From assembly GCA_947179485.1 (NCBI GenBank), contig OX359246.1, positions 47,781,632-47,845,631 of the forward strand: 64,000 bases of DNA, given 5' to 3'. The notes under the pieces were generated by a model. The model was not told where the DNA came from, did no database searches, and saw only the letters and a program-made list of their open reading frames with translations. Position 1 is the first letter of the stretch. Each line of letters starts with the position of its first letter. The DNA comes from Allacma fusca. Lineage: Eukaryota; Arthropoda; Collembola; Symphypleona; Sminthuridae. Made by a program: the position numbers and the translations under genes. Below are positions 1 through 64,000 of this stretch, piece by piece.

Positions 1-1768
1 AAATATCTGGATAGATTAGTATGCAGATTTAAAATAGAACCGACCCTATTTCCTGGATAAATTACTGCAGTAAAAATCATTGTACGTCCTTCTCATAGGT
101 CCCCCAAAGATTGCTTTTATTTTGCAGTTTTCATGTGTGAAGAAAACGTTACTGTATGGGTTCAAATTTCAACAGGAAATATCTTTAATCGCCCATTAGT
201 AGTATACATACATGTTCAGGCTATAGGAGCGTGTATGCATATTTCCAGGATGAAAGAAGTTCATTTGACTTCGTCTCCAGTTTGAAAAATAGTATCTAGA
301 ATAATTTCATTTTATAAACATAACCGTTTCAACCACAGGTGTTTCACAAATTGTAATTTCCAATATGATCTTCGACATCCAATCGCATTTCATCTAAACA
401 ATTGCATTCGGTTACATAGTGAAATTAAAAAGTTATCAAATACAGTGCACTATCAATAAAATTTCTATTAGACTCACAAAATTATCTGATAAAATGGATA
501 AATGGAATGATAGCATAAACTAAATTCATATCGTGAAATGGAAATGTTTCAAAATATTATCTTCTAACCTAACCGTTACGGAGAAAATGGGTTCGCAAGG
601 GAATCTCATAAATGGGGCGTACCTTCACAATAGGTTAAAATTACACTATCCGATTAAGCAAATCTACACCCACCCTTAATGAACATTTTATTGTCCCCGT
701 CAGTTTCGGATTGGATTATTAGCTAAAATAAATCTCCCCTCGGCAACTTCTCCCTTGGATTCAGTTTGAAGTCCATTCTGAAAATTCCATTCGTAAAGTA
801 ACAGCCAAAATAACAAAACAAGTTGAGTGTACTGAACACTGCTTTGCTTGATAGAATCTGTGGAGAAGCTAAACGGATAACCTGTGCTGAATTGATAAAT
901 ATTGTTGTCCGACGTGGGATCTATTGAACTGTGGGACAATAATTTCTGAACAAGTTATTGGAATAACTTTATTCGCAAAAGATAGCATTAACTGATGACA
1001 AAATATTGCAAAAGCTTCTTATCCTTGTATTATATGTAAATCATGTGCAGAATTGACGTTGTGGCTCTACACGGCAGTATGCGAAACTACAAACTGAACC
1101 TAAAGTGAATGCAAAACGACTTCACAATTTCAAGCGCACCCTGTGCCGTCTTCGTGCTAAATCCTGCGCTACAAATTCTCTGCCCTGTGATTGACTACTG
1201 TCGGATTTCAATTTTTGAAGGGCGCTAATATGCCACTATCCACTATCCACATCCACTGGATCTATATCTGGGTTCTGGATGATCTGCTCACTGTTTGTAA
1301 ATACATTAGTACATAAGTACATAAGTACATAAACAACAATATTATTATGAAGTAAATATATCACGAAGTGGCTTAACTTATTTATTTGTTACTTGATACT
1401 TACAAGTTACAAACTTGCAGTTAGTTACGCACTCAGTTAATTGGGGTAGGAAATTAAGTAAAAGTTCCATTTGTAAGTAATTATGTAATTGCGTTTAATT
1501 TACTACCGAAGCTTGAAGTTGTCATTTGTTATAATATAACATAGGATAAAAAATTTATTGATTTTTTGACAAATTTATTAACAGGACCGAGGACTGTATG
1601 TATTATAAACAAAATTCGACCGAAAATCTAGTTTGAATTGAAGACTGAAACAAAGGATTAGAAATACTAAAGTAAACTTTAGTGAACACTTCCTGAGCTT
1701 CTAAAAATAAATAAAGAATCGCGACAGTAAGGTTTCTGATTGTGCCCTTTGGAAGCGTTAGTAAAATA
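1..1768. other. Non-coding flank upstream of the first dehydrogenase gene
   Basis: AT-rich sequence with no recognisable gene. A 79-codon frame at 700-939 on the minus strand has no family similarity I recognise and no convincing splice partners. Three copies of a 10-bp word (acataagtac-like) lie near 1309-1331. The promoter of the dehydrogenase gene must lie here, but no TATA or initiator motif stands out. Confidence 0.4.
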
Positions 1769-3109
1769 ATGGCATCGCTTCTGCATAGCGTCTTCATAAC
1801 AGGAGCCAATCGAGGAATTGGTTTCCATCTTCTAAAGCAAATTTTGACGGAACTGAGACCAGAAGTTGCTGTTGCAACTTTTAGAAGTTCTGGAAATTCG
1901 AAGGTGATGTTGTTGAACAGTAAAAGTGGGATTGGAATATGAAATGGAATGTATTTTTATTTATACAATGCGCTGTACCTAAATAATTTGCTTTGGTTTG
2001 TTTTGCAGGAACTTCATGAACTAGCAGCGGCTAACAAAAATGTTCACTTGATCCAGTTGGGTAATGGATGACAGTAGCAATTAATGTAAATTTATAATTA
2101 AAAAAGTTTTGTATGGAAAATTAAAAATGTTACATAAACATGATGTATGGAATGTGCATGTAGATTGTAGATTGCTATGCAGTTATATTGCAAATCACGC
2201 CAAGTAAGTATTGACGATGATATTATGACGGGAGGCTTATCGTCATTACTGGTATTCTGATTGTATTCATATGAAACATTTGTTATTTCAGATATGAAGA
2301 ATTATACGAAGTTCTCTGAAACAGCGAAGATCGTGGAACAGGTGACAGGAGGAGGAGGCTTAAACTTATTAATAAATAATGCGGGGATTTCCTCTAAGTT
2401 AGTACCGTTGAAGAATGCTACTGTCGAGGAATTTCATAATAATTTACAAGTTAATTTTTTGGGACCGGTACTTTTGACTCAGGTAAACATAAAGTAAAGA
2501 TTAGTTGCCTGCTGAAAAAATATTTTTGCAATAAATAAAAATATACAAACTTGTAAGCAGCCATGTACGTTAAAAGAGTTTAGTAAAAGAGTTTAAAGAT
2601 GCATTCATTGTGTTACAGGCACTGCTGCCTCAGCTGGAAAAGGCAAGCTCCAATGCAAGTTCTGCTCCAAAAGGAATTGGTCGAGCTGCTGTTGTAAATA
2701 TCACAGCTATCATGGGCTCTATTGGTGGGAATGATGCTGGGGGTATGGTTCCTTACCGCTGTAGCAAGGTGAATACTTTCAATCGACAGAACATTCAGGC
2801 CGAAACATTAAACTTTGTTGTACTGTATTACAAGTGGAAAAGTTATGATTTTGTCTGTGATGTGATTCATGAATGATATTGTAGGCTGCTCTGAACGCTG
2901 CATCCAAATCAATGAGCGTAGAGTTGAAGCGGTCGGGGATCATTGCTGTCGCTGTACATCCTGGCTGGGTGAAGTCATCCATGGGAGGACCGAAAGCACC
3001 GCTAAGCGTGGAAGAAGGGGTTTCCGGTGTTGTTAATGTCTTGAAAAGTTTAAATGAGACACACAGCGGGAAGTTTTTACAATATGATGGAACAACATTG
3101 CCTTGGTAG
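1769..3109 (+). CDS. Short-chain dehydrogenase/reductase, sniffer/C-factor-like, copy 1
   Basis: Predicted 250-residue NAD(P)H-dependent SDR of the sniffer/C-factor (carbonyl reductase) type, probably cytosolic. Exons: 1769-1903, 2009-2060, 2292-2482, 2619-2768, 2885-3109 (753 nt with stop); all junctions are GT-AG and phases join. The protein opens [18 protein letters not shown], giving the TGxxxGxG cofactor motif at about residues 11-18. NNAG follows in exon 3. Exon 4 ends with YRCSK, the YxxxK catalytic motif; the Ser of the preceding GSIGGN is the likely third catalytic residue. The ATG at 1769 is chosen because it sits directly before the first beta strand of the fold. The next gene has the same exon plan, so the two are tandem duplicates. 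The substrate cannot be told; Drosophila sniffer reduces reactive carbonyls. Confidence 0.88.
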
Positions 3110-3261
3110 ACGGTTTTCAGGCTCGTGTTTAGCAAAATGTAGAAATCTCTGTAAAGTCTAGTGTATCGTCACAACAGGTGCATTACTCACCAACACATAT
3201 ATCTCAATATTTATGGTTTTGATTTTGACGGATTAAATGTTTAGTCTAATGTTGTCAACGG

Positions 3262-3267
3262 AATAAA
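3262..3267 (+). terminator. Candidate poly(A) signal of SDR copy 1
   Basis: AATAAA about 150 nt after the stop codon of the first dehydrogenase gene, a usual distance for an arthropod 3' UTR. Inferred from position only. Confidence 0.45.
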
Positions 3268-4610
3268 AACTTACTATGATAGTTTACACGCTTATAGTGT
3301 TTACAGAGAATTACATTGGATCTAGGATTTTGGGATTTGGAACCTTGGAGTGAGTTCCAATCTTGGAGAGAGTATAGCTTGTAGCATTTAAATCGGCCTC
3401 CATATTAAATCTCCGCACAACTTTGTAAATAATTATTTTAAAATCGTTTCAGCTTTGTGTAAATATCATGGTCAAGGGGTTATTAAAAAAATACGCAAAC
3501 GCTATCCTAAAAGTCCATAAAAATGAGCGACTTATCGTAAGTGCGTAATGCACAAGTATTGTGCTTGGCACTACTTTGTGCTTACTAATTATGGGTATCT
3601 TTTTTAACAGTTTTTTCTTTAACGTTTAGAATTGGAGATCTAAATAGAATAGTTGAGTTTTACACTAGTTGTAACTGATTTTTTATAGTCCTGAAGAATT
3701 GCATGCAATGTATATGTATTTATTAGTACTTACACACGTAATTTTCTTCGCTTTTCGGTTACTCTAGTTTTTGATTTTTATTGCTACCCCAGCTGGAGAA
3801 GCTAGGCAATGTTTGATCCCAGGACTAACCTGGGCGTTGGCATAATTTTAAAAACATTTTCCAATTAGGTTCAATTTTACAAAAAACGACAGTCGAAATA
3901 AGACCGTCTTGCTTATTTACTGTGATTATTTAAAACCATGAAATTGATGGATTTTACTTTGTAAAGAAGTGTAGTATATTCTGTCGATTATTGTCATATG
4001 TACCTCCTTAGTTTATTGGCTTAAATCATAGCATTGAGAGTATAGACTTGAAAATCGCTAAATTCCTTATTGTTTCGATCCTTGCGTACTAACTGAGGAA
4101 AAATGGACTTGTGGGCTTGTGTGTAAACCAGTTTCTCTGCTAACTGTGGACCAAAGTATGAAAACCATTGAGAAATTTGGACAAATTTGATTTAGACACA
4201 CAATTAGAAAATTGCATAATTTCGTAGAACATGCACCTTATACGAAACTGTTTTTCTTACTTGGATTTTATGAATTTCACGATTCACGACATAGAAAACC
4301 TGTGAGTAAAAATCATACAATCCCTTTGTATTATTAAAACGGGTTTATACAATTTTATACAATTCTCATTAGCATTAGAAACGTGATTTGCTTTTTGGGT
4401 TTTCATTGGGTAATCCTCGTGTTTGTTAGTAAGGCGGCAAACTCCACAATTTGCTGTAGTTGTTTTGTATAAGTATAGTAGTGCGAGAAACTTTTTCATA
4501 CGTTGGAAAATTATCTCAGCAAGACAAATAGCAATAGGAACAAAATAAGGTTTCATGTAAAATAGCAGTGCAAAGATTACTTTTGCATTTTTCATGAAAA
4601 TATTTGCGCA
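3268..4610. other. Spacer between the two dehydrogenase genes
   Basis: AT-rich and without a recognisable gene. A degraded scrap at about 3784-3812 (taccccagctggagaagc) resembles the start of dehydrogenase exon 4, which suggests a trace of a further duplicated copy. The promoter of the second dehydrogenase gene must be at the right end. Confidence 0.4.
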
Positions 4611-6908
4611 ATGGCATCAAAAGTAAACAGCGTTTTCATCACCGGTGCAAACCGAGGAATTGGGCTAAGGCTTTTGAAGGAAATTTTATTAAAGTTCAGG
4701 CCGAAAGTAGTGTTTGCAACGTACAGAAATCCAGCTACATCTCAAGTAGATATATGATTAATTTTATACAAAAGAAAATATTTTTAGATATAGCGATTTC
4801 TAAAAATATTTCCGTTTTTTACAGGAACTTACTGCTTTAGCTGATGCCAATAAGAATGTGTACTTGATTGAAATGGGTAATTAATAATATTAATAAGATT
4901 ATTAATGGTTCATGATGTAAATAAGCTGAACACGTTTTTAAGATCTGAGGTTTTAATATTCACTGTGGATGACGGCACAATGGACTCTAATTTATTTAAT
5001 TAAAAAATGTCAGGACTCATCCACATAATTAAATTTTGACATTATATCATTCACCAGTCCATCCCTTTCGATTTGATTCTCCCTGCGAAGTATCCAGTGA
5101 CCACTTTCAGCGGAATCTTGGAGATCCTTTATTAGCAGTAGAGAAATCAAACTCGGAAGTAAAATAGTTGACTCTGGAATAAAGGCCCAACTTCTGGGCA
5201 AGGAAGCTAGGATGAGCTGAAGAATCATGAGAACTGAGATTTCTACTCCGTGCAAATTCCGAATACTCATTGAGTTGAACATAAGGGCAGCAGAGTTGAC
5301 AATGACACCTAATTGGGTCGTTTGTTCTGTCCAAGTGGGCTTTTTCTGCATGTATAATATCACAGGCAGGAGAGCGATGAAAATCCAAAGGAAATATAGA
5401 TACTTGGGTCTTTGCTCGGATAAGATCCAATTGGATGTGACAAGTAAAGCGTATGCTAAATCAAGCTGAAGCCACATCATTACTAGACTTGTTTGCGTTA
5501 GAATCGCACTGAGTGACCTGAAATTGTTTGATTTCTTCTTATCAGCCGGTTTTTCCCGAAGTTGAGTAATGAAGCCAACTATCACAAAGACTTGAGCTAA
5601 GATTCCAAGAAGATACCAAAGGCTGTTTAATAGGAGATGGGTCTTGTTACTGGCAAATTTAGCAAATGAGTATAAATATATGAGGAGTGCTACTACGCTA
5701 ACTAAAAGGCAGGAAAAGCCTTGAGTCATTTTTAAAGACTCGTTAAGTAATGCTGATGTTGGGTATAGCTACTACTCGCATACAATACAATGTCCCAGTA
5801 ATTTCTGAAAGATTATTTAATAAAATTATAACATGGGTAGCATTATTAGCAGTATTATTTTACGTACTATTAGTGTAGCGCTGTATGCATTTATTTTAGT
5901 GCAGTTCAATTTATTTATCGTTCATTTTTACTGGCAATATATATTAACTTATTAATATTAACTTTGGTTTTCCATTAAATTATGCCAAAAATGCTTTTTC
6001 AAAATGGTTTTAAAAATATCAACATTTTTTACACAAATAATTTGATATAATTGTTTCACTATAGTTTGTCAATATTTCCAGATGTCGTGGACTACGAAAA
6101 GCATGCTGAAGTAGCGAAAACAGTCGAGTCAGTAACAGGTGGCGCTGGACTTAATCTTTTGCTAAACAATGCAGGAATCTTGTTAAGTGCGCCTTTGAAA
6201 AGAGTGTCAATCCAGGAATTAAGGAGTAATATGGAAGTTAACCTTTTTGCACCAATACTTTTGACACAGGTCAGTTTTACTTTCCAATAAGCTGTAAGTA
6301 TAGACATTACGTGTAGATAATCGTTTGTAACTTACAATGTGTAATGGTAGCAGTATTATTAGTAATTATTATTCTCATTGTTATTTGACGGGGGAAATTT
6401 TATCTCTTTGTCAAAAACTTTTGTATTTTGTGCAGACATTGTTACCCCAGTTGGAGAAGGCCAGCTTAAACGCGGGGTCATCACCTTGTGGCATAGGCCG
6501 AGCTGCAATTGTAAATTTTTCTTCGGAATTAGGTTCTATTGGTGGGAATGATACCGGAGGGATTTACCCCTATAGATGCAGCAAGGTATTGTTCTATTTT
6601 CAAGCAGTGAGAGTATTTGTTTGGTAAGACCGAAATAATAACTAGTGGATATTAACACACGCATATCTTTTTCTTTGTAACAGGCTGCTTTGAATTCCGC
6701 AACGAAAGGTATGAGTGTGGATTTGAAGCGTTCTAAAATTCTATCTATTGCCCTGCATCCTGGTTGGGTTCAAACAGACATGGGAGGACCACGAGCAACC
6801 TTGACTGTCGACCAAAGTGTAGAGGGCATTATGAACGTTTTAGAACATCTGAACGAGTCCCAAAACGGGAAATTCATTGCATGGGATGGAAAAGAATTGC
6901 CTTGGTAG
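4611..6908 (+). CDS. Short-chain dehydrogenase/reductase, sniffer/C-factor-like, copy 2
   Basis: Predicted 249-residue SDR, tandem paralogue of the gene at 1769. Exons: 4611-4745, 4825-4876, 6082-6269, 6436-6585, 6684-6908 (750 nt). Exons 1, 2, 4 and 5 have exactly the lengths seen in copy 1 (135, 52, 150, 225 nt); exon 3 is one codon shorter. Motifs: TGANRGIG near the N-terminus, NNAG in exon 3, GSIGGN and YRCSK at the end of exon 4, and a C-terminal DGKELPW close to the DGTTLPW of copy 1. Intron 2 is enlarged to 1,205 bp and contains an antisense gene at 5010-5729. A candidate AATAAA lies at 7019-7024. Confidence 0.88.
5010..5729 (-). CDS. Hypothetical multi-pass membrane protein nested in an intron
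   Basis: Uninterrupted 239-residue frame starting MTQGFSCLLVSVV and ending FNYVDES. By eye it has about seven hydrophobic stretches (roughly residues 5-27, 33-58, 72-103, 108-126, 139-158, 163-186, 187-200) separated by short charged loops, then a hydrophilic C-terminal tail of about 40 residues rich in Glu, Arg and Asp. I do not recognise the family. It lies wholly inside intron 2 of the second dehydrogenase gene, on the opposite strand. Its length, internal ATG and consistent membrane pattern argue against chance. Intronless nested genes are often retrocopies, but no poly(A) tract or flanking duplication was seen. Confidence 0.6.
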   Translation of the reverse strand: MTQGFSCLLVSVVALLIYLYSFAKFASNKTHLLLNSLWYLLGILAQVFVIVGFITQLREKPADKKKSNNFRSLSAILTQTSLVMMWLQLDLAYALLVTSNWILSEQRPKYLYFLWIFIALLPVILYMQKKPTWTEQTTQLGVIVNSAALMFNSMSIRNLHGVEISVLMILQLILASLPRSWAFIPESTILLPSLISLLLIKDLQDSAESGHWILRRENQIERDGLVNDIMSKFNYVDES

Positions 6909-7262
6909 TCTAGTCGTGTTTGTTTTACTGCACTGTTAATGATACTAACAATAAGTATACTCAAGTTTTGTTGTGCATTATTATTCGCATTAAACGAGCA
7001 TTGTATAAAGCGGTAAATAATAAAAGATTTTTGTATCAGGTTAAGGAGTTCAACGTTACAAGATTTTGTTTCTTCAGTCATTCGTTGTATTCATGCTTTA
7101 AGCTCTTATTGAGAGGATTGTGAACCTCTGGGTATAGATGTAAATGTTGGTTCAAATCTGCTTACACGGTTTATTTAACTTCCATCATCACTGCCTTTAA
7201 AATGCATAGCATGCATGTGTAATAATTATAACTTCCAATTGTATACCTAATAGATACACATG

Positions 7263-7310
7263 CACAGGGTGTTTTATGTTTCTTCTTCCCGTAACACATA
7301 AGCCGCTGAG
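7263..7310. repeat. Copy of a dispersed repeat end (acagggtgttt family)
   Basis: The stretch beginning acagggtgttttat and running through ttcttcccgtaac resembles 49344-49374 plus the bases after 50206 (acagggtgtttcat, ccttcccc, then gtaac). Two similar copies in one window suggest a low-copy interspersed repeat. Its class is unknown. Confidence 0.4.
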
Positions 7311-8125
7311 ATTACACAATTTCAAATTCCCCATTTTCAAGATAATATCATTTTACAGATTTTTCAAAATTATCAAAATAAGAATGTCTAACCTCCATAT
7401 CAGTATGGTTTATGATGATGGCTGACGAAGTGTCTTTGTAGATATAAAAGTACAATTCAGTTTCCGGCGTGCTTACTACAGTAAAGTAAAGAGGGGGACC
7501 TAAGTAAAACTGGATTATTTTATTTAAAACAGTAAATAATACACAAATGTAACATAATTATACATTTGCATAATTACGTCGTATATGAGGCTGCCTAAAC
7601 CAGTATATCTGCTTACACCGAGCACATTTGATTTTTAGCACGAGGTTATAGAGCTTGCAAGAACTTCAAGCAAGATAGAACTTTTGAAATTATATATACA
7701 GATATATATACCTTTGAAAACATCAAAATTTAGCAAACCGTGCAGTTATCTCTCGCTGTATGGTAACTGGTAGTTAATCGGCAGACCCGAGGTAGAACTT
7801 TTCCATGATCGTCTGTCAAGCCTGATTGTTATGAAGCACGTTAACATTTCTCGTTTTGCCAATTTAACGGAACTGTTTGGAATGGAGCCATGTATCAAGT
7901 GTCACGCAGTTTCTTTTTACTCGTTTCATGTGATTTCAAACTGACCTTAACATCAAAGTTGCTACTATCTCAATGGCATCTCTCATGAAACTGTGTTATT
8001 GTGTTTATTATGTATGTAACACAATTTTGCGTACATATGAGAATACTGAGGACGAGTAAAGATGCCCATACATTTTTTCAATTGAATTCATTTTACACGG
8101 AAACCGAACTACTTAAAGATGCAAA

Positions 8126-8169
8126 TATTGCGTATTATTGCGTATTATTGCGTATTATTGCGTATTATC
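8126..8169. repeat. 10-bp tandem repeat, about four copies
   Basis: Four to five consecutive copies of ttgcgtatta, identical except at the last base pairs. It lies in intergenic DNA and is probably a polymorphic minisatellite. Confidence 0.85.
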
Positions 8170-10014
8170 GTAATTTTTCTTATCATGTATTTATTTTTAC
8201 ACGGTTTTCGGAAATATTTCTAAACAACAATAATAACTGTGTTCTCAAAAACTGAAAAAATATCAGTCCAGGTTTATGAATTTTGATTTAAAGAGTAAAT
8301 TTTATTTCTTTGTTTCAATATCAGCTATCCGAAACATTTTCAGAACGACAGTCCATGAAAAAGTCACAAGTTCAGAAGCTCAAATTTCCGCATCTACTTC
8401 CTGAAGATGAATTTACCCAACCTTGATCTCAGTTCTCACGGTTCGTGTCCACAATTACAAAAAGACCTGTGTAATAGCTCCCTGGAAAACCCATACAATT
8501 TCTTACAAAGAGTATCAAAATATGTTTTCGAAAATATTCACAGAAAGTCCTTTGTCTACAAATATAATAACCCTATTTTTTAGGCCCATTACTAAGTACC
8601 CCAATGTTTTTTCTCCCTGTTGGAGAATTCCAAAGTACATACAATTTTCCTCCTTTTAAAAGTCTTACGGATCTGTGTTTAAATCCTCATGAGACAAACT
8701 TGTTTAGCAACTCTTCCATGTTAAATGAGATATTCTATACTCCCATATTCCTATCGATTGTGTACATTTGTACTGAGGTACGGGGCAAACTTATAATTTT
8801 TTTGAGGTGACTTTTGTAAGTAATAAATTACAGATAGTATGCAAAAATCTACTAAGTATGCACTTAAATACCATACAAGTCCGTTCAACTCCACTGACTT
8901 TCTCTTCAGAATCAATAATTTCATTGTCTTCCACTAACTAACAACACAATAAATATACATGTCTGTAAAATTTATAAAACATAAAAATTACTCGAAGCCA
9001 CCATTTCACAGACTTTGATTCTTATGAAACGATCCTGTAACTGTAACAATTACCAAACCAGCATACATCACAGCAAATTGTTAGCCAAAAAAATGTATTT
9101 ACTGGCAACTGCATCATTCTAGATGCTTATTCATCATACGAATTTCATCTAGCGAGATCTCTGGAACGCAAAAATGCTCTTCGTGATCTAATATTACGCC
9201 CACAAAATATATCAGTACTGAATCGTATTTGGTACTATTTAAAAACAGTCGTCATGCACTCTTCACATGAATCACCTCAGACTCTCAAATAGCATCAACA
9301 TTCGAATTATCCTCGTCGAACCCATTAAAAGACTACTGCGAGTCAGCAAAATTACTCTAAACAAACTCACAATCAGTGTCATGTACAGCTAACATTTACT
9401 TTACCTCTGATGTCAGTCCCCACTGTAACCCTTTACCAAGCAACCATCTGGTGATAAGTTAGCAACACAATCTTCTATTTATTCTCTATCATGTAAAATA
9501 GACACAAGTCAACATTGAACTGCACCTCTGTACAATTACTTACTACAGTGATCATACTATTTAGAGCGCATAACAAAGATCTAATTTAGTAAAGTTCCCC
9601 ATCAAAAAGTTCAAGAACTCCCAAAATATCTCTGTCATTGCTCGCCAGCATATGGATCGTCCAAAGCCGATTACAAAGATGTTGGGTCTCGGGGTGCAGC
9701 CTTGGTGTCGTTCCATTGGTCCTGTCTCATGGATAACAGGAGAGCGAAAGGTACCAAAACTCATTACATGGGAAGACGAAGACTGTGTGTGTGAAGTGAA
9801 TGGATATGTTCGGTGAAGGGGTAAAATATGCTACATGCATTTTTAAAGAACAACAAAATGATTTACGTACTTACTCAGTACTCACATGTATTTCCAATGT
9901 CCACTACATGCAAAATATACTAAATGCATTCAAAATTAAAATCAGAATTCTCTGCATACAATTTAGCACACAAGCAAAAGGGTTTCTTTGTATCCTATCT
10001 GTTATTATGCTCTA

Positions 10015-10060
10015 ACAATGAGTTCATTTTTAGTTCTTATTAGAGACATGAACTCATTGT
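10015..10060. repeat. Perfect 13-bp inverted repeat with 20-nt loop
   Basis: Arms at 10015-10027 (acaatgagttcat) and 10048-10060 are exact reverse complements. No neighbouring coding sequence ends here, so it is not obviously a transcript 3' end; it could be the remnant of a short inverted-repeat element. Confidence 0.7.
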
Positions 10061-11245
10061 CAGCTAATAAGGAAAAAGTGTATGCGTAGACGGATTTTTA
10101 CTTTTTATCGAAATTGCATTACATATTTGTGTGTGTGTATTTATTTATTTAAGTCCAGAGCACACTAGGCGATTTAACTCATATTTGAAAGACCCAATTT
10201 CAGCCACTATGTAGCTAGAAAAAATTCTAGTAAATTAATATTTGAGGAAAAAATATGTTTGGCCGAACACCCTGATCGTACAAATACGATGGAAAAACTT
10301 TGGTACAGTTGTAGGCCAATTTTGACTCTTAGCCGTACTTACATATGTACACGTGTGAGTCACTCTCTATCCTGACTGCACATTGAATATGTACTGTGTG
10401 ACTAGATGCGGATTGTTTACTTACTAACATAAATCAGCTGGGAAAGGGCTGCGCAATAATTCCTACCAAAACTTACTGTTTGTTTGTTAATTTGTGTACT
10501 CGGGATTTGTCATTTCCAAAAGAGTTGAGTAGTTAGTGAAATTGTGGTAAGTGTTATTTAAATTACTATTTCAGTAAGCCTTGTATTCATAGGGTTTCAG
10601 ATTAGTGCAGATGAGTATTGAGAGCAGTTTAGGATAGAACATTAGCCATATATGTAATTATTTTCGAATGTAAGAATAAGCAAGTAGATGCAGTTTCTCT
10701 GTTCAAAGGTTACTACTGCTTTTTTTGTTACAATAAAAAAAACTGGTAGTTAGCAACAAGGGACAAAAGCTGAAGGTATATGTTAGTTGAATCTAATTCT
10801 AGTACTTGTTTTGTCAGTTGCATTGTATAATTCGTGAGTTCGTCATTTGTGGGAACTTGCAGGTAATACAGAAATACTGTTGTAAGGATTTTTCATTGAA
10901 CTGATGGATTGCCTTCGTTTTTTTAATAAAATTATTCTATAATTTGTAATTGCAGGGGGAGAACTGTACTTGTTAAATTGTGTATTGTAATTAGACTAAA
11001 TTCAGATTATTGGTTTAGTGAATAATTATTAGGAATACAAACTTCAATGTTGACTGTGCAGGTGTAGTTTGTTATTGAGTTTGTGTGGGAATTGTAATCG
11101 TGTTATTGTAGTTTATGTATGTTTACATGTGTGCGTTTATGTGTATTGTATACTTATATTTATAGTTCTTATATGCGTATTCTTAGAAGTGTATTGAAGT
11201 GTATGGCAAATGAGGGAATCATTTAATTTTTTTAGGAATCCAAGC

Positions 11246-11269
11246 ATGACAGAAGTGGAGTATTGCTGA
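11246..11269 (+). promoter_or_regulatory. Candidate upstream ORF in the protease 5' leader
   Basis: A seven-codon ATG-to-TGA frame lies about 70 nt before the protease start codon, just after a possible 5' UTR acceptor (AG at 11234-11235). If the leader is transcribed as drawn, it would be met first by scanning ribosomes. This depends on an unverified 5' UTR model. Confidence 0.3.
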
Positions 11270-11340
11270 GAAAAAGTTCTTCCTTGACAACCCCACAAAA
11301 AACTGATTAGAAAGAATCAGTTGGAGTACGAATACTCAAA

Positions 11341-14300
11341 ATGAGGACTAAAATCTCTGGAATTTTCCTCTTGGTCATTGTGGCCTTGTCTTCCTCACTT
11401 GCCTACGCAGGGGAGTCCATGGAATCCAATGATATCAACGAAGACGAACGAGAAAGTCGAACCCAAGACTATGACCCTTCCTTCTTGGACGAGATTCTTG
11501 GGCCGGACTATTTCGATGATATGAAAAAAACGGATACGAAGAAAGAAGCAGGCGAGAATAAAGACAGTGTTGAAACTGAGATTGTCACCGAAAAGGCTTT
11601 TTGTCTGGGGTGTGAGTCAAATGTGAATGTGGAGGATCCGAAAATCAAGGATATTGCTATGTTTGCATTCAACACTTATGCTTCAAATTCTGGCTCTGAC
11701 AAGGCCCAGACTTTTGTTAAGGTAACTAAAGCCAAGACACAAGTTGTGGCTGGATCTAAGTACACCTTGACAATTCTTGCTGGGTATTTAAATTGTTCGC
11801 AAGATGCGTATGTAACTACCCCGGGTGAGTGTGCTGCAGATTATGATAGAGACACCTTCCTTTGTGACTTTGTAATTTTGGAACAACCTTGGGCTAATAC
11901 GAAGAAAGTTTTGAGCTCTGTTTGCCACGAGAAAGATTTTGAGGATGTTACAGAAAGTGAAATGCTTCCAGAGGCGGTCTCTAGACGAAAGAGAGAAGTG
12001 GAAGTCACAACTGAGAACAATAATATTGGGAAATTGCGTGCAGCGGATGAGGACGATGAGTACCTGCGAGGAATGGCGAATTATGCTTTGGAGCAACTGG
12101 ACGAAATCGACGCGGACAATGAAGCGAGACTATTAGTAGATATGTTATCGGTGAAGAAGCAAACCGTATCCGGATGGTTGTACCATTTGAAGCTCCGAGT
12201 CGCTCAGACTACTTGTGAGGAAGGGAAAGGCAAAACTTTAAACGATTGTCGAACTAAGATTCAGCTACCTTTTGTCATCTGTAATGTCAAAGTGCTGGTC
12301 CAGCCTTGGCAGACTGTGACGAAAAAAGTCACGGAGAGTCAGTGCTTCCCAGAGAAGATGAAAGCTAGCAAGAAACTTACGAGGAAGTTGTTTCCGGAGG
12401 AAAAGGATTTTTACAGGAAGGATCACAAAAGCAAGAAAGAGATGAAAAAGTTGAGGGACAGTCTCGTCGGGGCACCAAAAATTGTGGAAAACAATTCTAC
12501 TGAAATTCAGAACTTGATGGATTGGGCCATTGAAACTGTGGATGCTCAGTCTAATGCTATGCATGCACAGAGGGTAGTGGAAGTTTTACATGCGGAACGG
12601 CAGGTACTAAGAAATCAAGGGGTTATTTAATGTATTGAAAATGCACAAATAGATTAATATTCAACTATAATTATAACTTATAACGGCTTTAATTTAAGTA
12701 TAAAATTGTATTTTTATTGATTGTGCCAACTCTTTATTTTTTGTATCTATTTTAGCTCGTAAATGGAATTTTGAACAAAATTACCTTTGAGACTGGTTAC
12801 ACCAATTGCAGAAAGAAAGCCGGGCTCGATCGGTCCAAGTGCGACTTGGATGACCAGAGGGTGAGTATTTGCACATTTTACATATGAGTAGAAAATAGTG
12901 ACAACAATTAACTGTCTGGTCTATATAGGAGCATAATTTCTGCGAGATGCATGTTTGGGTGAAGCCGTGGTTGCAGGAAAAGAAAGTCACTTATTCGAAG
13001 TGTGGCAAGCGTGAAGAGATCCTAAAGAGAAAGAAGAGGGTGAGTGGCCAAAATCATGTACTCATAATATATGAATATTAAATTGTGTTGCCAAAGTGGT
13101 GCTCAAATTATACCAGAAAATTCAAGGTGTGTGTGAAATTTGTAAATAACTTTCCTGTTGCTGTTTCTAGTCTCTTATTGGTGGGGATGACCATGACCAA
13201 AAAGGCTATGAGGTTGCAATGTTTGGAAAATTCCTAGATACCTTCAACAAAAAGTATGACAATCCCGAAGAGTACAAATATAGGCTTGGAGTATTCCGTG
13301 AGAATATGAAGAAGGTGAAATTGTTGCAAGAAAATGAGCAGGGAACTGCTACATATGGAGCAACCGTGTTTGCGGATTTGACTGGCAAGTGTTTGAGCTG
13401 CTAATCAAACGTTGTGGAAATGGATGCTTTGAAATCAGTTGTTAAACGATTTTTAATTTTAAGATTTTGTTTTTTGACTTTACAGAGGAGGAATTTTCCG
13501 AGCGCCATTTGGGTCTCAGGCCGGACCTTCGTCAAAAAGGAAAGATAAAGAAGGCGAAAATTCCACTATTACGAAAATTGCCTGTTGAATTTGATTGGAG
13601 AAATTACAGTGCTGTAACTCCCGTGAAAAATCAGGGCACTTGTGGATCATGCTGGGCCTTCTCCGTTACGGGCAATATTGAAGGTTTATACGCTCGGAAG
13701 TACCAAAATTTGGAAGAATTTTCGGAACAAGGTAAACATTTCTTGAGTCAGTAGCTGTGTTGGAACTATTAAAGTACTGCCGTATATGTCAAACCATAAT
13801 AATCATGTTTTAAAGTGAGCAGTTAAGTGTGAAGCAACGTGAATGTAGAGTATGGTAGATTAATGTTTTATGTTCATATTGTTTTATCGTACTACAGAGC
13901 TAGTGGATTGTGACACCTTAGATGAAGGTTGTGGAGGTGGCTTGCCAGAAAACGCATATAAAGCCATTCAAAAATTGGGAGGTTTAGAAACTGAATCTGC
14001 TTACCCATATGATGGACGTAATGAGAAGTGCCAGTTTAAGTCGGATCTTGCGAAAGCACAAGTCACTGGTTTTGTAGAAATTTCCAAAAACGAAACAGAA
14101 ATGGCGGCGTGGTTGGTGAAAAATGGTCCAATTTCAATTGGAATTAATGCCAATGCTATGCAGGTAAGAATTTTTTACAGGATTCATATGTTATTGTTTT
14201 TAATTAAAACATAAAAGTTAAACCGCTTTTGACATATATATTGTAGTTTTACTTCGGAGGTGTAAGCCACCCTTTTAAGTTCTTATGCAGCCCGAAGCAG

Positions 14301-14913
14301 CTTGATCATGGTGTCCTCGTTGTTGGTTATGGAGTTCACAGTAAGTATCTACTTGATCTTGATCACTGGATTAAATTGTCAATGCATCTTCTTAGAATAT
14401 GAACAGGGACTGTGTGTACACCAGTGTTCAACAAAAACATATTTATTTGTGTAGCAACCTCAATTAGACACAAGACTATGCCATATTGGCTAGTGAAAAA
14501 TAGCTGGGGACCACATTGGGGTGAACAGGTTAGTATCTAAACTTGTTTCTTTATTTGTAGATTATCCCATGTTTAATCGAACGTTGCCCTACTGGACCGT
14601 CAAAAATAGTTGGGGTACACGTTGGGGTGAACAGGTTGAGTTAATTTTTTTATTTCTTTTGGGTGCATGACTAATTCTGTGTGTACTGATTCTTTTGTTT
14701 TATGTATTGGATTTTGTATGCATAATAATATATATTTTCCCTTACTATTATTTTTAATGTATTAATCAGATGAGCCATTTTTTCGCACGTTCCACCTGTC
14801 GTTGATATAACTTGTACTATATGGTTTTGTTATATTAGGGATACTATCGTGTTTACCGTGGAGATGGAACCTGCGGAGTCAACCAAATGGCAACTTCGGC
14901 AGTTATTGCTTAA
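11341..14913 (+). CDS. Multicystatin cathepsin F-like cysteine protease
   Basis: Predicted secreted or lysosomal papain-family protease of 815 residues. Exons: 11341-12603, 12756-12860, 12929-13039, 13171-13384, 13486-13731, 13898-14163, 14247-14340, then either 14455-14528 or 14561-14634, then 14839-14913. Order: signal peptide (residues 1-23), acidic linker, three cystatin-like domains, inhibitory propeptide, mature enzyme. The cystatins show QVVAG, QTVSG and QVLVNG, each followed by a Pro-Trp hairpin (EQPW, VQPW, VKPW). The propeptide has an ERFNIN-like helix and FADLT. The mature part starts near LPVEFDWR; catalytic Cys about 620 (CGSCWAFS), His about 756 ([11 protein letters not shown]) and Asn about 782 (KNSWG). 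Cathepsin F with N-terminal cystatin is known in animals (Drosophila CG12163 type). Intron 4 uses a GC-AG pair. Confidence 0.9.
14455..14528 (+). other. Alternative catalytic exon 8a of the cathepsin F-like gene
   Basis: A 74-nt exon bounded by an acceptor ending GTAG and a GTTAGT donor. Entered in phase 1 and left in phase 0, it encodes a segment ending [16 protein letters not shown], with the catalytic Asn in KNSWG. It is paralogous to exon 8b at 14561-14634 and separated from it by 32 nt. Confidence 0.85.
14561..14634 (+). other. Alternative catalytic exon 8b of the cathepsin F-like gene
   Basis: A second 74-nt exon with the same phases as 8a (enter 1, leave 0), encoding a segment ending [16 protein letters not shown]. 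By eye 14 of 25 residues match exon 8a; the N-terminal third is quite different. Including both exons would shift the frame of the last exon, so they can only be used one at a time. Confidence 0.85.
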
Positions 14914-16078
14914 TTTCTGCTGTAGACAAACTTTACCACATCTTTTGAACCGAAATAACCGAATGAAATAGTAAAAATCACCTCGTGGAAAAATGTTATC
15001 TCGCTGATTAAATTCGATAAATTTATAACAATCATGTTTTATGCAAACTATGTTCTTTGCTTTATGTTATTTCTACTTAAAAAACGTATTTTGTTGGTAT
15101 ACTATATTATGTGGGTTGAAATGTAGAGATCTCCGTTTTGTGTGATTTTCTGTAATAGATAGAATTAGGATTCTGTAGTACTTGGATTGTAGAGCAACCA
15201 GCAATTTAATTCTTTTTATTGGATATTTTGTTTGCTTTTGATCGTTCAAATTTGCAATTTTTGTATGTATCAATAAGAAATTCGAGGATTGTGAACGCAG
15301 TCCCTTTCACAGTCCACAAATCCAATTCCTAATTTGAGTAAAATATTTGTAGCTTTAAAATTTCGCATTTGTTTACATTAATGATTGAACTAAAACAAAC
15401 AGTAATGCGCAATTAAAGGTCTAAAAATGGATGATTAAATGTTGTTCAAACACCGGTGATTGCTTTTCGTCTTTTCTATTCACTATCTGCTCCACAATGA
15501 GGAAGTACATGGTTCAATGTGTAATAATTACTTTCTTATCTATTTCTCATGAGCAATGTACCTTGTGTCCTTTCCAGATTTTTAAAAATCCCATCAATGG
15601 TAGCTTGCATCACTAATTGTGTTCACTTTTATCTGCCTCCTGAAACACCAAACATTTACTTGACAGGCTCATTTAACCATACTAATACATATACATATTT
15701 AAATCACACTAGAAGACTGAAAATAGCTAGTTTTACTTGGCTCGAAAATACTGGCGATATAATGTTGAAACGCGTCCTTTCCTAGAATCCAAGCGTTCAT
15801 TCAAATATTTGTATACCGATTCTAATAATTTTAGTAAAGTTGTCAAGCATAATGCATTTTAACAAAGACAATTTCAAAGCAAAGCTGGCTGACAAACATC
15901 TGATTAGCTTAAATAGTTTAGTTACCGTTTTAAACGCACCATGCATAACATTTATTTATCACATTTAATTATTTTAAAAAACATTTATACCCCACAACAT
16001 CAGATTATTTTTTTTTAAATCTGAAATAATTTATTTTTTATCAACCGACTTACAGGCATCCTAAAGTAATTTAAAAAA
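14914..16078. other. Intergenic DNA after the protease gene
   Basis: AT-rich sequence holding the protease 3' UTR and nothing else I can identify. The frames on both strands at 15073-15785 show no domain or codon pattern. The region ends at the first target-site copy of the nested transposon block. Confidence 0.5.
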
Positions 16079-16146
16079 CAGCTGATCATACATGTACAAA
16101 GGGCATACCAAAGTTACTTTTGACCCCCCTTGGAAAAATCGGAAAA

Positions 16147-16191
16147 TTTTGACCCCCCGGCCCGTCCTGGGGTCGGGCCGGGGGGTCAAAA
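16147..16191. repeat. GC-rich perfect hairpin inside element A
   Basis: An 18-bp arm at 16147-16164 is the exact reverse complement of 16174-16191, with a 9-nt loop. The arms contain the gacccccc word typical of element A. It could be a subterminal binding site or simply a folded end. Confidence 0.8.
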
Positions 16192-17042
16192 TCAATATCA
16201 TGACCTTGTACGTTAAAGTTATGTGGAATAAAGTAGGCTAAACGGTAGTTTGAACATTTGTAAAGCCAAAAAACCTGAAATTCATTCAAAATATGGCAGG
16301 AAAGCAGGAATTACCAAAAACTTATTTTAGAAGAAGAAAAAATGTTTTAGAGGTGCATTGCATGAGAAACGCATAGTAAGACAGTACAGCATCTCGGGCG
16401 GTTAAAGTTTGCGGGTTAGCCCGTAAAAAGCTCGGCCCGCCGGGGCTTCGGGCGGGTATGGGTAAAATTTATTACACTTGACGGGTTACGGGTGGGTACG
16501 GTTTTTTCAATGTGGTTAAAAAAGACCGTGAAAAAATTCATGTGTGGTGCATGCTGGATATAGCTCCTCACGAGTTCGAGTAGATACTCGAGTTTCGAGT
16601 ACGAATACGGGTCGAGTACGGTATCAACTTAAGATCGGTACTTGCACTCGTCGGTCGAGTATCCGTTTTTGTACTCGAACTCGAGTATATTTCTAACGAG
16701 TATCTAAACGAGTACAAGTATGTTCAAAGTACTTAAACCAATAAACGAGTACGAGTTCGAGTCATTAATTTAAAAGTACTTGAACCCGTACTTGGATTTA
16801 CAAGCGATACTCGAGTATTTTTCTCCAGTACAAAGTTCACATCCATATATCCTTGATTACAAAAACGTTGTTATTCCGAAGCGAAAACGGAAAAGCGGTT
16901 AAAATAAAAATGATTACGAATTGCATGAAACGTTGCACGTGGCATGGCTGAGTCAACACTTGATTAAGTTGCAATAAGTTATTGTTACAGCTCCGAATGT
17001 AGTACTACTGTAGTTATTAAGTACCTATTGCCGTAAAATATT

Positions 17043-17198
17043 ATGGAACCGGAGAATAGTGCAGAATTAATGGAGGTTAAGGATGAGATTGACCTGACTG
17101 AACAGAATCCAGTCAATGTGACTGGCAGTACCAAATCTTGATCTAAAGTTCATCAACATTTTAACCTCGTTAGAGAAAATTTTCACTGCAAACACTTC
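17043..17198 (+). pseudogene. hAT transposase N-terminal relic with BED-like motif (in element C)
   Basis: From the ATG at 17043 a 32-codon frame (MEPENSAELMEVKDEIDL...) ends at TGA, 17139-17141, and continues in the same frame as SKVHQHFNLVREN, the opening of a BED zinc finger (SKVW.HF pattern), up to a GTAAGT donor at 17199. The TGA probably replaced CGA (Arg) by a C-to-T change. The rest of the transposase is not seen, so the element is dead. Confidence 0.55.
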
Positions 17199-17273
17199 GT
17201 AAGTTGCTGTTAAAAATTCTTTTTATCTGAATTTACAATTTGTTTTCTACGTCTATCTCTCTTTAACTAAATA

Positions 17274-18097
17274 CAGTAAAACCTGTATATAGTGGTTTCT
17301 CTAGGGAACCTAATATTTGACCACTATGTACAGTGACCACTATACTCAGTATAGTGGTCATAGACCACTATATAGGGTTCATATATTAAATTATTAATTT
17401 TAACGTGTTTAAGAAGACATAATTGAAACTGTCGCAGTTTTTTACATATCACTAATTTTTGACCGTTTAAAACTTTTAAACTTGTGTTGAGCAAGATATT
17501 CTGTATAACGATAATTCTATGTAGTAATTCTAAATATTGTTTTTGAATACTACGTGAAATAGCTACCAACCTAGCGTAAAATTACTTTATTATTGACGCC
17601 GGCAGATTCTCCGCAAATATAATGTAAACAAATATAATGTTTCTTCTTCCAAGATTCAATCCAACCACTGCTTGCTGGCAATCCTGCCTACCACTTTCAC
17701 TTTGAGATTTTCCAATAATTCTAATATTCTATATTTTTCGAAATGGAAGTCAATGTATTTTGAACTCTGCGTGGTATGGAGGTATGGTACCGGGAATATG
17801 CTTTATTTAAGAAACCGTAATCTAGAATAATCTTAGAAATCTATAGAAATTATGAGCGACGATTTCGTGTGCACATGGTTTTTAATGCTGACCACTGTAT
17901 TCAGTGTTCGAAGCATGCATTTCGTAATGAATGGACGTAAGCCCGGGTCCATTATTGACAGGGGACCACTATAGAGAAAACCACTGTATACAGGGTTAAC
18001 GTAATGTTAAAACATAGGGCGCGTGACGGGGACGCATGACTGGCCACTGTGAACAGGAGACCACTGTATAGGTGGTCACTATATACAGGTTTTACTG
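17274..18097. mobile_element. pogo/Tigger-like MITE D, innermost of the nest
   Basis: Terminal inverted repeats begin CAGTAAAACCTGTATATAGT and sit between TA dinucleotides (17272-17273 and 18098-18099). CAGTAAAACC termini and a TA target are hallmarks of pogo/Tigger elements of the Tc1/mariner superfamily. Further inverted copies of the gaccactata word occur at 17315-17380 and 17960-18080. It is 824 bp long with no coding frame, so non-autonomous. Confidence 0.85.
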
Positions 18098-19330
18098 TAG
18101 TCTACAAATTTTTTTTCGGTGTACTTGATACTCGAGTACGGTTCGAGTACGAATTCAAGTACGGGTCGGTCGGTATAAACGTTTCATACTCGCAAGTACG
18201 GTCCAGGTTCGGTAAAAAATTAGGAACTATAATACCGTCCTTCGAGTATGGGATTTTATACTCATACTTGAAGACACAAGTCCGGATCAAGCGGGAATTT
18301 GGCCCGACAATTTGAGTACGGTTCCAAGTACGAGTACGGTATGTATAACTACTCGACCCGTGAGGAGCTACAATGCTGAATCAGGGGTTGTAAAAGTACA
18401 TTAACTTGAATACATGGAATGATTTTCAAACGTTTGCAATTTTACCTTTAAAACAAAGCCTTGACATTCAATGTCAACGACTTAAATTACAGAAAATAGT
18501 CGGAAGATTGCAAGGTTGGGAAACATTTAAACAGATACTAGTTGAACGTAGGTGTCTATAAATTATGTGAAGTGCAACGAATGCAGGGATATTTTAGCAG
18601 GCAATCGCGCCAAGGAGGGACATCAACTCTGGCCAAACATAATTGTAAGAATTCTGCAGTGGAAGCAACCACAGCTCTTACCAATTTCATTAAAAATTGA
18701 ATAAGAAAAATGTTCTGGGTCTATAGCTATGGATTTACAAGCTGGACTGGTATTAGCGGGAGGGCTACGGGCTTTTATAAATTTTACGGGCCGGGCCGGG
18801 CTTTATTGTTGAACTTTAATTTCGGGCCGGGCGACACGGGTAAACATTTATAGCAACCACAGGACGACCCTTACCCGCGGGCGGGTACGGGTCTAAAATA
18901 TCCGACGGGATGATGCTCTATAAGACATTGAGTAGCTAAATTTGACCCTACGTGAAATGCAGTTGACCCCCCTCTGAAATTTCATTTTTTTTGGATTTTG
19001 ACCCCCCTTGGAAAACACTCCTTGTACATGTATGCAGCTGATCCGATATTGACTCAAATTCGTGATAATGATGCTAACATGAATTGGATCAGTATATTTT
19101 TGTTGATGATGGGTTATAAACCTCAATACCAATTTCCATATGATTTTTGTTTGTGGTAACAACAGATGAAGCCACTCCAGCAATGAAGTTACTACAAATA
19201 GCTATTTAACGAAACGTTATAAAGAGTAAATTAGTGAATATTAGGTATTTTCTTAATTAGGCTGGAGACGGAACAAATCGTATAGCTAAACGTATTAATG
19301 TTAAGATTATTCAGCTGTTTTAGTATTTTA

Positions 19331-20195
19331 TAGGAGTGGGACTGTACCGGAATGTTCCAGGATTTCTTGGAATGGTCTGGTCCTTGAGCCTGGACCGGAC
19401 CATTTTATCTGTTCTCACAATCAGTGTAGGACCAGGACCATGAAGGTCTTTTAGACTGTATGACCGGAACCATCTGGTCCGTACAAATTGCTGGAACAGG
19501 AACATATGTTCTGTTCCTCGAAATAACTCGGACGAGACCGGAACAGAACAGACCAGACCACTAGGACCGAATAGGTTTATAAAACGATCACAACATGCAA
19601 GCATTGGACAATTTAGATGTTTTGAATAATTTTTCTGATTATTTGAAACGAAGTGTAAAATTGTCAGCAAAATGATAATGAATAAAAATTTTAATTTTAA
19701 AGTATTTTCTATTATTTTTACATAAGGAATTTTCCCAAATGTATTCTTTGATAACTAATATTAAATATTAACGTCTGGCGGACACAATGAATGATACAGG
19801 AGGCAAGAATGTTCTCCACGGCACGTTGAATTAGAGCTCTCCTTTGTTTTCCATTCAGCATGTATTGTTTCGTCTCTCGATCGTATCATGCCTGTACTTG
19901 TACAGCCTATAGCAATGCTATTCTATTATAGCGGGAATTGGAAGTACATAAATGATCATCTATCGAATCTGGTCTGACCATTTGAAATGTTTGCTGGAAC
20001 GTTCCATATGGTCTGGGCCAAACAAAGGACCAAACATTCTGGTCTGTTCTTTGAGCTGCGGACCAGGTTTAATTGGTCCATCAAGGTTCTTGGACCAGAC
20101 CAGATACATTTGGTCCTTTCGTAACCAGGGAACAGACCGGAACAGACCAGAACTGACCAAAATTTCTGGTCCGGACCAGAATAGTCCCGTTCCTA
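19331..20195. mobile_element. Non-autonomous hAT-like element E
   Basis: 865 bp. Ends taggagtgggac and (inverted) taggaacgggac, with a perfect 8-bp target duplication GTATTTTA at 19323-19330 and 20196-20203. Both ends contain many copies of ggtctggtcc/ggaccagacc. There is no transposase; the middle is AT-rich and unique. Frames inside it are by-products of the repeats. Confidence 0.88.
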
Positions 20196-20203
20196 GTATT
20201 TTA

Positions 20204-20668
20204 TGTAGTAATAAGCAAAACATAAAACTTCTAGGGTATTTGTATATAAAACATTAGTATTTCATTCAAACTATTATTAAAATTCAAATCAAAATTCATT
20301 ACTGCCAGACATCCCATCCGCTACGGCGGAGATTGATTGCTATATAGTTATTGTCGTAATACTTTACTGATCACTTTTTCCTCTTTAGTAATTTATACAA
20401 ATGGATAGCTATGGTTACTTTTACCCCTTCAAAAAAATAAACTATTAAAGCGTTAGACAGTAGCAAGGCCGGCGACATTGTTATCTCTCGACTTGGGGTC
20501 TCGCGTTGGCTTTGGGCTTTCTTACCACCAAGACTTCCAAATTTGAAGAGAGAATTATATTTTAATTAAAAAATAAATTACTAAATCATGATACAGTAGC
20601 AAGGGCGGCGACATTATCAGAAGAAAAGTTAAAGTAAAAATTGTCGATTCTTCAACATTCGATTCTTT
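20204..20668. other. Non-coding stretch before the satellite, with a 23-bp direct repeat
   Basis: A 23-bp sequence starting acagtagcaagg occurs at 20457-20479 and, with one mismatch, at 20593-20615, just before the satellite. No gene is visible. The repeat may mark an older insertion or duplication next to the array. Confidence 0.55.
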
Positions 20669-23600
20669 GGCAAATTCGACAAATTGCCTTAGGGCAAATT
20701 CGGCAAATTGCCTCAGGGCAAAATCGACAAATTGCCTCAGGGCAAATTCGAAAAATTGCCTTAGGGCAAATTCGACAAATTGCCTCAGGGCAAAATCGGC
20801 AAATTGCCTCAGGGCAAAATCGACAAATTGCCTCAGGGCAAATTCGAAAAATTGCCTTAGGGCAAATTCGACAAATTGCCTCAGGGCAAAATCGGCAAAT
20901 TGCCTCAGGGCAAAATCGACAAATTGCCTCAGGGCAAAATCGACAAATTGCCTCAGGGCAAAATCGACAAATTGCCTCAGGGCAAAATCGACAAATTGCC
21001 TCAGGGCAAAATCGACAAATTGCCTCAGGGCAAAATCGACAAATTGCCTCAGGGCAAAATCGACAAATTGCCTCAGGGCAAAATCGACAAATTGCCTCAG
21101 GGCAAATTCGACAAATTGCCTCAGGGCAAATTCGACAAATTGCCTCAGGGCAAATTCGACAAATTGCCTCAGGGCAAATTCGACAAATTGCCTCAGGGCA
21201 AATTCGACAAATTGCCTCAGGGCAAATTCGACAAATTGCCTCAGGGCAAAATCTACAAATTGCCTCAGGGCAAATTCGACAAATTGCCTCAGGGCAAAAT
21301 CTACAAATTGCCTCAGGGCAAATTCGACAAATTGCCTCAGGGCAAAATCGACAAATTGCCTCAGGGCAAAATCTACAAATTGCCTCAGGGCAAAATCGAC
21401 AAATTGCCTCAGGGCAAAATCTACAAATTGCCTCAGGGCAAAATCGACAAATTGCCTCAGGGCAAATTCGACAAATTGCCTCAGGGCAAATTCGACAAAT
21501 TGTCTCAGGGCAAATTCGACAAATTGCCTCAGGGCAAATTCGACAAATTACCTCAGGGCAAAATCGACAAATTGCCTCAGGGCAAATTCGACAAATTGCC
21601 TCAGGGCAAATTCGACAAATTGCCTCAGGGCAAATTCGACAAATTGCCTCAGGGCAAAATCGACAAATTGCCTCAGGGCAAAATCTACAAATTGCCTCAG
21701 GGCAAATTCGACAAATTGCCTCAGGGCAAAATCTACAAATTGCCTCAGGGCAAAATCGACAAATTGCCTCAGGGCAAAATCTACAAATTGCCTCAGGGCA
21801 AATTCGACAAATTGCCTCAGGGCAAAATCTACAAATTGCCTCAGGGCAAAATCTACAAATTGCCTCAGGGCAAAATCTACAAATTGCCTCAGGGCAAATT
21901 CGACAAATTGCCTCAGGGCAAATTCGACAAATTGCCTCAGGGCAAAATCGACAAATTGTCTCAGGGCAAATTCGACAAATTGCCTCAGGGCAAAATCGAC
22001 AAATTACCTCAGGGCAAAATCGACAAATTGCCTCAGGGCAAATTCGACAAATTGCCTCAGGGCAAAATCGACAAATTGCCTCAGGGCAAATTCGACAAAT
22101 TGCCTCAGGGCAAATTCGACAAATTGTCTCAGGGCAAATTCGACAAATTGCCTCAGGGCAAATTCGACAAATTACCTCAGGGCAAAATCGACAAATTGCC
22201 TCAGGGCAAATTCGACAAATTGCCTCAGGGCAAATTCGACAAATTGCCTCAGGGCAAATTCGACAAATTGCCTCAGGGCAAAATCGACAAATTGCCTCAG
22301 GGCAAAATCTACAAATTGCCTCAGGGCAAATTCGACAAATTGCCTCAGGGCAAAATCTACAAATTGCCTCAGGGCAAAATCGACAAATTGCCTCAGGGCA
22401 AATTCGACAAATTGCCTCAGGGCAAAATCTACAAATTGCCTCAGGGCAAATTCGACAAATTGCCTCAGGGCAAAATCTACAAATTGCCTCAGGGCAAAAT
22501 CTACAAATTGCCTCAGGGCAAATTCGACAAATTGCCTCAGGGCAAATTCGACAAATTGCCTCAGGGCAAAATCGACAAATTGTCTCAGGGCAAATTCGAC
22601 AAATTGCCTCAGGGCAAAATCGACAAATTACCTCAGGGCAAAATCGACAAATTGCCTCAGGGCAAATTCGACAAATTGCCTCAGGGCAAATTCGACAAAT
22701 TGCCTCAGGGCAAATTCGAAAAATTGCCTCAGGGCAAAATCGACAAATTGCCTCAGGGCAAATTCGACAAATTGTCTCAGGGCAAATTCGACAAATTGCC
22801 TCAGGGCAAAATCTACAAATTGCCTCAGGGCAAAATCGACAAATTGCCTCAGGGCAAAATCTACAAATTGCCTCAGGGCAAAATCGACAAATTGCCTCAG
22901 GGCAAATTCGACAAATTGCCTCAGGGCAAATTCGACAAATTGTCTCAGGGCAAATTCGACAAATTGCCTCAGGGCAAAATCGACAAATTACCTCAGGGCA
23001 AAATCGACAAATTGCCCCAGGGCAAATTCGACAAATTGCCTCAGGGCAAATTCGACAAATTGCCTCAGGGCAAATTCGACAAATTGCCTCAGGGCAAAAT
23101 CTACAAATTGCCTCAGGGCAAAATCTACAAATTGCCTCAGGGCAAAATCTACAAATTGCCTCAGGGCAAAATCTACAAATTGCCTCAGGGCAAAATCTAC
23201 AAATTGCCTCAGGGCAAAATCTACAAATTGCCTCAGGGCAAAATCTACAAATTGCCTCAGGGCAAATTCTACAAATTGCCTCAGGGCAAAATCGACAAAT
23301 TGCCTCAGGGCAAAATCTACAAATTGCCTCAGGGCAAAATCTACAAATTGCCTCAGGGCAAAATCGACAAATTGCCTCAGGGCAAAATCTACAAATTGCC
23401 TCAGGGCAAAATCGACAAATTGCCTCAGGGCAAAATCTACAAATTGCCTCAGGGCAAAATCTACAAATTGCCTCAGGGCAAAATCGACAAATTGCCTCAG
23501 GGCAAAATCGACAAATTGCCTCAGGGCAAAATCGACAAATTGCCTCAGGGCAAAATCGACAAATTGCCTCAGGGCAAAATCGACAAATTGCCTCAGGGCA

Positions 23601-24036
23601 AAATCTACAAATTGCCTCAGGGCAAAATCTACAAATTGCCTCAGGGCAAAATCGACAAATTGCCTCAGGGCAAATTCGACAAATTGCCTCAGGGCAAAAT
23701 CGACAAATTGCCTCAGGGCAAAATCTACAAATTGCCTCAGGGCATAATCGACAAATTGCCTCAGGGCAAAATCGACAAATTGCCTCAGGGCAAAATCTAC
23801 AAATTGCCTCAGGGCAAAATCGACAAATTGCCTCAGGGCAAAATCTACAAATTGCCTCAGGGCAAAATCTACAAATTGCCTCAGGGCAAATTCGACAAAT
23901 TGCCTCAGGGCAAAATCGACAAATTGCCTCAGGGCAAAATCTACAAATTGCCTCAGGGCAAATTCGACAAATTGCCTGAAGGCAAATTCGACAAATTGCC
24001 TGAAGGCAAATTCGACAAATTGCTTCAGGGCAAATT
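20669..24036. repeat. 24-bp satellite array, about 140 copies
   Basis: Tandem repeat with invariant core caaattgcctcagggcaaa followed by five variable bases, giving three main unit types (atcga, ttcga and atcta endings). Units are highly uniform in the middle; those at both edges are more diverged (ccttag on the left, cctgaag and cttcag on the right), as expected for unequal exchange. Each unit has a small TTGCC/GGCAA inverted repeat. The unit is a multiple of three without stops on the + strand, so all three + frames are open for more than 1,000 codons. No promoter, splice site or composition suggests a real protein. Confidence 0.97.
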
Positions 24037-24814
24037 AGTTAGAATCTATTCAGTATCTCAGAAAATAACTATTATTGCTCAAAGCTGTTTTTTTACGTCT
24101 CCGGTTAACATAAATTAGTGACAAATAGTTTTCATAACCTCAGACCAGTAATATTCAATATTATGGTCTGAAAACAGTGTTAATCAAATATAAAGCCCAG
24201 GTAGAACCCTTGTTTACAAATGACCATGTCTCCCCGACATCCTAAAATGAATTTGTTTTCTGGAGTTTAATATGAGAAATTTTAACGTAACCATGAGGAC
24301 CTTTACTTTTATAAATTAAAACTGGAATTTTTGCGCTGGGCCACAAACCATGTACATAAGACGTTATGTAGTTGGGCTTTGCTACAGAACAATATATGTA
24401 TGATTTTCGCATAACGATTAAGGTAAGATTAGGTCATGAGGGCTTACATGTGCACTCTGCCTCCCCCTCTTTCGTTCACAACCTCTTCATAGGTCCTCTT
24501 CCTCATGTTCATGAGGGCGCCTAAAATCAGCGTGTACTCGCCATCACCCTGGCAGTTTGTGAGAGCGAGGCATCTCTCATTCCCTCGTGAGGGTGCCTAT
24601 GTATGGGACGGGGACGTTCATTAACGACGTTAGCGCTGACTGAGCGTGACTGAGACTAGATCGTCTGGTGTTCATGACGGACTGGAATGACGTAAGGATT
24701 TGTAACTAAGTGTTACCAGGGATATGGACGTACCTAGTAGGGAATTTCCCATCACTGACTGACCCTCTGGTTCACGTTCTTGGCGTGCAACGTGCGAAAT
24801 GTAGAGGCTTAAGT
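24037..24814. other. Non-coding stretch after the satellite
   Basis: No gene is recognised. It contains a near-perfect 30-bp palindrome at 24141-24170 (14-bp arms with one bulged base). The relatively GC-rich part at 24440-24700 has no frame of note. Confidence 0.45.
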
Positions 24815-25384
24815 GGCGTCCATATATTATGTAACTGTAGGTCGATCGGTGGTCAAATGTTCTGCCGTTACGCTGTAGTTAAGACGAGATGGTGGTCCTA
24901 TTATAGACACACACGTAACGCAAATTTCATGCATGTATGAGTTTTCACATATATATCTTTGAAAACAATCGTGCAGGGAAAAGCCAAATTTGCTTTAAAG
25001 ATTTCAAGTGTTTCGCATAATTTCTTGATTTTTTTATCACTTTGTAAATTTTGAATGGCACAATTTAGTGCATGTGGAGCATGTTTTGAACTTTTGAACC
25101 ACTTCGGGGTATCCCGGAGGGGGTGAAGGAAGTGACGTACACGCTGTAGCTTTAAACTATGGACATTTACTTCATAAATTCTGCCTGACATCATTTTTTC
25201 GAACAATTGAAAGTATAAATGAATAAAGTATAGAATCGTTACCACGTTACTTAAACAGTTCCTTATAAATAAATATGCGTTACGGTTGGGTGGTACCTCT
25301 TTATCTAAGCGTTACGTGTGCGTTACATTTGGTGGGCGGTGGTACGGATTTGAAAAAATTGGCGTTACGTAATAAATGGACGCC
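24815..25384. mobile_element. Probable MITE with ggcgtcca termini (element M)
   Basis: The left end (ggcgtccatatattatgtaa) and inverted right end (ggcgtccatttattacgtaa) match at 18 of 20 positions. Subterminal cgttacg/cgtaacg words recur near both ends. I could not define a clean target duplication, so the family is unassigned. About 570 bp, non-coding. Confidence 0.65.
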
Positions 25385-25802
25385 GCCTTACACAAGTCAA
25401 TAGTGAATTTTCGAAAATCTAAAATCAATTTTTCTACAATAATTGGAGGAATCAAATAAATGTCTAACTTTTAGTCACACCTAACGTGGTATTTACACTG
25501 AAAAACAACTTAACATTAGTTTCGAAAAATTTAGCTATTGATTTTTTCGTTCCACTAAACTAAATTTCCAGGTTTACATAATAAAAGGTATAATAACCTT
25601 GAACAATTTACAAGCTTTAATTTGTTTTCCGATGTATAGCTGGTTTTCCCCGAAATAACAGATGTTTAAAATTCCAGTTTATCGGTAAATCATTATGCTT
25701 TAGTCATGTAGTAGTCAGTTTTTAATTTTTTTTCATCGAAGTGGAAAACATTTGTCATATCTTACGGGGAATTGACATTTGAAATTTCAACTGAGACAGG
25801 GC

Positions 25803-26173
25803 TAGTGATGCCAATGGTATGGTCTGATCCAGATTTTATGAAACTGGTCTGGTCCAAGGCTCAGTCCAGTTTTTCGGACCAAGCGAGACCAAAGACCATG
25901 GTCCAGATTACCATTGAGAGCAATTAAATAATCACATGCTATCCAGTAAAATTCTTCTTGTATCTCCAGAAATTACATTTTTAATTTGTTCCATGGGATT
26001 TCGTTAACTCATAAATGTTTATTTTGCGTACTTTTGAGACCATGGTCCTGTGGTCTGGTCTTATCCTGAAGCTGGACCAATTGTATCTTGTCTGGTCCAA
26101 GTGTTGTATCAGACCCAACCAGACCAATAACTGACCATTATAAATGATTCGGACCAGAGCATTGGCATCCCTA
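25803..26173. mobile_element. Short hAT-like MITE F (371 bp)
   Basis: Ends tagtgatgccaatg and (inverted) tagggatgccaatg, with a perfect 8-bp duplication GACAGGGC at 25795-25802 and 26174-26181. Both ends are filled with ggtctggtcc-type words. Same family as element G at 47989-48349. Confidence 0.9.
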
Positions 26174-26246
26174 GACAGGGCCTTTGTGGGTCTTTTCTAT
26201 TCCCTTATTGAGTTTCATTCCCACATTTTTTCCGGTTACTCTGCTC

Positions 26247-27068
26247 TAAAGGCGTGGCCCGCAGGAGATTTCCCAACCCAACCCGAGTCTTACCCACAAA
26301 TACGTAACCCGAACCCGCCCGACCCGAAAGTCAACCTCTGAAACGTCGACCCGCCCCGACCCGACAGTATTTTTTTAGACCCGCGCCAGACCGCAGCCCG
26401 CTGAGTTTCAGGTGACACAGCCCGACCCAGCTTGCGGGCCCCCGCGGGGCCCGCAATTGTTTAAGAACAGTAAAACGCTGTCAGATTCGCTTCCCATCAC
26501 AATGTCTAAAACAAAAGTATAAACCGTAGAAACCGAAGAATAAATATTATTTAAGTTTTAAAAAATTTTTAATATCTGTAGTTGGTTCGATTTTTAATTT
26601 GTGTTTGAAAATCCCTTTGCAGGAAACGTTAACTAATGGTAAGAATACTGCTCTAACAGATTTCAGAGCAGCAACTTCAAAACGTTACAAGTCACAGTCA
26701 CACAATGATAAGCGAAGAACACGATGAATAGTAACAACCAACACTTACAAAGGCAGAAACGTGAGCAATCACAAACGGACGCAAACCATATAATTCTGGA
26801 AAAATCCTAAACGTCGGTGATTGAAATTTAAACGTTTTGCGGGCTGCTTGCGGGCCCAAGGTATATTTAAATCCTGCCCGAACCCGCCCGCAGCCCGCAC
26901 TATGTGCATAAATTTCAACCCGACCTGCCCCGTTGAAATACAATAAAAACCCAACCCGATCCGCAACTTGCAACACGACAAAGCATTAAACCCGAACCCG
27001 CCCATAACCCGCACGGGCGGGTCGGGCCTCGGCCCGACCCGAATTTTTACCCGCGGGCCACGCCTTTA
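26247..27068. mobile_element. Non-autonomous hAT-like element H
   Basis: 822 bp. Ends taaaggcgtggcccgc with an inverted partner at the right, and a perfect 8-bp duplication CTCTGCTC at 26239-26246 and 27069-27076. About 200 bp at each end consists mostly of acccg/cccgacccg words; the middle is AT-rich. No transposase. Confidence 0.9.
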
Positions 27069-27076
27069 CTCTGCTC

Positions 27077-28206
27077 CCGCTCCACTGTTCCTGCTTTTAG
27101 CCACCTTGTGCATATATATTACTCGTTCCTCCTTTTAGCCTAAGTGCCAGCACGTGTTTTGAGGGAGGTCAGCAGTCAGCAGGTCAGTTCTGGCCAGTGT
27201 TTTTGGAAGGTCTGTAGTGAGTGTTGTAGGGTAAAAGCCAGTGGTTCAGTAGTTATTAGTGGAGTTCAGTAGTTCAGTGTTTTAGAGTAAGAGAGAGTAG
27301 TCCAGTAGTTCAGCGTTTTAGTGAGACACTGTTTATATTGTTTCTTCAAACTGAGCACACATTCCATGCGTTTAACATCATATCTCTGTGCCTCATCCTT
27401 AACCTACATAACTTAGAGAGTTTTGACATAATATTAAGAAAGGGTTGTTACTTAAAGAACACTCTTAAATTGCGGTGGACGCAATATTAGTATTACAATT
27501 CGAATTAATTTGAAACAGCGTTTCCTGACAATTAGCTTCGATTGTATAAGAAAATGCACGCTTCGGTATGTTTTCAAACTATAATTTGCAGCCCACCTTT
27601 TAAAAAATTTACCATTTTGAAGTAGAATCAGATCAGAAGTTATGACTGGGTTTATTACGACTTATAATTAGAATAATGTAGGCTTGATCTATAACTGATT
27701 TAGTGAAATTCAAAATGAAATGATTTATTTAAACAGCGATTACAAATATTGGTTTGTGAAGTACGAATGCTGAAGAATGATAAAAATTTTAATCAAGTCG
27801 ATTATTTGGTCTTATAGTGTATAGTCGTTCCACCATTTACATATGCCTTTGTAGTACTGCACATACAAAAGAAAGAAAAGGAAACACACAATTATAGTGA
27901 TACCTATTGCGAATGGATTATGGAGGAATAGAGCTCTTTAACTCTTTCGACGTGACACCAAAAAATATACAATTTAAAGCACTTTTCAGAGATCATGTTC
28001 GAATTGGTGGGGGTGCGGGGTATACATAGGTAATAAGTTAATATCCTGTGCAAGCCGCGCGTCCAGTTATATGTATTCATACTAAGAAAGTTTACAATAC
28101 CATTCGTAGTAAAACAATTAGATTGCTAAGCTAATGTTAACAATCTAACATGGATTTCATTGGAAGTAAAAATATGTTGTTCTCAAATTTTTGTTCACTG
28201 CTAAGT
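27077..28206. other. Intergenic DNA left of the chitin-binding gene
   Basis: A low-complexity run rich in gttcagtag words at about 27175-27345 is followed by AT-rich sequence with no gene recognised. The 3' UTR of the chitin-binding gene would lie at the right end. Confidence 0.45.
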
Positions 28207-29001
28207 TCATGGATTTGTAACCGTAGAACATTTGGCAATACCAGGGGGAAGGCACGTCTTCGTATTTTTGTCAAAATTAGTGCCAGCAGGGCATGCCATA
28301 TGAGTTGCAGATTTATCGTAGCACCAATAGAACTTTGTACAGTCAAGTTTATCTGGTTGCAGCCCATCAGAAGGGCATTGAATACCTGCAAAGAACCCAA
28401 TAGTTGATAATTATGAGCAAACCAAATGAAGATTAAATAGAATGATGTACAGGTTGTTGTTCGTAACGTAACAACCACTATTTAAAAAAAAGCAATCTTG
28501 AATAATACTTAACGCTTCTCATTGAAAGTATACCTTGTAATATATTATCAATAAGGCAAGTAGCAACTTGTTTTTTGGGGCAGCAATAGCCTTTCGTTAT
28601 GTCAAATGCATACCCGGGTAAACATTGCAAACGATATGGAGTAGAGTCAATACATATGTAAAAATATTCGCAATCCAGTGGATCCTGGTAGACGACATTA
28701 GGTACCGGGCATCTAAATTCTGTAGGTAAAGACGTAGGCACCGATGTAGGCAAAGTTGTTGGCACTGGTTGCGGCAAATCCTTTGGACTATATGGAGAAC
28801 ATAAATTGGCTCTTGCTTCCTTCGTCAGAAACTTGTCCTGCCAGAATAACCACAAATACAATGGTTTATAAAATGCGTTCAACATTTAACTGAAACTAAT
28901 GTAAACTTACTTATTACTTTTTGCGCCAAATTGGTTCCAGTTGGAGCAGAAATGACTAGCAAGAGAAAAGTACGACAGCTGCAGTTAAGATTCCCTACCA
29001 T
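28207..29001 (-). CDS. Secreted protein with two peritrophin-A (ChtBD2) domains
   Basis: Predicted 188-residue secreted chitin-binding protein. Exons, 5' to 3' on the minus strand: 29001-28918, 28837-28534, 28385-28207 (567 nt). Exon 1 encodes a signal peptide (MVGNLNCSCRTFLLLVIS...). Exon 2 has a Pro/Thr-rich linker with PTTLPTSVPTSLPT, then the first six-cysteine domain (FRCPVPN through the Cys of VATC). Exon 3 has the second domain (IQCPSDGL through AKC) and a short tail. Cysteine spacing and the aromatic YFYIC / FYWCY cores fit ChtBD2/peritrophin-A, which binds chitin in gut lining or cuticle. Phases are 0 and 1, with GT-AG junctions. Confidence 0.85.
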
Positions 29002-29669
29002 TTTCCAGAATTATGAAACTTATGCTGCTGGAATCTAAACAATACATGAACGTTCCTGACGTGATTCTACAAAGTATTTTTCTATTTCATTTCCAATTGC
29101 TTTTATTGTTTTTCATAGTCCTAGTTAGCGTTTCCTAGCACGTAAATTTTTTATTATCTTTAGTATATTAGGTTAATTAGTTTACTATTCAACATGTCAC
29201 TATTCTACTCGTTTCTAATTATGGCATATGTATGTGTGCAAATGTTGTTATGTATTCTCTATCTTAAGCTAATTGTATAGGTATATCAAGAACCAGAATT
29301 GTTTCCATGCTCCTATGCCAAATACTCTTGACGTTTTGAGAGCAAATGTAAGTGAGCCCACAGAATAAATGAAAAACGAATTAATAAATGCGGATTTGTT
29401 TAAGTAGATATACATGCGCTTTAAAATGAGCCAGGCATTTGTTTATTTCGCAAGAATTAGAATAAAAATGAATATGTATGTATTATACTCAGTTAAGTTT
29501 CTATTTCTGGCGTATTTAATTCCATTCTCACGCAACCACGGATAAACAGTTCCAGTTGAGAGTCATTAACACATCTATAAATTCATAAATAGATAAAAAG
29601 TTATGAAACTGTTTATCCCAATTTAAATGTGCGATATCATACGTAAAGCTGAATGACGCCAATAAGTTA

Positions 29670-30561
29670 TTAATGGCTCACCGAAGAAGCTTGATCCTGC
29701 AAACATTTGATTATTTCGCCGTACGAAATGCACTTTTCATCACTGGGATCGATCTTAGGGCCTAAAGGATAAAACAAAATCCTTCAATTTCTACCATACT
29801 TCAATTGAATACGTACTATGTACATATACACACAATCCAAATTAATCAATTCAAATCACGCAAGTAGATATATTCACAGTACACACATGACACACTCATT
29901 ACTGTAAAAAATAATTGAAGTGCATTTTACCCCAAGTTGCTAAACATGGTCCAAGAACTTGGTATAACATAGGGTGGTAATTTTCTGGTATGTGTTTCAC
30001 AGCAAAGATGGCAAACGTTTCATTATTCAGCATATGGTTTTTGTCGCTCTAATAACCGTATTTTAAAATTTTGTGAATTATTTTCCGAATAAAAAACAAG
30101 TTTATTGGTTATTTTTCTTAAATAATAAAGTAATTTCAGAGGATGTATTGACCAACCATTTCCACCTTGTTCATGAAACATTTGATGGCACACTGGAAAT
30201 ATTCTCCAAAATCCGAGCCAGGATGCTGAGCTTTGAGGGCTTTTGTACACGACGTGAGTACTTTCAGCATTCTCTTGGCCAGAATCAAAACTAGTTTCCG
30301 ACATGACGACCCATTATCAGACCCTTTCGTCTTATTGCTATTGCCTGCAGCAGCGTCTTCTGATTTACCCGTTAATTCTTCCGCATCAACCTGTTCATAC
30401 ATGTAATTACATACATTCACACTTTTTCAAGAATTATTATTATTAATTCTTAATTATCAGTTTAAACTTTATACCACAATCAAAATGATCGCCCAAGCTA
30501 CATAAAAGGTGACAACAAATTTGAACCAGGTTTTTGAGTTAGCAAACATGGTTAAAAACAT
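29670..30561 (-). CDS. Odorant-binding protein (PBP/GOBP family)
   Basis: Predicted 173-residue secreted ligand carrier. Exons, 5' to 3': 30561-30475, 30390-30166, 30048-29931, 29761-29670 (522 nt). Exon 1 is a hydrophobic signal segment; exon 2 starts with a polar, low-complexity region. Cysteines fit the classic pattern: CAIKC gives C2-x3-C3, then 39 residues to C4 (LGPC), 14 to C5 (DEKC) and 8 to C6 (IIKC). C1 is either of two candidates 18 or 36 residues before C2, so that spacing is atypical. FMNK followed by LNNETF and KHIPENYHP is characteristic. In-frame reading past a possible GTGAGC donor gives the stop at 29670-29672. Insect OBPs carry hydrophobic odorants, but other ligands are common. 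Confidence 0.78.
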
Positions 30562-31303
30562 TCTCAATATTGAACTAAAACTTCTCCGAAATACCACCAA
30601 TGTTGAATTCTTGTTATTATATATGTTTAAGCCAATTTTTACCAATTTACACAATCAGTAGTATTAAAATTGTCAAGTCCTTCACAACAACAGCACACAT
30701 ACACGGTTAGCAACTGCTGCACAAAAAATGACGAGTGCATTTCCGATTGCATTTGTTTTTCATCTCTGACATGAGTAACTCTCTTCGAAGTGCGACCTCA
30801 GTAAACAAAAAAAATGTAATTTACACCTTTTGTTCTTTAGGACGCCAACTGGACTATGTTTCAGCTTTGAAAATTCAGGAATAATTAAATGACTGACTTA
30901 AGGACACGTACATATGTACATAGGTACATACGGACTCGTGTGGTCACGTCATCCAAACTCTATTGCTTCCGGTCAACATGGAATCATATTGACTCCAAAA
31001 TTCTGGAAATTTTTTAACATATTAACTGGCGACTTGCTCGGATTGGAAGACTGCAATGCTTAAATAATATTCCATTATTACCTGTATATAGATATAGAAA
31101 TATTACAAAAATGACAAGGAGTATGATTATAACCGGGTCGTCCATATTTAGGACCAAAAATTTGCGGAAATACTCTTCAAACGTAAGTGAAAGGTTCGAG
31201 CAAAATTACAGTTGTCATGATTATTAAAAAATAATTTTAATAGTGATGATAACTTCCCTCACTTATTGTTAGGTACATCTTTCAATATAATGCTTAAATT
31301 GCC
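30562..31303. other. Intergenic DNA upstream of the odorant-binding gene
   Basis: No gene recognised. It holds the presumed promoter of the minus-strand odorant-binding protein gene at the left and ordinary AT-rich sequence up to element L. Confidence 0.4.
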
Positions 31304-31311
31304 CAATCTAG

Positions 31312-31740
31312 TAATGTTAGGGAAATCCCGAGCAGCTCACAGGACGGACTGACAAAAACATCAGTCCGGACGGATTGGGAGTGGGATTGGGATTGACTAT
31401 TTGAATGTACAGAGGGATTGAGAGGGAGTGGGATTGACGCAAAAATGTAGAAAACTGAGTGGGATTGATGGTCAGAAATTAAACCACATTAATTTAATTA
31501 ATTTAGTTAATTAAATTAAATTGGATTAATTAGAGGCGCTTTTTAAAATTGGCGCGGTATGTACGCATGCGCGCGCAGCGCGTGAGATTGAGTGGGATTG
31601 ACTATCGGGAGTGTGTGTGTGCATTAGAGGGATTGGGAGTTTTCTCTATGGTACATAGAGTGATTGGGACGGAGTGTGAAATGAGGTATCGAGATTGAAT
31701 AGGGATTGGGATTGTAAGAAGAGGGATTTCCCTAACATTA
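31312..31740. mobile_element. Short hAT-like MITE L (429 bp)
   Basis: Perfect 18-bp terminal inverted repeat, taatgttagggaaatccc, and a perfect 8-bp duplication CAATCTAG at 31304-31311 and 31741-31748. Its body is rich in gggattga words with an AT-rich palindromic centre at about 31490-31530. Non-coding. Confidence 0.92.
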
Positions 31741-31748
31741 CAATCTAG

Positions 31749-32405
31749 TTCATACAGGCAATTGTATATTTCGACGTTTCGCAGGATTTATTAACCCAGT
31801 GTGTCACGCCTGAAGTAGTTAAATACCCTTCCAGTCTTGCATTATAAACATGTAAGTCTACACGCGATTAAATTACAGAAAAAAGGTTGATAAATGCTCA
31901 CCCATAAAAACTAAAATACTTATTCTCTATTCCCTAGCATATCAGGAGAAAATAAACGATGGGGTAAATGGGAATGTACCCTTTGTGAAGAAGCGCTTGA
32001 GTCTTTAACGTCTCTTATAGCAAGTTTGTGTACATATAGATACAGTAAGTGACACGCAGTGTACTTCGGAAATGATGGATGAGATGATGGGGATATTTTA
32101 TTGCTACAATAATTATTTATTTGCATATTCAAATCTCAAAGCCTCAAACCCTAGGCAGAGCTGAAACCGAAGGAAAGTAATCAATGAATTTTTCCTATTA
32201 CAGTTTTTCTATGACTGCGAATGCAGTCGAGATGCGGAGATTGAGTAAAAGTGATCCTTTGGCTCCAATTTCGTAATACTTCCAATCTTTCTTTTATCCT
32301 TTCCTTCCCTCTGTTCTGGTATAACGAAAAAACCTTAGCATTGCCAGAGACGGAGTCATAATTTAGTACTTATTATTCCAGTTTTTAATATTTAGAAACT
32401 TCAAA
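31749..32405. other. Intergenic DNA upstream of alanine aminotransferase
   Basis: No gene recognised. It should contain the promoter of the aminotransferase gene whose first exon starts at 32406; no core promoter motif stands out. Confidence 0.4.
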
Positions 32406-43506
<11,101 letters not shown>

Positions 43507-43732
43507 AGGCATACTTGTTGATGGTGATTCGCGAACTAGTCGGTAAAAGTTTATGTGCTGTCAAGCTGGGTCAATCGTGTCAGATACAATAAATAATTAA
43601 ACAACTTCATGTTATGTGTTTGGAGTGGATCCTGTGGATTGCAATAAAATGCCATTGTGCAATGCAAAATTTAATTTTCCGTATAAAGCTGTTGGTTTTG
43701 TTTATTTAAAATAAATATTAAATTGTACATAA

Positions 43733-46700
43733 TTATTTTGCAAAATTTTCTAGTGGTTTTTTATTCGTTTCTCCTAGTAAGAAAGTTGAGCATGCAGTTA
43801 TTAGGCTAAGGCCGGCGAAGACGAAGTAGGGAGCACATGGGAAAACTAGTTAGTAGACAGAACAAATAACATGTTAACATACACAAATACGCTTCATGAA
43901 TAATTTGTGCTCCAAATATAAGTAAACTGTACAAAATTACGAGTCTTACGTGATCCTAAGTAAGCAAGTTGAGGTGCAATGATTCCTCCAAAATTGGCTG
44001 CAAGAGCACAAAGTCCCAATGCAGTGGATCTACAAGTTGTGGGGAAAGATTCAACAGTGAAACATGTCAAAACTCCCCAAGCCCCACACACTCCGAACCT
44101 TCCCATGTACGAAAATATAGATAGCAAAAGCCCGTATTTGTCATGACCACCGACTGTGTCAACTACAACCAGGGCAACCAAGAAAATAGAAGCAAAGATA
44201 CAATATCCGCTGTAAGTTTTCCTTCGTCCCAACCTGTCATTTATTATTCAATACAGGACATTCAAATTATTGTTGGAAATGTGTCAGTTATTTGTTTCTC
44301 CTAAATTATAGGAAGGCCAATTATATTAAAATATGCTTACCAATTGTTGAATAAAATTCCTGAAAAAAAGGCTGGAAAATCCACCAGACCCATGTAGAGT
44401 ACATTGAGGTAAGGATTGCCATTAACATTCTTTGTGTTGAAACTCATGCTGTAATAGACTATCGATGCCGAAAACCAACCGAACAGAAATACAAGCATTT
44501 TATAACGAAGATTTGAGTTTGTAAATATCTCCCATGAACTCACGCCAGGCTTGCTCTGATCTGTTCTTTCGTTTAGGATGGATTTCTGTAAATTATCTAC
44601 TACTGCAGAATCCAAAAGGGGCTTTCTATTCATTCGTGCAATTTTGTTCAGACTTTTTTGGGCTTCTGCAGTTCGCTGTTGACATAAGAGCCATCTGGGA
44701 GTTTCAGGGACGAATCTAACATTTTTTGAAAAATTACATATGTTTTTAAATTCTTTAATATATGAGTAATTGTTGTTTGAAGGAAAATTAGTGACAACTT
44801 ACGGGTAAAAGCATAAAAACACTAGAGCCATTAAGGAAGGAATACAAGTCAGGTATCGCCATGATGGAATTAGGTAGGCCATCAAAGCTAAAATCATAAT
44901 ACCCAGACTCCAAACACTAACGCATCCTACCAAGGTTCTCCATTTTGGAGTTAAGAACTCCATCAGGTAAATGTAGTATGTACCGTAGAACCCTATATTA
45001 AATAATTTGATGGTTAACGTTTGCTTGCGTAAGTTCTGGATCAAAATACTGTTATGCAGGTATGTATTACTCTTGGGCAACATTTTGAGACATGCAAAAT
45101 GATGACTTTATCAACAACGATGTAAGTTGCAGTTTACCCTAATTGTAAGTCAAATTTCTGACGTGTTTATGTATTTGATCTATAATCAATATTACGCACA
45201 TTTAGTAATAGTTTTTCCAAACAATTCCCTCCCTTCACTTGTTTTGTAGTTACCGTCTTTTTCATCGTCTTTTGGTTATCTTTTCTTACCTACGTAAAAG
45301 GGATAAAATGTTTATTCAGAAGCATAATATTGCAAATGGTCGTATACATAAACTCTACACTGTCACTCTCTCTCTCCCTAACATGACTCTTCCCCTCTCT
45401 GGTGACATTTCAGGTGCAACACCTGCAACAACGTCACACGTGCATAGATCCTCCTTAAAGTATTTACGTTTCATTCAAACGACACCCCGTATAACCACAC
45501 TTCTCTTATAACATCATAAATATTTTCCCTCCGTCTATATTGATTTTATATTTTGTATAACGTGAGCGAAATATTTGAGTAATATTTCTACAAAAATTCA
45601 AACATATTGAACTAATATTTCAAATTTTTTGTTCTCACCTTTTTGGTCTTTAATAACCACTGATACCTATCAACTACCCCAAATTTGCTTTTTGACAATA
45701 AATCTAGATCCTTGGACATTAATTCTGGAATTTGAATGTTTTTAGGATATATAAAAACCTTACCTCCAAGACCAAGTCCAGCTAGAAATCGACTCACAGC
45801 AAACGAATATATTTCTGTTACGATTCCTGATGTAAAACCAAAGATACCCATGAGAGCCACACTGGCGTAATAAGCAGTCCTTCTGCCATAAGCATCGGCG
45901 ACCTGAGATCCTGTCAGGGCACCTGTCGTCATGCCCGCCATCTGAATGCTGGTGAAGAAGTCCGGTAACCAGGCTTTCTCACAAACTAGTTCCCACTTAG
46001 AGAATCCAACACGATATATGTATGTATGTAAGCACTGATCTACATTATACTTGGAGATGAAATGCTAAAATCACATAATTGACTCTACTTTACCTCTTGA
46101 ACAATGGAAACAACTGGCTTTGAAGAATTCAAAACCAACGTACAATTCCGACTACAAATCTTAACATCTTGTGCTGAGATCGTGTCGAAATTTGAATTGT
46201 TTCGCAAGCAATTAAATTCAACGTTGCTTGTCCCAGTAAAAATCATCGTGAGAGCAATGGCGGCGCAGGGAATCTCTACCATGACAAGTACGATCGTTAT
46301 GCAGAATTGGAAACGGGAAAAACCTCCTAAAGTAAGATTTATGACGACTATTACGACGATGCCCAATATGTCCTAATATGTTTAAAAACTAGAATTTTAT
46401 TACAGTAAGAACTTTACCCAATTTTTCCAAAACATCCTCCATCGTAAGCTTATCTTCAAATTCAGGGGTTTCGGCTCCCATATTGTCAAAGGTACGGTAG
46501 CCTTTTGTGTTACTATGAGTCTGATATGACAAAGGCTCTTTACCATTGAGGTGTTCGGCTTTTCTGAAAAACTGAATGCGAAAGACTATCTCTAGTAATT
46601 TATTTAATAAATTGATATTAAATTATGGTCGCATCTGTTCCATTGTTTTTAAAGTATCTAATGACCTTGTAAGAATTTACTGCGTGTTGTGGCACATTAC

Positions 46701-46811
46701 GATGGGACATTAAAATTTATTGGTTGTTTATTTTAAAAAACGAATTATTTCCAGTATTACCTTTTGAACCGATTGTGCCATTCGAACTGAATTATCAGTG
46801 TCTAAGGTCAT
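43733..46811 (-). CDS. SLC22-type organic cation/carnitine transporter, copy 1
   Basis: Predicted 543-residue major-facilitator transporter (533 if the second Met is used), plasma membrane. Exons, 5' to 3': 46811-46761, 46571-46418, 46326-46094, 45995-45764, 44992-44803, 44715-44341, 44233-43950, 43845-43733 (1,632 nt). Family marks: MEDVLEKLGGFSRFQ before TM1, a large Cys- and Asn-glycosylation-rich outer loop between TM1 and TM2 ending in WELVCEKAWLPDFF, GALTGSQVADAYGRRTAYY, YYIYLMEFLTPKWR, FVPETPRWLL, NTKNVNGNPYLN, LGRRKTYSGY and the C-terminal ETNKKPLEN. All junctions are GT-AG. It stands tail-to-tail with the aminotransferase (227 bp apart). The substrate cannot be predicted; insect relatives move carnitine, carcinine or organic cations. 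Confidence 0.88.
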
Positions 46812-47980
46812 TTTCTGGCATAAATTAAAAAGATCACAGCAGCAAAAATCTAATTAAACGCTCTAAATTGCTTTTAGATTTGATTCACCGGGTTAAGGAA
46901 ACTCATTTAGTAAATTAAAAGGAAAATCAAAAATAACTAAAAGCAAAAGTTAATAACTTATGGGAACGAGATGTAAACCTTCTGAAGTTGACAGAAGGTT
47001 AATTTTCAGGGTTGATTTTCACAATTAATAATAATTTTTCACTGCAAAGTAACAGTATATAGTTTCGCAATAATTTCAGTTTTGTGTACGTAGCTGTCAA
47101 TAGTATCGAATGCAATGAGAATTTTTCTATCCTTGAACATGAGAATGGTAACAATTTTATCTTTTGCAAGATTTTACATACACACATGGGTACATATATT
47201 GCTTCCCTCATATGAATTTCATTAATGAGGGAAGCCTTCAGAGTTAACATAAATTATTTGTAGTAATCTTATGCTTCTTATTAGATACATGTTACTGTAG
47301 AAGCCCCTCAGTTTTCTGTGTAATGGTTGTAATGTATTAACGCATGATTAATTCTTCGAACGTCACCTTTACCCGTTGTAGAAACAAGTCAATATAAGAG
47401 CTAATTTTGATTGCCTATTAAGAAACTCTTGAATGGAAAGTATTGTATTAAATTATCAGCGTGGACAAGATGTGGAAAATCGTATAGGAAAGGAAATTAA
47501 ATCCTACGGGATACACAGTCCTATCCTTTATGTTTTAAATTTTGAAGTTCAAAAATCCATTAGTGAATGGATCACTTGACGTCGTCATCGTTCACATCCA
47601 GTCAATTCTCAGTCACTGCCCTCCATACAGTGACACTTTCTCTCTAACATCCTGCTTAAATAATCCTGGACTGACTGTGAGTCTTTTCTGTACTAAATTG
47701 TATTCTTTTAACTGCACCCGTTGAAATGAAACTTCTTTGATTACGTGGTGATTGTAAATGTCCCTACTACACACTTATCAGGAATCTAAATTTCCAGCTC
47801 CCCTGCCGGACGCTTCAACAATTTACAATTGGCCTACTATCGGTTAGATTATCCAACTATATACATATTACAGGTAGCCAAAATTTTCCAATTGTCAAAC
47901 TGCTTTCTATCTTAGCCCAGCTAGCAGGGTAGATCAAATTTTGTCTGCTTGCCTACCTACATGTCCCTCAAATTTGCTGT
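46812..47980. other. Intergenic DNA upstream of transporter copy 1
   Basis: No gene recognised. It holds the presumed promoter of the minus-strand transporter gene. Confidence 0.4.
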
Positions 47981-47988
47981 GCCGAACT

Positions 47989-48349
47989 TAGGGATGCCAA
48001 TGATCAGGTCCGGACAATTTAATACGGGTCCCTTATTGGTCTGGTCCGGTCTGGTCTGTGTTGGACCAGTCCAGATACAATTGGTCCAGTACAAGACCTA
48101 AGGACCATATGGTCCTCAACGTTTGTAAAATAAAAATTTATGAATTAACGAAATCCCATGCTACATGTTAAAAATGTCATTTCGGGGGATAAAATCAAAA
48201 TTTGGCTGAATAAAACGTGAGTATTCAATTGCTGTTAATAATTTTATTGACTAAGCATGGCCAAGGAAACCGTGGTCTTTGGCCTGGTCTGACCTTTGAA
48301 CCAGATCAGTTTCATAAAATGTGGAACAGACCAGACCATGACATCACTA
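47989..48349. mobile_element. Short hAT-like MITE G (361 bp)
   Basis: Ends tagggatgccaatg and (inverted) tagtgatgtcatgg, flanked by gccgaact at 47981-47988 and gtcgaact at 48350-48357 (7 of 8). Filled with ggtctggtcc/ggaccagacc words like elements E and F, and of the same family as F at 25803-26173. Confidence 0.87.
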
Positions 48350-48357
48350 GTCGAACT

Positions 48358-49374
48358 ACTTGGACCATTTATACCAACAGGTTCACGGATTAAGGAACTT
48401 TTTCCACAACCTGATCAAGTGGTGAAAATGTCTAATTATTATTTTTGAAGTATTTGCAATGAACGACGAACTTAATGAATATAATCAACAAGCTATCATC
48501 AATTTTTTCGGGTTTGTTCTATCGGGTCATTGACCATTGTGAACTCAAAAACGCGCGTTAAAAACTATAGTTTAGATTATTAAGTTTGAAAAATAAATCT
48601 GGTGTCAACAATCCCTTTTAACGGCAGGAATATTTAGCCTAATGAAATGTCGTCATAAGCAACGTTGACTGTAGATAAAGAATTTTTTGAAGAAGTTTAG
48701 ACTAATGAGATTAAAAATAATTTGCAAGTATTAAGATTATCAGACAGTGATGCCCTGTCATTTTCCTTTCCTAGTTGTTATCACTAATGAACTGAAGATA
48801 TTAGAATAAATCGGAAGCATTCTGCTAGTCCTGTGATGAATACTGATAATTGAGCATTCGCAATATAGCGTGCGTTGGTTTACAATTAGACAAAATGCGT
48901 GAAACCATCAGCGAGAGGCAGTGCTTCTTGCCCCACAATCAGCTTCAGAAGCACAGCCGTAAACTGTCATACCGAGCTCTACTATGAACAATGAACCGTC
49001 GGTACACTATTTTCGTTTTATTTCGTAGCGATTGAGGCACTAATAAATATTTAATGAAAACATACAGAGTTGAGGAAGTTTGAATAAGCAAAAAGCGTAT
49101 TAGAATTTGATTACGATGGTACTTCGTCTTGGTTGTGTTTAGCATTCTTCTTATTGTTAGACATTGTTCAAGTAAAGCAAAAAGTACTATGTATAGTATA
49201 AGTATATCTATTATTTAGTTTATTCATGGTTGATATATGCAATATTGACCTAAAAATATTAACACAAAATTGTGTGCTACTTAAGTGAACTTTCCAAAAA
49301 TACACGGAAGTGTTTAACATATTCAGAAATATTTCCCGTGATGTACAGGGTGTTTCATAATGTATCCTTCCCCG
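48358..49374. other. Non-coding DNA between elements G and I
   Basis: No gene recognised. The right end (from 49344) is a copy of the acagggtgttt repeat also seen at 7263, into which element I is inserted. Confidence 0.4.
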
Positions 49375-49382
49375 AGCCAGTG

Positions 49383-50198
49383 TAGTGGTCGGACCAATTC
49401 AGTTTAAATTGCAATTTTACAATTCAATTCAATTCAGTTCAGTTCAATTCAGGGATTTTTCAATTCAATTCGATCGTATACTGAACCGAATAGTTCAATT
49501 CACCTGTTGAATCGAATTGAATTGTTTTCTTTGAATTCCAATTCAAAACAATTTCAGACTGAATCAAAACCGATACTGTAAGGATAAGTTTAGCACCATC
49601 TTTGCGTCAATGTAACCATGATTAAAACGTATGTGTTAACATTTTTAGGGTGGTGTCAGCCCCCTTATATGATAGTGTTGTCTGTGGTTGCTTGGGACTT
49701 GGGACTGTTTGTCACGATGTTTTCCTCCGAACCAATTGTGTTCAAAATTTTGTGAACATTATTTAGGCCACTGTCTTGGAGGAGTTCGTTATTCGTTGAA
49801 ATTGTAATGCGTGTTCGTACATAAAAAACAAAAAGGACAAACTGTTCCACCGATTTCAATGGGATTTTTTTACACTTACCAGTCAGTACTGTTAGCTGAA
49901 TTTTTTCAAAAATTATCAAAATTTTGCATTCTTATTTTTTAAATGAGCTCAACATAATACTATAAAAAGGGTAAGGAGAGACGGCCTTAGCTGATGCGCC
50001 ACCCTAGCCACCTTTGCAGCATTTAAATATGAGCGGCGAACCAAATAGTTTACAATTCAGTTCAGTTATTATAGTGAACTGAATTGAATTGAATTGTTTT
50101 TTACTGAACCGAATTGAAACCCAAATAGTAATCCAGTTCAGTATTTGAACTGGATTGAATTGTAAATTTTGAATTGAATTGAATTGTTCCGACCACTA
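49383..50198. mobile_element. Non-autonomous hAT-like element I
   Basis: 816 bp. Ends tagtggtcggaccaattcag and (inverted) tagtggtcggaacaattcaa, with a perfect 8-bp duplication AGCCAGTG at 49375-49382 and 50199-50206. Both ends consist largely of aattcaattc words. Non-coding. Confidence 0.92.
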
Positions 50199-50206
50199 AG
50201 CCAGTG

Positions 50207-51431
50207 TAACGAGTTTAGTAAAAAAATTAAACGAATGCAATAAATGAGCATTGGAAATGACCATGGCGACTTATGTAAGTTTCAAATCGAGCTACCCACT
50301 CGAGTTATCCAGCCCGACGACCTATAGCGAGTGAAACGTTCCCAGCTTACCTTTAAATGTCGTGATGTTTCCCACTGCAATCTGTATGACGCTTCTCCTG
50401 CAAGAAACGAATTGCAGTGTTCCAATCTCCTCCCATCTTTTGTACTTCCCCTTCCACCCCTCAATTATGTGCAATTAGAGACTTGTCCCACATCTCCGAG
50501 TCGGGGTTCCTCAGCGCCGGGATATCTATTCTACCAAATTTTACAGCTCATATACAGGGGTGCCAATGTGACTCTGAAGGCCCCTTCGGGGCCATCATAG
50601 TCACGTCACCCCTTTCCAGCTCTAAACTAACCTAACCTGAACGTCCGAAACGACGGGTTAGGTTTTCAATCTGGTATGCCCTCCTCATAATTACATCGCT
50701 TCACTTATCGAATTTGCAAAACTGGGACACTTATCGTAATTCGGAACCTGGGACAGTTATCGTAATTCGGGGACAGTTATCGTAAACCGGAACTTGGGAC
50801 AGTTATCGTAAACCGGAACTTGGGACAGTTATCGTAAACCGGAACTTGGGACAGTTATCGTAAACCGGAACTTGGGACAGTTATCGTAAACCGGAACATT
50901 CGACTTTTGGGACAGTTATCGTAGTTGCCCCAAAAATCAATCACTGGAAAACCACGTGGTTCGAAAGACCTCATTTGCCTTACTTACCGGTGAACTGATT
51001 TAAAAAAAAAAATTTAAAGGGTTTAAACAAATTCCGTAACAACTAACGTTTAATGGAAAGACGCACACTTAGTGTTGCGACTTACTTTTTCCAGTAAATG
51101 AGCACGCTGATTTACAGTTTGAATAGTCGCATACAGGGGGCAACGCACTATCTCCAGTTCGCACTTTGTGTTTCACCCACCAGAACACAGAGGGATATGT
51201 TAATTAACATCGGGAACCAGGTAGAAGGACCTTCCATCTGGTCAAATTAAGGTGAATATTGTAAACTTTTGGTGGAATGTCAAGTGGAAGGTCAAATGGA
51301 AGGTATAGTGGAAGGTGGAAATCCTGGTGGAAGGTGGAAGGTAATTTTTTGGCTGGGAAAGTAGAACTCAACCGACAATTCTTGAAATAGGAATGGTAGA
51401 AATTGATAGTACGAGTGCCACAAAGTTTATA
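50207..51431. other. Repeat-bearing intergenic DNA
   Basis: No gene recognised. It holds the 26-bp tandem repeat at 50722-50933 and, at about 51230-51350, a run of tggaaggt words resembling the word-filled ends of the hAT elements, but no matching termini or target duplication could be found. Confidence 0.45.
50722..50933. repeat. 26-bp tandem repeat, about eight units
   Basis: Units of gggacagttatcgtaaaccg plus six bases, at exact 26-bp spacing in the centre (50795, 50821, 50847, 50873). Edge units are shorter or diverged. The right edge ends at gttatcgtagttgcccc. It may be the inside of a small element. Confidence 0.9.
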
Positions 51432-51439
51432 CTACATAG

Positions 51440-52171
51440 TAGAACATCACCCCGTGGGATATTTTGGGCCCGCGCCCGCCCGCGGCTCGTAAATGTTTAC
51501 CCGTGCCCGCTGGCCCGAAATTAAAGTTCAACGATAAAACCCGGCCCGGCCCGTAAAATTTAAAAAAGCCCGTAGCCCGCTCGCTAATACTAGTTCAGCT
51601 TGCAAATCCATATCTATAGACCCAGAACAATTTGTTTATTCAATTTTGCATTTTCGACTTTTTTGAATGAAATTGGTAAGATCTGGGGTTGTTTCCACTG
51701 AAGAATTCTTACAATTATGTTTGGCCAGAGTTGATGTCCCTCCTTGGCGCGATTGCCTGCTAAATTATTCCTGCACTCATTGCACTTCATATAATTTATG
51801 GAAACCTATAGTCAACCAGTATCTGATGAAATGTTTTCCAAACTTAAGATTTTCCGGCTATTTCCTGTAACTTAATTCGTTGACATTGAATGTTAAGGCT
51901 TTGTTTTAACAATGGTAAAATTACAAACGTTTGAAAATCGTTCCATGTTTTCAAGCCAATCTACTTTTACCACCCCTGATCCTGCATGCACCCCTCATGA
52001 ATTTTTTCACGGGCTTTTACGGGCTTTCACGGTCTTTTTTAACCGCACTGAAAAGACCGTACCCGCCCGTAACCCGTCAAGCTTAATAAATTTTACCCCC
52101 CCCCCCGAAGCCCGGGCGGGCCGGGCTTTTTACGGGCTTACCCGCAATTTTTAACCGCCCGAGATGCTCTA
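51440..52171 (-). mobile_element. Non-autonomous hAT-like element B, copy 2 (uninterrupted)
   Basis: Lies in reverse orientation to the copy at 16385-18920 and shares its sequence end to end, without element C. Ends tagaacatcacc and (inverted) tagagcatctcgggcgg; flanks ctacata(g/t) at 51432-51439 and 52172-52179. Both ends are filled with cccg words. At about 51700-51790 (minus strand) it keeps the same BED-like fossil as copy 1 (KCNEC, then the TSTLAKHNC-type end in another frame). The shared one-base loss shows both copies descend from an already non-coding ancestor. Confidence 0.88.
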
Positions 52172-52179
52172 CTACATAT

Positions 52180-52972
52180 ATGTAGTAGAGTATGACGGAA
52201 CTTCAAAATTCAAGCTCCTGTCATTGTTCACATCCAAGCCATCTACCTGAAGTTCCGTTCTTTGCAGCAGGAAATATCGAGTACATATTTTCGGATTATT
52301 CTTGGAAGTGGTCAATGCTTTTTAAAACTACTAGGTATGTAGATTGGATTGTTCTTTTGGTAAAAGAAACCAAATGAAAACTCAGGTCAATTTTTGTCAC
52401 GCTTTTTAAGGATTACTTTAAGATTACTGTGGCATGAATTTCATTGTAATTATATTTATTTAATACCTAAAATCAAAGTTTTTATAAAAAAATTGAAACT
52501 TTGTTTGGTTTTTCAAAACGAGTTCAAAATAATTGTTTGTTTCTTTTACCGAAAGTATTATCCAAATCTAGTTTTTGTGGTATAATTTCCACGAGGACTG
52601 ACATTGTCAACGAAAATATTCACTACAGTTGTGAGAAGAAAAATAGTGTGTAAAGAGAGGACGAGAGGATTTTTTAAAAACACGTGAGATAAATATAATT
52701 TTTATTAAGAATAGTCAACCACATCAAACTTGTTCTGCTCATAATCAACGTAGAAAGCATTCATACATTAGCACGTAGATATACGCAATCGGATATCACA
52801 CAAATAATTCAAGGTATCATATCCACCATCCACGACTTACTGTCAACCTGATTACATAAATCCACTGGATTTGGATTTTTACAAAATGGTGCGAATTATT
52901 ACATCTACAATACGATCTTTCCGATCAATATGAAAACAGGTTTATAGATATTGAAAATACAATCTGCATAAT
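52180..52972. other. Intergenic DNA right of element B copy 2
   Basis: No gene recognised; it contains the 3' UTR of the second transporter. A perfect 24-bp palindrome spans the element's end and flank at 52167-52190. Confidence 0.4.
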
Positions 52973-55900
52973 TCATACTCGTGTGCTTGAAACCTTTGAC
53001 GATGCAAAATTTGCAAGAGGTTTTTTATTCGTTTCTGATAGCAGATAGGTGGAACACGCTGCTGCAAATGCCAGGCCTGCGAAGATGAAGAATGGGGCTG
53101 ATGGAGAAACTGTGTCGGTAAACAGAAAATAAAAGTGTGAATGTCCTTGAAGTTCTAGGCGACACATTGAATCGAAGAGATTAGCACTATATTTTCAAAA
53201 CAATTAATACCTGAACCCAAATAGGCCATCTGAGGTGCAATAACTCCTCCCAAATTATCTGCCAGGGTACAAATTCCCATAGCAGTTGAGCGGCACGTTG
53301 TAGGGAAGGACTCGGCAGTAAAACAAGTTACAACCCCCCAAGCACCTGCGACTCCAAACCTTCCAAGGTACGACAAAACAGAAATAACCTCCTCATGTCC
53401 ATTGCGTCCGATGATCTGGTCAACGATAAGAAGTGTCAAGAGGACTATAGAAGCGAAGATTAAATAACCCGCATAAGTTTTTCGTCGTCCAAGCCTATAA
53501 AGTAAAACACATTTGAACAATGTATTAATATTTAAAAAGCTTGCAGAAAATCAATACAATGGTGTTATGACTTATCTGTTAGCTAACCAGTTATTGAATA
53601 AAACGCCTGAAGGGAATGCGGCCAAATCAACCAGCCCCATGTAAAGCACATTGAGGTAAGGATTCCCACTAAGATTCTTTGTATTGAAACTCATGCTATA
53701 GTACACAAATGACACCGTGTACCATCCAAAGGCAAATAAAACTATTCTAGAACGAAGCTCGGCATTTTTATAAATCTCCCATGAGCATCCGCTGGACTTG
53801 CTCTCGCTAGTACGCTCCTTGAGGACGGACTTCTGTAAAGCTTCCACAACTGCTGTCTCCAGTGGTGGTTTCCCATTCATTTTTGCTATAAAATTTAAAC
53901 TTTCCTCTGCTTCTGCAGTTCGTTCTTTACACAATAGCCATCTGGGAGTTTCTGGGACGAATCTGCAATTTTTTGTAGATAAATTGTGAATTAAACTAAC
54001 GGTCTAATATTAAATATCAAGTAATTTAAAAATTAATGATTCGTATTAACTATAAATTACGGGTAAAAGAATAGAACAAATATGCATATTGTGCAAGGAG
54101 CACAAGTCAAATATCGCCATGAGGGAATTAAGTAGGCTAATAAGGCCAAGAGCATGATACCCACACTCCAAATAGTAATGCATCCGGAAATGGTCCGCCA
54201 TTTAGGTGTTAGAAATTCCATAAGGTAAATAAAGTACACCACATAAAATCCTATAGAAGTCAAACAAGAAAAATAAATTTAGTTCCAGTCAGAAATATTT
54301 AATCTTTCGCTATTATTTGTATTAACTTTGCTTATATTTCTACACATAAGTGCATGTTTATCGAAATTATTTCAGAGCTAAAAACAGTCTGCACATCAAA
54401 ACATCTGCAGAACCACAATACAAGTAACTACATATCTATGCATGTGTAGAAATTTTAAATCCCACCTGGTCAGGGTATGGCTGGTGGCTACACGAGATTA
54501 ATGTTTTTTAAATTGTTTAAAAAAAGGCGAGCGTTTAATTTAGCGTTTAGCTAGCATAACATTAGATATTACTTATTTCAGGCTGGCCTTGGGACAATTT
54601 CAGTATTAGTGGATCGGTAAACAAGATAATTAAAATTATCTTGAATATAACAAGCTACTGTTCTCATTGATACCACTGTTTCATACATTTAATAACAAAT
54701 ATCTATTTATCGTCGGATGGGTGTGTTTGTGGCTTGTGGTACTTCCTCAATTTATTTGTATTGCAGTTTACTTGCATTTGTGCATCGTGCTGATATTATT
54801 TTAAATAGATAATTACTTGCTTGCAAAATATACCAATAGTATAATGGTGGCTGCACCAAAGTTGATTTGTCAGCGCATTTATTTTTTATAATTAGAATTG
54901 GTCTAGCTTTACTGGCTTCTCTGATGAAACCATTAGACGTATGCAACATGTATCGAGTACTTCCTATAGAGCTCAACACGTGCATGACACAGTGAATGCA
55001 TCTATTACATGCAAAAACAATATTACGTACCTCCTAATCCAATTCCGGCTAGGAAACGACTCACCCCAAATAGATAAATGCTATTGACGGATCCAGAAAT
55101 CATGCCAAAGATGCCCATAATTGCCACATTCGCATAGAACACGGTCTTCCTTCCATATGCATCAGCAACCTGAGAGGCTGTCATTGCCCCGGTCATCATA
55201 CCCATCATTTGAATACTGGTAAAGAAGTCAGGTAGCCATGCTCGGTCACATACTAATTCCCACTAGATTATTATTTCCAAATTCCAAAATTGAATCAAAT
55301 GTTTTTGTACCAGTGATGGGTAACGCTATTGATACAGTTATGTCTTCCTCATAATAAGAAATAATAGTATAGATAGTCACCGCAATCCGAAATGCGGGTT
55401 GTAAAACTACGTACATATACTATATTAAAAGTTATATTGCTTTGCCACTACTAATAATTTATTATTAACGCCAAATGAAATACAACCCATACTATTCATG
55501 AACCTACATATTTTCTACAGTTTTATGAAAAGCACTCTGTAATCGCACGCCTCAAAACAACAACGGTAAGAATACACAGGATAAGCAAAACCATGAATAA
55601 TAATAAATTATTATTATTATTATTGACAAATTCATGAGCATCTCTACATCGTTCAGCGTCAAAGTTTTAATCTGCGTTTATAAAGCCTTTCTGAAGTACT
55701 AAAAGAAGTTTTTAAATAATTGATGAAAATTATTAAACGAGAGAAGTTCTTATAGTCCTCAAAGAATTATCGTTATATTTACATTTAAAGATTCTCTAGA
55801 GTCAACAGTCGTATTTGTGGTGCGGTTGATATATAGGAGCGTATATGTAATTATATCATAAAACCTAATCGCATACCGCACCTCTTGATAAAATGACTTA

Positions 55901-57177
55901 CAGTGACCCCCAGATTTACACACATACATATAAGTACATAAAGACATTTTTGATCCAAACAATGTTGCTCAGGTTTGATAATTCAACATTATTATTAACT
56001 CGAGCTTGAACAGGGTGACTAAATATTTTCTGAGCATTATTACACCAACGTCACTTACCACTCGTGCGTCACTGTGTAATTTCAAAAATTCATTAAGAAA
56101 TTTCAGTTAAATTATAAAATGTACAATTATTACTTATTATACCTAGGATTTAATTGTAAAATGTTTTAACTAGCTATACTTGTACAATGAAGATTTTGGC
56201 CTACGTACTTAGAAAACTCTAGAAAATTATGAGGGCGATACAGTACCGGAATAGTTCTGCACTATGTAAATTGAATCTAGTAGATTCTTCGCACCTGATT
56301 TTTTAATATGAGGATTTCTGCTAATGGGAATTACTTATTGCGTTTTTATCTTCAATGAAAATCATTGGATGGATCAACAATAATATTATTATTCTTAAAA
56401 TGGATTGGGTGCTGATATATCAGGTTACATATTTCATGGACGTTACCCAACACTGTATCATTCTAATCAAAATAATTAACATGGTTTACCTCTTGTACTA
56501 TGGAAACCACTGGCTTCGTCGTATCCAACGCTAAAGTACAATTTCGACTGCAAAATGTTGGATCTTGAACCGATATTATGCCAATATTGGTACCATTTTG
56601 CATGCAATTAAACTCAACGTTACTGGAACCAGTGAAAACCAGCGTAAGAGCGATGGCTGCGACAGGAATTTCTGACATGAGCACAATGAACGTTACGTAG
56701 AGTTGAAAACGCGAAAAACCTCCTACAAAAATGTTGTACATTAACACAATAGTAAACTATTAAAGTCGTCCATTTACGTTTATGTTTGCATTCAAGTTGT
56801 ATCATTGTTGATACCATTACCTAATTTTTCCAAAACATCTTCTATACTGATGTTCTCTTCAACTTCAGTGTTTTCGGCGCCCATGTCTTCGAATGTACGG
56901 TAGCTTTTCTTACTCTCGACGGGTAGGTATGCCAGCGGCTGTGAACTTCTTGTTTGCGTGAACTTACTAAAAAACTGAAAATGAAGTATCCAATTATTGC
57001 TCATACTGTAGTTTTCAATCGTGTTTACACACTGCATCTGCTCAACATCTGTTTTCATTAGCCTTGTAGAAATTTTACTGCGGTACAATTGGTCATAAAA
57101 ATTGAAGGGTTTGTTGCCATATGACAATGCTTTATTAATAATTAATAATAACGTACCTTCTGTATTGTCTGTGCCAT
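52973..57177 (-). CDS. SLC22-type organic cation/carnitine transporter, copy 2
   Basis: Predicted 541-residue major-facilitator transporter, tandem paralogue of the gene at 43733. Exons, 5' to 3': 57177-57157, 56974-56821, 56722-56490, 55262-55031, 54250-54061, 53962-53588, 53494-53211, 53109-52973 (1,626 nt). Exons 2 to 7 have exactly the lengths of copy 1 (154, 233, 232, 190, 375, 284 nt); only the first and last differ. Motifs: IEDVLEKLGGFSRFQ, WELVCDRAWLPDFFTSIQ, GAMTASQVADAYGRKTVFY, YFIYLMEFLTPKWR, NTKNLSGNPYLN, LGRRKTYAGY, ETNKKPLAN. Translation starts MAQTIQK, matching an internal MAQSVQK in copy 1. Introns 3 and 4 are expanded to 1.2 and 0.8 kb. Confidence 0.88.
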
Positions 57178-58487
57178 TTTCTTGATGAAATATAGGTACA
57201 ACAGAAAAGGAGATAATAACAATCGAATATTAAATTTGGGTCAGGAAATTTAATGAAGTTCAGTAACCACTACAGACTGGAAATAACCTAGTGAGAGACC
57301 TCATGGGAAAAATAAATAGTTACAACAACAAAGGTAATTGGTGAGACTGGCTCCAGATATTCTAATTACACGTGTAGGGACTAGGGACACAATATTGCAA
57401 TAAATTTTATGTGAAAATAAAATCCGATAATTCTTCTTCCGACTACTCTTCTTCTTCCGACTATTCCCACCTGAATTAAGTACGCACTTAGAAGCTGACA
57501 ACGGTTGTGAAAAGGAGATTGATGATGCTAATACGAAACTGATATAGCTATAGAAACAAGTATTGTTAAAAAAATTCAAGTAATTTTGAAATCAAAACAA
57601 AGGAAAAAGTAAAGACAGTCTCTGATTGTTGAAAACATTGAGGTTTCTTCTAGTTTCTATTGACAGAGGATAAATAATCTCCGCAGATATCTTTGCACAA
57701 GTCGAACTAAACTAAAAGAAGTATTATAGTCCAAGTCATGTGTACAAAGCATTTATTAGGCGTATTTGTGCCCTTGAACCTGAGACACTTAATACTTTTC
57801 CTCCAATGTAGTGATATTGTAGTATTAATGCATATTTCCCATCATACAAAAATATATCCAATGCAAATAGTTTGTATTTTTGTCTGTTTGTCATGTGTAA
57901 TTTGATGATACAGGACACGATCATTACAGAGTGTCGCAAAGGCAAAGGAAAATAATATGACAGAATGAAGGAATTTATTCACAGGATTGGATAAGGAGAA
58001 CAGCAGTAAGTCAATATATACGCGCTCCCGTGATAATGAACAGCTTTCGTCCAGACTTGATTGCTTATACTTAGTACTTATCCTTGTTTACATGTGGGAA
58101 GAAAAGGCCTAGAGAGTTACTACATTTGTGTATAGTCTTAAGTTATCTTCACAAATAATTCTAAAGTCCAAAAACCTTCATCACAAACGGTTGTTAACCC
58201 CTGCCACATGCAGGTCATGGGACTCCAGGTTGATCATGTTTCAGCCGACAAAGTTCTCAAGGCGTTTCTGGTTTCGTTTCAGGAAGTAACCAAGGAGAAA
58301 GTGCAGAGATCAAGATGAGCTCAGCGTAGACGAGCTAACAGACGGATGATGATACTTCAACCCGAATGTATGGAAAGGTCATTCATTGCGCAATTATTAA
58401 AAATCAAATACAATAATTACAACTAATTAAGTGCAATTATTTATAAGTATATACATAACGCCTCAATTACTAGTACTTACTAGTTCC
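57178..58487. other. Intergenic DNA upstream of transporter copy 2
   Basis: No gene recognised. It holds the presumed promoter of the second transporter and a spacer before the decayed third copy. Confidence 0.4.
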
Positions 58488-59885
58488 TAAGTAAACAACT
58501 TGTTGAGAAGCTACTCTTCCAACTCCTGAATGATGCAAGCAATGCACAAGCTCCAAAAGCTAAGGACGTGCAATCGGTTGGGAAAAACTCACGAAAGTGA
58601 AACGAGTAACAACACCCCATGTTATGCCAGCTATGCCAAATCTACTGAGGTAAAATGAATAAGTACAGTATCTTCACTTTCATCTATGCCTTTCACTATT
58701 GAAAGTATAGCAATATATAGACAAAGAAGATAACAGCGATCATTAGAAAACCCGCATGTGTTTTCTTTTTCGTTTGGAAACTCAATAACTTTTCCGGTTT
58801 TGGAACCCCCCCCCCCAATATCTCCAGCTTATACAATCTTACATCTTAGCAATATTAAATAGAATTCTTATTGAAAATTTGGGCAAATCCACGAGACTAG
58901 TTGTCTATGTGTAAGGGAAGTTCAAAATCAAGGTTAACGCTAATTTGTTTGGGTTGTGCTTACATTGACACAGGGTTGGTTTGGTTTAAACCAAATGATT
59001 TAAACCATGGTTTAAACCATGGTTTAAACCAAACGGTTTTTTTTAAATAAAAACCAATGGTTTAAACCAAACACCTAAAATTTTAATATTTTCAATCCAA
59101 AATGCTTATATTTCGTCGTGTACAATACTTGTGCAGTTAGTGTTATATTGTGTAGTTAAACTTTAGTATCGATTAGCTTTTAGTCTTGTACATTTAGAAA
59201 TTCGGAATCGTTTGTAAAATGAAAAATGCCAAACTTGTGTTTATGCTGCAAAGTTATCGTTAAAATTATATCTAAATTATTAAATATTTAATGCTTTGTG
59301 ATACTTACTGAGTTTGGGAAATAAGTGAATTTGTTCAAATTCACATGTTTGTGCATATTAATGAATGTTTTGGATTGAAAATTTGTTTAAACCAAAAAAA
59401 CCTGGTTTAAACCAAAAAAACCCGGTTTAAACCAAAAAAAACCTGGTTGTTTGGTTTTTTTGAAAAAAAAACAAAAAAACCCCCAACCCTGCATTGACAT
59501 ACACTAAAGCGATTGGGAACAAACCGAAACAAACCGCAATAGTTTGTACAGATATATGAGCTTACAATTCGTATACAAGTCCAAGGAACTTTACCTGTAT
59601 AAAAACTTGCTACAAATGTACGATGTTCTGCAAGAAAGTCAGCCCTTTTACATCCATTTCCTGTCTACCCTTCCATCATGGAATCTACTTCAGACTACTT
59701 GCAGCTTCTTTGGCTTTTTTTTTGCGCTGCAGCAAACTTGGATTTTCTGGGATAAAACTATTATCAAAATTCCTTTGCTTTAGCATATTTCTACGCTTAT
59801 AGTTCTAAACAGCCTTGATGAAACTTCTCCGCAATTATTTGCTTCAGTAAACGCCGGAATTGCCGTCATCATGGAGCAAGGGATT
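58488..59885 (-). pseudogene. Decayed third SLC22-type transporter
   Basis: Reading the minus strand, fragments line up with transporter exons in order. A short piece at about 59830-59885 resembles the TM1 region (EIPC.....P.FT). About 59610-59765 matches the start of exon 6 (FIPENPSLLQ...AKEAA against FVPETPRWLL...AEAQ). Pieces at 59495-59540 and 58850-58960 continue exon 6 (FGLFPIALVYV, then LVDLPKFSIRILFN). About 58490-58790 matches exon 7 (KKKTHAGFLMI, GIAGITWGVVTRFT). Frames are broken by stops and indels, exons 4 and 5 are missing, and element J splits exon 6. A possible exon 2 trace lies near 60235-60285. Confidence 0.72.
58971..59491. mobile_element. hAT-like MITE J inserted in the transporter relic
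   Basis: 521 bp. Ends cagggttgg with inverted partner ccaaccctg, typical of hAT, and a perfect 8-bp duplication CATTGACA at 58963-58970 and 59492-59499. Both ends are built from ggtttaaacc palindromic words; the centre is AT-rich. It lies within the exon-6 remnant of the third transporter copy. Confidence 0.93.
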
Positions 59886-61936
59886 TCTCCTGAAAGGATT
59901 ACATAAGTTGCTCAAATTTGGAACACTTCAAAAAACCAACCCCCCAAAATTTGGATAGTAAATTTACAGATATAAATAATAATGGTTTACAGATATTCAG
60001 GTTGATTCTTTGGCTCAGGCCCTTACAACCAAGTTTGTACAATCATTATCTTACTTAACTAAGAGATGTCTTCAATGAGACTTTAAATGCATAGCACCAA
60101 AAAATATAAATGTTCATGTATTCCTTCTTTGTCAAGGATTTTCCAAAAGTTTTGATAAATTTACAGTTATATTATAACTACGTTATAAGGAGTGTTATAA
60201 TTAAACTAATTTTTTTCTTACCACAAACATGATTTCGGATGAAGTCCTTTTCTCGCCCATGTTATAGTGTCAAATTCCTTTCCGAACCAGCAGATTTTAG
60301 ATTTAAGGAGCACAAGAAAATAGTCGGGGAAAAATCGTATTGATCCTACATTTCCGCCTCATTAGAAAGATTAAGAATAGGCACTCATCATTTTAGCGCA
60401 AGATGAGATGTTATGGTTTTAAATTTCTTTTTTGCAACAAATATTTCTATTTGACCTTGTAAACAATCTGAAAGATTTGACAAAAAGGTGCATTACTAGT
60501 TCTTGTGATTGGCATGGTTGCTATCATTTTCTCTGAGAGGGTAGAACGTGTAGTTAATGGTTTTCGTATCTCTTCTAAACTTGCGATGCATCTACTGCCA
60601 GAGACATACAACGTTATTTATTAGCCTCAGCCACCTGGGCTTTTGTGAATAGTTACTGTTGACTGACGGGCTCCAGGTTTGAAGCTATGATGTATGACCT
60701 AACTGTCACTGGAACACAAGGGCTACATTTGGAGTCTGGAACTACACCTTGCTTAAATGCCATATTTTGAATAGCGGCTAGATCTATAAAATATGGGTAG
60801 GATCACATTTTTTACTACCCATGCAAGCGTGAACGGTTTGCAAAACCCTGACCTACTTACAGGGTGTGAGCGATTTTCAGAAACTTTTGTTGGTAAAAGA
60901 GGGTGCACTGGCTTGTCACTGCAATGCCTTTAAAATAAGCCATGCTAGCCTATAATAACAAGGTCGTATGCCTGTACAGGCTGCACAAGAATCCAGTTAC
61001 ACGAAGGAATTACTAAGTAGGATGCTCATAAAAATCATTACATATAGTACAGTGTCTTTCTAATGTGGTATAAAGCGGAGTTTACACGACTTATTGAGGG
61101 CTGAGGACTTCCTGTATATTAACCAAACGACAAACTGGGTGAGAGTTTTCTCTAAATGCAAACTAAACTGTTAGAAGACCATGTAAAATAGGCATGTGCC
61201 TCTAGCTACATTTCTTAATCTCAATATGGTCCATGTGTGTCTGGGATGAAAACCAATATTGTATATTGATTCTTTTTGACACTTGCAATAAAGACAAATA
61301 ATAATAATAATAGTTGTGAAGACTTAAGTACAAAGTGCTTTCAAGTCGTGATTGTGAGTGATAAGTAGCGAGTGCGGCGATTAAATTACGCTTGTTTCAT
61401 CTGGACAATTTTATGTTTTTGCTAAATGTAACGAACTTAATTAAACTTTAGCGACTCAAGAATCCAACCATTTTTGAGTATCAGAGTTTCCTTGTTTTCA
61501 CTTCGAAATTGGACGTACATATGTATACTGTACTACGGTAAAATTTCTGCCAAGTACAGCATTTTTCAAGTATTTTAACATTAAATGTATTATGTATGTA
61601 ATTTTGAAAAAACTATTTATTGTATTTTAAATCTGGATGTTATACAGATTGCAATAAATAAATGTCTTAACTACGCATAGTCAAAATAGTTGGAAGAAAA
61701 CGTTTTCAGGTCAGTTTCGTAGTCAAATGGACCCTCCTTTGTTTTACCTTAACAGCCGTTGTGGATGCTCGCAGGGGACGAAGGAAATGTTAGCGGTAGG
61801 TGAATTTTCAAGTATATTTTTGCGAATCGGAAGTGCTGCTACCTGTTTTCGGTCCAAGGAAAATACATGTATCTAGTTTCCTATACATAACTAAAAGGTA
61901 AATAAAATTTCAGGCTATCGGTTTAGAACTCCGAGG
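59886..61936. other. Intergenic DNA between the transporter relic and element K
   Basis: No intact gene recognised. The part near 60235-60285 may be a trace of transporter exon 2 (minus strand, FDTI...MGEKR against FDNMGAE). The rest is AT-rich. Confidence 0.4.
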
Positions 61937-61944
61937 GTAAGAAC

Positions 61945-63683
61945 TAGGGTTCCCAGACGTCCCGGAATGCCCGGGATAGTCCCGGAATGACAATTGTTGT
62001 CCCGTGTCCCGGCAGGGTGTATTCCGGGACACGTAAATGTCCCGGAAACGTCGAGCTCAAGAAGTTACAAAATTTATTCGAGTTTTTAAGAGAAAAATAA
62101 AATATTTTGTTCTAGAGGAGCTCAATTCAAACGAGAGCATCATGTGCCATCTACATAAAACTAATAAAATCATAAAAATATAATTACAAGCGTAACAAAA
62201 TCGCTTAAGCATCAGGTAATAATTAAAAAGGTCTAGGTTTTACAATTTTATATGGGAAGAGGTTGTCAATTCCAAAAATTGGTTACGTCGAAATGGCAAA
62301 GATGACCAGATCCCTGCTAGGATTTTAGTGTGTACAGCAACTTTCTCTGTGAGTTTGAAGAATTTGGGTTTGTTAAATCTCACATGTAAAGTTCCTAAAA
62401 TCCTAGAGAAAGCAGGTGCTGAAACTAAAAAAAGTTTATATTTTTTCAAACCGAATAATCTGGAGACGATTAAAAATTCAAAACATTTGCTGTTACAGCG
62501 CGAACAATGCGAACGTAAATTACGGTCGCCAAAATTATGGGCTTCAGAAATTCCAGGAAGAAAATCCGTCAATTGTTGCTGTTAATTTCAAATATCACAT
62601 TATACACAACGCTGTAAAAAATGCATGCAATAAATTATCAATGGATGTTGAAGGCTCAGTTTTAAAGGTTTTTATCGAATCTAGCTCGTCTGCAAAGAGA
62701 CTAGACTCATTAAAACAGTTCTGTGAATTTGTGGGTGCGGCTTTCCTTATTTCCAGCACTGGATTTATTCCTTTCTAATAGGTCAGCGTTGAAGACATAT
62801 TTTCTTTTGAAGGAACAAAGTGACTGCCCTGTTATTCGCAAGGTTGTATGTCATAGCAGCAATGAAGATGCTGCGAAAGTAGAATGCCTACCCGAATGTT
62901 ACCTATTTATTGTGCACAGTATTTTACAATAAATGAATTCGCCCATTTTAATGTAGGAGTGTTATGATTGTACTTCTACGGAAGTTTACACCATAATGAA
63001 GTCTCTTCTGGAAAGTTGTGTAAACCGATACAACGATAAATTTTACGGAAGTAGCGCTAATGCAATTCTGAACAGGAAGCTTTGGATTTTTTGAAATCAC
63101 TGCAGACCTATTTTAGCTGACATTTTGATTTCAGTGGTATTAATTTTTTTCTGAAAATGGAACTACCAAATTTGAAATCAGAGGAATTCTTAGTAACCAT
63201 GGCTAATTTACTAAATATTGCCGTTGCACTCTGTATTAAATTAAACGAGGACCAGTTCTACATGAATTTTGCTTACTTCGTCAAACTTGAGTTTTTGATT
63301 GTGATCGGGGATCGTGAGATCGGTCCGTGCAAAGTGGGCTGAGCTTTTTAAGAAAGATCAATGTCCGGAACTACTCAAACTTGTATCGTTCGTGATATTA
63401 ATTCTTCTTAGCAACGATTTTGGACGTTATTTCAGCCTAATGAAGAAAGTTTGGACAGCCGACAGAAACTTAATGTCAACAAAACTTGTGAAGGCAGAGC
63501 TTCAAGTCACGCTTAATGCGCCCTTTTCATGTTGTGGATTGGTTTCTTTTTTGAACAAACCGGAAAACAAAATGTTATTAGATGACAAAAAGGCTGAAAA
63601 ATACAATTAGGAATCGTTTATACGTAAACAAAATTTAAAATTATTTTGTCCGGGAATGACGTTTCAAAAAAGTGGGAACCCTA
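61945..63683 (+). mobile_element. hAT element K with broken transposase
   Basis: 1,739 bp. Ends tagggttcccag and (inverted) tagggttcccac, with a perfect 8-bp duplication GTAAGAAC at 61937-61944 and 63684-63691. The left end is filled with cccggaat/tcccgg words. The interior encodes transposase fragments on the + strand, annotated separately. The intact termini and exact duplication suggest a fairly recent insertion, but the transposase is dead. Confidence 0.92.
62476..63609 (+). pseudogene. hAT transposase remnant (element K)
   Basis: Three blocks in shifted frames. About 62488-62760 reads NNANVNYG...FQEENPSIVAV...HIIHNAVKNACNKL...SSSSAKRLDSLKQFCEFVG, typical of the hAT RNase H-like core. 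About 62723-62930 continues LSLFPALDLFLSNRSALKTYF in another frame. About 63314-63609 holds WAELFKKDQCPELLKLVSFV...RNLMSTKLVKAELQV, the C-terminal hAT dimerisation region. Frameshifts and stops separate the blocks, and the usual Asp before NAN appears as Asn. This resembles the long hAT families in insect genomes with ZNF862-like transposases. Confidence 0.75.
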
Positions 63684-63691
63684 GTAAGAAC

Positions 63692-64000
63692 CCAATGCTT
63701 TACCTCACTGGGGTCTTAGAAATGTGTGGCTTGAACCCACCCAGGGTTTAGCCACTGATGAAATTACTTTCTATTGTCGAAAGCTCTTCAAAACCATCTG
63801 ATATATTTGTCAATTTTTGACCGCATAGAGTCCAAATTCTTTAGTTTCAGAATAAACTTAAGTACAACTAGGCAACAAAGCATTTCGAATTCTGCTCTGA
63901 TTGTGAGTAAAATTGTGCATATTGTACCATCTTAAATATTTGCCTAAGCCAAGACAAAATCAAGTCAGGTAATCAAGTATGCCCCTCTCAAATCAATAAT
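63692..64000. other. Right edge, no feature seen
   Basis: Short AT-rich flank after element K. Nothing coding or repetitive recognised. Confidence 0.4.

Follow-up and report, generated by a model that had tools for sequence, protein, structure and literature searches.

A tandem, probably mutually exclusive exon pair encoding the catalytic-asparagine segment of a cathepsin F gene in the springtail Allacma fusca

The window analyzed here, the whole stretch of 64,000 nucleotides from Allacma fusca, carries on its forward strand a protease gene running from position 11341 to a stop codon at 14913 (Table 1), for which the gene model gives nine coding segments in each of two forms. The forms contain either alternative exon 8A or alternative exon 8B (hereafter A and B), and both yield a complete protein of 815 amino acids. 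The Pfam search placed cystatin domains in three stretches (the best at residues 90 to 184), Inhibitor_I29 at residues 511 to 568, and Peptidase_C1 at residues 596 to 812, and the motifs of the catalytic residues, CGSCWAF, LDHGV, and KNSWG, are all found in the gene product. The closest solved structure is human cathepsin F, 1m6d (E value of 1e-82 and 280.3 bits for form B, with the runner-up at 194.1). Judged from these features, i.e., a C1 domain with its Cys, His, and Asn residues, a cystatin-bearing proregion, and an I29 propeptide, the gene is a cathepsin F of the C1A cysteine peptidases. Its intron 13385-13485 is of the GC-AG type, which is required for the reading FADLTEEEFS. Two basic stretches noticed by eye, RRKR after residue 210 and, further downstream, KRKKR (12929-13171), located past the cystatin part and ahead of the I29 propeptide, are possible proprotein-processing sites.

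Table 1. Coding segments of the cathepsin F gene and the gap between its alternative exons (positions in the window)
Feature	Position	Strand	Basis
Coding exon 1, signal-peptide-like start and cystatin domains	11341-12603	+	Open frame, gene model, Pfam; signal peptide by eye
Coding exon 2	12756-12860	+	Gene model, AG/GT, phase 0/0
Coding exon 3	12929-13039	+	Gene model, phase 0/0
Coding exon 4, I29 propeptide, GC donor	13171-13384	+	Gene model; Inhibitor_I29
Coding exon 5, start of C1 domain, catalytic Cys (CGSCWAF)	13486-13731	+	Gene model; Peptidase_C1
Coding exon 6, C1 domain	13898-14163	+	Gene model
Coding exon 7, catalytic His (LDHGV), exit phase 1	14247-14340	+	Gene model; 1m6d alignment
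Alternative exon 8A, Asn segment, PHWGEQ; catalytic Asn codon 14499-14501	14455-14528	+	
32-nt gap, donor of A and acceptor of B; best branch-site candidate A at 14540	14529-14560	+	
Alternative exon 8B, Asn segment, TRWGEQ; catalytic Asn codon 14605-14607; N-R-T sequon 14575-14583	14561-14634	+	
Last coding exon, ends in TAA	14839-14913	+	Gene model

Elsewhere in the window, a long minisatellite occupies 20669-24034, with a 24-nt unit, GGCAAAATCGACAAATTGCCTCAG, repeated in about 140 copies with 95% matches; several of its frames are open on each strand, so that it mimics long open reading frames (ORFs). A shorter array, with 7 copies of a 26-nt unit in tandem, lies at 50723-50897. The reverse strand holds two similar tandem transporter genes (43894-46064 and 53155-54003), of whose four ORFs the two that were scanned match Pfam Sugar_tr, and an ORF with a chitin-binding Peritrophin-A domain (CBM_14) at 28478-28885.

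Direct reading of the cathepsin F gene places A and B in tandem (14455-14528 and 14561-14634), each of them 74 nt long, flanked by AG and GT, entered in phase 1, left in phase 0, and bearing KNSWG, between a coding exon at 14247-14340 and another at 14839-14913, which is the arrangement given in the original prediction. Inclusion of both exons had been expected to shift the last exon, and the joined frame bears this out: with A spliced to B, the frame shifts and stays open to the end of the last coding exon. Skipping both exons shifts the frame as well, and the two outcomes have one cause, since each exon measures 74 nt. If the gap is retained, the length comes back in frame (180 nt), but a TAA follows after three gap codons, with the stop at codon 795. 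A complete C1 domain results only when one of the two exons, and not the other, is included.

The two exons are identical at 46 of 74 nt and at 14 of 25 residues. When A was compared with every AG-74nt-GT stretch of the window, 351 over the two strands, the best match was B, with a BLOSUM62 score of 91 and the next stretch scoring 7, which rules out a chance resemblance. A third copy of the exon in the window was also rejected, as the best score of a six-frame scan after A and B was 27, versus 148 to 149 for the exons themselves. A and B are therefore adjoining homologues of equal length and phase whose combined inclusion or skipping is unproductive, features expected of tandem duplicated mutually exclusive exons. 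The gap might be a shrunken copy of the upstream intron (14341-14454): its opening 24 nt look like the beginning of that intron, a likeness equalled in 4 of 500 shuffles, and its closing 24 nt look like the end, equalled in 12 of 500. Unrelated introns, though, match one end just as closely (the start of 12861-12928, 3 of 500; the end of 12604-12755, 3 of 500).

Pairwise counts between A and B on 75 nt (25 codons) gave a pS of 0.84 and a pN of 0.26. In the core (codons 11 to 25), pS was 0.64 and pN 0.11, and A and B share 12 of its 15 residues; for the loop (codons 1 to 8), pN was 0.58 and pS 1.17, a value above 1 that betrays too few sites and unsteady substitution counts. This comparison, made within one genome, points to purifying selection on both copies. 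Because synonymous sites are near saturation yet the protein is constrained, an old duplication with both copies kept in use by selection would be the simplest account. The mature forms also fit the family about equally well, with Peptidase_C1 scores in Pfam of 245.6 bits for A and 246.6 bits for B, and human cathepsin F 1m6d scores of 278.3 and 280.3 bits, respectively.

These data also bear on a different account, in which one exon alone is in use and the other, although it still looks intact, is a relic that was abandoned recently or is seldom used. Simulated neutral drift of one copy leaves some room for it, since 107 of 5,000 copies were still stop-free with such core identity after one branch had drifted by 0.25 substitutions per site; at 0.5, 0.75, and 1.0 substitutions per site, none of 5,000 was intact at each level. 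Against it stand the near-saturated synonymous sites beside a conserved core, the splice sites and phase, which are intact on both copies, and the equal fit of both forms to the C1 family, so that we consider a relic unlikely. Altogether, the locus is very probably a tandemly duplicated, mutually exclusive exon pair through which one cathepsin F gene would make two proteases by steric exclusion. The expectation of two proteases from one gene thus holds at the level of sequence, with one-exon-only frames that complete the C1 domain, selection on both exons, and an equal C1 fit.

The splicing signals are consistent with such an exclusion. The other eight introns of the cathepsin F gene measure 68 to 204 nt, versus 32 nt for the gap, and a cathepsin L-like paralogue in the same genome has three introns of 86, 93, and 103 nt (by eye). 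By branch-site weights of our own, not calibrated on springtails, the best candidate in the gap is CTAAA, with its A at position 12 (14540), 20 nt before the acceptor of B. In human exon pairs, steric exclusion is counted below 50 nt, with 57 cases representing 9% of clusters, and 60% of exon clusters have lengths not divisible by three, according to the available portion of PMC5740500. Here, the whole gap spans 32 nt and the predicted candidate stands at 12, far below the human limit of about 50 nt between upstream donor and branch point (PMC5740500 and PMC7969005), which supports the earlier view that a 32-nt intron is probably too short to splice. With the same weights, the best candidate of intron 14164-14246 lies 40 nt from its donor; therefore, the 50-nt limit may not apply exactly in this gene.

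We propose that the spliceosome would join exon 7 to either A or B and then A or B to the last exon. In a gap of 32 nt, the branch site of B would sit about 12 nt from the donor of A, so that U1 on this donor and U2 on this branch site would exclude each other and bar the joining of A to B; joining both exons or keeping the gap would in any case lose or stop the frame. On this basis, the exclusion is likely to work sterically, between the 5' splice site and a predicted branch point, in the manner of alpha-tropomyosin. The choice between the exons could be set by the balance of their splice-site strengths. The donor of A matches U1 at 8 of 9 positions (-7.7 kcal/mol) and that of B at 5 of 9 (-6.7 kcal/mol); the acceptor of A has 10 pyrimidines in 20 positions, the lowest of nine acceptors, and that of B has 14 in 20. 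A better donor with a poorer acceptor in A, and the reverse in B, suits an alternative choice, a balance that is no proof of regulation. Exclusion by competing RNA structures was rejected, as the longest docking/selector pairings between introns, searched in this one sequence, stayed within shuffled controls. No Rfam element matched in the window at gathering scores.

The same gap could be read otherwise, as a regulated unproductive switch in which A-B joining or gap retention in some transcripts leads to nonsense-mediated decay (NMD) and lowers cathepsin F output. Donor and acceptor signals are present at the gap ends, and both products would lose the frame or meet a stop, like poison events. 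However, the gap is only 32 nt, with its best branch candidate at 12 nt, and a poison exon would have no need of the protein-level selection seen in both exons, which makes such a switch very improbable.

The C1 family was also searched in the genome (392,743,791 bases in 91 contigs), giving at least 29 matches grouped into at least 10 places, and the stretches of all 10 (three present twice) were scanned. Two Asn segments occur at the gene in the window only; each of the other nine loci carries one. A protein search of the same genome found, as the next gene most like cathepsin F among the matches listed, one that is 42% identical over residues 2 to 208, so no second cathepsin F gene was seen in the own-genome searches among the matches listed. 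The family search, the locus scan, and the protein search together led us to reject a donor paralogue elsewhere in the genome, among the matches listed. This protein search, run with form B, reported exon B and not exon A; such searches can therefore overlook a second exon, and a direct scan of the locus is the better control. An assembly error or a collapsed paralogue is hardly credible, as the exons lie 32 nt apart and, with 46 of 74 nt identical, are too divergent to be haplotypes, no second cathepsin F gene stands among the matches listed, and the paper on the published assembly, in its available part, describes the removal of haplotypic duplications (PMC10427803). Relatives were sought in viral contigs, where none was found, and in genome contigs, where 17 stretches fit a pattern and none was confirmed; neither collection gave an orthologue.

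Returning to the mutually exclusive pair, the two predicted enzymes keep the Cys-His-Asn machinery and, within the exon, share the catalytic Asn together with NSWG, PYW, and the WGEQ end. Most of the nine residues that follow the split codon are exchanged, so that the loop before PYW differs, as do one residue (L or T) of the strand before KNSWG and the two residues after NSWG (PH in A, TR in B). An N-glycosylation sequon, N-x-T, is present in B alone. The original prediction of two proteases differing around the active-site Asn was supported, with a shift of emphasis: PH/TR and the loop before PYW do differ, but the Asn and its setting from KNSWG to WGEQ are unchanged, and the difference lies mostly in the loop. 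In papain-type structures generally, the loop leading into this strand forms a hairpin on the surface, away from the cleft, and the residues after NSWG lie near the conserved Trp shielding the Asn-His pair. Because of this position of the loop, a change in glycosylation, stability, or partner contacts would be likelier than a catalytic one. The two forms probably differ in stability, glycosylation, sorting, or contacts with substrates or inhibitors rather than in basic catalysis, and an altered catalysis between them is possible.

The loop is six residues longer in both springtail forms than in 1m6d, which reads QRSD; at this site of the 1m6d chain, we take the native human cathepsin F residue to be Asn, a glycosylation site. 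A more tentative idea, which we find possible and rather less than probable, is that the exon pair might switch splicing between glycosylated and nonglycosylated forms of one protease, lysosomal or secreted, which would change its sorting, its stability, or its contacts with inhibitors or substrates without a second gene. If this were true, a papain-family protease would have been diversified by alternative active-site-bearing exons and not by gene duplication.

Arthropod cathepsins usually diversify through whole-gene copies. Here, one gene apparently retains two old versions of the segment with the catalytic residue inside one protease domain. If this holds true in RNA, it would provide a natural isoform pair with up to 11 differing positions in one exon, and these isoforms could show how a papain-type enzyme is tuned by the loop, by a glycan, and by the neighbors of its active-site Asn; moreover, the 32-nt gap would be an extreme case of steric exclusion between exons. 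In the open-licence literature, we found no description of such exons in cathepsin F or in any cathepsin, in agreement with the earlier statement that no described case was known in cathepsin F. The available portions of PMC8956072, PMC12758981, and PMC4727968 likewise hold no description of such exons in a cathepsin, and the words protease, peptidase, and cathepsin are absent from the main text of PMC9741552.

Tandem mutually exclusive exons are well known, and what is unusual here is their location in a papain-family protease. Human cathepsin F (1m6d) is of the same cystatin, I29, and C1 type as the springtail protein, which is set apart from it by the exon duplication. With the exon pairs of alpha-tropomyosin, actinin, and OGDH, the springtail pair shares tandem homologous exons, a short gap, and a branch site near the upstream donor, as far as the accessible text of PMC7969005 goes; these genes, however, encode other proteins than cathepsin F. 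In the same source, the branch points of human OGDH lie 25 to 41 nt from the donor, whereas the whole gap here is 32 nt and its branch site is a predicted one. Among human substitutions of tandem duplicated exons, the portion available from PMC9741552 reports that the catalytic Arg108 of KHK is present in both copies and that 80.6% of binding residues are kept. Functional residues are thus conserved across the copies in the KHK and ACOX1 events, as the catalytic Asn is in forms A and B of the springtail cathepsin F, with the difference that the springtail case concerns a cysteine protease.
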